Shown: positions 1 through 38,208 of the stretch, piece by piece
How the letters are laid out: each line of letters starts with the position of its first letter
Position numbering within the stretch: position 1 is the stretch's first letter
Assembly (NCBI GenBank): GCA_001790955.1
Contig: MGDP01000149.1
Coordinates: 1 to 38,208 of the forward strand
Reading direction: 5' to 3'
DNA: 38,208 nucleotides
Source of the DNA: Candidatus Tectomicrobia bacterium RIFCSPLOWO2_12_FULL_69_37
GTDB lineage: Bacteria; UBA8248
Made by a program: the position numbers and the translations under genes
The notes under the pieces: generated by a model
What the model was told of the DNA's origin: nothing
The model's input: only the letters and a program-made list of their open reading frames with translations
Databases searched by the model: none

Positions 1-329
1 GGCTCCTGGAAGATCATGGCGATCTTGTTGCCGCGCACCTTCCGGAGCTCGCCCGAGGAGAGCTTGGTGAGGTCCCGGCCCTCGAAGAAGATGCCGCCAC
101 CGGCGATCTTGCCGGGGGGCTCGGGGATGAGGCGCAGGATGGAGAGGGCGGTCACCGTCTTCCCGCAGCCGGACTCCCCCACCACGCCGAGGGTCTCGCC
201 GGCCTTGAGGGAGTAGCTCACGCCGTCCACGGCTTTGACGACGCCTTCGGGGGTGTGGAAGTGCGTCCTGAGGTCGCGGATCTCCAGGAGGGTGCCCGGG
301 GCCTGGGCCTGGGCAGTCGTCGCCGCCAT
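1..329 (-). CDS. Peptide ABC transporter ATP-binding protein, DppD/OppD type (partial, N-terminal part)
   Basis: ATPase subunit that powers import of di- or oligopeptides (or nickel/other Dpp substrates) through an inner-membrane ABC permease. About 109 N-terminal residues are present and the gene runs off the left edge. The start is the ATG at 327-329, with GAGGAG about nine bases upstream. The sequence shows the Walker A motif GESGCGKT near residues 51-58, the DppD-type phrase [12 protein letters not shown] after it, and the start of the Q-loop (MIFQEP) at the edge. The signature and Walker B motifs lie outside. A good leftward promoter just upstream suggests this is the first gene of its transcript, which is unusual for dppD since permease genes normally precede it. 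The exact substrate cannot be told. A peptide-binding protein tail at the far right end is the same transporter class but not contiguous. Confidence 0.93.
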
Positions 330-378
330 AAAGGGAATCTCCTCGGCCAGCCGTTGTAGTCAGGAATCGAGCGGGGCC

Positions 379-408
379 ATTATAGGGAGGGGGCCGCCGC
401 CGTGTCCA
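379..408 (-). promoter_or_regulatory. Sigma70-type promoter for the peptide ABC ATPase
   Basis: On the minus strand, TGGACA (403-408) and a perfect TATAAT (379-384) are separated by 18 bases. Transcription would begin near 372, giving a leader of about 43 nt before the ATG at 329. Five of six -35 bases and all -10 bases match consensus, making this one of the clearest promoters in the window. Confidence 0.7.
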
Positions 409-447
409 CTCCCAACATGGGCCCAAGATGGGAAGGATGGGGCCCGG

Positions 448-476
448 TTGTCCCCGCCTCCCCCCGGTGGCATGAT
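448..476 (+). promoter_or_regulatory. Possible sigma70-type promoter for the 521-1378 lipoprotein gene
   Basis: TTGTCC (448-453) and CATGAT (471-476) are 17 bases apart, ending 44 bases before the GTG start at 521. Each hexamer matches four of six consensus bases, so this is only suggestive. Confidence 0.3.
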
Positions 477-520
477 GGGGGTTGCCCGCCCGGGGGGGCG
501 GCTTTTCGGGAGGGATCCCC

Positions 521-1378
521 GTGAGACGGAGCGTTTGGGCGGCCGGCGCGCTGCTGGCGTTCGGGCCCCTCCTGGGGGGGTGCGGGGGTTCCGCGGCGGG
601 CCCCCTCGAGAGCTTCCAGCCGCCCTCGGGGGTCTCGGCCAGGGCCCACCCCGAGCTGGCCGGCCGCGGGCTGCGGCGCATCGCGGTCCTCCCCTTCCGC
701 AACGAGTCGGGCGTCCCGGCGGCCGGGGTCCGGATGGCCGGCGTCTTCTACGAGGGCCTGGCCGCCGCCACCCGCTACGAGGTCCAGCCGCCGCCCAAGG
801 TGGACGAGGAGGACGACCTCAAGTTCGAGTTCCGCCTGCGCGGCGGGCGGACCGAGGGGGTGCGCAACCAGGACCAGGACGCCGCCTGGCTCCAGGAGCG
901 CGTGTCGCGCTTCCTTGCCGCCGTCCAGCCCTACCTGACCAACCTGGAGATGCTCTACCCGGGCGAGTACTTCGAGGGGCAGCTGGAAATCACCCCCTCG
1001 GGCCTCCCCAAGGGCACCGTGGCCCGGGCGGGCGGCCCCGCGGCCGAGGGCGAGCCCGCCCTCGACGCCGTCCTCACCGGCATCGTCACCACCTACCGGA
1101 ACCGCTCGGGGGGCGCCTTCCTGGGCGAGAGGGGCCCCCAGGTGGCCTACTCGGTCTACCTCGTGAGCGCGAGGGACGGGAAGGTGCTCTGGGAGGCCAC
1201 CTTCAACGAGGAGCAGATCCCCCTCCTCGACAACCTCCTCCTCCTCCCCCGCTACGCGAAGGAAGGCTTCATCTGGCAGACCTCCGACATGCTGGCGCGC
1301 AACGGCCTCGATCGGGTCCTGCGCTCCTTCCCCGGCTACGCCGCCCCGCAGGCCGCCGTCCCCGCGCCCAAGCCCTGA
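521..1378 (+). CDS. Outer-membrane lipoprotein, CsgG/GNA1162-like
   Basis: A 285-aa putative lipoprotein. The GTG at 521 is preferred because GGGAGGGA lies five bases upstream and because it gives a short signal peptide ending in the lipobox LGGC, with Cys21 as the lipidated residue. A TTG at 482 would extend it by 13 residues and spoil the signal sequence. The mature part opens with RRIAVLPFRNESG (about residues 48-60), a phrase typical of CsgG and GNA1162-type lipoproteins. It closes with a strand-rich segment including TGIVTTYRNR and GKVLWEATF. CsgG-like proteins form or assist outer-membrane secretion channels, but this family is broad and I cannot assign a partner. It sits 22 bases upstream of the cDPG-synthetase-like gene and is probably co-transcribed with it. 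Confidence 0.72.
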   Translation: MRRSVWAAGALLAFGPLLGGCGGSAAGPLESFQPPSGVSARAHPELAGRGLRRIAVLPFRNESGVPAAGVRMAGVFYEGLAAATRYEVQPPPKVDEEDDLKFEFRLRGGRTEGVRNQDQDAAWLQERVSRFLAAVQPYLTNLEMLYPGEYFEGQLEITPSGLPKGTVARAGGPAAEGEPALDAVLTGIVTTYRNRSGGAFLGERGPQVAYSVYLVSARDGKVLWEATFNEEQIPLLDNLLLLPRYAKEGFIWQTSDMLARNGLDRVLRSFPGYAAPQAAVPAPKP

Positions 1379-1400
1379 AGCGGCCCCCCGGAGCCGCGCC

Positions 1401-2768
1401 GTGAACGAGCCCCTCGCGGTCGTCATCATGGGGGCGGCGGGCAGGGACTTCCACAACTTCAACGTCCGCTACCGCCGGGATCCCGCCCGCCGCGTCGTCG
1501 CCTTCACCGCCGCCCAGATCCCCCGCATCGAGGGCCGCCGGTACCCGCCCGAGCTCGCGGGCCCGCTCTACCCCGGGGGCATCCCCATCTTCCCCGAGGA
1601 GGAGCTGGAGCGGCTCATCCGGGAGAACGCGGTGGCCGAGGTCGCCTTCTCCTACAGCGACATCTCCCACCTCGACGTGATGCACCGCGCGAGCCGGGCG
1701 CTCGCCGCGGGGGCCAGCTTCGTCCTCCTCGGCCCCCGGGAGACCCAGCTCAAGAGCCGCAGGCCCGTCGTCGCCGTCACCGCCGTGCGCACCGGCTGCG
1801 GCAAGAGCCCGGCCAGCCGCTTCCTCCTCGCCCGCCTGAGGGAGATGGGGCTCACGGTGGCGGCGGTGCGCCACCCCATGCCCTACGGGGACCTCATCCG
1901 CCAGCGCCTCCAGCGCTTCTCCTCCTTCGCCGATCTGGACGCCGCCCGCTGCACCGTCGAGGAGCGCGAGGAGTACGCCCCCTACGTCGAGGGCGGGGGG
2001 ACGGTGTTCGCCGGGGTGGACTACGAGGCCATCCTCCGGGCGGCGGAGGCGGAGGCGGACGTCATCCTCTGGGACGGCGGCAACAACGACTTCCCCTTCT
2101 TCGCGCCCGACCTCCACATCACCCTGGCGGACCCCCTCCGCCCCGGGCACGAGAGAACTTACCACCCGGGCGAGGCGAACCTCCTCATGGCGGACATCGT
2201 CATCCTGGCCAAGACGGACACGGCCACGCCCGGGGCCGTCGAGGCCCTGCGCCGCTCGGTCGAGGAGGCGAACCCCCGCGCCCGCGTCATCGAGGCGGCC
2301 ATGCCCCTCGCCCTCGACCGCGCCGGGGAGCTGCGGGGCCGCCCCGTCCTCGTCGTCGAGGACGGGCCCACCGTCACCCACGGGGAGATGCCCCACGGCG
2401 CGGGCTGGCTCGCGGCCCAAGCCGCCGGCGCCCGGATCGTGGACCCCCGGCCCTTCGCCCGGGGCTCCCTCCGGGAGGCCTACCGGCGCTATCCCTGGCT
2501 CGGCCCCGTGCTCCCCGCCGTGGGCTACGGCGAGGAGCAGCTGCGGGAGATGGAGGAAACCCTGGCCGCGGCGGCCTGCGAGGCCGTCGTCCTCGGGACG
2601 CCGGTGGACCTCGGCCGCCTCATCCGAATCCCCCACCCCGTCCACCGGGTGCGCTACGCCTACGAGGACCGCAGCCGGCCCGGCCTGGCCGAGGCGATCC
2701 GGGACTGGTGGAGGGACCGATCCTCCGCGAATCCTGTTGCGGACAGCCCGCCCGAACAGGTACGATAA
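1401..2768 (+). CDS. Cyclic 2,3-diphosphoglycerate synthetase-family GTPase/kinase homologue
   Basis: A 455-aa protein resembling archaeal cyclic 2,3-diphosphoglycerate synthetase (cDPGS), which closes 2,3-diphosphoglycerate into its cyclic anhydride using ATP. The N-terminal part opens VVIMGAAGRDFHNFN, followed by a Rossmann-like domain. A central P-loop-like motif, VTAVRTGCGKS, is near residues 128-138. Then comes a SIMIBI-type nucleotide-binding core with LWDGGNNDFPFF, ILAKTDTA and VVEDGPTVTHGEMPHGAGW. Bacterial homologues are commonly annotated simply as GTPase, and cDPG has been documented mainly in methanogens, so the real product here is open. The GTG start at 1401 has a weak GGAG about eight bases upstream. 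The last codons run into the promoter region of the TPR-LysM gene. Family is confident; reaction is inference. Confidence 0.82.
   Translation: MNEPLAVVIMGAAGRDFHNFNVRYRRDPARRVVAFTAAQIPRIEGRRYPPELAGPLYPGGIPIFPEEELERLIRENAVAEVAFSYSDISHLDVMHRASRALAAGASFVLLGPRETQLKSRRPVVAVTAVRTGCGKSPASRFLLARLREMGLTVAAVRHPMPYGDLIRQRLQRFSSFADLDAARCTVEEREEYAPYVEGGGTVFAGVDYEAILRAAEAEADVILWDGGNNDFPFFAPDLHITLADPLRPGHERTYHPGEANLLMADIVILAKTDTATPGAVEALRRSVEEANPRARVIEAAMPLALDRAGELRGRPVLVVEDGPTVTHGEMPHGAGWLAAQAAGARIVDPRPFARGSLREAYRRYPWLGPVLPAVGYGEEQLREMEETLAAAACEAVVLGTPVDLGRLIRIPHPVHRVRYAYEDRSRPGLAEAIRDWWRDRSSANPVADSPPEQVR
2737..2766 (+). promoter_or_regulatory. Possible sigma70-type promoter before the TPR-LysM gene
   Basis: TTGCGG (2737-2742) and TACGAT (2761-2766) are 18 bases apart at the very end of the preceding gene. 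An overlapping GATAAT (2764-2769) is a better -10 but at a longer spacing. It would give the gene at 2830 a leader of about 55 nt. Confidence 0.4.
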
Positions 2769-2829
2769 TCCGGTTGTGCGGATTCGACTCCGCGGCCGTC
2801 TCCGCCCGCCGCCGCAGGGGGGCCGTCGC

Positions 2830-4617
2830 ATGCAGGGCCGTTTCGTGGGCGGCCGCTTCCGGCTGGCGCTCCTGGCGCTCTGCGCCGGGGCGGCGGGATT
2901 GAGCCTGGGCGCGGGAGCGTGGGCGGGCCCCGCCGCCCCTCCCGCCGGACGCGCGGGAGCACCCGCCTCTCCCCCGCCGCAGGTCCCGACCATCCCGCCG
3001 GATTTGATCCAGCCCTCGGGGCCCCGCCCCGTCGTCCCGGGCAAGCCCGCCGAAGGCCTCAAGATGGGCCCCAAGCCCAGCGAGGAAGCAACCTCCGCCC
3101 AGAAGGAGCGCTGCGACCGCGCCTCCTACATCGTCCGCCAGGCGAACGAGCTGGGCGACGAAAGCCCCCTCACCGTGACCTACGTCCAGCGCGCCCTGGA
3201 CATCTGCCCGAACAATCCCGCCGCCAACGTGCGGATGGGCATCATCCAGTTCAACCAGAAGAACCCCAGCGGGGCCCGCAAGTCCTTCCAGCAGGCCCTG
3301 CGGGACGGCGCCCACCTGCCCGAGGTCCACTACAATCTGGGCGTCCTCTCCTGGAAGGAGAAGAAGGACGCCGAGGCCCTCACCCACTTCAGGCGCGCCG
3401 TCGAGCTCGACCCGGGGGGCGCCGCGGCGCTCTACAACCTGGGGGTCACGCAGGCGCGGGCCCAGGAGCGCGGCCAGGCCGTCGACTCCTTCCAAAATGC
3501 CATCCGCGCCAACCCCCGCATGGCCGAGGCCCACTTCTTCCTGGGCGCCCTCCTCCAGGAGCAGGGGCAGCGCGAGCCAGCGAGAAAGGCGCTCCAGGAA
3601 TCCGTCCGCCTGAACGCCAAGCTCGCCCTGCCCCACATCTATCTTGCGGCCATCTTCGAGGCCGAGGGGAGGCCCCAGGCGGCGCAGGAGGAGCTGAAGC
3701 TGGCCCTGCGGCTCAACCCGGCCTCGGTGCAGGTCGGCTACAGCCTCGACGATTTTTACGCGAAGGAGGGGGGCTCGAACGAGTTCCTCTCGCGGGTCCA
3801 GGAGCGGGCCAAGAGCGAGGGCCCCACGGCCGCCGCCCCGCCCCCCGAGGGGAAGTCCCCCCCCGGCGGCGGCAAGACGCCCGCCGAGGGCTTCGGGCCC
3901 CGCCGCGAGGCGAGGGAGGTGCCGGTCGCCGGCAAGAAACCCGAGGCGCCCCCCCGCGAGAAGAGCCCCGCGCCTCCCGCCCGGCGCGAGGCCGCGGCGG
4001 CGCCCAGGCCAGAGCCCGCCCGCCCGGCCCCGCGGGAGAGGCCCGCTTCACCCGCGCCGCGGAGGGAGCCCCCGGGCCGCACCTACCGCGTCCGGGCGGG
4101 GGACACCCTCTCCACCATCGCCGCCCGGCACGGGACCAGCCTTGCGGTCCTCGCGCGCATGAACCGCGAGCGCATCGAGCATCCGAGCCTGATCGAGCCG
4201 GGGCAGGAGATCCTCGTTCCCGCTCCCCCGCGGGCGAGGGCCACGAACGACCGGCGCCCCCCGGCCAGGTCCACGGCGAGCCGCCCCTCCTCCGCCCAGG
4301 CCCCCAGACGGACGCCCGCGCCGCCGCGCGAGCCCTTCCGCATCCACCGCGTCCAGCGGGGAGAGACCCTCGCCCGCATCGCCAAGCGGTACGGAACCAC
4401 GGTCGCCACCCTCGTGCGCCTCAACCGCGACCGGATCGAGCACCCGAGCCTGATCCAGGCCGGCCAATCCATCCGCGTGCCTGCCCCCCGCGCCGCCCGG
4501 AGCGCCCCCAAGCCCGCGGCGAAGGCTCCTCCGAAGCCGGGGCCCTCTCCCAGGGAAGTGTCTCCGAAGCCCCCGGCGCCCGCTCCCGCGGCGCCCTCCG
4601 CCCCCCCTTCGCGCTAG
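2830..4617 (+). CDS. Secreted TPR protein with two C-terminal LysM domains
   Basis: A 595-aa exported protein. The ATG at 2830 is chosen over upstream in-frame starts because it is preceded by AGGGGGG about eight bases away and begins a signal peptide (hydrophobic residues 11-29, likely cleavage after AWA at 30-32). Residues about 95-300 hold at least five TPR units (for example EVHYNLGVLSWKEKKD and AALYNLGVTQARAQERG), a protein-docking surface. A long Pro/Ala/Arg-rich linker follows (about 325-415). Two LysM domains, about 418-464 and 503-550, share the pattern GDTL/GETL-x-IA and end with EHPSLIxxGQxIxVP. LysM binds peptidoglycan glycan chains, so the protein probably sits on the wall and uses the TPR part as a scaffold. 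No catalytic domain is visible. Convergent with nth, only 15 bases away. Confidence 0.85.
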   Translation: MQGRFVGGRFRLALLALCAGAAGLSLGAGAWAGPAAPPAGRAGAPASPPPQVPTIPPDLIQPSGPRPVVPGKPAEGLKMGPKPSEEATSAQKERCDRASYIVRQANELGDESPLTVTYVQRALDICPNNPAANVRMGIIQFNQKNPSGARKSFQQALRDGAHLPEVHYNLGVLSWKEKKDAEALTHFRRAVELDPGGAAALYNLGVTQARAQERGQAVDSFQNAIRANPRMAEAHFFLGALLQEQGQREPARKALQESVRLNAKLALPHIYLAAIFEAEGRPQAAQEELKLALRLNPASVQVGYSLDDFYAKEGGSNEFLSRVQERAKSEGPTAAAPPPEGKSPPGGGKTPAEGFGPRREAREVPVAGKKPEAPPREKSPAPPARREAAAAPRPEPARPAPRERPASPAPRREPPGRTYRVRAGDTLSTIAARHGTSLAVLARMNRERIEHPSLIEPGQEILVPAPPRARATNDRRPPARSTASRPSSAQAPRRTPAPPREPFRIHRVQRGETLARIAKRYGTTVATLVRLNRDRIEHPSLIQAGQSIRVPAPRAARSAPKPAAKAPPKPGPSPREVSPKPPAPAPAAPSAPPSR

Positions 4618-4632
4618 GCCCCGCGCTTCACA

Positions 4633-5331
4633 TCAGGAAGAGCCCGCCTCCCTCCGTCCATAGGGGCAATCGGCGAGGACGGGGCAGGCCCCGCACCGGG
4701 GCTTGCGCGCCGCGCAGCAGCGCCTCCCGTGATGGATGAGGAGAAGGGTCACCCGGCCCCACCAGCGCTTGGGCGTTATTTCCAGGAGCTCGAGCTCCAC
4801 CTTGGACGGGTCCTGCGTCTGCGCCCAGCCCAGGCGGTTGGAGACGCGGAGCACGTGGGTGTCCACCGCGATGGCGGGGACGCCGAACGCCTCGTTGAGG
4901 ACGACGTTGGCGGTCTTCCGCCCCACCCCCGCGAAGCGGGTGAGCTCCTCCCGGGTGCGGGGCACCTCCCCCCCGTGCTCTTCGGCCACGGCCCGGCAGC
5001 AGGCTTGGATGGACCTGGCCTTCTGGCGGAAGTAGCCGCACGAGCGAATGAGCCGCTCGACTTCGCCCGGGTCCGCCTCCGCGAGGGCCCGGGCGCCCGG
5101 GAACGCCCGGAAGAGAGCGGGAGTCACCATGTTGACCCGGGCGTCGGTGCACTGGGCCGAGAGGATGGTGGCCACCAGGAGCTGGAGCGGGTCGCGGTAG
5201 TGAAGCGCGCATTCCGCGTCCGGATAGGCCTTCGCGAGGCGGCCCAGCACGCGGCCGATGGCCCGCCCCCCGGCCTCTCCTCCCATGGCCGAGCCGCCCT
5301 TGCGATTTCGGACCTGCGGAACTTTCCTCAT
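4633..5331 (-). CDS. nth: Endonuclease III (DNA glycosylase/AP lyase)
   Basis: Base-excision repair enzyme that removes oxidised pyrimidines and nicks the resulting abasic site. The 232-aa protein carries the helix-hairpin-helix with catalytic lysine (FAGVGRKTANVVL, Lys139) and the catalytic aspartate in AVDTHV (Asp157). The [4Fe-4S] ligands follow the exact C-x6-C-x2-C-x5-C spacing at Cys206, Cys213, Cys216 and Cys222. The ATG at 5331 is supported by AAGGAG seven bases upstream. An internal ATG at 5286 would give a length nearer the 211 residues of E. coli Nth, so the first 15 residues could be a lineage extension. It is divergent from the CDGSH gene and convergent with the LysM gene. Confidence 0.96.
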   Translation of the reverse strand: MRKVPQVRNRKGGSAMGGEAGGRAIGRVLGRLAKAYPDAECALHYRDPLQLLVATILSAQCTDARVNMVTPALFRAFPGARALAEADPGEVERLIRSCGYFRQKARSIQACCRAVAEEHGGEVPRTREELTRFAGVGRKTANVVLNEAFGVPAIAVDTHVLRVSNRLGWAQTQDPSKVELELLEITPKRWWGRVTLLLIHHGRRCCAARKPRCGACPVLADCPYGRREAGSS

Positions 5332-5332
5332 C

Positions 5333-5362
5333 TTGCGCTCCTTCGGCCGGACCCTCTAGAAT
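5333..5362 (+). promoter_or_regulatory. Possible promoter for the CDGSH protein gene
   Basis: A good -10 (TAGAAT, 5357-5362) lies 18 bases after a poor -35 (TTGCGC, 5333-5338). The -35 overlaps the ribosome-binding site of the divergent nth gene. The leader would be about 55 nt. Confidence 0.4.
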
Positions 5363-5422
5363 CCCCGGACGGTTCATCCGCGCCGCTTCCGGCCCCGGCA
5401 ACCGCGAAAGGAGACCTCCCGC

Positions 5423-5662
5423 ATGGCTGAACCCGTCGTGGCCCAGAAAGGACCCTACGAATATACCGCGCAAAAGGATGAAAAGGTGGCTTGGTGCCGG
5501 TGCGGAAAGAGCGCCAAGCAGCCCTTCTGCGACGGGTCCCACCGGGGGAGCGAGTTCCGCCCCCTCCTGGTGGACCTGAAGGCCGGCGAGACCGTCTATT
5601 TCTGCGGGTGCAAGCACACCGGGGGCGCCCCCTACTGCGACAGCTCCCACGCCCGCCTCTAG
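5423..5662 (+). CDS. CDGSH-type iron-sulfur protein with two cluster motifs
   Basis: A 79-aa soluble protein made almost entirely of two CDGSH motifs, each binding a [2Fe-2S] cluster through three Cys and one His. The first is C25-x-C27...C36-D-G-S-H40, an exact CDGSH. The second is C61-x-C63...C72-D-S-S-H76, a variant. No membrane anchor is present, unlike mitochondrial mitoNEET. It resembles the short two-motif bacterial proteins whose roles (electron transfer, Fe-S or redox sensing) are not settled. The ATG at 5423 has AAAGGAG nine bases upstream. It stands alone between nth and tRNA-Arg. Confidence 0.93.
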   Translation: MAEPVVAQKGPYEYTAQKDEKVAWCRCGKSAKQPFCDGSHRGSEFRPLLVDLKAGETVYFCGCKHTGGAPYCDSSHARL

Positions 5663-5678
5663 CGGGCCATCGCCGCCA

Positions 5679-5707
5679 TTGCCCCGCCGGTGGCGATGGA
5701 GTAGATT
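5679..5707 (+). promoter_or_regulatory. Possible promoter for tRNA-Arg
   Basis: TTGCCC (5679-5684) and TAGATT (5702-5707) are 17 bases apart. This would place the start about 37 nt before the mature tRNA. A hairpin (arms 5667-5674 and 5692-5699) overlaps it and may mark the end of the upstream CDGSH transcript. Confidence 0.45.
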
Positions 5708-5750
5708 GCAGCGGCCTCGATTCCGCCGGCGCTGGCCGGAGGGGCGGCTT

Positions 5751-5826
5751 GCGCGTGTAGCTCAGAGGATAGAGCACCAGCCTCCGGAGCTGGGTGCCGC
5801 AGGTTCGACTCCTGCCACGCGCACCA
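5751..5826 (+). tRNA. tRNA-Arg (anticodon CCG)
   Basis: A complete cloverleaf of 76 nt with CCA encoded. The acceptor stem pairs GCGCGTG (5751-5757) with CACGCGC (5816-5822), followed by discriminator A and CCA. The anticodon stem is CCAGC/GCTGG with loop CTCCGGA, placing the CCG anticodon at 5784-5786 for the arginine codon CGG. The T-arm has the standard GGTTCGA core. An intrinsic terminator follows directly. Confidence 0.97.
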
Positions 5827-5836
5827 GGATATCCGA

Positions 5837-5863
5837 GGGGCCGGGCCCGCCGGCCCCTTTTTT
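5837..5863 (+). terminator. Intrinsic terminator after tRNA-Arg
   Basis: A perfect 8-bp stem, GGGGCCGG (5837-5844) with CCGGCCCC (5850-5857), has a 5-nt loop and is followed directly by six T residues (5858-5863). It lies 10 bases after the tRNA CCA end. Confidence 0.92.
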
Positions 5864-5911
5864 CGTCCGTCCTCGCCCAGCCCGCCCGCCTCTCGCACTG
5901 GGAGGGGCTCC

Positions 5912-6706
5912 ATGTTCCTGCTGAAGAAGATTCTCACTCCCTTCATCCTTCCGCTGACCATCTGCGTGGGCCTCCTGATCCTGGGCCATGTCCTCCTCTG
6001 GTTCTCGAGGAGACAGAAGACGGCGAGGGCCCTCCTCCTGGCCGGAACCGCGCTCCTCGCCGCCCTGAGCTTCCACGCGGTCTCGGACCCGATGGTCGCC
6101 GCCCTGGAGCAGCGCTACCCGCCCCTCCTGGACCCCCTCAAGCCCGCCTACTCCGACGGCCGGGAGGGGGAGCCCGTCCGCTGGGTCTTCGTCCTGTCAG
6201 GGGGCCAGCATAAGGATCCGCGCCTCCCGCCCACGAGCCATCTTTCCGACACCAGCCTCGTCCGCCTGGCCGAAGGCATACGCCTCCAGCGCCTCCTGCC
6301 GGGAAGCCGGCTCATCCTCTCCGGGGGGAGCACCAGCGGACCCCCCAGCGAGGCGGAGACGATGGCGGACGTCGCCCGCCACCTCGGGGTGAACCCCTCC
6401 CTCATCGTGCTCGAACCGGAGACCCTCGACACCGAGAGCCAGGCGCGCGCCGCCCCACGGTTCGTGGGCAAGGACCGTTTCATCCTGGTGACCTCGGCCG
6501 TCCACATGCCCCGGTCGATAGCCCTCTTCCGCGGGCAAGGGCTGCGCCCCATCCCCGCCCCCACGGACCACTCCGTCGTCCCGCGCGCCTCCCTCGGTCC
6601 GCGGGACTTCTTCCCTTCGACTGCTGCGCTGGGCGGATCAGAAACCGTCGTCTACGAGCGCGTGGGATACCTCTGGGCCTGGCTGAGGGGCCTGACGGCC
6701 GAGTGA
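5912..6706 (+). CDS. ElyC/SanA/YdcF-like DUF218 envelope protein
   Basis: A 264-aa inner-membrane protein with two N-terminal hydrophobic segments (about residues 10-31 and 40-56) and a DUF218 domain. Diagnostic pieces are VFVLSGGQ, ILSGGST, EAETMADVARHLGV, ETLDTESQARAA and FILVTSAVHMPRS. Size and topology match E. coli ElyC (about 259 aa), which supports peptidoglycan and envelope biogenesis at low temperature. Its biochemical activity is unclear. The ATG at 5912 follows GGGAGGGG by five bases. It begins only 48 bases after the tRNA-Arg terminator, so its promoter must be in that short gap or transcription leaks through. Confidence 0.85.
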   Translation: MFLLKKILTPFILPLTICVGLLILGHVLLWFSRRQKTARALLLAGTALLAALSFHAVSDPMVAALEQRYPPLLDPLKPAYSDGREGEPVRWVFVLSGGQHKDPRLPPTSHLSDTSLVRLAEGIRLQRLLPGSRLILSGGSTSGPPSEAETMADVARHLGVNPSLIVLEPETLDTESQARAAPRFVGKDRFILVTSAVHMPRSIALFRGQGLRPIPAPTDHSVVPRASLGPRDFFPSTAALGGSETVVYERVGYLWAWLRGLTAE

Positions 6707-6745
6707 CCCTCCTCCCGGGAGCCGTTTCACCCGGCCCGCAATTTC

Positions 6746-6775
6746 TTGTCGCATTCTGCAATTTTCTGGTAGAAT
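6746..6775 (+). promoter_or_regulatory. Sigma70-type promoter for the cNMP-binding protein at 6813
   Basis: TTGTCG (6746-6751) and TAGAAT (6770-6775) are separated by 18 bases in a locally AT-richer stretch. The leader before the TTG start would be about 30 nt. Confidence 0.6.
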
Positions 6776-6812
6776 TGGCGCGGTTTCAGCCCGCCCGGGA
6801 CGAGAGGCCCCT

Positions 6813-7388
6813 TTGCCCGAAACCCCCGAGCCCGTACCCCCGCCCGCCGCCGCGCCCAAGGCCTCGAAGGCCCAGGAGCGCAACCTCTCGTTGGGCGTCC
6901 TGTCCGCCAAGCTCAAGAAGAATTACGCTCTCTTCGCCAACTTGAGCGAGGAGGAGATGGTCACCTTCCTCCGGCTGTGCGAGCGCCAAAACTACAAGCC
7001 CGGCGACGTCATCTTCGAGGAGGGAGAGCGCGAGGGCTACTGGTACATCGTCCTCGCCGGCCGGATCGCCGTCTACCGGAAAGGAAAGGTGCTGGGCCAC
7101 GTGGGGGAGGGCCAGTGCTTCGGCGAGGTGGGCCTCCTCAGGAAGGACGTGCCCCGGAGCGCCTCCGCCCGGGCGGCGGCGGATACCATTCTCCTGGTGG
7201 TCCCCCACGACATCCTCAACCGGAAGATGCCGGGCCTCTCCTACAAGGTCCTCGAGTACATCGCCAACCAGCTCGCCGAAAAGCTCCTGAAGGCCGACAG
7301 CCAGCTGGAGAGCCAGCGCGCCGAGCCCCCGGAGGAGGGAGGCGGCAAGGCCCCCGAGGAGGAATCGCCGGACAAGAAGGCCGGCTGA
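6813..7388 (+). CDS. Stand-alone cyclic nucleotide-binding (cNMP) domain protein
   Basis: A 191-aa protein with a proline/alanine-rich N-terminus (1-25), a cNMP-binding beta-roll (about 40-150) and an acidic, charged tail. The phosphate-binding cassette is clear: FGEVGLL at 103-109 followed by PRSASARA, with Arg115 and Ser116 at the positions that bind the cyclic phosphate. No helix-turn-helix, kinase or channel domain is fused to it, so it must act by binding a partner. The start is a TTG with GAGAGG upstream; no ATG is available before the conserved domain. The next gene is the beta-CASP hydrolase 126 bases downstream. A second protein of the same class lies at 35923. Confidence 0.85.
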   Translation: MPETPEPVPPPAAAPKASKAQERNLSLGVLSAKLKKNYALFANLSEEEMVTFLRLCERQNYKPGDVIFEEGEREGYWYIVLAGRIAVYRKGKVLGHVGEGQCFGEVGLLRKDVPRSASARAAADTILLVVPHDILNRKMPGLSYKVLEYIANQLAEKLLKADSQLESQRAEPPEEGGGKAPEEESPDKKAG

Positions 7389-7514
7389 GCCCGCCGCGCC
7401 GATCCGCCATCCGTTAGCCGCTCCACCGCTCCTGTCCTGGCACGCAGCCCCCCGCCGCTTGAGCCCGCGCCCGATCCCTTCCATGATGGCGGCGAGCTTC
7501 ACCGGGAGGTGTTC

Positions 7515-8909
7515 ATGCGGATCCAATTTCTCGGGGCGAACCGCCAGGTGACGGGCTCGCGCTACCTGCTCGAGGCGGGCGGGCTGCGCATCCTGATCGA
7601 CTGCGGGCTCTTCCAGGAAAGGGCCTTCCTCGGCCGGAACTGGGAGGATCCGCCCGTCCCCCCCGGCTCGCTCGACTGCGTCCTCGTCACCCACGCCCAC
7701 CTCGACCATGTGGGGCTCATCCCCCGCTTCGTGGCCCAGGGCTACCGGAAGCCGATCCTTACGGTGGAGCCTTCCGCCGACCTGGCCGGGCTCGTCCTGC
7801 TGGACGCCGGCCGCATCCAGGAAGAGGAAGTCGAGACCAAGCGCAGGCGCCACGCCAAGGAGAAGCGCGAGGGCCCCCATCCCCTCATCCCCCTCTACAC
7901 CCAGGAGGAAGCGAAAACGGCCGCCTCCCTCTTCCGGGGGGTGGAGTTCGGCGAGCGGGTCGAGCTGGGCGGAAAGGCGGCCGTCACCTTCCAAGAGGCG
8001 GGGCACATCCTGGGCTCCGCCTCGGTGCTGGTCGAGGCCGAGGAGGGGGGCCGCGCCCGCCGCGTCCTCTTCTCGGGCGACCTGGGCCAGTGGGAGCCCC
8101 CTATCATCCCTCCGCCCGAGGGGATGGAGGAGGCGGATTACGTGGTCCTCGAGTCCACCTACGGCGGCCGGGACCACCGCGAGGCGGCCCCCGTCCGGGA
8201 TCAGATCGCCGAGGTGGTCCGGGAGGCCGCCCGGCGCGGGGGGAACCTCGTCATCCCCACCTTCGCCATGGAGCGGGCCCAGGAGCTCGTCTACTACCTC
8301 GGGGGCCTGCTGCGGGAGGGCCGCATCCCTCAGCTCCCCGTCTACGTGGACAGCCCGATGGCCACCGACGTCACCCAGGTCTTCCGCCGGCACTGCCGCT
8401 ACCTGAAGGCGGACATCCGCTGCGCCGTCGAGGGCGGCACCGGCCTCTTCCGCTTCCCCGGCCTCCAGTTCATCCGCGACGCGGAAGAGTCCAAGAAGCT
8501 GAACAAGCACGAGGGGCCCGGCATCATCATGTCCCCCTCGGGGATGTGCACGGGGGGCCGCATCAAGCACCACCTCAAGGCCAACATCGGCCGGCCCGAG
8601 AGCACCATCCTCTTCGTGGGCTACCAGGGCGAGGGCACCCTCGGCCGCCAGATCCTGGACGGGGAGCCAGAGGTGCGAATCCACGGCAAGCGCTGGCCGG
8701 TGCGGGCGGCGGTCCGCCAGATCAGCGGCATCAGCGCCCACGGGGACCAGGAAGACCTCCTGCGCTGGCTGGACGGCGGCGCCCCCCGCCAAGTCTTCCT
8801 CACCCACGGGGAGGAGGGCGCATCGCGCGCCCTCGGGGAAGCCATCCGGGAGCGCCTCGGCTGGCCCACCGCCGTCCCCGCCTACGGCGAGGCGCACGAG
8901 CTGCCTTGA
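7515..8909 (+). CDS. MBL-fold beta-CASP metallo-hydrolase (putative RNase, CPSF/YSH1-like)
   Basis: A 464-aa zinc-dependent hydrolase of the family containing archaeal and eukaryal CPSF nucleases. Motif 2, THAHLDH, is at residues 59-65 and gives four metal ligands. His164 in AGHILGSA and Asp189 in FSGDLG are motifs 3 and 4. The beta-CASP insert includes VLESTYGGRDH, TFAMERAQE and SPSGMCTGGR, and the C-terminal SAHGD and THGE motifs complete the site. Such proteins cut RNA endo- and/or exonucleolytically. The family is distinct from RNase J, which carries a longer C-terminal domain. The ATG at 7515 has GGGAGG seven bases upstream, and the in-frame GTG at 7509 overlaps that site. Confidence 0.93.
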   Translation: MRIQFLGANRQVTGSRYLLEAGGLRILIDCGLFQERAFLGRNWEDPPVPPGSLDCVLVTHAHLDHVGLIPRFVAQGYRKPILTVEPSADLAGLVLLDAGRIQEEEVETKRRRHAKEKREGPHPLIPLYTQEEAKTAASLFRGVEFGERVELGGKAAVTFQEAGHILGSASVLVEAEEGGRARRVLFSGDLGQWEPPIIPPPEGMEEADYVVLESTYGGRDHREAAPVRDQIAEVVREAARRGGNLVIPTFAMERAQELVYYLGGLLREGRIPQLPVYVDSPMATDVTQVFRRHCRYLKADIRCAVEGGTGLFRFPGLQFIRDAEESKKLNKHEGPGIIMSPSGMCTGGRIKHHLKANIGRPESTILFVGYQGEGTLGRQILDGEPEVRIHGKRWPVRAAVRQISGISAHGDQEDLLRWLDGGAPRQVFLTHGEEGASRALGEAIRERLGWPTAVPAYGEAHELP

Positions 8910-8932
8910 CCTCCGATCGGGGATGCTAGAAT
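8906..8932 (+). promoter_or_regulatory. Possible promoter for the methyltransferase gene
   Basis: TTGACC (8906-8911, overlapping the stop of the previous gene) and TAGAAT (8927-8932) match five of six consensus bases each. The 15-base spacer is short. The leader would be about 30 nt. Confidence 0.45.
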
Positions 8933-8969
8933 GCCCCCCGCGCCGGCGGCTTTCCCTGGGAGGTGACGG

Positions 8970-9506
8970 GTGGCCCGGATTCTCGACGTGGGGTCAGGCT
9001 GGAAGCAGCTCCCCGGGGCGGTGCGGGTGGACATCCGCCCCCAGACGAAGCCCCACGTCTGCGCCGACCTGGACGTGGACCGGCGGAAGGTCCGCCACTT
9101 CCCCTTCCGGGACGACGCCTTCGACGAGGTCCACGCCCTCCAGGTGGTGGACCACTTCCGGAACATCGTGCCCGTCATGGAGGAGATCCACCGGGTGGCC
9201 AAGCCGGGGGCCCGCTTCGTCCTCACCGTCGCCCACGTCTCGAGCATCTACTCCTGGAGCGACCCGGTGCACCACCTCCACCCGACCAGCCGCACCTTCA
9301 TCAGCTTCACCGACCACCCCACCCGGGGGGGCGCCTACACCCGGCCCCTCTTCCGCCAGCGGGCCTTCCGCTTCGTCTTCGGCCGCTCCCTCATCTCCCT
9401 CATCCCCCGCCTCATCTGCCTCTTCTCCCCGTGGGCCTACGAGAAGCACTTCTGCTGGATGTTCCCCGCCAACGACATGCGCTTCGAGTTCGAGGTGTTG
9501 AAGTAG
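8970..9506 (+). CDS. Small class I SAM-dependent methyltransferase
   Basis: A 178-aa protein with the start of a SAM-binding fold. Motif I is LDVGSG at residues 5-10, an acidic strand end VRVDI lies near 18-22, the motif VRHFPFRDDAFDEVHALQVVDH corresponds to the usual post-motif region, and EEIHRVAKPG marks the common loop before strand 5. It is shorter than typical members and has a reduced first helix after motif I. The second half is aromatic and histidine-rich (for example DPVHHLHPTSRTF). The substrate is unknown, although such proteins are often found in polysaccharide or lipid modification loci. The GTG at 8970 has GGAGG seven bases upstream. Confidence 0.8.
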   Translation: MARILDVGSGWKQLPGAVRVDIRPQTKPHVCADLDVDRRKVRHFPFRDDAFDEVHALQVVDHFRNIVPVMEEIHRVAKPGARFVLTVAHVSSIYSWSDPVHHLHPTSRTFISFTDHPTRGGAYTRPLFRQRAFRFVFGRSLISLIPRLICLFSPWAYEKHFCWMFPANDMRFEFEVLK

Positions 9507-9856
9507 CCGGCGCTCTCCCGAAGAGCATCCGGGCAGGCCTTGAAAAATCGAGGAGGAGGAAAGCGGCAAGAGATGGGGCAATATGCCCCGCATTCTCTTC
9601 AACATGTCCCATCTTGGCCGGCCGGCCGATTCGCTTTCTCCCACGGGGAGTCTTTTCGATCTTTTTGGCCTTTGTTTTCAAAGGGATTTCAGACCCCGCT
9701 CTTCTTGACCTCCCGTCTGTTTGGCAGATGAATTGCAAAATCATGCTCGCTCCGGGCAGACTGCCCGAGAGGAGCCCTCGGCCCCGCGCGGGTGCGGCCC
9801 GGAGCCGGCTCGAATTCCCGGCGGCGGGAGCGCCCGCCCATCCTGAAGGGATGAAG
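9507..9856 (+). other. Non-coding region upstream of fdhE
   Basis: 350 bases without a convincing gene. It contains a small palindrome, GGGGCA-ATA-TGCCCC (9575-9589), and an AT-richer segment around 9650-9750. A weak promoter candidate there has TTGACC (9705-9710) and ATGAAT (9728-9733) with a 17-base spacer. The palindrome could be an operator or a transcript end; it has no T tract. Confidence 0.4.
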
Positions 9857-10789
9857 ATGAGCAGCGCGAAGACCTCCTCCTCGGGCCGGGTTATCGAGCG
9901 AGAGGTCCGCCGGTTCGAGGCCTTCGCCGACTCCTTCCGGAATTTCCGCGCCCATTTCGACAATGAGAGGATCTTCATCGAGGAGCCCTCCGACGATTCC
10001 CGCGGCGCCGTCGCGGGCCATCTGGCGGACGGAAGATACCTGCTGCACGCCTTCAAGTATCAGTTCGGCAAAAAGATGTGCGAGAGGGCCGCCTTCCAGC
10101 TCCTCGAACTCTTCGGCAGCCACCTCCCGGTCCGCAAGAGGGACCTGGCTCACATCCGGATGGTATTCTCCTCCGGGAGACTGGACGCCCGGGAGTTCGT
10201 CACGACGGTTTTCCGGAACCGGGGGGATCGGTTCCTGGACATCGTCCGCGAACATGGCATGGAAGAGGATTTGGCGACGTTCTGGGGGGTCTATCTCGCC
10301 CGGCTTTTCCGCGTCCGGGCGGCCCGCCACCTGCGAGAGGACATCGACTTCTTCGACTGGCGAGACTGGCGGAAGGGCTTCTGCCCGATTTGCGGGCACT
10401 GGCCCGCGATGGCTCATGTTGACCCCGGGGAGACGAGCCGCACCCTGTGGTGCTTGAATTGCGGGACCCTCTGGCCCCTCCAGAGGCACCAGTGCAGCTG
10501 CTGCCTCAACGAGGACCGGAGGCGCCTGGATCTCCTCGGTCCGGTGGATGAGCCCTCGCTGAGGGTCCAGGTGTGCCATGACTGCCGGGAATACCTGAAG
10601 GAGGTCTGCAGCGCGGTGCACGTGGACAAGTTCCCCTTCGACGCCTACTTCCTCGGGAGCCATTCGCTGGATCTGTTCGCCCGGGGGCAAGGGTTCACCC
10701 ATGAGTCCGCCCTGGCCGTCGAGTCGGACAACACATCCTCCGAGGCCCATCTGCTGACGCACCGCATGCGGCTCCCGTGGGATCACTAG
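9857..10789 (+). CDS. fdhE: FdhE-like formate dehydrogenase accessory protein
   Basis: A 310-aa cytoplasmic protein, matching the 309 residues of E. coli FdhE, which is needed for maturation of respiratory formate dehydrogenase. The C-terminal half has four CxxC pairs in the expected order: C176/C179 (FCPICGHWP), C199/C202 (WCLNCGTLW), C213/C216 (with an extra C215) and C240/C243. Rubredoxin-like iron binding is known for this family. The ATG at 9857 is preferred because GAAGGG lies six bases upstream; another ATG is two codons earlier at 9851. The frame is open for hundreds of bases upstream, but that part overlaps the methyltransferase and is not coding. No formate dehydrogenase is in the window. 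The next gene, pntAA, starts 34 bases downstream and is probably in the same operon. Confidence 0.87.
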   Translation: MSSAKTSSSGRVIEREVRRFEAFADSFRNFRAHFDNERIFIEEPSDDSRGAVAGHLADGRYLLHAFKYQFGKKMCERAAFQLLELFGSHLPVRKRDLAHIRMVFSSGRLDAREFVTTVFRNRGDRFLDIVREHGMEEDLATFWGVYLARLFRVRAARHLREDIDFFDWRDWRKGFCPICGHWPAMAHVDPGETSRTLWCLNCGTLWPLQRHQCSCCLNEDRRRLDLLGPVDEPSLRVQVCHDCREYLKEVCSAVHVDKFPFDAYFLGSHSLDLFARGQGFTHESALAVESDNTSSEAHLLTHRMRLPWDH

Positions 10790-10823
10790 GGCGGCGCTGC
10801 GGCTCCGTCACCTGAGAGGAACC

Positions 10824-11993
10824 ATGATTATCGGAGTCCCGAAGGAATCGTACCCCGGCGAGCGCCGGGTCGCGCTGGTCCCGGGCGCTATCCCGGCCCT
10901 GGCGAAGAAGGGGGCCGAGGTCGTCATCGAGACGGGAGCCGGGGCGCAGGCCGGCTTCCCCGACGCCGAATTTAAAAAGGCGAAGGCCCGGGTCCTTCCC
11001 TCCCGGGCGGACGTGTTCTCATCCTCCGACGTCATTTTCCAGGTTCGGACCGTGGGGGCCAATCCCGAAGCCGGCGCCTCCGATTACGGCTTGCTCCGGG
11101 ACGGGCAGGTCCTCATCGGCTTCGCCGAGCCTCTCACCTCGCTCCCGCAGATGCAGGAGCTGGCCAGGCGGAAGGTGACCGCGTTCGCCCTCGAACTCAT
11201 CCCGCGGATCACCCGCGCGCAGAGCATGGACGCCCTCTCCTCGATGGCGACCGTCTCGGGGTACAAGGCCGTCCTGCTGGCCGCCGGCATGTTCGGCCGC
11301 CTCTTCCCGATGATGATGACCGCGGCCGGGACCGTCACCCCGGCCCGCCTGCTCGTGGTGGGGGCGGGGGTGGCCGGCTTGCAGGCCATCGCCACGGGGC
11401 GGCGCCTCGGGGCCTTGGTCCAGGCGTATGACATCCGCCCCGCCGCGAAGCTCGAGGTCGAGAGCCTGGGGGCGAAGTTCGTCGAGCTGCCCCTGGAGAC
11501 CGCCGACGCCGCCGACAGCGGCGGCTACGCCAAGGCCCAAAGCGCCGAGTTCTACCGGAAGCAGCAGGAGCTGCTGGGGGACGCCGTGGCCAAGAGCGAC
11601 GTGGTCATCACGACCGCGGCCGTCCCCGGAAAGAAGGCGCCGGTCCTGATCGCCGGGGAGATCGTGGCCAGGATGGGACCGGGCTCCGTCATCGTGGACC
11701 TGGCGGCCGAGCAGGGGGGGAACTGCGCCGTCACGGTTCCGGGCGAGACCGTCGAGCGAAACGGGGTGCGCATCTGCGGCGCCCGCAACCTCGCCTCCGA
11801 GGTCCCCCACACGGCGAGCCAGCTGTACGCGAAGAACATCTCGGCCTTTTTCCTTCACCTGTTCAAGGACGGGGCGGTCCAGGTTTCCCCGGAAGACGAA
11901 ATCTGCAGGGAAACCCTCGTGACCCGGGGGGGCGAGGTCGTGAACCCCAGGGTGCGCGAGGCGCTCGGCCTCCCGGCCGCCCCGGCCGCGTAG
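10824..11993 (+). CDS. pntAA: NAD(P) transhydrogenase subunit alpha, part 1 (NAD(H)-binding domain I)
   Basis: A 389-aa soluble domain that binds NAD(H) and exchanges hydride with the NADP(H)-binding subunit, coupled to proton movement across the inner membrane. It starts MIIGVPKE, the typical N-terminus. It contains the conserved loop RAQSMDALSS at 131-140 and a dinucleotide-binding fold GAGVAG at 180-185, followed by QAIATGRRLGA and the YDIRP motif. This is the split form: the membrane part of the alpha subunit is a separate gene, as in Rhodospirillum rubrum, instead of the fused E. coli PntA. GAGAGGAACC lies upstream of the ATG. The enzyme supplies NADPH from NADH. Confidence 0.96.
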   Translation: MIIGVPKESYPGERRVALVPGAIPALAKKGAEVVIETGAGAQAGFPDAEFKKAKARVLPSRADVFSSSDVIFQVRTVGANPEAGASDYGLLRDGQVLIGFAEPLTSLPQMQELARRKVTAFALELIPRITRAQSMDALSSMATVSGYKAVLLAAGMFGRLFPMMMTAAGTVTPARLLVVGAGVAGLQAIATGRRLGALVQAYDIRPAAKLEVESLGAKFVELPLETADAADSGGYAKAQSAEFYRKQQELLGDAVAKSDVVITTAAVPGKKAPVLIAGEIVARMGPGSVIVDLAAEQGGNCAVTVPGETVERNGVRICGARNLASEVPHTASQLYAKNISAFFLHLFKDGAVQVSPEDEICRETLVTRGGEVVNPRVREALGLPAAPAA

Positions 11994-12009
11994 AGGAGAA
12001 GAAAAGCTC

Positions 12010-12291
12010 ATGGAAGCGATCATCACCTCGGTGACGATATTCGTCCTGGCCCTGTGGGTCGGCTATGAGGTCATCACCAAGGTGCCCCCCATCCTCCACA
12101 CCCCCCTCACCTCCGGCTCGAACGCCATCTCGGGCATCTCCGTGCTGGGCGCCCTGGTCTTCGCGGGCGTGCAAGAAGGGACGGCGACGCATCTGCTGGC
12201 TTTCGTCGCCGTCGTATTCGGCACCATCAACGTGGTGGGCGGCTTCCTGGTCACCCACCGCATGTTGCGGATGTTCAAGAGAAAGGAATAA
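12010..12291 (+). CDS. pntAB: NAD(P) transhydrogenase subunit alpha, part 2 (membrane domain)
   Basis: A 93-aa integral membrane protein with about three transmembrane helices (roughly residues 4-21, 41-58 and 65-82), forming the N-terminal piece of the proton-conducting domain II. The segment GYEVITKVPPILHTPLTSGS is characteristic of PntAB. It begins 16 bases after the pntAA stop with GAGGAGAAGAAAAG upstream, and ends 4 bases before pntB. Confidence 0.96.
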   Translation: MEAIITSVTIFVLALWVGYEVITKVPPILHTPLTSGSNAISGISVLGALVFAGVQEGTATHLLAFVAVVFGTINVVGGFLVTHRMLRMFKRKE

Positions 12292-12295
12292 GTCC

Positions 12296-13693
<1,398 letters not shown>

Positions 13694-13833
13694 TTCCTGG
13701 CGGCGGCAGGCAGCCGGCCCCTCCCTATCGCCCCCCGGACATCCCGCGCGCCCCCCCTCGGGGAGCGGAAGTGGTGAAGAGGCGGAAAGACGGGCTACAC
13801 TGCCCGCCGCGGCGCCCGCGCGGAGGAGGGGGG

Positions 13834-14076
13834 ATGGAACTGTCCGAGTGCCCGGCCTGCGGCCTGCGGTTCCGCGTCGCGCGGCCCAACGCCTGCACGG
13901 CCTGTGGGCGGGTGCACTGCCGCAAGTGCCTCAAGGTCTTCCGCGACGAGGGGGAAGAGGACCCCGAGGCCCGCTTCATCACTCTCTGCCCGGCCTGCGA
14001 GGGCGCCGTCGCCTGGCGCGTCGAGGCCCAGGAAGTTTCCCCCGCCACCTGGGCGGACTACGACCGGGGGCGCTAG
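13834..14076 (+). CDS. Small zinc-ribbon protein with four CxxC knuckles
   Basis: An 80-aa protein whose first 60 residues contain four CxxC pairs (CPAC, CTAC, CRKC and CPAC), enough to bind two zinc ions in a double zinc-ribbon. A charged insert (EGEEDPEARF) separates the third and fourth pairs. It is small and has no other domain, so it may bind nucleic acid or a protein partner. GGAGGAGGGGGG directly precedes the ATG. It lies 140 bases after pntB with no clear terminator or promoter between, so it may be a weakly coupled operon member. I do not recognise a named family. Confidence 0.75.
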   Translation: MELSECPACGLRFRVARPNACTACGRVHCRKCLKVFRDEGEEDPEARFITLCPACEGAVAWRVEAQEVSPATWADYDRGR

Positions 14077-14124
14077 CGGGTCATCCCCGCCCTCCCTGCC
14101 AGTCCGGAATCGTGGAGCTCACCC

Positions 14125-14280
14125 ATGCCGCGGAAGCCGATGAAGGACATGGCCGCCGTGGCCGAGCTGGTGCTGAAGGAGCTCCGGCGGCGGGGGGGCC
14201 ACGACGCCCTGGCGGCCAAGCTCGAAGGGGTGATCCGGGCCGCCCGGGAGCAGCACGGCAAGGGGAAGGAGCGGAACTGA
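14125..14280 (+). CDS. Hypothetical basic 51-aa protein
   Basis: A 51-codon reading frame that starts at an ATG with GGAG about seven bases upstream. It encodes a helix-prone, strongly basic peptide (PRKPMKDM..., ending KGKGKERN-like in character). I do not recognise a family. Support for it being real comes from its ribosome-binding site and from the second copy of its last 15 codons at 14853, which differs by a single base (Gln to Arg) over 48 bases. Duplication alone does not prove coding, so confidence is moderate. Confidence 0.5.
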   Translation: MPRKPMKDMAAVAELVLKELRRRGGHDALAAKLEGVIRAAREQHGKGKERN

Positions 14281-14335
14281 GGGGACTCGCCTCCCGGCGG
14301 CAAGCAGGATCGCCCCGGCGGCGGCGGAGGCGCCC
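14232..14335 (+). repeat. 104-bp imperfect direct repeat, copy A (left of cspA)
   Basis: Matches copy B (14852-14955) at a constant offset of 620 bases with no indels. I count 8 mismatches in 104 positions (about 92% identity). It covers the last 16 codons of the 51-aa ORF, including its stop, plus the last 16 codons of an EamA-type transporter in the opposite direction. The right end coincides with the T-tract of the cspA terminator. Confidence 0.92.
14287..14334 (-). pseudogene. 3'-end remnant of an EamA-family transporter gene
   Basis: Sixteen codons read GASAAAGAILLAAGRR, against GASSVAGAVLIAAGR-stop for the intact transporter at 14907-15785. The changes are conservative (Val/Ile, Leu/Leu, Ile/Leu), as expected if the fragment came from a diverged but functional relative. 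The stop codon position reads CGA instead of TGA. Nothing upstream of this stretch resembles the rest of the transporter, because the cspA terminator begins there. Confidence 0.6.
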
Positions 14336-14372
14336 AAAATAAAAGCGGCGGCCGGTCTCCCGGCCGCCGCTT
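14336..14372 (-). terminator. Intrinsic terminator of cspA
   Basis: A perfect 13-bp stem (14343-14355 with 14360-14372) and a 4-nt loop are followed on the minus strand by a T-rich tract (complement of AAAATAAAA at 14336-14344). It ends the cspA transcript 26 bases after the stop codon. Confidence 0.93.
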
Positions 14373-14397
14373 CCGCCAGCGCCTCGAAGCGCTTGAA

Positions 14398-14604
14398 CTA
14401 GGCGCTCTTCTTCACGTTCGAGGCCTGGGGGCCTTTCGGCCCCTGGCCCACGTCGAAGGTGACCTTGTCGCCCTCGCTCAGGCTCTTGAAGCCCTCGGCC
14501 TGGATGGCCGTGTGGTGGACGAACACATCCGGCGCACCGTCGTCCTGGGTGATGAACCCGTAGCCCTTGGCGTCGCTGAACCACTTCACCGTTCCGCTCG
14601 ACAT
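14398..14604 (-). CDS. cspA: Cold-shock domain protein, CspA family
   Basis: A 68-aa single cold-shock domain that binds single-stranded RNA/DNA and acts as an RNA chaperone. RNP1 is KGYGFI (13-18) and RNP2 is VFVHH (27-31), both intact, in a five-strand OB fold. The aromatic surface residues (Trp8, Phe17, Phe28, His30) are all present. The ATG at 14604 has AAGGAG seven bases upstream. It is monocistronic: its own promoter, a leader of about 150 nt and its own terminator surround it. It is also flanked by the two 104-bp direct repeats, suggesting it entered this place as a module. Confidence 0.96.
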
Positions 14605-14759
14605 GCTTTCTCCTTCTCAGGAAAGAACCGGGTGATGCCGATGAATGGGGTCTCTTCCAGGAAGGGAGAACTTCCCGCTATCTGGCAGGAAACTTCACTC
14701 AATCCGCATGCCCAACAACGCCCTCCGGCCCGCAACCGGTGCGGCGGAAAGCAGACTCC

Positions 14760-14788
14760 ACTCTAGCAGGCCCCCGGAAAGAGGGCAA
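14760..14788 (-). promoter_or_regulatory. Sigma70-type promoter and long leader of cspA
   Basis: On the minus strand, TTGCCC (14783-14788) and TAGAGT (14760-14765) are exactly 17 bases apart. Initiation near 14753 would give a 5' untranslated region of about 150 nt (14605-14753). A long leader is a known feature of cold-induced csp mRNAs, where its folding controls translation; I did not work out a fold here. Confidence 0.55.
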
Positions 14789-14851
14789 CCAACGCATTCC
14801 CGCGTCCTGACCCGCTGGATTTCCGGATTCCGGATTCCGCCGATTCAAGAG

Positions 14852-14955
14852 GATCCGGGCCGCCCGGGAGCGGCACGGCAAGGGGAAGGAGCGGAACTGA
14901 GGGGGCTCACCTCCCGGCGGCAATGAGGACCGCCCCGGCGACGGAGGAGGCGCCC
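14852..14955 (+). repeat. 104-bp imperfect direct repeat, copy B (right of cspA)
   Basis: Second copy of the 14232-14335 sequence, overlapping the true 3' end of the EamA transporter. It also carries a detached tail of the 51-aa ORF. Mismatches are uneven: one in the 49 bases of ORF tail, seven in the 55 bases of transporter tail. Confidence 0.92.
14853..14900 (+). pseudogene. Detached 3' fragment of the 51-aa ORF
   Basis: Sixteen codons including the stop, identical to the end of the 14125-14280 ORF except one base (CAG to CGG). The upstream sequence is unrelated, being the far end of the cspA promoter region with a short GGATTCC-type tandem repeat (14823-14838). It has no start codon or ribosome-binding site of its own. 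Confidence 0.55.
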
Positions 14956-15785
14956 CCCGCGGCCACCCGCCAGGTGACGGCCTCCTCCTTCCGGAAGTAC
15001 ATCCACGAGAGCGCGATGACGAAGAGGACGGAGAGCCGGTTGATGGGCACCACCTGGACGACCTCGCCGTACTGAATGGCGCTCCAGAAGCAGAAGGCCG
15101 AGAACGCGTTGCACATCCCCCCCAGCACGGCAACCCCGGTCCCGCGGCGGTCCCAGCGCCGGACGCTCCGCCCGCCCGGGAGGGAGAGGACGGCCGTCAT
15201 CAGGACGAGCGAGGTCCCGTTGGCCACCCCCATCCCCAGCGCGGAGGAGGGGATCCAGGCGAGGCCCCAGCGCCGGATGAGGAAAGTCAGGGCGAAGGTG
15301 AAGGCCGCCGCGAGCGGGACGAGGTAGTGGAGCCAGGGGATGCCCCGGCGCTCCCCGCCCCGCTCCGAGACGAGGGCCACGCCCCCGGCCAGGATCAGGA
15401 GGGAGCCGGCGGCGACCGGGGCGGTCAGGCGCTCCCCGAGGAAGAGGACGGCGAGGAGGGTGGACCAGACGAGCATGGACTGGATGACGATGGAGGTACG
15501 GGCGGCGCCCACGAGCCGCTGGGAGACGAAGCTCAGGTAGCGGCCGGAGAAGGAGCCGATGAAGCCGACCAGGGCGAACCAGAGGAGCCCCTGGAGGGGC
15601 CAGCGGTCCGCCCCGGCGCCCATCCGGTAGAAGGCCGAGGCGAAGAGGACGGAGACGAAGTTCACGAGGACGGTGACGGCGTCCGGGCTGATGCGCCCGA
15701 GGGCGCTCTGGTAGAGCATGCGTGCGGCGGCGATGAAGAGGGCGGAGAGGAGCGCGAGCAGGTTGGGATGGATGTCGCCTGCCAA
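14907..15785 (-). CDS. EamA/DMT-superfamily transporter
   Basis: A 292-aa inner-membrane protein with ten predicted hydrophobic helices arranged as two five-helix EamA halves, the layout of drug/metabolite transporters. The first half ends near GSLLILAGGVALVSERGG; the second starts at LHYLVPLAAAFTFALTFLIRRWG. Substrate cannot be inferred. TTG at 15785 is the start because later ATGs would remove the first helix. The ribosome-binding site is weak. Its last 16 codons lie in direct-repeat copy B. It is transcribed leftward, as is tRNA-Ala upstream. Confidence 0.85.
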   Translation of the reverse strand: MAGDIHPNLLALLSALFIAAARMLYQSALGRISPDAVTVLVNFVSVLFASAFYRMGAGADRWPLQGLLWFALVGFIGSFSGRYLSFVSQRLVGAARTSIVIQSMLVWSTLLAVLFLGERLTAPVAAGSLLILAGGVALVSERGGERRGIPWLHYLVPLAAAFTFALTFLIRRWGLAWIPSSALGMGVANGTSLVLMTAVLSLPGGRSVRRWDRRGTGVAVLGGMCNAFSAFCFWSAIQYGEVVQVVPINRLSVLFVIALSWMYFRKEEAVTWRVAAGGASSVAGAVLIAAGR

Positions 15786-15896
15786 TCAGTCACCGTCCTG
15801 CCGGGGGGCGAAGGGGCGGGGGGCGGGAGCGCGCGGGGCGGCTTCGGCGCGCCCCGTGCAGCCGCTCGCTGGCGGCGGCCCGCCATGAGCGAGAAC

Positions 15897-15922
15897 GGGG
15901 CGGGTGAAATTTCACCCGCCCC
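15897..15922 (-). terminator. Perfect 26-bp palindrome downstream of tRNA-Ala
   Basis: Arms 15897-15909 and 15910-15922 are perfectly complementary over 13 bp with no loop. It lies 12 bases after the tRNA 3' end on the minus strand. The following T content is low, so it may be a processing or termination hairpin, or a dyad operator. Confidence 0.5.
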
Positions 15923-15934
15923 GGCGGCGCCGAA

Positions 15935-16010
15935 TGGTGGAGCTGAGGGGGATCGAACCCCTGACCTCATGACTGCCAGTCATGCGCTCTCCCAGCTGAG
16001 CTACAGCCCC
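15935..16010 (-). tRNA. tRNA-Ala (anticodon GGC)
   Basis: A complete 76-nt cloverleaf on the minus strand. The acceptor GGGGCTG pairs with CAGCTCC (one G-U), followed by ACCA with CCA encoded. The anticodon stem CATGA/TCATG encloses the loop CTGGCAG, giving GGC (bases 15975-15977) for the alanine codon GCC. D-arm GCTC/GAGC and T-arm AGGGG/CCCCT are regular. Confidence 0.97.
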
Positions 16011-16135
16011 ACGGGGGACCCCGAGCGGCCTGCCGCTTGGGGACTCCATGATCTGGGACGCCCCGCTCGCGCGGAGCGAGGCGGAAATCTAGCGGATTGG
16101 CCCCCCCAAGTCAACGAATCGGGCCGGGAAACCCC

Positions 16136-17224
16136 TCAGGGCCTCCGGTCCGGGTCTCCCTCGTCCACGAAGGCCTGGACCTGCCGGACGAGGGCGGGGA
16201 AATCGGCGCTCTTCGTCGTGTCCCCGGAAAGAATCTTGACCTCCTCGGGCCCCCGGGCGCCGAGGCCGAGCCCGGCGGCGCGGCGGATCTGGCGGTGGCT
16301 CCAGATGGGGTAGTCCTTGAGCAGGGGCGCCCCCATGGCCCGGACGACCGAGGCCCCCACCACGTCCACGGCGACCCGGTCGTCCCCGGCGATGACGACG
16401 TTGGAGGTCCGCTCCTCCCCGGTGTAAGGCCCCCCCGCGATCCAGCACTTGGTTCCGTCCAGCACGACGAGGCTCGGGGTGTAGAGGAGGTTCGACTCCA
16501 TGATCATCTCGGCCATCTGGGGCACCCAGTGGGCGCGCACGCGGTCGCGGGGGTGGACGAAGCCGTAGCCGTTCTTGAGGGAGAGGCTGAAGCGGGGGCC
16601 GCCGCCGTGGCTCTTCATGGTGGGGAGGCTCACGACGTGCTGGCCCGGGCGCAGGAGCCGCCCGATGCAGTGGATCTCGCCCCCCCAGCGGACGGCCCCG
16701 GGCACCCGGGCCCGCACCCAGGGCTCCTCGTCGAAGCGGAGCACCTCGACCCCGTTGCGGGCCTCGAAGGCGGCCATGCCCCAGCGCTCGAAGTTGTCCC
16801 GGGCGGGGAGGGAGAGGAGGCCCCCCATCTCGCCGAGGGCGATCTCGGCGAGCCCCGCCTCGCGCAGGAGGTCCACGACGGCCTGGAGGTGGTCGGGGTG
16901 GGTCGAGGCCGGGAAGGGGTCGGCCGAGTTGAAGTTGGGCTTGAGGAGGACGGGCCCCGGGGGGTCGAGGGCGCGGCGGACGCCCCCCAGGAGCTCCACG
17001 GCCAGGCGGACGGCCTCGGCCCGGCTCCGGCCCCGGACCATGGCGACCAGGCTCCGGCCCCCCTCGGTCAGGCGGGGCTTGCGCACGGGGGGGGCCTCGG
17101 CGGGCGGATACTCCCGGGCGGTCTCCTGGAGGGCCCGGTAGGCCGCGGCGCGCGCGTCCTCCAGCACCCCCCGGAACTTCTCGGCCCGGACCTCGACGGG
17201 GGCATCCAGCGGGACCTGGCTCAT
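16136..17224 (-). CDS. DUF362 domain-containing protein
   Basis: A 362-aa protein of the DUF362 family, whose function is unestablished. Recognisable pieces are VLLKPNFNSADP (near residue 92), VVSLPTMKSHGGGPRFSLSLKNGYGFV, VVLDGTKCWIAGGPYTGE and the segment VAVDVVGASVVRAMGAPLLKDYP. Some family members carry ferredoxin domains, but no CxxCxxC cluster motif is seen here. The start is the ATG at 17222-17224 because GGGAGGAG precedes it by six bases; the frame stays open upstream by 23 codons without a site. It stands alone, leftward, between tRNA-Ala and the coiled-coil pair. Confidence 0.85.
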   Translation of the reverse strand: MSQVPLDAPVEVRAEKFRGVLEDARAAAYRALQETAREYPPAEAPPVRKPRLTEGGRSLVAMVRGRSRAEAVRLAVELLGGVRRALDPPGPVLLKPNFNSADPFPASTHPDHLQAVVDLLREAGLAEIALGEMGGLLSLPARDNFERWGMAAFEARNGVEVLRFDEEPWVRARVPGAVRWGGEIHCIGRLLRPGQHVVSLPTMKSHGGGPRFSLSLKNGYGFVHPRDRVRAHWVPQMAEMIMESNLLYTPSLVVLDGTKCWIAGGPYTGEERTSNVVIAGDDRVAVDVVGASVVRAMGAPLLKDYPIWSHRQIRRAAGLGLGARGPEEVKILSGDTTKSADFPALVRQVQAFVDEGDPDRRP

Positions 17225-17337
17225 GGCGCTCCTCCCGGCTTGCCACCAGGGAACGAACCCGGGCAGATTACCCCGAAATCCCCCGGGGGCCAACCTCCCC
17301 GGCCGCCATGCCCCCGCCGGGGGGCCGATCGCTCAGG

Positions 17338-17366
17338 TTGGCATCCGGGAGGGATGGGGATACAAT
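17338..17366 (+). promoter_or_regulatory. Strong sigma70-type promoter with structured leader for the coiled-coil pair
   Basis: TTGGCA (17338-17343) and TACAAT (17361-17366) are exactly 17 bases apart, each matching five of six bases. Transcription from about 17373 gives a leader near 150 nt before the proposed start at 17523. That leader has a UUCG-capped hairpin, GGCACC/GGTGCC, at 17395-17410. The 298-base gap between DUF362 and the next gene holds nothing else I recognise. Confidence 0.65.
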
Positions 17367-17522
17367 GGGTTGCGCCCGGAGAACCCATGATCGCGGCACC
17401 TTCGGGTGCCCCCGCACCACCCGGGAGCAGGAGCCCGGCCGGCGGGAGAAGCGCTGGGGTCATGCGGCACCGGGCTCCGGTCGGGTTTCCGCCCTTCGTC
17501 CCCTCAAGCCTTGGAACTGGCC

Positions 17523-17912
17523 GTGGCCGGCTACATTGTCGAAATCCGCGTGACCCTGGAAGTGTTCCTCACCCTGGGGGTGCTCTGGTGGACCATCCGC
17601 ATCTTCGCCCTGGAGGCTTCGAGGAAGGAGGAGCTCCGGCGGGAGGAGGACAACGCCCACCAGCAGCTCGAGGGGCTCCAAGGCTCCGTGAAGAAGCTGG
17701 AGGAGGCGGCCGGGAAGGTGCGCGATAAGCTGATCCCCAGCCAGCTGGCCGTCATCTCCCAGCTCCAGGCCCAGGTGACCAACCTGGATCAGGACCTGCA
17801 AACTTCCCAGCTTCAGGACAAGGTCAAGCTCTACCAGGAAGTGAAGGCGTTCTACACGCAGGACCCGGCCGCGCGCTACTTCCGCGCCTCGGACTGGGTC
17901 CCCCAGGAGTGA
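17523..17912 (+). CDS. Membrane-anchored coiled-coil protein (first of a pair)
   Basis: About 129 aa. A hydrophobic helix (VTLEVFLTLGVLWWTIRIFAL, residues about 9-28) is followed by a charged coiled-coil rich in Glu, Lys and Gln to about residue 110, then an aromatic end with YTQDPAARYFRASDW. The topology suggests a single-pass inner-membrane protein with a cytoplasmic rod. The start is uncertain: GTG at 17523 places the helix at the N-terminus, while TTG at 17511 or GTG at 17406 are in frame but have no better ribosome-binding site. I recognise no family. The stop is 10 bases before the next gene, which has the same architecture. Confidence 0.7.
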   Translation: MAGYIVEIRVTLEVFLTLGVLWWTIRIFALEASRKEELRREEDNAHQQLEGLQGSVKKLEEAAGKVRDKLIPSQLAVISQLQAQVTNLDQDLQTSQLQDKVKLYQEVKAFYTQDPAARYFRASDWVPQE

Positions 17913-17922
17913 GCCCCCCGCG

Positions 17923-18339
17923 ATGGACGTGACGCTCGACATCGGCCGGAAGCTCATTGATTTCGGGCTCGCCGACTTTTTCCTGCTCGGCCTGGTGGGG
18001 TTTTTCGTGATCGCCGCGGCGTTCTACAAGATGTCCGTCCGCAGCCAATGCAACGTGATAAGGCAAAGCCTGAGCAAGGTGAAGCGCTCGGTCGAGGAGG
18101 CGGCCGCCAAGGAGAAGGCCGGACGGGACGAGCTCCAGCGCCTCCTGAACGCCCAGAACGCCAACATGAACCGGATCAACCAGCTCAAGAAGACCAAGTC
18201 GGAGCAGAACCGAAAGCCCGCCGAGCTGGAGAAGGAACTGGAGGATCTCATCGCCTGGTGCCACGCCAAGAACATCTCGGTGGACTTCCGGCGCCGCCAG
18301 GCCTCCCGGCGGGCGGCTCCGCCCGGCCGGAAGATGTAG
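17923..18339 (+). CDS. Membrane-anchored coiled-coil protein (second of a pair)
   Basis: A 138-aa protein with a transmembrane helix (FFLLGLVGFFVIAAAFY, about residues 19-35). A long heptad-like region rich in Lys, Glu, Gln and Asn (about 44-105) follows, with a basic Arg-rich tail (RRRQASRRAAPPGRK) that could touch nucleic acid or acidic membrane lipid. AGGAG near the end of the preceding gene serves as its ribosome-binding site. Together with the 17523 gene it forms a two-gene unit behind one promoter. No named family is recognised. Confidence 0.78.
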   Translation: MDVTLDIGRKLIDFGLADFFLLGLVGFFVIAAAFYKMSVRSQCNVIRQSLSKVKRSVEEAAAKEKAGRDELQRLLNAQNANMNRINQLKKTKSEQNRKPAELEKELEDLIAWCHAKNISVDFRRRQASRRAAPPGRKM

Positions 18340-18385
18340 CCCGCCACACCTCCCCTCCCCCGCGCCGGCAGGCCAGCCCCGGCCG

Positions 18386-18414
18386 TTGACACGGCGCCGC
18401 GCGGGGAATACTTA
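18386..18414 (+). promoter_or_regulatory. Possible promoter for the TauE/SafE gene
   Basis: A perfect TTGACA (18386-18391) is followed by weak -10 choices: TACTTA (18409-18414) at 17 bases, or AATACT (18407-18412) at 15. The -35 is the main support. Confidence 0.45.
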
Positions 18415-18463
18415 GTGGTTCGCGAGAAACGGCAAGCCCGGCCCCCGTCCCCGGACGCGCGCG

Positions 18464-19297
18464 ATGATCTTCTTCCTCGAGTTCCTCCTGCTGGGGCTGG
18501 GCATCGGCCTCTTGGGCACGCTCGTCGGGGCGGGCGGCGGGTTCATCCTCACCCCCCTCCTCCTCCTCTACTTCCCGGACCGGCCCTCCGAGGCGGTCGC
18601 CGCCGTCTCGCTGGCCGTCGTCACCCTCAACGCCCTCTCGGGCTCCATCGCCTACTACCGGCTGGGCCGGATCGACCTGAAGACCAGCCTCGTGTACGGC
18701 CTGGCCGCGCTGCCCTGGGTCATCCTCGGGGTGTTCAGCACGAGCCGCGTGGGGCGGGGGCCCTTCGACATCCTCCTCGGGCTGGCGCTCCTGGGCCTGT
18801 GCGTCAGCCTCGTCTGGCCCTCTTCACCCGGATCGGACCGGGAGCCCGAGGGCGACAATCCCTCCCTGGTCCTGCGCCGGATCGTGGACCGCAGCGGGCG
18901 CGTGTTCGAGTACCGGTTCCGCTACCGGCTGGGCATCTGGCTGAGCGTCGGCGTGGGCTTCCTCTCCAGCTTCATGGGGATCGGCGGGGGGCCCATCTAC
19001 GTCCCCCTGATGATCCGCGTCCTCCGCGTCCCCCCCCACATCGCCACCGCCACGTCCCAATGCCTGCTCCTGCTCACCGTCTTCGCCGCCGCCCTCCTCC
19101 ACCTGATCGCGGGCCACCTCGCGGGCACGGGCGACCTCATCCTCCCTCTCGCCCTGGGAATGGTGGGCGGGGCCCAGGCGGGGGCCGCGATCTCGGGCCG
19201 GGTCCGCTCCGCCGTCCTCACCCGGATCCTGGCTGTCCTGCTGATCCTGGTCTCCCTCCAGGTCCTCTACCGGGGCGCCCTGGCGCTGCTCCCCTAG
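18464..19297 (+). CDS. TauE/SafE-family sulfite/anion exporter
   Basis: A 277-aa inner-membrane protein with about eight helices in two repeats. Each repeat starts with the family hallmark: GTLVGAGGGFILTPLLLLYF near residue 18 and SSFMGIGGGPIYVPLMI near residue 167, the second followed by ATATSQC. A central hydrophilic loop (about 123-150) is longer than usual. The family exports organosulfonates, sulfite or other small anions; the substrate here is unknown. The ATG at 18464 lacks a strong ribosome-binding site. Confidence 0.88.
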   Translation: MIFFLEFLLLGLGIGLLGTLVGAGGGFILTPLLLLYFPDRPSEAVAAVSLAVVTLNALSGSIAYYRLGRIDLKTSLVYGLAALPWVILGVFSTSRVGRGPFDILLGLALLGLCVSLVWPSSPGSDREPEGDNPSLVLRRIVDRSGRVFEYRFRYRLGIWLSVGVGFLSSFMGIGGGPIYVPLMIRVLRVPPHIATATSQCLLLLTVFAAALLHLIAGHLAGTGDLILPLALGMVGGAQAGAAISGRVRSAVLTRILAVLLILVSLQVLYRGALALLP

Positions 19298-19429
19298 AAC
19301 CCCGCCCCGCGCGTGGAAAAATCCGGGCGGATGTGCGAGTATGCCGCTTCCATACAGCGTATCGGCCCCATACGCCTCGTTTTCCTCTATGCGCGGGAGC
19401 ACCCCCGCGGCGCTCCCGGGGAGCCCTCC

Positions 19430-20212
19430 ATGCAGTACGAGCACATCGTCGCCGAGGTGAAGGACCGCGCCCTCTGGGTGGGGCTCAACCGGCCCCAGAT
19501 CCTGAACGCCTTCAACATGCAGACGCTGGACGAGGTCATCCACGCCTTCACCCGCCTGGACGAGGACCCCGGCATCGGCGTCGGCGTCCTCTACGGCAAG
19601 GGGACCAGCTTCTGCTCCGGCGGCGAGATGAAGGCCATGATGGCGCTCGACCAGACGACCGGCCACATCTGGAACAACAAGATGCGCCGCCTGTGCATGC
19701 TGCTCCGCAACTGCGGCAAGCCCACCATCGCCATGGTCCGTGGCTGGTGCATGGGGGGCGGGAACGAGTGGCAGCTCTACTGCGACCTCTGCATCGCGAG
19801 CGAGAACGCCGTCTTCGGCCAGTCCGGCGCCAAGGTGGGCGCCCTTCCCGTCGTCGGCGCCACCCAGTACCTCCCCCTCCTGATGGGGGACCGGCGGGCG
19901 CGCGAGATGCTCTTCCTGGCCAGGCGCTACACCGCCCAGGAGGCCAAGGCCGCGGGCCTCATCAACGAGGTCGTGCCGGACGGCGACCTCGAAAAGAAGA
20001 CCGAGGAATGGTGCAAGACCATCATCAGCCACGCCCCGGCCACCCTTCGCTTCATGAAGACCAGCCTCAACTACCTGGGCGACCTGCACTACGCCTCCTG
20101 GATGCACGGCAGCGAGCTTCTGAACGCGGTCTGGGACAACGAGCAGTCGGACGAGGGGATGCAGGCCTTCCTGGAGAAGCGCCCCCCCGACTTCAGCCGC
20201 TTCCCGCGCTGA
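19430..20212 (+). CDS. Enoyl-CoA hydratase/isomerase family protein, DHNA-CoA synthase (MenB)-like
   Basis: A 260-aa crotonase-fold enzyme. The two oxyanion-hole segments are SFCSGGEMK (60-68) and GWCMGGGNE (105-113). It is closer to MenB than to ordinary hydratases: LYCDLCIASENAVFGQSGAKVG (117-138) and the C-terminal end KRPPDFSRF match the MenB pattern. MenB makes 1,4-dihydroxy-2-naphthoyl-CoA for menaquinone; the related ring-opening enzyme of anaerobic benzoate breakdown is another option. No other men or benzoate genes are nearby, so the substrate is open. MenB proteins usually have SGGD where this has SGGE. The ATG at 19430 follows GGGGAG by six bases. Confidence 0.85.
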   Translation: MQYEHIVAEVKDRALWVGLNRPQILNAFNMQTLDEVIHAFTRLDEDPGIGVGVLYGKGTSFCSGGEMKAMMALDQTTGHIWNNKMRRLCMLLRNCGKPTIAMVRGWCMGGGNEWQLYCDLCIASENAVFGQSGAKVGALPVVGATQYLPLLMGDRRAREMLFLARRYTAQEAKAAGLINEVVPDGDLEKKTEEWCKTIISHAPATLRFMKTSLNYLGDLHYASWMHGSELLNAVWDNEQSDEGMQAFLEKRPPDFSRFPR

Positions 20213-20230
20213 GCCGCCGAGGGGGTGACC

Positions 20231-20638
20231 ATGACGCCGAACGCGAGGGAGTGGGGCGTCACCCTGCTCCGGCTGTGGATCGGGTTCCTGATCCTCCACG
20301 CCGGCATCCGGGGCGCGGATCAGGCGTTCGGATCGATCCAGGGCCTCCCCGCCCTCTACGACGCCTGGAAGGGCTCGGCCGCCGCCCTCATCGCCCACCT
20401 GATCGTCCTGGTCCAGCTTCTGGGGGGGACGGGCATCCTCGTGGGGGTCGCCGTCCGGCTCTGCGCCTTTTTCACGGCCGCCGCCTTCGCTTACCTCGTC
20501 TGGAAGGCGGGAGGGCTCCGGCCCGGGGCCCTGATGATCGACCCCGTCCGCTCCACCCTCCTGGTCGCGAGCTTCTCCCTCCTCCTGACCGGCCCCGGCT
20601 TCCTGAACCTGGGCCGGGCCTTCCAGAGGAAGCGGTGA
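20231..20638 (+). CDS. DoxX-like four-helix membrane protein
   Basis: A 135-aa protein with four predicted helices. The beginning, TLLRLWIGFLILHAGIRGADQAFG, has the R-x-x-x-G-x-x-x-x-x-x-G spacing typical of DoxX/DUF417-like proteins. DoxX members are quinone-linked or redox-associated membrane proteins with poorly known function. The ATG at 20231 has GAGGGGG six bases upstream; an in-frame GTG two codons earlier is possible. It is 18 bases after the MenB-like gene and 4 before the repressor, so the three are probably one operon. Confidence 0.72.
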   Translation: MTPNAREWGVTLLRLWIGFLILHAGIRGADQAFGSIQGLPALYDAWKGSAAALIAHLIVLVQLLGGTGILVGVAVRLCAFFTAAAFAYLVWKAGGLRPGALMIDPVRSTLLVASFSLLLTGPGFLNLGRAFQRKR

Positions 20639-20642
20639 GCCC

Positions 20643-21440
20643 ATGGGAGCCGGCGACCCCATCCTCGGAGAGCGCCTGCGGCGGCTACGGGAGCGCAAGG
20701 GGCTCGCGCGCGCGGCCGCGGCCCGGGCGGCCGGCCTCCCGGAGGACGCCCTGGCCCGGCTCGAAGCCGGGGAAAGCGACCCCCCGCTGAGCCTGCTCCA
20801 CCGCCTGGCGGACGCCCTGGGCTGCTCCCTGGCCGAGATCCTCGCCCTGCCGCCCGCTCCCCTCGCCTGCGACATCCGGCTCCATCCCGAGTCCGCGGCG
20901 GCGGCCCGCCGCGTCTCGGAGTTCGTCCCGGTCCCCCTCGTCTCGGGCGAAGCCGCGGGCGGCAACGCCCGCCTCGTGGACGAGAGCGTGCTGGGCTGGC
21001 TCTTCCTGCCCCGGGAGGAGTTCGGCCGCCGGGAGGGCCACCTGATCGCGGTCCGCATCATGGGCCGGAGCATGGAGCCGGAGCTCCCGGACGGGTGCAT
21101 CGCCGTGGTGGACCGGGCGGAGCGCGCGGTCACCGGGGGGGGGATCTACGCCCTCCGCGACCAGGAGGGGGGCTGCACGGTCAAGCGGGTGGAGGTGCTG
21201 GATCCGCGCTACGTCGCCCTCGTGCCCACGAACCGCTCCGAATACAAGGTCGAGTTCTGGAAGTTCGCGCGGGGGGAGTCGCTCGCGGATCGCCTGATCG
21301 GGAGGGTGGTCTGGGCCGGCTTCAGCTTCCTCGAGGCGGGCCTGGCGGCCGAGCGCCAGCCGCCCTACGGCTCGGCCGGCGGGGCGGAGAGGCCGGCCTC
21401 CCGCCCCGAGCGGCGGCGGCCGGACGAGGAACCCTTCTGA
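20643..21440 (+). CDS. XRE-family HTH regulator with S24 (LexA/CI-like) peptidase domain
   Basis: A 265-aa transcription regulator. An N-terminal helix-turn-helix (about residues 8-66, with LARLEAGESDPPLSLLHRLADALG) is joined to an S24 self-cleavage domain. The nucleophile Ser143 is in IMGRSMEP and the general base Lys181 is in TVKRVE. An Ala-Gly pair at 105-106 is a plausible self-cleavage site. A C-terminal Arg-rich tail (about 240-265) is extra. This layout is common in phage CI repressors and in bacterial stress or metabolic regulators. No phage genes are near, so a host regulator of the adjacent MenB-like/DoxX-like operon is the more likely reading. No operator was identified. Confidence 0.88.
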   Translation: MGAGDPILGERLRRLRERKGLARAAAARAAGLPEDALARLEAGESDPPLSLLHRLADALGCSLAEILALPPAPLACDIRLHPESAAAARRVSEFVPVPLVSGEAAGGNARLVDESVLGWLFLPREEFGRREGHLIAVRIMGRSMEPELPDGCIAVVDRAERAVTGGGIYALRDQEGGCTVKRVEVLDPRYVALVPTNRSEYKVEFWKFARGESLADRLIGRVVWAGFSFLEAGLAAERQPPYGSAGGAERPASRPERRRPDEEPF

Positions 21441-21447
21441 GGGGCCC

Positions 21448-22116
21448 TTACCGCGATTGGCCCAGGCGCCGGTAGACGCCCGGGGAGCCGGGCGCCTGGC
21501 GGTAGTAGCTTCTCACGCGGGCGCTCCAGGGGCTGGCCCCGGCCTCCTTCCAGCCGGCCTGGTCCTGGACCCCCTCGTTCTCCATCTCGTAGAAGACCAC
21601 CATCACGGGCTCCCCCTCGACGACGGCGTAGCGGCGGAAGCGCCGCATGCCCGGCAGGCGCTCCATGCGGGGCGCCCGGTCCTGGGCGTACCAGCCGTTG
21701 AAGTCGGCGAGTTTGTCCGCCGGGACGTAGATGCGTCCGATCTGGACGACCGGCGCCAGCCCAGCCACCTCCACCGTGGGGCAGGAGGGTCCGGGAGCGG
21801 GGAGGCCCGGGTAGAGCTGGGTGCAGACGAGGCGCACCTCGGCGGTCCGCCTCTCCTTGGCCTCGGCCTCCCGCGGGCCCGGTTCGGCCGCGAGGGCCTG
21901 GAAGGGCCCGGTGTAGAAGACGTGGGCGGACTCGGCCTCGATCAGGGTGAGGAAGCGGGGCGCCCCCTTGACAGCCTCGTAGCAGGCCGCGCCCCAGACG
22001 CCGGGCGCCTTCATCCGGCTCTCGATGTACTCCTCCATGCCGGCGCGGGCCGCGTCCTCATGGCCGGGCGCTACGTCCTGGAGATGAATGAGAAAGCCCA
22101 TCCCGTGGCGGCGCAC
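21448..22116 (-). CDS. Hypothetical protein, possible dimeric alpha/beta-barrel (EthD-like) fold
   Basis: A 222-aa cytoplasmic protein made of two similar-sized halves, each with the small beta-alpha-beta look of EthD or stress-responsive A/B barrel proteins. Examples are LTLIEAESAHVFYTGPFQAL in the first half and RIYVPADKLADFNGWYAQDRAPRMERLPGMRRFRRY in the second. The second resembles EthD segments, in which an aspartate-rich loop and a conserved aromatic sit at the barrel end. The GTG at 22116 is preferred because GGAGG lies six bases upstream; the ATG at 22101 is the alternative. Function unknown; the family guess is tentative. Convergent with the S24 regulator. Confidence 0.6.
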   Translation of the reverse strand: MRRHGMGFLIHLQDVAPGHEDAARAGMEEYIESRMKAPGVWGAACYEAVKGAPRFLTLIEAESAHVFYTGPFQALAAEPGPREAEAKERRTAEVRLVCTQLYPGLPAPGPSCPTVEVAGLAPVVQIGRIYVPADKLADFNGWYAQDRAPRMERLPGMRRFRRYAVVEGEPVMVVFYEMENEGVQDQAGWKEAGASPWSARVRSYYRQAPGSPGVYRRLGQSR

Positions 22117-22195
22117 GAAAGCCTCCTTCGCGGGGTACGGCGCGGAAGGGCGGAGGGCGCCCCCCGGCGGGGGAAAGCGGCTCGAAGCTGGCTGC

Positions 22196-22489
22196 TTATT
22201 TCTTCTTCAGGGGCACCCGGAGAACCCCGTCCCGCTGCTCGAGGACGACCCTCCGGGTCTCGTAGCCTTCCTTCGCGATAACCAGGGTCAGGGTATCCAG
22301 GCCGTGGTCCTTGAGCTGCCCCAGAGAGATCCGCACGGGCGACACCCCGATCTTCTCCGACCCGAGCTGCACCGTGGCCCCCGGGGGATCCGTGACCACC
22401 TCCACCCCGCGCGGGATCACGTCCCCGCAGCCCGCGAGCAGAAGCGCGATGACGAGCGCGGCGGCGGCCCAACCGGCGGCTTTCCACAT
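22196..22489 (-). CDS. PEGA-domain lipoprotein
   Basis: A 97-aa lipoprotein with the lipobox LLAGC (Cys21) and then a single PEGA domain: VEVVTDPPGATVQLGSEKIGVSPVRI. PEGA domains are beta-sandwiches typical of cell-surface proteins. The C-terminus ends in a strand and KKK. The ATG at 22489 has AAGGAG eleven bases upstream and a good promoter 48 bases upstream. It is probably monocistronic. Confidence 0.83.
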   Translation of the reverse strand: MWKAAGWAAAALVIALLLAGCGDVIPRGVEVVTDPPGATVQLGSEKIGVSPVRISLGQLKDHGLDTLTLVIAKEGYETRRVVLEQRDGVLRVPLKKK

Positions 22490-22536
22490 CCTTGACGTCT
22501 CCTTCTCCCCGGGTGCCGGGTTGCCTGGTCCCGATC

Positions 22537-22565
22537 TATATATGCAAACCCCCTTCTCCTGACAA
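22537..22565 (-). promoter_or_regulatory. Sigma70-type promoter for the PEGA lipoprotein
   Basis: On the minus strand, TTGTCA (22560-22565) and TATATA (22537-22542) are exactly 17 bases apart. Transcription would start near 22530, about 40 nt before the ATG. Confidence 0.6.
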
Positions 22566-22641
22566 GCCCCCGCGGCAGCGGAAGGAGGCCCGCCGGCTTG
22601 ACAGCGGAGGGGAACCCGGAGGCTGGCCCCGGGAGGCCCGC

Positions 22642-23115
22642 GTGGAGCGCCACCGGTACTACTTCGACCTGGTCCTCGCCGGGACGGATCGCCAGAATCT
22701 GGCCGACGCCCTTGAGGACGAGTACCTCCCCCTCACCGCCCACGTCCCCATCTGGGAGCTCTGCGAGCGGGTACGGGAGGGACGCTTCCACTTCGAGCAC
22801 GAGTCCGAAAAGCCCATCGAGGGGTTCGAACGCAATTTCGAGGCCTTCAGCGCCTATCTCCACCAGGTGGTGAAGGCCTTCCACGCCGTCGAGGAGGCCG
22901 CCGGAGAGGAGCGGCGGCTCACCGGGGCCCGCAAGATCCTCGCCGTGCGCGGGGAGGTGCTCTCCGTCCCCCTGGTGCTCCCCCCCTCCCGGCTCCTCCA
23001 GGATCTCGACCCCGACGCGGACGACCTGGACCACATCGAGCGCTACTGGAGGGGCTTCCCCCGCTGGTTCCAGGACGGCATGCGGCGGAAGCACCCCTCC
23101 CTCCGCCGCCTCTAG
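22642..23115 (+). CDS. Hypothetical protein of 157 aa
   Basis: I do not recognise a family. The GTG at 22642 is chosen because GGGAGG precedes it by five bases; the frame is open for 50 more codons upstream, but that part crosses the PEGA promoter. The protein is soluble and mixed-charge, with Tyr/Phe-rich start HRYYFDLVLAGTDRQNLADALEDEY, a helical middle (FEAFSAYLHQVVKAFHAVEEAAGEE) and the tail RYWRGFPRWFQDGMRRKH. It could be a small regulatory or adaptor protein. It is convergent with rmuC, 12 bases away. Confidence 0.6.
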   Translation: MERHRYYFDLVLAGTDRQNLADALEDEYLPLTAHVPIWELCERVREGRFHFEHESEKPIEGFERNFEAFSAYLHQVVKAFHAVEEAAGEERRLTGARKILAVRGEVLSVPLVLPPSRLLQDLDPDADDLDHIERYWRGFPRWFQDGMRRKHPSLRRL

Positions 23116-23127
23116 GCTTCCTCTCAT

Positions 23128-24372
23128 CTACTCCCCCCCCTTCTCCAGAAGCTCGGGGGACTGGCTCCCTTGGAGCGGGCGCGTCCGCTTTTCCACGGGC
23201 TCGACGGGCTTGATCTCATCCCCCGACGCCGCGCCGTAGTCCTTGAGCCTCCGGGCGGAGACGAGCACCCGGGACTCCAGGGAGCCGATCGCCCGGTTGT
23301 ACGCGTCCACCGCTTGGCTGAGGCCCTTCCCGACACCCTCGAAGTTGTTGGTCAGGGTCCGCAAGCGGTCATGGAGATCCGCCCCTAACTCGCTGATCTT
23401 CTGGGCATTCTCGGCGATGCTCTCCTGCCTCCACCCGAAGGCGACGGCCTTGAGCATGGTGATGAGGGTCAGTGGCGAGGCCAGGATCACCCGCTGGTCC
23501 ACCCCTTCTTGGACGAGGGAAAAGTCCTGCTCCAGGGCGAGCATGTAGAGGCTCTCGGACGGGATGAACATCAGGACGAAGTCCGGCGTGTCGGAGAACT
23601 GATCCCAGTACGCCTTGGAGCTGAGACGGTTCATGTGCCCCCGGACGAGCCGGACCACTTCCATCCGGCGGGAGCGCCTCTCCTCCTCCGTCGCCGCCTC
23701 GAACCCGTCGAGCAGGGCCTTGAGGGGCGCCTTGGCGTCCACCACCACCCGCTTGTTCCCGGGGAGGTTCACGATCACGTCGGGGCGCAGGCGGCCGTCC
23801 TCGGTGGAGAGAGACTCCTGCTCGGCGAAGTCGCAGTGCGGGATCATCCCGGCGATCTCGACCACCCGGCGGAGCTGGATCTCGCCCCAATGGCCCCGCA
23901 CGCCGGGCGCGCGCAAGGCCTGGACGAGGTTCCCCGTCTCATCGCGAAGCCCCTTCTGAGCCTCGATGAGGGACTTCACCTGCTCGGTCAGGCCGCCGTA
24001 GGCCAGCTGCCGCGCCTTCTCCAGCTCCTGGACCTGGGCGCCCATCTTCTCCAGGGACTCCTTGATGGGGACCACCAGGGTCTCGACCGCCTTCCGGCGG
24101 GACTCAAGGTCGCCCTTGGCCTCGGCCTGGTACTTCTCCAGGGTCGCCTTGGCCAGATCGAGGAAAGCCTGGTTGTTCCCCCTGAGAGCTTCGGCGGAAA
24201 GGGCCTGGAAGGTCTCACGGAATTTCTCTCCGGCCTGGTTGAGGAGGGCGAGTTTCTCTTCCGCGAGGGCCTTCCCGTGGGCGAAGGCCGATTCCAGCCG
24301 GGCCGTGCGGACATAGAGCCACACCGCAACCCCGGAGGCCAGAAGCAGAAGCAGCCCGAGAATCCATTCCAT
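23128..24372 (-). CDS. rmuC: DNA recombination protein RmuC
   Basis: A 414-aa protein thought to be a nuclease-like factor that limits DNA inversions. It begins with an inner-membrane helix (ILGLLLLLASGVAVWLYV, residues 4-21), then a coiled-coil (about 25-135), and the conserved RmuC core starting at RGHWGEIQL. That is followed by RPDVIVNLPGNKRVVVDAKAPL, which resembles the PD-(D/E)xK active-site arrangement, and by FVLMFIPSESLYMLAL. All these elements are present. The ATG at 24372 has GGAG about eight bases upstream. Chorismate mutase lies 81 bases upstream in the same direction, and the two may be co-transcribed. Confidence 0.95.
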   Translation of the reverse strand: MEWILGLLLLLASGVAVWLYVRTARLESAFAHGKALAEEKLALLNQAGEKFRETFQALSAEALRGNNQAFLDLAKATLEKYQAEAKGDLESRRKAVETLVVPIKESLEKMGAQVQELEKARQLAYGGLTEQVKSLIEAQKGLRDETGNLVQALRAPGVRGHWGEIQLRRVVEIAGMIPHCDFAEQESLSTEDGRLRPDVIVNLPGNKRVVVDAKAPLKALLDGFEAATEEERRSRRMEVVRLVRGHMNRLSSKAYWDQFSDTPDFVLMFIPSESLYMLALEQDFSLVQEGVDQRVILASPLTLITMLKAVAFGWRQESIAENAQKISELGADLHDRLRTLTNNFEGVGKGLSQAVDAYNRAIGSLESRVLVSARRLKDYGAASGDEIKPVEPVEKRTRPLQGSQSPELLEKGGE

Positions 24373-24453
24373 GCGGCGGGCTCCAGCGGAAGGAGGTCCA
24401 ACAAATCAAGAAGGGCGGAAACCCTCCGGCGGCGGGGCGGTGGGGAGGAAACG

Positions 24454-24747
24454 TCAGGCGCGCTTCCCCCGGCGCGGCGGCTGCTCCCCCTCCTCGAGCG
24501 CGATGGCGGCGTCGATCAGCAGGCGGAAGAGCTTCTCCAGCACCTCGGGAGAGCAGGGGCCTTGGCTGAGGCGGAGCGCCTTGGCGATGACCTCCCGCTC
24601 CCGCTCGGGAGCGCGCACCGCCATCCCCCGCTCGTTCTTGACCCGCCCCACCTCCTGGCACACCTTGAGCCGCGCGTTGACCCAGCGGACGATCTCGGCG
24701 TCGCATTCCTCGATGCGGCGGCGGAGGGCGGCCAAACCGTCCGTCAT
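24454..24747 (-). CDS. Chorismate mutase, AroQ type
   Basis: A 97-aa all-helical enzyme converting chorismate to prephenate in phenylalanine and tyrosine synthesis. The catalytic residues expected for AroQ are visible: the Arg in LRRRIEECD (about residue 8-10), Arg in ARLKV, Lys in GRVKNE and the Arg/Glu cluster in APEREREVIAKAL. It is a stand-alone domain without prephenate dehydratase. The ATG at 24747 is preferred, with GGGGGAG seven bases upstream, over an in-frame GTG at 24780. It sits upstream of rmuC. Confidence 0.87.
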   Translation of the reverse strand: MTDGLAALRRRIEECDAEIVRWVNARLKVCQEVGRVKNERGMAVRAPEREREVIAKALRLSQGPCSPEVLEKLFRLLIDAAIALEEGEQPPRRGKRA

Positions 24748-24857
24748 GTCGTTCTCCCCCAGGGACCAGGACCGGGGCACCCCGCGGCCCCCGCGTCGGC
24801 GAGCGGGTACAGGCCATTATACCCTGGGCCCCTTCCCCCTTCATCCGGCGCCGGGAC

Positions 24858-24899
24858 AAAAAGAACCGCCTCCCCCCGGAAGGAGCCGGGGGGAGGCGG
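24858..24899 (-). terminator. Strong intrinsic terminator at the end of the Tad operon
   Basis: A perfect 14-bp stem (24866-24879 with 24886-24899) with a 6-nt loop is followed on the minus strand by a T-rich tract (complement of ACAAAAAGAA). It lies 30 bases after the stop of the 56-aa membrane protein. Confidence 0.93.
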
Positions 24900-24928
24900 G
24901 GCGATGCGCGCGGCCGGATGCGGGCCGC

Positions 24929-25099
24929 CTAGCCCTTGCCGAGCACCTTCGCCTTCAGGTTGTCAGAGACCTTGGAACCTCCCTGCTTGCTGAAGTCCAT
25001 ATGGCGCTCGATCTTGATCCAATGGATGACGAACGCGACCGTCAGCACGAGAAGCCAGAAGAACACGATGAACAGGAACACGTTCAGATTCCCCGCCAT
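24929..25099 (-). CDS. 56-aa single-pass membrane protein
   Basis: A micro-membrane protein: one hydrophobic helix of about 23 residues (VFLFIVFFWLLVLTVAFVIHW, residues 6-28), then a basic, polar tail (KIERHMDFSKQGGSKVSD and onward) of about 28 residues. The ATG at 25099 has GAGGAGG seven bases upstream. It is separated from the upstream lipoprotein by 96 bases with no clear promoter, and ended by a strong terminator. It is therefore either the last member of the Tad operon or a separate gene. I do not recognise a family. Confidence 0.72.
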   Translation of the reverse strand: MAGNLNVFLFIVFFWLLVLTVAFVIHWIKIERHMDFSKQGGSKVSDNLKAKVLGKG

Positions 25100-25195
25100 T
25101 TCCGTCCTCCTCTCGACACCCACTCCACCCTGGGGGCGATCCCACGCCGAAGAGAGCCGCCCCCGCTTTGCGGCCGCTCGCCGCCGGTACCGTTC

Positions 25196-26107
25196 TCATC
25201 TCCCCGCCGGGGCCTGGCCCGCCCGGGGCGGGACGGAAGCGCCCGGCACGTCCTGCCAGAAGACCGCCGACACCACTCCTCCTTCGGCCCGGACGATGGC
25301 CTGGGTGTGCACCCTGCCGTCCGCGGTCCGGTAGCCGAAGGGAAGGATCACGACCGAGACGCCGCCGCTCGACTGCTCGGTGAAGCCCTGGTCCCACAGC
25401 AGGCTTTCCTGGAAATAGACGTAGCCGTTGGAGAGGCGGAACATGCTCCCGCCCAGCGCCAGCCGCAGCTCCGCGCTCGTCCACCCGGAACGGATGCGCC
25501 GGAGGTGGGGCCGGATGCGCTCGAAGGCGTCCCTCCCCTGGAGGCGGGCGCGGTAGAAATCCCGGATCATGCGGTTCTCCTCCTCGAGCGTGTGCGAGGA
25601 GGCGGTGAGCTCGGCCGGGGGGCCGGGCGGGCTGTGGCCCTCGGGCCAGCCGGAGCGGACGATGCGCGCCACCTTGCCCTTCTCCACGACGACGGCGAAG
25701 CGCTCCTTCAGCCGGTAGCTCTCCATGTAGCCAAAGGCGTACTCCTCGATCTCGGCCCCCCCGGCGGTGTTCCGCGCCGAGATGTCCGGCATCCAGCCGT
25801 CGCCCATCACCACCTGGCTGTCCCCCTCCCCGAGGGGGGTCAGCTTCATCGCCTTGAGGAAGTCGGCCCGAGGCATGCCCAGCTTGACGTCCCTGCTCAG
25901 GCGCTGCTCGGCGGCGACGAAGGACTCCCGCGAGAGGGAGAGCGGCACCCAGGGCATCTGGCCCAGCATCGCGAGCCGGTCGGCCTTCTGCTGGCCCTCC
26001 GCCAGGTTCTGGTCCCCGGACAGGCTCCTGTAGGCGCCGCAGCCGGCGAGGAGAAGGAGGCTAAGGAACCCGGCGGCGAGCTTGGGCGCGCGATCGGTGA
26101 TGGCCAT
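25196..26107 (-). CDS. Lipoprotein of unknown function in the Tad operon
   Basis: A 303-aa lipoprotein with signal peptide and lipobox LLAGC (Cys23). The mature part includes VKLGMPRADFLKAMKLTPLGEG, somewhat like the start of SmpA/BamE-type modules, then FAVVVEKGKVARIVRSGWP and a beta-rich C-terminal half with LALGGSMFRLSNGYVYFQESLLWDQGF. Its start is 4 bases after the stop of the DUF192/methyltransferase gene, so translation is probably coupled. Candidate role (inference): an outer-membrane helper of the CpaC secretin, similar in position to the pilotin-like TadD/RcpB-type lipoproteins of other Tad loci. Sequence alone does not show that. Confidence 0.72.
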   Translation of the reverse strand: MAITDRAPKLAAGFLSLLLLAGCGAYRSLSGDQNLAEGQQKADRLAMLGQMPWVPLSLSRESFVAAEQRLSRDVKLGMPRADFLKAMKLTPLGEGDSQVVMGDGWMPDISARNTAGGAEIEEYAFGYMESYRLKERFAVVVEKGKVARIVRSGWPEGHSPPGPPAELTASSHTLEEENRMIRDFYRARLQGRDAFERIRPHLRRIRSGWTSAELRLALGGSMFRLSNGYVYFQESLLWDQGFTEQSSGGVSVVILPFGYRTADGRVHTQAIVRAEGGVVSAVFWQDVPGASVPPRAGQAPAGR

Positions 26108-26111
26108 TTCC

Positions 26112-27107
26112 TCACACCAGGCGGGGGATGTAGCGGGCGCGCACCCGCTGGGAATAGGACCGGTAGGCCTCCTCCCGGGCGAGCAGGCGCTCCTCGGCCA
26201 GCGCCCGCAGATGGAGGCTCACGAACAGCCCGGCCGTGACGGCCGCGTTGCGCGCGGTGAAGTTGGCGAGGAGGAAGCACGCGAAGAACGCCATCTCCGC
26301 CCCGTAGAGCGGGTGGCGGACCCAGCGGTAGAGCCCCGCCGTCTTGAGCCCCCGGTCGGCCGGCACCAGCCCGAAGGAGCGGCCCAGGCTCAGGTAGGCG
26401 AGAAAGACCCCTCCCAGGCACAGCGCAAGGAGGAGGGAGGCCCACCCCGCGGGGATCAGGGAGGCCCCGGGGGCGGGCAGCAGGGAGAAGCTCAGGAGGA
26501 CGCTGAGGAAGGTGACCACCCGATCCTTCGCCAGGCCGGTCAGCCGCTTCTCCTCCCGCCGCGTGACGAACAAGAGCGCGATGAGGGTGTTCACCGCGAA
26601 GAGCATCGCGGCCGCGGCCCCGCCCTCCCCGCGCGCCAGCGCCGGCAGGAGGCGGGCGGCCAGGTAGAGCCAGAAGCCCCCGAGCGCCAGGTTGGCCGCC
26701 CAGCGGCCCGCGAGGCGGCCCCGCCCCCTCGCCCGGGTCCAGCCGGCCATGTCCACCCGCTGGCCCTCCCGGAAGCCCCGGGCGGCGAGCGTCCCCGCGG
26801 GGAGCTCCAGCACCCCCCGGGCGCCCGGCACCCAGCGGGTCACCCGCCCGGGGGCGAGGGCGTGGAAGAGGGCGACCGCCCTGCCTTCCTCGTCGAGGAA
26901 GGCGGCGTCGATGGGCACCCGCATGAAGAAGGTGTGGATCGAGGCGCAGGGCGCGATGTAGAGGCCCTCGCCCTCTCCCAGCGCGCGGCCCATCAGGCCG
27001 AGCAGGCGGGGGAAGAACGCGTCCGCCACCTCCACGCGCGAGGCCAGGCGCACGGGGAGAGCCGCGGCGTCCTCGAGCGGGGCCCTCTCCGCCACGCGGC
27101 CGGTCAC
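26112..27107 (-). CDS. DUF192 domain fused to an ICMT/NnrU-like membrane methyltransferase domain
   Basis: A 331-aa fusion. Residues about 15-122 are a DUF192 domain: RLLGLMGR, then LYIAPCASIHTFFMRVPIDAAFLDEEGRAV and GARGVLELPAGTLAA are its hallmark segments. The rest is a membrane domain with about five helices that ends like isoprenylcysteine carboxyl methyltransferase or PEMT enzymes: GLKTAGLYRWVRHPLYGAEM followed by ALAEERLLAREEAYRSYSQRV. The GTG at 27107 overlaps the tadC stop by four bases (GTGA) with GGAGGGG upstream. The frame stays open much farther upstream, but only as a shadow of tadC. Reaction and substrate are unknown. Confidence 0.85.
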   Translation of the reverse strand: MTGRVAERAPLEDAAALPVRLASRVEVADAFFPRLLGLMGRALGEGEGLYIAPCASIHTFFMRVPIDAAFLDEEGRAVALFHALAPGRVTRWVPGARGVLELPAGTLAARGFREGQRVDMAGWTRARGRGRLAGRWAANLALGGFWLYLAARLLPALARGEGGAAAAMLFAVNTLIALLFVTRREEKRLTGLAKDRVVTFLSVLLSFSLLPAPGASLIPAGWASLLLALCLGGVFLAYLSLGRSFGLVPADRGLKTAGLYRWVRHPLYGAEMAFFACFLLANFTARNAAVTAGLFVSLHLRALAEERLLAREEAYRSYSQRVRARYIPRLV

Positions 27108-28063
27108 TTGAAGGCCCCTCCCGCCCCGCCGGCGATGATGTTCACGGCGGCGGGCCCCAGCAGCATGACGAAGATGGCCGGGAAGATGAAGAAGATCAGG
27201 GGGAAGAGGAGCTTGACCGTGGTCTTGGCGGCCTGCTCCTCGATGCGCTGGCGCCGGGCCATGCGGAAGCTGTCGGAGAAGACGCGCAGGGAGACGGCGA
27301 TCGATGTCCCGAAGCGCTCGGCCTGGATCAGCATGGAGACGAGGTTGTCCACGTCCGGCAGCCCGATGCGCCAAGCCATCCGGCTGAGGGCGTGCTCGTG
27401 AGCCTGGCCCGCGGAGAGCTCGCGGCTGAGCGACGTCAGCTCGCGGCTGAGCTCGGGGGCGCTGAGCTGGAGCTCCTGGCCCACCCGCGCCATCGCGCCG
27501 TCCAGGGCCAGTCCCGCCTCCACGCACACGACGAGGAGGTCCACCATGTTGGGCAGGGCGGAGGCGATCTTCTCCTGCCGGCTCTTCACCACCCGGCTGA
27601 GCCCGATGTTGGGGATGATCAGCCCCCCGACGAGCGCGCCCGCGGAATAAAGGATCATCTTGCTCAGCGGCGCCCCGGCGATCAGGGTGCCGAGGGCCGC
27701 GACGGCGGCCGCCCCCAGCGCGATCATCATCCGCATGCCGTGGAAGGAGGCGGCGTGGTGGGGGGAGGAGTAGCCCGCCATGGCCAGCCGGTGGACGGTG
27801 TCGTCGCTTCCGCCCTCCAGGAACGACCGCGCCGAGTTCCCCAGGCGCAGCATCATGCGGCTGAGGAGCCCCCCTCTCTTCTTCTTCGCCTTCGGCTCGG
27901 GGGCCGCGGCGCCCTTGCCGGCCTGGGCGGCGGCCTCGCCGCCCGCCAGGGCCTGGAGGCGGAGCCGGGAAACGGACTGCTCCGGCGTGAGGGCCGTCAC
28001 ACCGACGAAGGCGAGCACTCCGCCCGCGGCGCACACGAGAATCACGATCAAGAGGCCGTCCAT
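27104..28063 (-). CDS. tadC: Tad pilus inner-membrane platform protein TadC (GspF family)
   Basis: A 319-aa GspF-domain protein, partner of TadB in the membrane platform that the CpaF ATPase drives. Helices are at residues 5-25, about 108-128, 133-152 and 283-305. The GspF core holds LPNMVDLLVVCVEAGLALDGAMARVG and FGTSIAVSLRVFSDSFRMARRQRIEEQAAK, both characteristic. An unusually long, basic N-terminal linker (KAKKKRGG near 58-65) precedes it. The ATG at 28063 is 7 bases after the tadB stop. Confidence 0.93.
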   Translation of the reverse strand: MDGLLIVILVCAAGGVLAFVGVTALTPEQSVSRLRLQALAGGEAAAQAGKGAAAPEPKAKKKRGGLLSRMMLRLGNSARSFLEGGSDDTVHRLAMAGYSSPHHAASFHGMRMMIALGAAAVAALGTLIAGAPLSKMILYSAGALVGGLIIPNIGLSRVVKSRQEKIASALPNMVDLLVVCVEAGLALDGAMARVGQELQLSAPELSRELTSLSRELSAGQAHEHALSRMAWRIGLPDVDNLVSMLIQAERFGTSIAVSLRVFSDSFRMARRQRIEEQAAKTTVKLLFPLIFFIFPAIFVMLLGPAAVNIIAGGAGGAFK

Positions 28064-28070
28064 CGCCCGC

Positions 28071-29009
28071 TCACATCTTGATGTTGACGATCTTGCGCAT
28101 TACCAAGAAGCCCAGGAGCTGCATCATGAGGGCGCCGCCCAGGAGGTAGTGCCCCATCTTGTACTGGAACATCGGCTGGAGGTACTTGGGGTTCATGGCG
28201 AACATGCCCATCCCCAGGAAGAACGGGAGCCCCCCGACGACGTAGCCGCCCATGCGGGCCTGGCCGGTCAGGGCCTTCACCTGGCCGCGCATCCGCTTGC
28301 GCTCGAGCACGACGGAGTTCAGCCGGTCCAGGATCTCCGTCAGGTTGCCGCCCGTCTCCCGCTGGATGAGCATGGCCGTCGCCATGAACTGGAGGTCCAC
28401 GCTCGGGGTGCGGTGGAGCATCTGCTGGAAGGCCTGGCCGATGGGGACGCCCAGCCGCATGGAGTCGTTCATCTGGGCGAAGTCCTCCCGGCAGCCGACG
28501 GGCCCCTCGGTGCCGACGATGGACAGCGCGGAGTTGAGGGCGTGCCCGGCGCGCAGGGCGTTCACGATGAACTGGAGCGCGGTGGGGAGGTCGTACTCCA
28601 GCTTCGCCATCCGCTTCTTGAACTTCATGTGGAGCAGCAGGTAGGGGATGGCGCCGCCGAACAAGAGGCCCAGGAGGAAGCCGGCCTTGCCCTGGACCGG
28701 CCCGCCGATGAGGGCCCCGAACAGGGCGAAAACCCCGACCCGGATGAAGAGCGGCCGGAGTTCCACCGGCACGCCCGCCCGCAGGAGCTTCACCCGGGTG
28801 AACTCGAGGAAGCCCTCGAGCACGCCCGTGCGGCCGCGGGAGGACGCGCGGAGCATCTGCCCCGACTCCTCCTTCTCGGAGGCGCGCTTCTCGCTGAAGA
28901 TCTCCAGCCGGCTCTGGAGAGGGTGTTTCTGGCGGCGGAGGACGAGCATGATCACGCCCACCCCCAGGCCGAAGAGGATCATCAGGGCAACGAAGGCGCG
29001 GGGGTCCAT
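28071..29009 (-). CDS. tadB: Tad pilus inner-membrane platform protein TadB (GspF family)
   Basis: A 312-aa GspF-domain protein. Characteristic segments are LPTALQFIVNALRAGHALNSALSIVG, LGVPIGQAFQQMLHRT, and the exit loop IQRETGGNLTEILDRLNSVVLERKRMRGQVKALTGQ. Hydrophobic helices occur at the N-terminus, about residues 90-122 and in the C-terminal 60 residues. The ATG is 2 bases after the cpaF stop, so the genes are translationally linked. Confidence 0.94.
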   Translation of the reverse strand: MDPRAFVALMILFGLGVGVIMLVLRRQKHPLQSRLEIFSEKRASEKEESGQMLRASSRGRTGVLEGFLEFTRVKLLRAGVPVELRPLFIRVGVFALFGALIGGPVQGKAGFLLGLLFGGAIPYLLLHMKFKKRMAKLEYDLPTALQFIVNALRAGHALNSALSIVGTEGPVGCREDFAQMNDSMRLGVPIGQAFQQMLHRTPSVDLQFMATAMLIQRETGGNLTEILDRLNSVVLERKRMRGQVKALTGQARMGGYVVGGLPFFLGMGMFAMNPKYLQPMFQYKMGHYLLGGALMMQLLGFLVMRKIVNIKM

Positions 29010-29011
29010 TC

Positions 29012-30484
29012 TCAGTCCCCCCAGCTCGATTTCTTCTGCTGCGGCTCCTTGGCCTTCTCCGCGGCGAGGTCCGCGTCGAAGTTGGGCAGCGTCTGGCCGT
29101 GCGCGATGAGCTTGTCGGAGACCTTGGGGCGGATGCCGGTGGCGCGGTGCTTGCCCTGGATCTTGCCCCCGGGCGTGTCGCTGTGGCCCTCAAAGACGTA
29201 GATGTCCTGCATGGTGACGGTCTCGCCCTCCATGCCGGTGATCTCGGTGATGTGGGTCACTCTGCGGGAGCCGTCCATGAGCCGCGCGGCCTGGACGATG
29301 ATGTGGACGGCCGAGGCGATCTGGGCGCGGATGGCCTTCTCGGGCAGGTCCATCCCCGCCATGGCCACCATCACGCCCAGGCGGCTGACGGCGTCGCGCG
29401 GGGTGTTGGCGTGGAGGGTGGTGAGGGAGCCGTCGTGGCCGGTGTTCATGGCCTGGAGCATGTCCAGCGCCTCGCCGGACCGGCACTCGCCCACGATGAT
29501 GCGGTCGGGCCGCATGCGGAGGGTGTTCTTGAGCAGGTCCCGCATGGAGACCTCGCCCTTCCCCTCGACGTTGGGGGGGCGCGTCTCCAGGCGCACCACG
29601 TGCTCCTGCTGGAGCCGGAGCTCGGCCGAGTCCTCGATGGTGATGATGCGCTCGTCGTTGCCGATGAAGCCGGAGAGCATGTTGAGGAGGGTCGTCTTGC
29701 CCGAGCCCGTGCCGCCCGAGACGACGACGTTGGCGGCGCCGCCCACGCAGGCCTTGAGGAAGGTGATCATGTCGGGCGTCACGGAGCCGAACTTGATGAG
29801 GTCCTCCGGCTTGAGCGCGTGCTTGGGGAAGCGGCGGACGGTGAGCGAGGAACCGTCCAGGGCGAGCGGCGGGATGATGGCGTTCACCCGGCTCCCGTCG
29901 TGGAGGCGGGCGTCCACCATGGGCGTGCTCTCGTCCACCCGGCGCCCCACGCGGGTGACGATGCGGTCGATGATGCGGCGCAGGTGGCCCTCGTCGCGGA
30001 ACTTCACCCCGGAGAGGACGAGCTTGCCCTTCTGCTCGATGTACACGTTGTCCTTGCCGTTCACCATGATCTCGCTGATGCTCTCGTTCCGCAGCAGGGG
30101 CTCCATCGGGCCCAGGCCGAGGAGCTCGTCCATCAGCTCGTCGACCATCCGGGTGGTCGACTCGCCGAACTCGGAGGGCAGGTTCTCGACCACGAACTGG
30201 TGGATGGAGGGGCGCAGCCGGTCGGCGAGCTCGTGCTCGGCGAGGCCCTCCACCTCGTCGAAGTTCAGCCGGCCGAGGAGCTCGCCGTGGAGCTCCTCCT
30301 TGAGGTCCTCCCAGCGCTGCCGCAGGGAGGCCGGGACGGCGCCCGGGCCCTGCCCCCCGTCAGCCCCGGCCGCCGCGGGAGCGGCCTTCTCCTGCTTGGC
30401 CTTCGCCTCGGGCGCCTTTCCCTTGGCGCCCAGGCGGGACATGAACCCGCTTTCCTCGGAGAGGGACTTGGTGGTCTCGTTCAT
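29012..30484 (-). CDS. cpaF: Tad pilus assembly ATPase CpaF/TadA
   Basis: A 490-aa secretion ATPase of the VirB11/GspE superfamily that powers pilin assembly at the cytoplasmic face. Walker A GGTGSGKTT is at residues 257-265, the Asp box ITIEDSAEL at 281-289, Walker B IIVGECR at 329-335 and the His box GHDGSLTTLHAN at 349-360. Most homologues have GEVRGGEA where this has GECRSGEA. A low-complexity Ala/Lys/Glu-rich N-terminus (about 20-48) precedes the conserved NTD. The ATG overlaps the cpaE stop (ATGA). It is likely to form a hexamer. Confidence 0.96.
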   Translation of the reverse strand: MNETTKSLSEESGFMSRLGAKGKAPEAKAKQEKAAPAAAGADGGQGPGAVPASLRQRWEDLKEELHGELLGRLNFDEVEGLAEHELADRLRPSIHQFVVENLPSEFGESTTRMVDELMDELLGLGPMEPLLRNESISEIMVNGKDNVYIEQKGKLVLSGVKFRDEGHLRRIIDRIVTRVGRRVDESTPMVDARLHDGSRVNAIIPPLALDGSSLTVRRFPKHALKPEDLIKFGSVTPDMITFLKACVGGAANVVVSGGTGSGKTTLLNMLSGFIGNDERIITIEDSAELRLQQEHVVRLETRPPNVEGKGEVSMRDLLKNTLRMRPDRIIVGECRSGEALDMLQAMNTGHDGSLTTLHANTPRDAVSRLGVMVAMAGMDLPEKAIRAQIASAVHIIVQAARLMDGSRRVTHITEITGMEGETVTMQDIYVFEGHSDTPGGKIQGKHRATGIRPKVSDKLIAHGQTLPNFDADLAAEKAKEPQQKKSSWGD

Positions 30485-31683
30485 GAGGCCTTCCTCCCGA
30501 AGGAGAGGAGCCCGCGCTTCTTGGGCTGGGGCTTGGGCGCCCCGAAGCCCAGGTCGGCGCGCATCTTTTCGGCCAGGCCGGCCACGGCCTTGGCGAAGGG
30601 GCCCTTCGCCGCGGGATCCGTCGTGGGCGGGATCCCGCGGTTCGCGGCTTCGATCAGGCGGGCGTGCTCCTCGGGGACGGCGAAGTAGGCCGGCCGGCTG
30701 AGGGCCTGGGCGGCCTCCTCCGGCTGCAGCTCGCTCTCCTTGGACACGCGGTTGAAGACGAGCGCCACCTTCTCCTGCGGGTACTCGAAGCGGGAGAAGA
30801 GCCGCAGGGACTCCCGCGCCTTGGCCAGGGAGGGAATCAGGGGCTCGGTCACGAGCAGGATCTGGTCCGACTCGTCCAGCGCGGCCACGAGGCGGTCGCC
30901 CACCCACTTGGGGGTGTCCACCAGCAGGAGGTCGAAGCGGTCCCGGAGGATCTTGATGATCCGGCCCACCATCTCGGCCGTGATGTTCAGGCCGTCGTGG
31001 AGAATGGGCGGGGAGGCGATGACCCGCACGCCGCTCTCGTGGTTGGTGATGCGGCTCAGGAGCTCGTCGCGCAGGGCGTTCGCGTCGTCGACCGGGACGT
31101 CGCCCAGCTTGCCCAGGGTCTGGGTCGGCTGGAGGTTCATCAAGGAGGCGACCACGCCGCACTGGAGGTCCAGGTCCAGCACCCCCACCCGCAGTCCTCC
31201 CTGGTGGTTGAGCGCCAGGGCGAGGTTGACGGCGAGCGTGCTCACCCCCGTGCCTCCCTTGCCGGAGTAGAGGGCCACCACTTTGCCCTTCGCGCCCTCG
31301 GGCCCCTGGATGTGGCGGAGGCCGTTGTCGAAGGCCTCGTGGAGGGCGCCGGCCTCGGGCGGGATGGTGAGGATGTCGTTGAAGCGGGCCTGCATCGCCC
31401 CCCGGAGGAACTCCGGGTCGCCCGCCTGGCTGGAGGTGGCGCCGGCGATCATCCACCCCGGGGTCAGCCCCAGGTCGGCCAGGCGCCCCTCGGCCTCGGC
31501 GGGGCCGGCGGCGCAGGCCACGAGGGCGATGTGAGGGGTCTGGCCGTCCAGGGCGCCACGGGCGTCGTCGAGGCTTCCGGCGTAGACGACCTTCCCCTTC
31601 CCCTCCAGCATGGGCGGGACCGCCTTCAGGTTCCCCTGGGCATCGTCCAGGATGAGCACCAGGGCGGTGAACGCCGCGCTCAT
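30481..31683 (-). CDS. cpaE: Tad pilus assembly/localisation protein CpaE/TadZ (atypical MinD/ParA ATPase)
   Basis: A 400-aa protein with an N-terminal degenerate receiver-like domain (about 5-125) and a ParA/MinD-type domain from residue 134. The Walker A region reads YSGKGGTGVSTLAVNLA (139-155): the signature Lys142 is there, but Val147 sits where the P-loop lysine of active MinD would be. CpaE/TadZ proteins often have this kind of deviation, so it may bind nucleotide without hydrolysing it well. LDLDLQCG and LLLVDTPKW are the other motifs. It positions the pilus in the cell. The start overlaps the cpaC stop by four bases (ATGA). Confidence 0.93.
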   Translation of the reverse strand: MSAAFTALVLILDDAQGNLKAVPPMLEGKGKVVYAGSLDDARGALDGQTPHIALVACAAGPAEAEGRLADLGLTPGWMIAGATSSQAGDPEFLRGAMQARFNDILTIPPEAGALHEAFDNGLRHIQGPEGAKGKVVALYSGKGGTGVSTLAVNLALALNHQGGLRVGVLDLDLQCGVVASLMNLQPTQTLGKLGDVPVDDANALRDELLSRITNHESGVRVIASPPILHDGLNITAEMVGRIIKILRDRFDLLLVDTPKWVGDRLVAALDESDQILLVTEPLIPSLAKARESLRLFSRFEYPQEKVALVFNRVSKESELQPEEAAQALSRPAYFAVPEEHARLIEAANRGIPPTTDPAAKGPFAKAVAGLAEKMRADLGFGAPKPQPKKRGLLSFGRKAS

Positions 31684-33032
31684 CGCCTGCTCCCCTGGGG
31701 GCCCGGGGCGGCGGGCGCCGGCACGCGGCCCACCCGGAACCCGCTGTGGGGCAGGACGAGTTCGGGCGACCGCTTCGTCCGGATGACGGTGGGCGTCACG
31801 AGCACCACGAGCTCGGTCTTGTCGTCCGAGAAGTCCCGGCTCTGGAACAGCTGGCCCAGGATGGGCACGTCCCCGATGAAGGGAAGCTGGGCCATGTTCC
31901 GCTTCTGGTTCTCGGAGAGGAGCCCCGAGATGGGCATGGACTGCCCGTCCCTCAGCACCACCTCGGTCTTGGTGTTGCTGGTCTTGAAGCCGGGGACGGT
32001 GAAGCCGGAGACCACGACCGCGATGGTGTTGTCGATGGCGCTGACCTCGGGCTCCACCGACATTTCGACCAGGCCCGACTTGAGCACCTTGGGCTTGAAC
32101 TTGAGCTGGATGCCGAAGCGCTTGTACATGATGGTCACGCTGCCGTCCTGGCCGGGCACCGGGATGGGCACCTCGCCGCCGACCAGGAAGTTCCCCTCCT
32201 TCCCACTCATCACGCGGAGGTTCGGCTCGGCCAGGGTGCGGATGTAGCCCTTGTCCTGGAGGGCCCGGATGAACAAGCCCTGCGTCCGCGCATTGGTCCC
32301 CACGAAAATGTTGAGCAGGCTGCCGAAGGAGATGTCCGGCCCGACATCCGTGGTCTGGGGCTGGAGGAAGGTGCCGCGGGCCGAGAAGCCCGGCGCGCCC
32401 GGGAGGAGGAGGATATCGTCCCGGTTCAGGCTCGAGCGGCGGATAAAGCCCAGCCCCACTTGAATGGCCCCGGAGCGCGAGATCTCGGCGAAGTGGACCT
32501 TGAGCAGGACCTGGGGGACCTCGTCCACCTGGAGGTTGTCCACCACCTTCTTGGGCGCCACCGCCTCGGCGAGCCCCAGGGCGACGGTGCGCGACTCCTC
32601 CGAGCTCACCGATCCCGAGAGCACCACGCTGCTGCCCACCTGCTCGACCTTGATCTGCTCCTTGGGGAGCAGGTTGGCGATCTGCGCGCTCAGCTGCTGG
32701 GCCAGGGGGTCCTCGGCGGTGACCGAGAGGTCGTAGGAGAAGACGCCGTCCCGCTCGTCCCAGACGATGAGGGTGGTGACGCCCTTCGCCTTCCCGTTGA
32801 GGACCACCTCCTGCGGGCTCACCACCACCACCTCCGCCACCTTGGGCTCGGCCAGCGACACGCGGCGGATGCGGCCCTCGAACTTGAGGACGAGGCTCTT
32901 CCCGGCCGCCACGCTCACCTTGCCGCCGGGGGGGGCCGGGGCGGCCCAGGCCGGGGAGGCCGCCCCCCACGCGAAGGCCAGGAGAAGGGCCGCCGCGAAG
33001 AGGCGGAAGCGGCTTTCCACGGGGGTCCTCAT
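31680..33032 (-). CDS. cpaC: Tad secretin CpaC/RcpA
   Basis: A 450-aa outer-membrane secretin, the pore for the Flp pilus. A signal peptide ends at SPAWA-APA (about residues 25-31). The periplasmic part includes a pilus-assembly N-terminal domain (SVAAGKSLVLKFEGRIRRVSLAEP) and a BON-like segment (IKVEQVGSSVVLSGSVSS). The secretin core contains GGEVPIPVPGQDGSVTIMYKRFGIQLKF and IGDVPILGQLFQSRDFSDDKTELVVLVTP, near-consensus secretin signature. The ATG at 33032 has GAACT-rich upstream but no strong SD; it lies only 1 base after the cpaB stop, so coupling is likely. Confidence 0.95.
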   Translation of the reverse strand: MRTPVESRFRLFAAALLLAFAWGAASPAWAAPAPPGGKVSVAAGKSLVLKFEGRIRRVSLAEPKVAEVVVVSPQEVVLNGKAKGVTTLIVWDERDGVFSYDLSVTAEDPLAQQLSAQIANLLPKEQIKVEQVGSSVVLSGSVSSEESRTVALGLAEAVAPKKVVDNLQVDEVPQVLLKVHFAEISRSGAIQVGLGFIRRSSLNRDDILLLPGAPGFSARGTFLQPQTTDVGPDISFGSLLNIFVGTNARTQGLFIRALQDKGYIRTLAEPNLRVMSGKEGNFLVGGEVPIPVPGQDGSVTIMYKRFGIQLKFKPKVLKSGLVEMSVEPEVSAIDNTIAVVVSGFTVPGFKTSNTKTEVVLRDGQSMPISGLLSENQKRNMAQLPFIGDVPILGQLFQSRDFSDDKTELVVLVTPTVIRTKRSPELVLPHSGFRVGRVPAPAAPGPQGSRR

Positions 33033-33033
33033 T

Positions 33034-34332
33034 CTAGAACTCCGTCTTGGAGCGCTTGCCGCCCTGGAGGATCTCCACCGAATAGGGCGCCCCCGGGCCC
33101 GCGGGCTTGCGGTCCACATCCTTCTTGTCCTTGCCCTCCCGCAGCAGGTCCGTCACCCCCACCGGCTTCAGCTCGCCGCTCTCCTTGTCCGCGGGGTTGC
33201 GGAGGGAGAGCCACAGCTTGCCCGTGGCCGAGGCGAGGGCGAGCCGGTCGCTCTGTACGGGGCTCACGAGCAGGGTGACGACGGCGACCGGGATGCGGTC
33301 CTTCGCCCCGGCCGACTCCCGGACGCCGCCCGCGGCGAGCACCTCGATGTCCTGGAGGATGGTCTTGGTGACGGCGGTCTTCTGGGTGCCGGTGGCGTTC
33401 TGGCGGGGAACCTCGATCTCGAAGGTGCCGTGCACGTCCACGCGGTTCCCCGGCAGGAGGAAGCCGGCCACGCCGGTCACGTCGGTCACGCTGATGGAGA
33501 AGGCCCGCTGCCCCTGGGGGATCCGGCCCGAGAGGCTTTGGGTGCCCGCAGGAGCGGGCGGCTCCTTCCTCGGCGCGGCCCCGGCGGGCGGGGCGGAGGC
33601 GGCGTGCTTGAAGACGTCGTCCACCGTCACGGGGCTGAGGGCGGGCATGGTCTTGTCCCGCGGGTTGCGCATCGAGAGCCACAGGGAGCCCGCCGTGCCG
33701 GAGAGGGCGAGCTTGGCACTCTCGGCGGGGGTCAGCAGGAGGGTCACCATGGGCACGGACACCCCGCTCTTCTTCTTCCCGGCCTCCTGCACCCCGCCCG
33801 CGGCGAGTACCTCGATATCTTGGAGGATGGCCTGGGTGACCGGGGTCTTCCGCGTGCCGGTGCCCCGGTCGGAGGGCACCTCCATGTCGAAGGTCGCATA
33901 GACGTCTACCCGGCTGCCGGGGAGGAGGAAGCCGGCCACCCCGGTCACGTCGTTCACGCGGATGGTGAAGGCGCGGCGGCCGCCCGGGATGAGGGTGGAG
34001 AGCCCCTCCACGCTGTCCTCGGCGGCAAGCTTGCTCCGGAGCAGGGGCTCGCCCTTCACCATGTTAAAGACGATGATCCGGCCTTCGGCCTCGCTGAGGT
34101 TGCGGATGTAGTCCGGCGTCGCCAGCCGCTCGGGCCAGTCGAGCAGGTCGACGTCGCCCTTGACCAGCTTGACGCCCCGGGTGAGCTCCTTGGCCAGCAC
34201 GGCGACCTTCACGGTCTCTTCGCGCTTCTCGGCGACGGGACTCGTGCGGGCGGACTGGCGCATCACCAGGGCGCCGGCCAGGAGACCGAGCCCAAGGGCC
34301 ACGATCAAGGGAATCAGGAGCCTGCGCCGCAT
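33034..34332 (-). CDS. cpaB: Tad pilus protein CpaB/RcpC with a duplicated RcpC domain
   Basis: A 432-aa periplasmic protein with an N-terminal anchor (about 5-23), a SAF domain (about 42-108), then two similar RcpC units at about 111-241 and 267-398. Both units carry DVTGVAGFLLPG-x-RVDV (first at 128-144, second at 284-300) and ILQDIEVLAAGGV (169-181 and 325-337), and each ends with LWLS-x-RNP. A Pro/Ala-rich linker (about 242-266) separates them. Ordinary CpaB proteins have one unit and are much shorter (often 250-300 aa). The ATG at 34332 is preferred: GGGGGA lies five bases upstream. CpaB supports the secretin and may bind peptidoglycan. See the finding on the duplication. Confidence 0.93.
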   Translation of the reverse strand: MRRRLLIPLIVALGLGLLAGALVMRQSARTSPVAEKREETVKVAVLAKELTRGVKLVKGDVDLLDWPERLATPDYIRNLSEAEGRIIVFNMVKGEPLLRSKLAAEDSVEGLSTLIPGGRRAFTIRVNDVTGVAGFLLPGSRVDVYATFDMEVPSDRGTGTRKTPVTQAILQDIEVLAAGGVQEAGKKKSGVSVPMVTLLLTPAESAKLALSGTAGSLWLSMRNPRDKTMPALSPVTVDDVFKHAASAPPAGAAPRKEPPAPAGTQSLSGRIPQGQRAFSISVTDVTGVAGFLLPGNRVDVHGTFEIEVPRQNATGTQKTAVTKTILQDIEVLAAGGVRESAGAKDRIPVAVVTLLVSPVQSDRLALASATGKLWLSLRNPADKESGELKPVGVTDLLREGKDKKDVDRKPAGPGAPYSVEILQGGKRSKTEF

Positions 34333-34390
34333 CGTTTTCCCCCGCACCCGCTTTCAAGGAGCCGGCGCGCCGGGCGCCGGCCGGCTCCGC

Positions 34391-34816
34391 TCATGCGATG
34401 AAGAAGGAAACCAAGGCGCCCGTGGCCAGGGGCGGGGCGTAGGGGAGCCACTTCTCCCTCCCCCGGACGGCCAGCCAGGCCAGGGCCCACACTCCTCCGA
34501 GAACGGACCCGAGAAGCACGGCCCAGACGGCGCCCACCGGCCCCAGCAGCGAGCCGGCGGCGGCGAGGAGCTTCAGGTCGCCCGCGCCCACATAGCCCAG
34601 GACCACGAACGGGAAAAACACCCCCCCCGCCAGCACCAAGCCCGAGGCCGAGAAGAGGAGGCCCGCCCCTCCTTTCTCCAGCCCCCCGATCAGGAGCCCC
34701 GCCAGGGCGCAGGAGAAGGTGAGGAAGTCGGGGACGCGGCGCGAGCGCAGATCCCAGTAGGTGGCTCCCGAGGCCAGCACCACCAGCACCCCCAGCCGCA
34801 CCGCCCAGAAGCTCAT
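34391..34816 (-). CDS. cpaA: Prepilin peptidase CpaA/TadV (A24 family)
   Basis: A 141-aa inner-membrane aspartic protease that removes the leader of Flp pilin. It has about four to five helices. The catalytic aspartates are visible as Asp22 in YWDLRSRRVPD and Asp80 in GYVGAGDLKLLAA, the GxGD motif. Length is typical for the short CpaA class, which lacks the N-methyltransferase domain of PilD. The ATG at 34816 has no good Shine-Dalgarno sequence, so translation may depend on coupling or on a different start; no better start is visible. A strong hairpin lies between flp and this gene. Confidence 0.9.
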   Translation of the reverse strand: MSFWAVRLGVLVVLASGATYWDLRSRRVPDFLTFSCALAGLLIGGLEKGGAGLLFSASGLVLAGGVFFPFVVLGYVGAGDLKLLAAAGSLLGPVGAVWAVLLGSVLGGVWALAWLAVRGREKWLPYAPPLATGALVSFFIA

Positions 34817-34908
34817 GAAGGAAGGTGCCAGATCGCCCGCCTCTCCCGCCCTGCGTCCCCGGACGCCTTGACCTGCCAAAGCAAACTCCCCCTCATGAAG
34901 CGGCTCCT

Positions 34909-34940
34909 TCCCTTCCCCTGGGCGCCCCCAGGGGAAGGGA
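34909..34940 (-). terminator. 14-bp hairpin between flp and cpaA (attenuator or stabiliser)
   Basis: Arms 34909-34922 and 34927-34940 pair perfectly over 14 bp with a 4-nt loop. No T tract follows on the minus strand, so it is probably not a full terminator. It may raise flp mRNA level relative to the downstream machinery by stabilising or partly ending the transcript. Confidence 0.55.
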
Positions 34941-35012
34941 GGATAGGGCCGCCTCATCTTTTCCGGCGGGGGCTTCCCGCGCCGGGAAAGCGGGGGAAAT
35001 CCCGCTAACGGG

Positions 35013-35174
35013 CTAGAGGGCCGCGACGATCGTGGTGAAGGCGCCCTGGATGCCGCCGGCCAGCGCGGTCAGCGCGGCGATCAGAACGATGGCCACCAGC
35101 GCGATGATCAGGGCGTATTCGACGAGCGACTGTCCCTTTTCACTCCGAGCTCGCTTCATCCACCGCTTGAACAT
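35013..35174 (-). CDS. flp: Flp-family pilin
   Basis: A 53-aa type IVb pilin, the structural subunit of the Tad pilus. A short basic leader (MFKRWMKRARSEKG) is followed by the processing site: cleavage after Gly14, with the conserved Glu19 at position +5 in QSLVEYALII. A hydrophobic helix (20-40) completes it. The ATG at 35174 has AGAAGGG eight bases upstream. It is the first gene of the Tad operon; a sigma54-like element lies about 50 bases upstream. Confidence 0.95.
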   Translation of the reverse strand: MFKRWMKRARSEKGQSLVEYALIIALVAIVLIAALTALAGGIQGAFTTIVAAL

Positions 35175-35224
35175 TGGCCCTTCTCCTCCATGTCGCGCCT
35201 TCGACGAGGCGCTGGGAAAAAATG

Positions 35225-35238
35225 GCACGCAATGTGCC
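35225..35238 (-). promoter_or_regulatory. Sigma54-like promoter element upstream of flp
   Basis: On the minus strand the core reads GGCAC-ATTGC-GTGC with GG at 35238-35237 and GC at 35226-35225. That is exactly ten bases between the GG and GC invariants of -24/-12 promoters. Transcription would begin near 35213, 39 nt before the flp ATG. The -12 element has GTGC instead of TTGC. The sequence is also a perfect dyad (GGCAC/GTGCC), so it could instead be an operator. Confidence 0.45.
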
Positions 35239-35499
35239 GCAGACCACGGTTTCGGACTGTCTCCTCCGCTACGGATGGCGCCCCGGGATGCCATCACCTA
35301 CCTAAATGATATGCCGCTTCCAGGAAAGAGTCATTATTCTACTTCACGTCAATTGAGAGAGTATCGTCACAATCCTTCGGCGATTTCAGCAAATACGCCA
35401 TCCTCGGCATCGCCCGATCCCTTATAGGGGGGATGAGGGACCCCGTGTTTCCAACCTCAGGGCGGCGGAATCTTCGAACTTTTCCTCCTCATATATAGA

Positions 35500-35528
35500 A
35501 TTTTAGTTTTTTCCCGCCTCAAATGCAA
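35500..35528 (-). promoter_or_regulatory. Alternative sigma70-type promoter toward flp
   Basis: TTGCAT (35523-35528) and TAAAAT (35500-35505) are 17 bases apart on the minus strand within the AT-rich segment. It would give flp a leader of about 320 nt. Weak -35, good -10. Confidence 0.3.
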
Positions 35529-35687
35529 TGTATTTGAAATTATCTCCTCCTCCCGGCTCTTCCCGCCTCATCAGGCCAAAATGTCTCAGGCGGAGACACC
35601 CCTGCCCGCCGCTTGTCCCTTCAGATGAGGAGATCGCTTTTCCCCCAGCCCGGGCACGGAGGGGTGGGGTCCATCGAGAGGAAATGG

Positions 35688-35717
35688 TTGCCTTTTCAGG
35701 GCGAATTTTCATACAAT
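35688..35717 (+). promoter_or_regulatory. Sigma70-type promoter toward the cNMP-binding gene
   Basis: TTGCCT (35688-35693) and TACAAT (35712-35717) are 18 bases apart. The leader would be about 200 nt before the ATG at 35923. Confidence 0.5.
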
Positions 35718-35922
35718 CCCACTAACTTCCGGCAGTCTCATGCACGATGATGAGGAACGGCGGGCAGGGGTAATGGGGGCCACGGCCGGGCCGGGGACTT
35801 TGTCTGAAATGCGCTATCTTGATGCTTGATGCCGCCGCGCGGTCGCCATCGGCGGGAAGAACCCGGTCAAGATCAGGGTTCGACGGGGGAAGCGCCTCGT
35901 CCCTGAATGAGGAGACACGCTA

Positions 35923-36423
35923 ATGCCAACGGCATTCGGGTCCCGGTTCGCCGCCCACCGCCTGGAGCTCCTCAAGCGGGTTTCCCACATCGGGTTCTTC
36001 GATAAGCTGACCGAGGATGAGCGTTATGAGCTCATCACCTACGGGAAGATCACCAGCCACAACGATGGCCAGATCATCTTCGAGGAAGAGGCGCCCAACG
36101 ACCACGTCATGTACTTCGTGGTGAGCGGAGGGGTGGACATCCTCCTCAACGGCTACCGGAACCCCGCGGGCACGGACGTCGTGGCAACCCTCCAGCCGGG
36201 CGAGATCTTCGGCGAGATCGCCATCCTGGACGCCCTTCCGCGCTCCGCCAGCGCGCGGGCCAAGGGCCTCACCACCATCCTGGGGATCGACCTCTTCGCC
36301 CACCGGGACCAAGACCAGAAACCCTCGGCGGACCTGACCATCAAGATCCTCCGGCACATCGCCGAGGGCCTCTGCGCCAAGCTCCGCAACGTCAACAAGG
36401 TGCTCCTCCACGCCAAGGGCTGA
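35923..36423 (+). CDS. Stand-alone cyclic nucleotide-binding domain protein
   Basis: A 166-aa cNMP-binding beta-roll without a DNA-binding or enzymatic domain. The phosphate-binding cassette has FGEIAIL at 96-102 and PRSASARA at 106-113, with Arg107 and Ser108 in the binding positions. A helix-rich stretch precedes the roll (about 10-45) and a C-terminal helical segment follows (about 135-163). GAGGAG is nine bases upstream of the ATG. It is divergent from the Tad operon across the regulatory region, which makes it a candidate sensor for pilus activity, but that is positional inference only. It is similar in design to the 6813 protein, with a distinct sequence outside the cassette. Confidence 0.9.
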   Translation: MPTAFGSRFAAHRLELLKRVSHIGFFDKLTEDERYELITYGKITSHNDGQIIFEEEAPNDHVMYFVVSGGVDILLNGYRNPAGTDVVATLQPGEIFGEIAILDALPRSASARAKGLTTILGIDLFAHRDQDQKPSADLTIKILRHIAEGLCAKLRNVNKVLLHAKG

Positions 36424-36465
36424 ACCCCCGGGCGGCCCGGGCGCACCGCCGCTCCCCGCACCGGC

Positions 36466-37545
36466 CTATTCCCGATCCGCCTCTTCCAGGAAGCGGCGCG
36501 CCACCTCCGTCCACCCGTAGCGCCGCACGCGCCGGCGGCCGCCCTCCCCCAGCCGCGCCCGGAGCCCCGCGTCCCGGAGGAGCCGGACGAGTGCATCCGC
36601 GAGCGCGCCCGTGTCCCCCGGCGGCACGAGAAGGGCCGCCTCGCCCTCCGCCGCCACCTCGGGGGCCGCCCCCGCCCGCGCCGCCACGATGGGCAGGCCC
36701 GCCGCCATCGCCTCCAGGAACACGATCCCGAAACCCTCCTGGAGGCTGGGGAGGCAGAAGACGTCCGCCCCGAAATACTCCCGCCGCACGTCCGCGTCGC
36801 GGGGCACCTCCCCCAGGAAGCTTACCGCCTCCCCCAGCCCCAGCGCCGCCGCGCGGCGCCCGAGGCCCTTCAGCATGGGCCCCCCGCCCACCACCCGCAG
36901 GCGCGCCCCGGGCACCTGCGCTCGCACCCGGGGCATCGCGTCGATGAGGGAGGCCGTGTTCTTCCGGGGGTACTGGCGGGCCACCGAGAGGACGACGGGA
37001 GGGCCCCCGCGAGAGGGCCGGGGCACCGCGCACAGGGCGTCCCAGGGGGCCAAGTCGATGCCCTCGGGCACGACGGAGAGCTTCTCCGCGGGGAGGCCGT
37101 ATGCGTCCGAGGCGGCGCGGCGGCTGTGCCCGCTCGTCACGAAGACGCGCCGCGCCCGCCGCGCGTTCCGCCCCTCCAGCCGGGCGAGGAGGCCGAGGCG
37201 GAGGCGGGGCCAGCCCCTCTCGAAGGCCATCTCCTCGGCGGCGACCCCCTTGAGGCAGACCACGCGGCGGGGCGCCGAGGCGCGGGGGAGCGCGAAGCCG
37301 TCGATGTCGAAGCCGACGATCAGGTCGAACGCGCGGGGATCGAAGCGGAAGGGAAGCCCGGCGTTGTAGAGGAGCCGCCGGAGAGCGAGGCCGGGCAAGG
37401 GCCAGCGTGGCCTGAGCCAGGCGACCTCGTGGCCCAGGGCGCCGAGGCCCTGGGCGAGGCCGGCGATGCCGGCCGCCGTGCCGCTCCCCCGCGCGGTTTC
37501 CTCGAGCCAGGAGTTGAGGAAGAGGATCCGCAGGCGCGCGCTCAT
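36466..37545 (-). CDS. GT4-family glycosyltransferase
   Basis: A 359-aa glycosyltransferase with two Rossmann-like halves (GT-B fold). The N-terminal half begins LRILFLNSW and has a glycine-rich acceptor loop (SGTAAGIAGLAQGLGALGHEV). The C-terminal half has SVARQYPRKN (donor-binding lysine), GARLRVVGGGPM, and the GT4 motif SLQEGFGIVFLEAMAAGLPIVAA with its paired glutamates. Sugar donor and acceptor are unknown. The ATG at 37545 has no Shine-Dalgarno sequence. It starts 18 bases after the pterin dehydratase stop, so translational coupling is plausible. Confidence 0.92.
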   Translation of the reverse strand: MSARLRILFLNSWLEETARGSGTAAGIAGLAQGLGALGHEVAWLRPRWPLPGLALRRLLYNAGLPFRFDPRAFDLIVGFDIDGFALPRASAPRRVVCLKGVAAEEMAFERGWPRLRLGLLARLEGRNARRARRVFVTSGHSRRAASDAYGLPAEKLSVVPEGIDLAPWDALCAVPRPSRGGPPVVLSVARQYPRKNTASLIDAMPRVRAQVPGARLRVVGGGPMLKGLGRRAAALGLGEAVSFLGEVPRDADVRREYFGADVFCLPSLQEGFGIVFLEAMAAGLPIVAARAGAAPEVAAEGEAALLVPPGDTGALADALVRLLRDAGLRARLGEGGRRRVRRYGWTEVARRFLEEADRE

Positions 37546-37563
37546 GCGGGGGGGAGGCCGGGG

Positions 37564-37893
37564 TCAGAGCGCCTGGTCCGCCTTGGCGGCGAAGACGAAG
37601 TCGCTCTCCGTCAGGCCGTCGATCTTATGGGTCCAGATGGCCAGCTTGACCTTCCCCCAGGCCAGGTAGATGTCGGGGTGGTGGCCCTGCCGCTCGGCCA
37701 GCTCGCCGACGCGGACGGTGAAGTCCATCGCCTTGCGGAAATCGGGGAACTTGTACTCCTTCTCCAGGTGGTGCTCCTCCACCACCCGCCAGCCGCCGCC
37801 CAGCTTGGTCTGGATGGCCCGTATGTCCTTGCCTTTCAAGGGAGGGACGCCGCCCTTGCAGGGGACGCACTCCTTGGCAGCCAGTTCGCTCAT
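37564..37893 (-). CDS. phhB: Pterin-4a-carbinolamine dehydratase
   Basis: A 109-aa enzyme that dehydrates 4a-hydroxytetrahydropterin, recycling the cofactor after phenylalanine hydroxylase. It shows the N-terminal CVPCKGG-PPL box, the catalytic HHPD (about 71-74) and the tail WTHKIDGLTESDF. Length is typical. Homologues also occur in bacteria without phenylalanine hydroxylase, and none is in this window, so a moonlighting or molybdopterin-related role remains possible. The ATG at 37893 has AAGGAG about eight bases upstream. Confidence 0.94.
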   Translation of the reverse strand: MSELAAKECVPCKGGVPPLKGKDIRAIQTKLGGGWRVVEEHHLEKEYKFPDFRKAMDFTVRVGELAERQGHHPDIYLAWGKVKLAIWTHKIDGLTESDFVFAAKADQAL

Positions 37894-38011
37894 GGACCGG
37901 ACTCCTTCTCACGCGCTCCCGCGCAGGGGGCCAAGGCGGCGCGGCCTCCCGATCTTCGCGGTTTTCCCCGGCCGCCGCAACCCGGGAGGAAAACCCACCC
38001 CCATACGGGAA

Positions 38012-38046
38012 GGCCGCCCCCGGGGAAGCGCTCCCCGGGGGCGGCC
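38012..38046 (-). terminator. 15-bp perfect hairpin after the peptide-binding protein gene
   Basis: Arms 38012-38026 and 38032-38046 pair perfectly over 15 bp with a 5-nt loop, 40 bases after the stop of the gene at the right edge. The run of T on the minus strand is poor, so it could end or protect that transcript. Confidence 0.55.
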
Positions 38047-38085
38047 CGTCCCGTCAGCGGCGGGAACCTCGCCCGGCTTCCCGTC

Positions 38086-38208
38086 CTACTTCAGGCCGAT
38101 CTCCCAGGCCATGGGGCGCTCGTCCACGCGGGGGTCCCAGTCCACGCGGTTGCTGAGCCCGAAGGTGGCGTTCAGCCGGTAGAGGGGGATGAAGGCCACG
38201 TCGTTCGT
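38086..38208 (-). CDS. C-terminal end of a peptide ABC transporter substrate-binding protein (partial)
   Basis: The last 40 codons of a protein entering from the right edge. The end FIPLYRLNATFGLSNRV-WDPR-DERPMAWEIGLK-stop is the usual C-terminus of family 5 solute-binding proteins (DppA/OppA-like), which bind peptides or nickel in the periplasm. Stop TAG occupies 38086-38088. It is the same transporter class as the ATPase at the left edge, but 37 kb apart. Confidence 0.85.
   Translation of the reverse strand, partial: TNDVAFIPLYRLNATFGLSNRVDWDPRVDERPMAWEIGLK

Follow-up and report, generated by a model that had tools for sequence, protein, structure and literature searches.

A complete cspA unit between diverged direct copies of a convergent gene junction, a probable old insertion in a Candidatus Tectomicrobia genome

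Template switching or break repair can give rise to templated insertions, in which the inserted segment is flanked by a duplication of its target. The target duplications usual for transposons are far shorter than 104 bases. According to two reports, homology-facilitated illegitimate recombination and Campbell-type integration leave orphan gene parts beside the incoming module (PMC3240628, PMC5361080). Our literature search for a matching repeat-flanked structure returned general mechanisms only. Here, we describe a locus in a 38,208-nucleotide contig of Candidatus Tectomicrobia bacterium RIFCSPLOWO2_12_FULL_69_37 (MGDP01000149.1, hereafter the window) that is, with reasonable probability, an old insertion scar, in which a cspA unit entered the junction between a 51-aa open reading frame (orf51) and an EamA-family transporter gene, the junction was duplicated, and the redundant tail drifted.

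Table 1. Features of the cspA locus and its surroundings, in window coordinates
Feature	Position	Strand	Remarks
Small zinc-ribbon protein	13834-14076		FYVE and zinc-ribbon matches slightly under Pfam cut-offs
orf51, intact 51-aa ORF	14125..14280	+	No Pfam family
Repeat copy A	14232..14335	.	orf51 tail 49 + spacer 6 + apparently decayed EamA tail 49, stop lost
Orphan EamA tail in copy A	14287..14335	-	GASAAAGAILLAAGR, then CGA where the stop was
Segment read as inserted, 516 bases	14336..14851	-	Complete cspA unit; ~63 bases precede the -35 hexamer
Predicted cspA intrinsic terminator	14336..14372	-	Hairpin + T-tract; 14336-14395 fold z = -5.7
CspA, 68 aa, cold-shock domain	14398..14604	-	PF00313, E = 1e-29
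cspA leader, ~150 bases	14605..14759	-	Conserved blocks 14730-14744, 14688-14713, 14635-14647
Putative cspA promoter TTGCCC-N17-TAGAGT	14760..14788	-	Aligned with 11 other family cspA loci
Repeat copy B	14852..14955	.	Orphan orf51 tail 49 + spacer + functional EamA tail 49
EamA-family transporter, intact, 292 aa	14907..15785	-	PF00892, E = 3e-22

The repeat pair can be read directly from the sequence. Its two 104-base copies lie at an offset of 620 bases and match with 8 mismatches and no indels (92% identity; self-blastn E = 1.5e-37), the longest identical run being approximately 32 bases. Each consists of the orf51 tail, a spacer and the EamA tail in convergent orientation, with orf51 ending at 14280 and the EamA stop codon, on the complement, starting at 14287. 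The symmetry of the repeat around both stop codons (49 + 6 + 49 bases) was noticed post hoc, and its limits are uncertain by 1-2 bases because of chance matches at the edges. The mismatches are located at 14252 in the orf51 tail, 14285 in the spacer, and 14289, 14304, 14305, 14310, 14321, and 14325 on the EamA side. This amounts to 1 in the first 49 bases versus 7 in the last 55, an imbalance too borderline for an argument to rest on (binomial 0.050; Fisher 0.063). A complete orf51 is present only at the copy A side and a complete EamA gene only at the copy B side.

The cspA unit between the copies is likewise directly visible, and it is complete and self-contained. The cold-shock domain (CSD) spans residues 3-66 of CspA, covering the whole small protein, and cspA is the sole convincing gene in the segment. 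Another 11 cspA loci in the family (L076, L077, L078, L079, L080, L081, L083, L084, L085, L092, and L111) align with that of the window at the promoter positions (TTGC... and TA...T) as well as in the leader blocks, located around GGGCATG..GA..GA.TGAAG and CATTCATC. This family-wide promoter and leader constitute a candidate cold-shock leader, and the window cspA has approximately 18-24 extra bases after the first leader block. The promoter and terminator calls are based on conservation and folding; a consensus scanner reported neither of the two. The match to Rfam RF01766 (cspA thermoregulator) was weak (53.1 bits, under the gathering score of 78), and much of it falls over the coding part. 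The left boundary of the insert coincides exactly with the end of the terminator T-tract. A sequence-only reading of this DNA had reported the repeat pair, the convergent gene tails in each copy, and a full cspA unit between them; its coordinates and counts proved exact, and promoter-like hexamers, leader, coding sequence and strong terminator are all present. Its view of cspA as a discrete unit within a formerly continuous convergent junction is supported, as is its dismissal of a recent simple tandem copy, and it was probably right to see an insertion here.

We compared the EamA tails of the two copies with those of nine distinct full-length homologues from the family (at least 50% identity). 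In copy B, the frame reads GASSVAGAVLIAAGR-stop. In copy A, the TGA stop has become CGA, so that the frame is open as far as 14119, and A and A occupy two positions at which S and V are common to all nine homologues; copy B keeps S, V and the stop. The 6 differences within the EamA gene are at codon positions 1, 1, 3, 1, 2, and 1. Third positions therefore account for 1/6 of them versus 13/22 in the only close pair of orthologues available within the genus, the zinc gene of the window and of genome G001, a weak difference that has the expected direction (Fisher p = 0.08). Since the stop, S and V are lost and third positions are unenriched, the copy A tail looks like a decayed, dead duplicate, which fits these data better than the functional end of a donor gene. 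The difference in the orf51 tail has no polarity, homologues carrying a third residue at that site.

Together, these results suggest that the tail-to-tail junction of orf51 and EamA probably received a whole cspA unit by insertion and was duplicated in the process. The unit is flanked on both sides by direct copies of one continuous target, as in an insertion with target duplication, and the gene tails have the identical convergent order in both copies, each gene being whole on its own side; this order of the parts argues that the junction was once intact and was then duplicated around the insert. The self-contained nature of the segment and the conservation of its promoter hexamers and leader blocks point the same way, as do the differing neighbourhoods of family cspA loci between genera and the losses in the copy A tail, which are those expected of a dead tail. 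The direction of the event is suggested by the internal logic of the locus.

We infer the following order of events. In the ancestral state, orf51 and EamA would have stood tail to tail with 6 bases separating their stop codons. A 516-base segment comprising promoter, leader, gene and terminator would then have entered the junction, and the same event would have duplicated 104 junction bases, so that the orf51 end was retained in copy A and the EamA end in copy B, with both genes intact. Afterwards, the redundant EamA tail of copy A would have drifted, losing its stop and conserved residues, and the redundant orf51 tail of copy B may have drifted too, less visibly. The simplest route would be a single template-switching or break-repair event, in which copying through the junction jumped to a cspA donor, continued for 516 bases, and rejoined 104 bases behind the point of departure. 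A template switch is perhaps the molecular step, a suggestion we put forward tentatively. Fill-in of a staggered break can also do this in one event; Ku was not found in the genome, which makes Ku-based joining of staggered ends unlikely. A fork-stalling hairpin at the junction was considered and rejected, as both repeat copies fold no better than shuffles. In their sequence outcome, a template switch, staggered-break fill-in, tandem duplication with deletion, and donor integration may all look alike.

Several observations count against parts of this scheme. Neutral drift predicts approximately equal change in the two dead tails, whereas 1 difference is seen versus 6-7 (p ~0.05-0.06). Copying within the genome predicts a cspA donor copy of this type, and the assembly, which is 91.6% complete, yielded none; the single other cspA found there, on contig C216, has a different leader, and a window-type leader is absent from the cspA genes found in both same-genus relatives. 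When the whole 724 bases were searched against plasmid and phage sequences, matches either were confined to cspA coding sequence, with at most 30% of the query covered, or were short and at chance level.

The relatives searched did not contain orf51 next to an EamA gene of this type, so no empty site with a single junction copy was seen among them. In the two genus relatives, no significant match to orf51 and no close EamA was found, and the EamA nearest in sequence (66%, in G007) stops at a contig edge. A sister genus has homologues of orf51 (~47-55%) in five genomes, with no close relative of this EamA adjoining them. In the large stretches checked by tblastn, neither orf51 nor a close EamA relative was seen beside cspA, and the EamA query found no relatives in the genome contig set. 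The family cspA loci listed have one neighbourhood in each of two sister genera, and these two differ. Scanning with the upstream zinc gene yielded two loci, both lacking orf51, EamA and cspA by tblastn. Within the genus, G001 keeps this gene, with a terminator-like repeat and a transposase-like gene after it, and G002 showed no match to the upstream zinc-gene region. Among named relatives, a Candidatus Tectomicrobia groundwater metagenome assembly comes closest in this region (91% in the upstream zinc-ribbon gene), and a more distant one carries the label Nitrospinota. The zinc-ribbon protein shows 91% identity in G001 and 70% in the Nitrospinota-labelled assembly. On G001 contig C214 (L046, 2550-4340), a methyltransferase-like gene directly precedes the zinc-ribbon gene, and the transposase-like gene after it is split across two frames; the genes before the zinc gene in the window (pntAB and others) are unlike those of G001.

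We also scanned 318.6 kb of the window's own and related genomes for direct repeats of at least 45 bases and at least 78% identity. The other repeats appear to be paralogous genes (cspA arrays, EamA arrays), with annotation covering part of the pairs found, and no flanking repeats were seen at other cspA loci among the large loci scanned. EamA genes are abundant in the family, with 21 matches in the window's genome and up to 36 in relatives. One EamA tandem array (L100, 10824-12400, on contig C62 of G014) includes a truncated member; EamA tails are repeated there (93% over 59 bases) at a distance of 491 bases with an N-terminal fragment in between.

The sequence-only reading had favoured a Campbell-type crossover with a diverged homologue, which our results do not support. 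In such a homology-facilitated integration, DNA from a related strain, with cspA and a diverged orf51/EamA junction on it, would have recombined within the 104 bases, and the EamA tail of copy A would be that of the donor or the displaced one of the recipient. This would account for the uneven mismatches without drift, and it has bacterial precedent, both in one-sided homology integration (PMC3240628) and in orphan genes left behind by incoming modules (PMC5361080). The four amino-acid changes in copy A are chemically mild, and to that extent the substitutions can be called conservative, as had been claimed; the description does not hold for the lost stop and the two altered family-conserved residues. 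It is these losses, together with the third-position count, that speak against the tail of copy A resembling the end of a functional homologue. In addition, neither 104-mer has a further relative in 18 family genomes or elsewhere in its own genome, which also favours the insertion reading, and the donor itself must already have had cspA next to a truncated junction, so that the problem is only shifted to another place. Donor integration by homology at the junction is therefore a possible explanation whose main support has been lost, and we regard it as unlikely for either origin of the tail.

Similarly improbable, in our view, is a larger tandem duplication that took in the orf51 tail, EamA and a cspA further along, followed by deletion of EamA and the genes before cspA in the first copy. 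Large tandem duplications arise readily in bacteria (merodiploids, PMC3784515), and this scenario gives exactly the observed order with both gene ends intact, but two events would be needed, as would another cspA of this type located right of EamA and since lost; the only other cspA found in the genome differs in its leader. We consider it very unlikely that the contig is a chimeric assembly of two strains: the genome is fragmented (228 contigs) and the named relatives are metagenome assemblies, but an overlap that had been collapsed or repeated would show full identity and not 92%, assembly words longer than the longest exact match would keep the copies apart, and simply joining two normal strains would not yield gene tails cut at both edges of the insert. 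To the idea that the promoter-to-terminator unit is a small roaming cassette of the family, whose recurrent mode of movement stops at the T-tract and duplicates approximately 100 bases centred on convergent gene ends, like the 49-6-49 symmetry here, we give hardly any credence.

The locus, read as an insertion with junction duplication, is a clean rearrangement scar involving an ordinary gene and a known class of event, and alone it demonstrates no new mechanism. It illustrates in legible form how a genome can gain a small regulated gene while the neighbouring genes stay unbroken, the duplication leaving both converging genes whole, and it gives an overview, across the family, of a cspA promoter and leader conserved in an uncultured lineage. 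It resembles RF01766-type cspA genes in its cold-shock domain protein, long leader, terminator and weak 53-bit match, and differs from them in scoring below the gathering threshold of 78 and in having the leader blocks of this bacterial family. As in transposon target-site duplication, the insert is flanked by direct repeats; here, however, these are 104 bases long, there is no transposase in the insert, where cspA is the only convincing gene, no terminal inverted repeats were seen, and none of the inverted repeats of at least 20 bases listed for the region bounds it, features that do not fit a transposon insertion. Campbell or homology-facilitated integration differs in that the orphan tail here resembles a decayed duplicate of the resident gene end and not a donor allele. 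Compared with templated insertion, the donor sequence was not found, the copies are already 8% diverged, and the copying step is conjectural; as in templated insertion, mobile-element genes and longer homology are absent, and a segment foreign to the site lies between direct copies of the junction.

Follow-up and report, generated by a model that had tools for sequence, protein, structure and literature searches.

A CpaB protein with two RcpC domains in tandem in the Tad pilus operon of a Candidatus Tectomicrobia bacterium

The window analysed here, a stretch of 38,208 nucleotides from a bacterium of the uncultured Candidatus Tectomicrobia, encodes a CpaB protein in which the RcpC domain occurs twice in tandem, a rare and apparently unreported form of a known protein that is best read as an ordinary alignment-complex protein of a Tad (type IVc) pilus to which a further ring module has been added. 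The coordinates given for the gene in an earlier note are exact, but its strand had been left unsaid; it is encoded on the minus strand, with the ATG at 34332 and the stop at 33034-33036 in the ORF call. The gene and its product comprise the following features.

33034-34332, minus strand: cpaB, 432 aa, TM-SAF-RcpC-RcpC-hairpin (ORF, Pfam and NCBIfam; TIGR03177 pilus_cpaB, 311 bits)
34246-34326, minus strand: TM helix at the N-terminus (aa 3-29; sequence, and a helix in both of two AlphaFold models)
34027-34209, minus strand: SAF domain (aa 42-102), equivalent to D1 of RcpC (Pfam PF08666, E 4e-5)
33667-34005, minus strand: RcpC domain unit 1 (aa 110-222), equivalent to D2 (PF16976, 94 bits)
33598-33636, minus strand: L3-like segment and helix after unit 1 (aa 233-245, SPVTVDDVFKHAA; helix 237-243 in both models; repeats at aa 389-400)
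33541-33597, minus strand: Pro/Ala-rich linker (aa 246-264; composition, and low pLDDT in both models)
33199-33537, minus strand: RcpC domain unit 2 (aa 266-378), a second D2 (PF16976, 98 bits)
33133-33168, minus strand: L3-like segment and helix after unit 2 (aa 389-400, KPVGVTDLLREG; helix 393-398 in both models)
33037-33084, minus strand: C-terminal beta-hairpin (aa 417-432), single copy (both models show strands 418-423 and 426-431; corresponds to the hairpin by which RcpC binds the secretin, PMC12307814)

The protein belongs to the CpaB family by all tested features except domain number. It scores 311 bits against TIGR03177 (cut-off 71), and the domain search that the earlier note had proposed places the SAF profile (PF08666) above its cut-off once (24.5 bits against 21) and the RcpC profile (PF16976) twice. 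The order typical of CpaB was also confirmed, with the TM helix (3-29) followed by the SAF domain and a beta-hairpin after RcpC. A single RcpC (D2) domain per chain is the usual, though not the defining, architecture, and two were found here; as the family models do not fix domain number, the protein stays within the CpaB/RcpC family.

That the 432-aa protein carries a duplicated RcpC domain, as the earlier note had read from the sequence, is borne out both by the Pfam matches (one SAF, two RcpC) and by the likeness of the two units, which share 59% identity over 129 aa without gaps (blastp E 7e-54) and 74% identity (26% difference) at the DNA level. Their local alignment score of 389 lies far beyond chance (mean 32, SD 6 and maximum 66 in 1000 shuffles). 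The shared motifs do follow one another in equal order and spacing, with DVTGVAGFLLPG at 128/284, ILQDIEVLAAGG at 169/325 and LWLSxRNP at 217/373 giving a constant period of 156 aa, and the linker between the units is indeed rich in Pro and Ala (12 of the 19 residues of aa 246-264). The repeat also extends beyond the domain itself, covering a short stretch ahead of it (GLSTLIPGGRRAF in unit 1, SLSGRIPQGQRAF in unit 2) and the helix behind it (PVTVDDVF in unit 1, PVGVTDLL in unit 2). Compared with the Pseudomonas aeruginosa RcpC structure (PDB 9gzr, PMC12307814), the repeated segment thus corresponds to D2 and, by position, the L3 helix, while the hairpin is unrepeated.

The structure of P. aeruginosa RcpC, published in 2025, assigns a role to each of these parts (PMC12307814). 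The D1 (SAF) domains are arranged in six dimers, D2 builds a C12 ring around the pilus, and L3 packs against the neighbouring D2 and is required for oligomerisation. Contact with the secretin is made through the C-terminal beta-hairpin, which completes the N-domain sheet of the secretin, and through D2 at the oligomer interface. Two conformations alternate within the dodecamer, whose symmetry is C6. The window protein has in common with RcpC the TM helix, SAF-like D1, RcpC D2, L3 helix, C-terminal hairpin and location in a tad operon, but RcpC has one D2 in 303 aa, compared with two tandem D2+L3 units in the 432 aa of the window protein. Caulobacter crescentus CpaB is likewise an inner membrane-anchored Tad alignment protein that occurs with the secretin CpaC; however, it has two globular domains only and its link to the secretin is proposed to run through a bridging protein, CpaI (PMC13170226).

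The predicted fold is consistent with two RcpC domains. Because MAFFT placed every relative on a single unit, separate alignments were used for each unit instead of a joint one, and the two AlphaFold models were built from different alignments, one deep on unit 1 and the other on unit 2. Both models comprise a TM helix, a SAF domain, an identical string of strands and helices twice over, and then a hairpin (mean pLDDT 68 and 75; pTM 0.45 and 0.54, with low confidence in relative domain positions), and the top PDB match for both in Foldseek was RcpC 9gzr (E 6e-12 for one of them). As the same secondary structure is repeated in both models, units 1 and 2 are predicted to be separate domains, and the possibility raised in the earlier note that the two segments form a single domain is not what the models show. 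Both units retain the residues that form the interprotomer R130-D153 contact in 9gzr, and at the remaining D2-D2 contact positions they agree with single-unit relatives except at 155 (Y or H) and 225 (A or T). Across the wider family, the contact residues of 9gzr are for the most part unconserved, and the case for ring competence therefore rests on two positions together with overall similarity.

The gene is located within an intact tad/cpa operon on the minus strand (flp, cpaA, cpaB, cpaC, cpaE, cpaF, tadB, tadC), where Pfam places it beside the secretin and prepilin peptidase genes.

35013-35297, minus strand: flp, Flp/Fap pilin (Pfam PF04964)
34391-34957, minus strand: cpaA, prepilin peptidase (Pfam PF01478)
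31680-33032, minus strand: cpaC, Tad secretin, 450 aa, beginning one base past the cpaB stop (Pfam T2SS-T3SS_pil_N, BON, Secretin)
30481-31521, minus strand: cpaE/tadZ ATPase, most of the gene (Pfam ParA/AAA_31)
29012-30457, minus strand: cpaF/tadA ATPase (Pfam T2SSE, 220 bits)
28071-29009, minus strand: tadB, platform protein (Pfam T2SSF)
27104-28063, minus strand: tadC, platform protein (Pfam T2SSF)

The CpaC protein aligns over its full length with those of single-unit relatives and is neither duplicated nor enlarged. Two further genes lie close to the operon. Past tadC, a 303-aa protein without a Pfam match (25196-26107, minus strand) has counterparts of 47-49% identity at the equal position in the tad operons of two genomes of the same family (L051, L052); its start, LLLAGCG, resembles a lipoprotein signal, so that it may partner the Tad machine in the envelope. 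Near the flp end, a 166-aa protein with a cyclic-nucleotide-binding domain (35923-36423, plus strand), also found on a contig of the same-genus MAG described below, is a possible regulator.

The tandem architecture recurs in a second MAG of the same genus, JACPCT01 (G002; loci L023/L024), with 83-84% identity, although there the gene is split over two contigs and may have three units. In contrast, the CpaB proteins of two other genomes of the family, G007 (L051:6001-6855, 284 aa) and G008 (L052:7856-8755, 299 aa), have one RcpC domain only, while sharing the operon order and hairpin type and showing approximately 55-58% identity to the window protein across the TM helix, SAF domain and unit 1. 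In a domain tree, the unit 1s of the two tandem species clustered together (support 100/99), as did the unit 2s (99/94), and the duplication therefore predates the split between these species. This settles in part whether the duplication is recent or old, as the earlier note had asked: both units predate the species split, and as to their order relative to the single-unit genera, a topology with all tandem units as one clade is not rejected (AU p 0.417). Together with the two single-unit relatives from the family, all tandem units formed one group apart from the rest (100/100). Between the two species, unit 1 has a dN/dS of 0.21-0.32, unit 2 one of 0.18 and the SAF-containing N-terminal part one of 0.24; both units are thus under purifying selection, and they keep conserved unit-specific differences. 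RcpC has no match in another genome of the genus (G001, 96% complete), nor in most genomes of the family; cpaB is thus patchy in this lineage, as is, probably, the tad locus.

In G002, cpaB runs off the end of contig C48 and the start of contig C59, with a 473-nt overlap spanning unit 1 and the linker (97.7% identity, dS 0.05). The contig ends fall at the borders of the cpaB repeat (L024:4478-4950, and 1-473 of L023 in reverse complement). C48 halts two bases into a Ser codon matching the codon just before the start of unit 1 in C59, and if the two contigs were joined through a single intervening base, they would be in frame with a 474-nt period. As assemblers leave such ends at the borders of tandem repeats, a third, near-identical unit (order SAF-unit 1a-unit 1b-unit 2) has to be considered seriously, although two strain variants of a two-unit gene could also explain the overlap.

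Beyond this genus, a single RcpC unit is the rule, as the earlier note had supposed. PF16976 was searched across approximately 1,300 genomes (386 from many families, the window's own phylum, and samples of five other phyla, one of which was assessed on 150 matches listed), and approximately 439 of these carry RcpC. Among the matches listed, two full PF16976 domains in one ORF were found only in the window genome (G000) and G002, in a survey blind to second domains that have diverged beyond what the model recognises; in 23 long RcpC-bearing ORFs (20 of 416-643 aa and three from other loci), no significant diverged second RcpC was detected, the best match having an i-E of 0.17 (L062). In a plasmid collection, 193 records matched, and all 30 matches listed span less than 700 nt, equivalent to one unit. 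No report of tandem RcpC domains was found in the open-access literature, and the survey yielded no other tandem form, so that two-unit CpaB is neither common nor already described on this evidence.

D2 and the following L3 helix are duplicated in tandem, and the best explanation, to which we give about an even chance, is that a stacked second D2 ring lengthens the periplasmic conduit for the pilus. The chain would presumably oligomerise like P. aeruginosa RcpC, with unit 1 making the D2 ring normally found above the SAF dimers and unit 2, tethered by the Pro/Ala linker, forming a second coaxial ring. This second ring would bear the hairpins that dock onto CpaC, one per chain, and the outcome would be a longer conduit. 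We do not favour the suggestion in the earlier note of two CpaB contacts per secretin subunit, since each chain has one hairpin only, following unit 2, and CpaC is not enlarged.

The main rival, which we consider rather unlikely, is a single-layer ring built from fewer chains, in which both D2 domains lie side by side and six chains fill the twelve-domain ring with one SAF domain and one hairpin for every two D2. Pairs of D2 are already the repeat of the C6 9gzr assembly with its two alternating conformations (PMC12307814), the R130-D153 pair of both units would serve such a ring, and the linker is long enough for this arrangement. However, the SAF domains (six dimers in 9gzr) and the secretin hairpins would both be halved, and the unit-specific conserved differences fit, if weakly, different surroundings for the two units. 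We also think it unlikely that the conduit is unchanged and that the second unit is a lineage-specific duplication, either tolerated or engaged in a side contact (with peptidoglycan or some other envelope protein, for example). Restriction of the tandem form to one genus among the matches listed would suit this explanation, duplicated domains are often neutral initially, and RcpC has been suggested as a possible recruiter of peptidoglycan enzymes (PMC12307814), but the purifying selection on both units in two species and the retention of the ring-contact pair in each argue against it. Lastly, although the window (G000:C149) is one of the 228 contigs in a draft MAG, a second unit derived from a collapsed or chimeric repeat is extremely improbable, as the units differ by 26% in DNA with reading frame and selection intact, and the same unit 1-unit 2 junction on contig C59 of the separate same-genus MAG refutes it.

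The number of D2 units may vary within the genus (two in the window protein, perhaps three in G002), with each adding one ring, giving a modular and evolvable Tad channel length matched to periplasm width, although we regard this extension as tentative and rather doubtful. A gap between the modelled complex (21 nm) and the periplasm (24 nm) has been pointed out (PMC12307814), and 29-33 nm is reported for Caulobacter, with its bridging protein CpaI (PMC13170226). A naturally occurring CpaB that has gained a ring domain provides a ready test of whether adding domains changes the length of the conduit, and bears on how Tad machines cross periplasms of differing widths.
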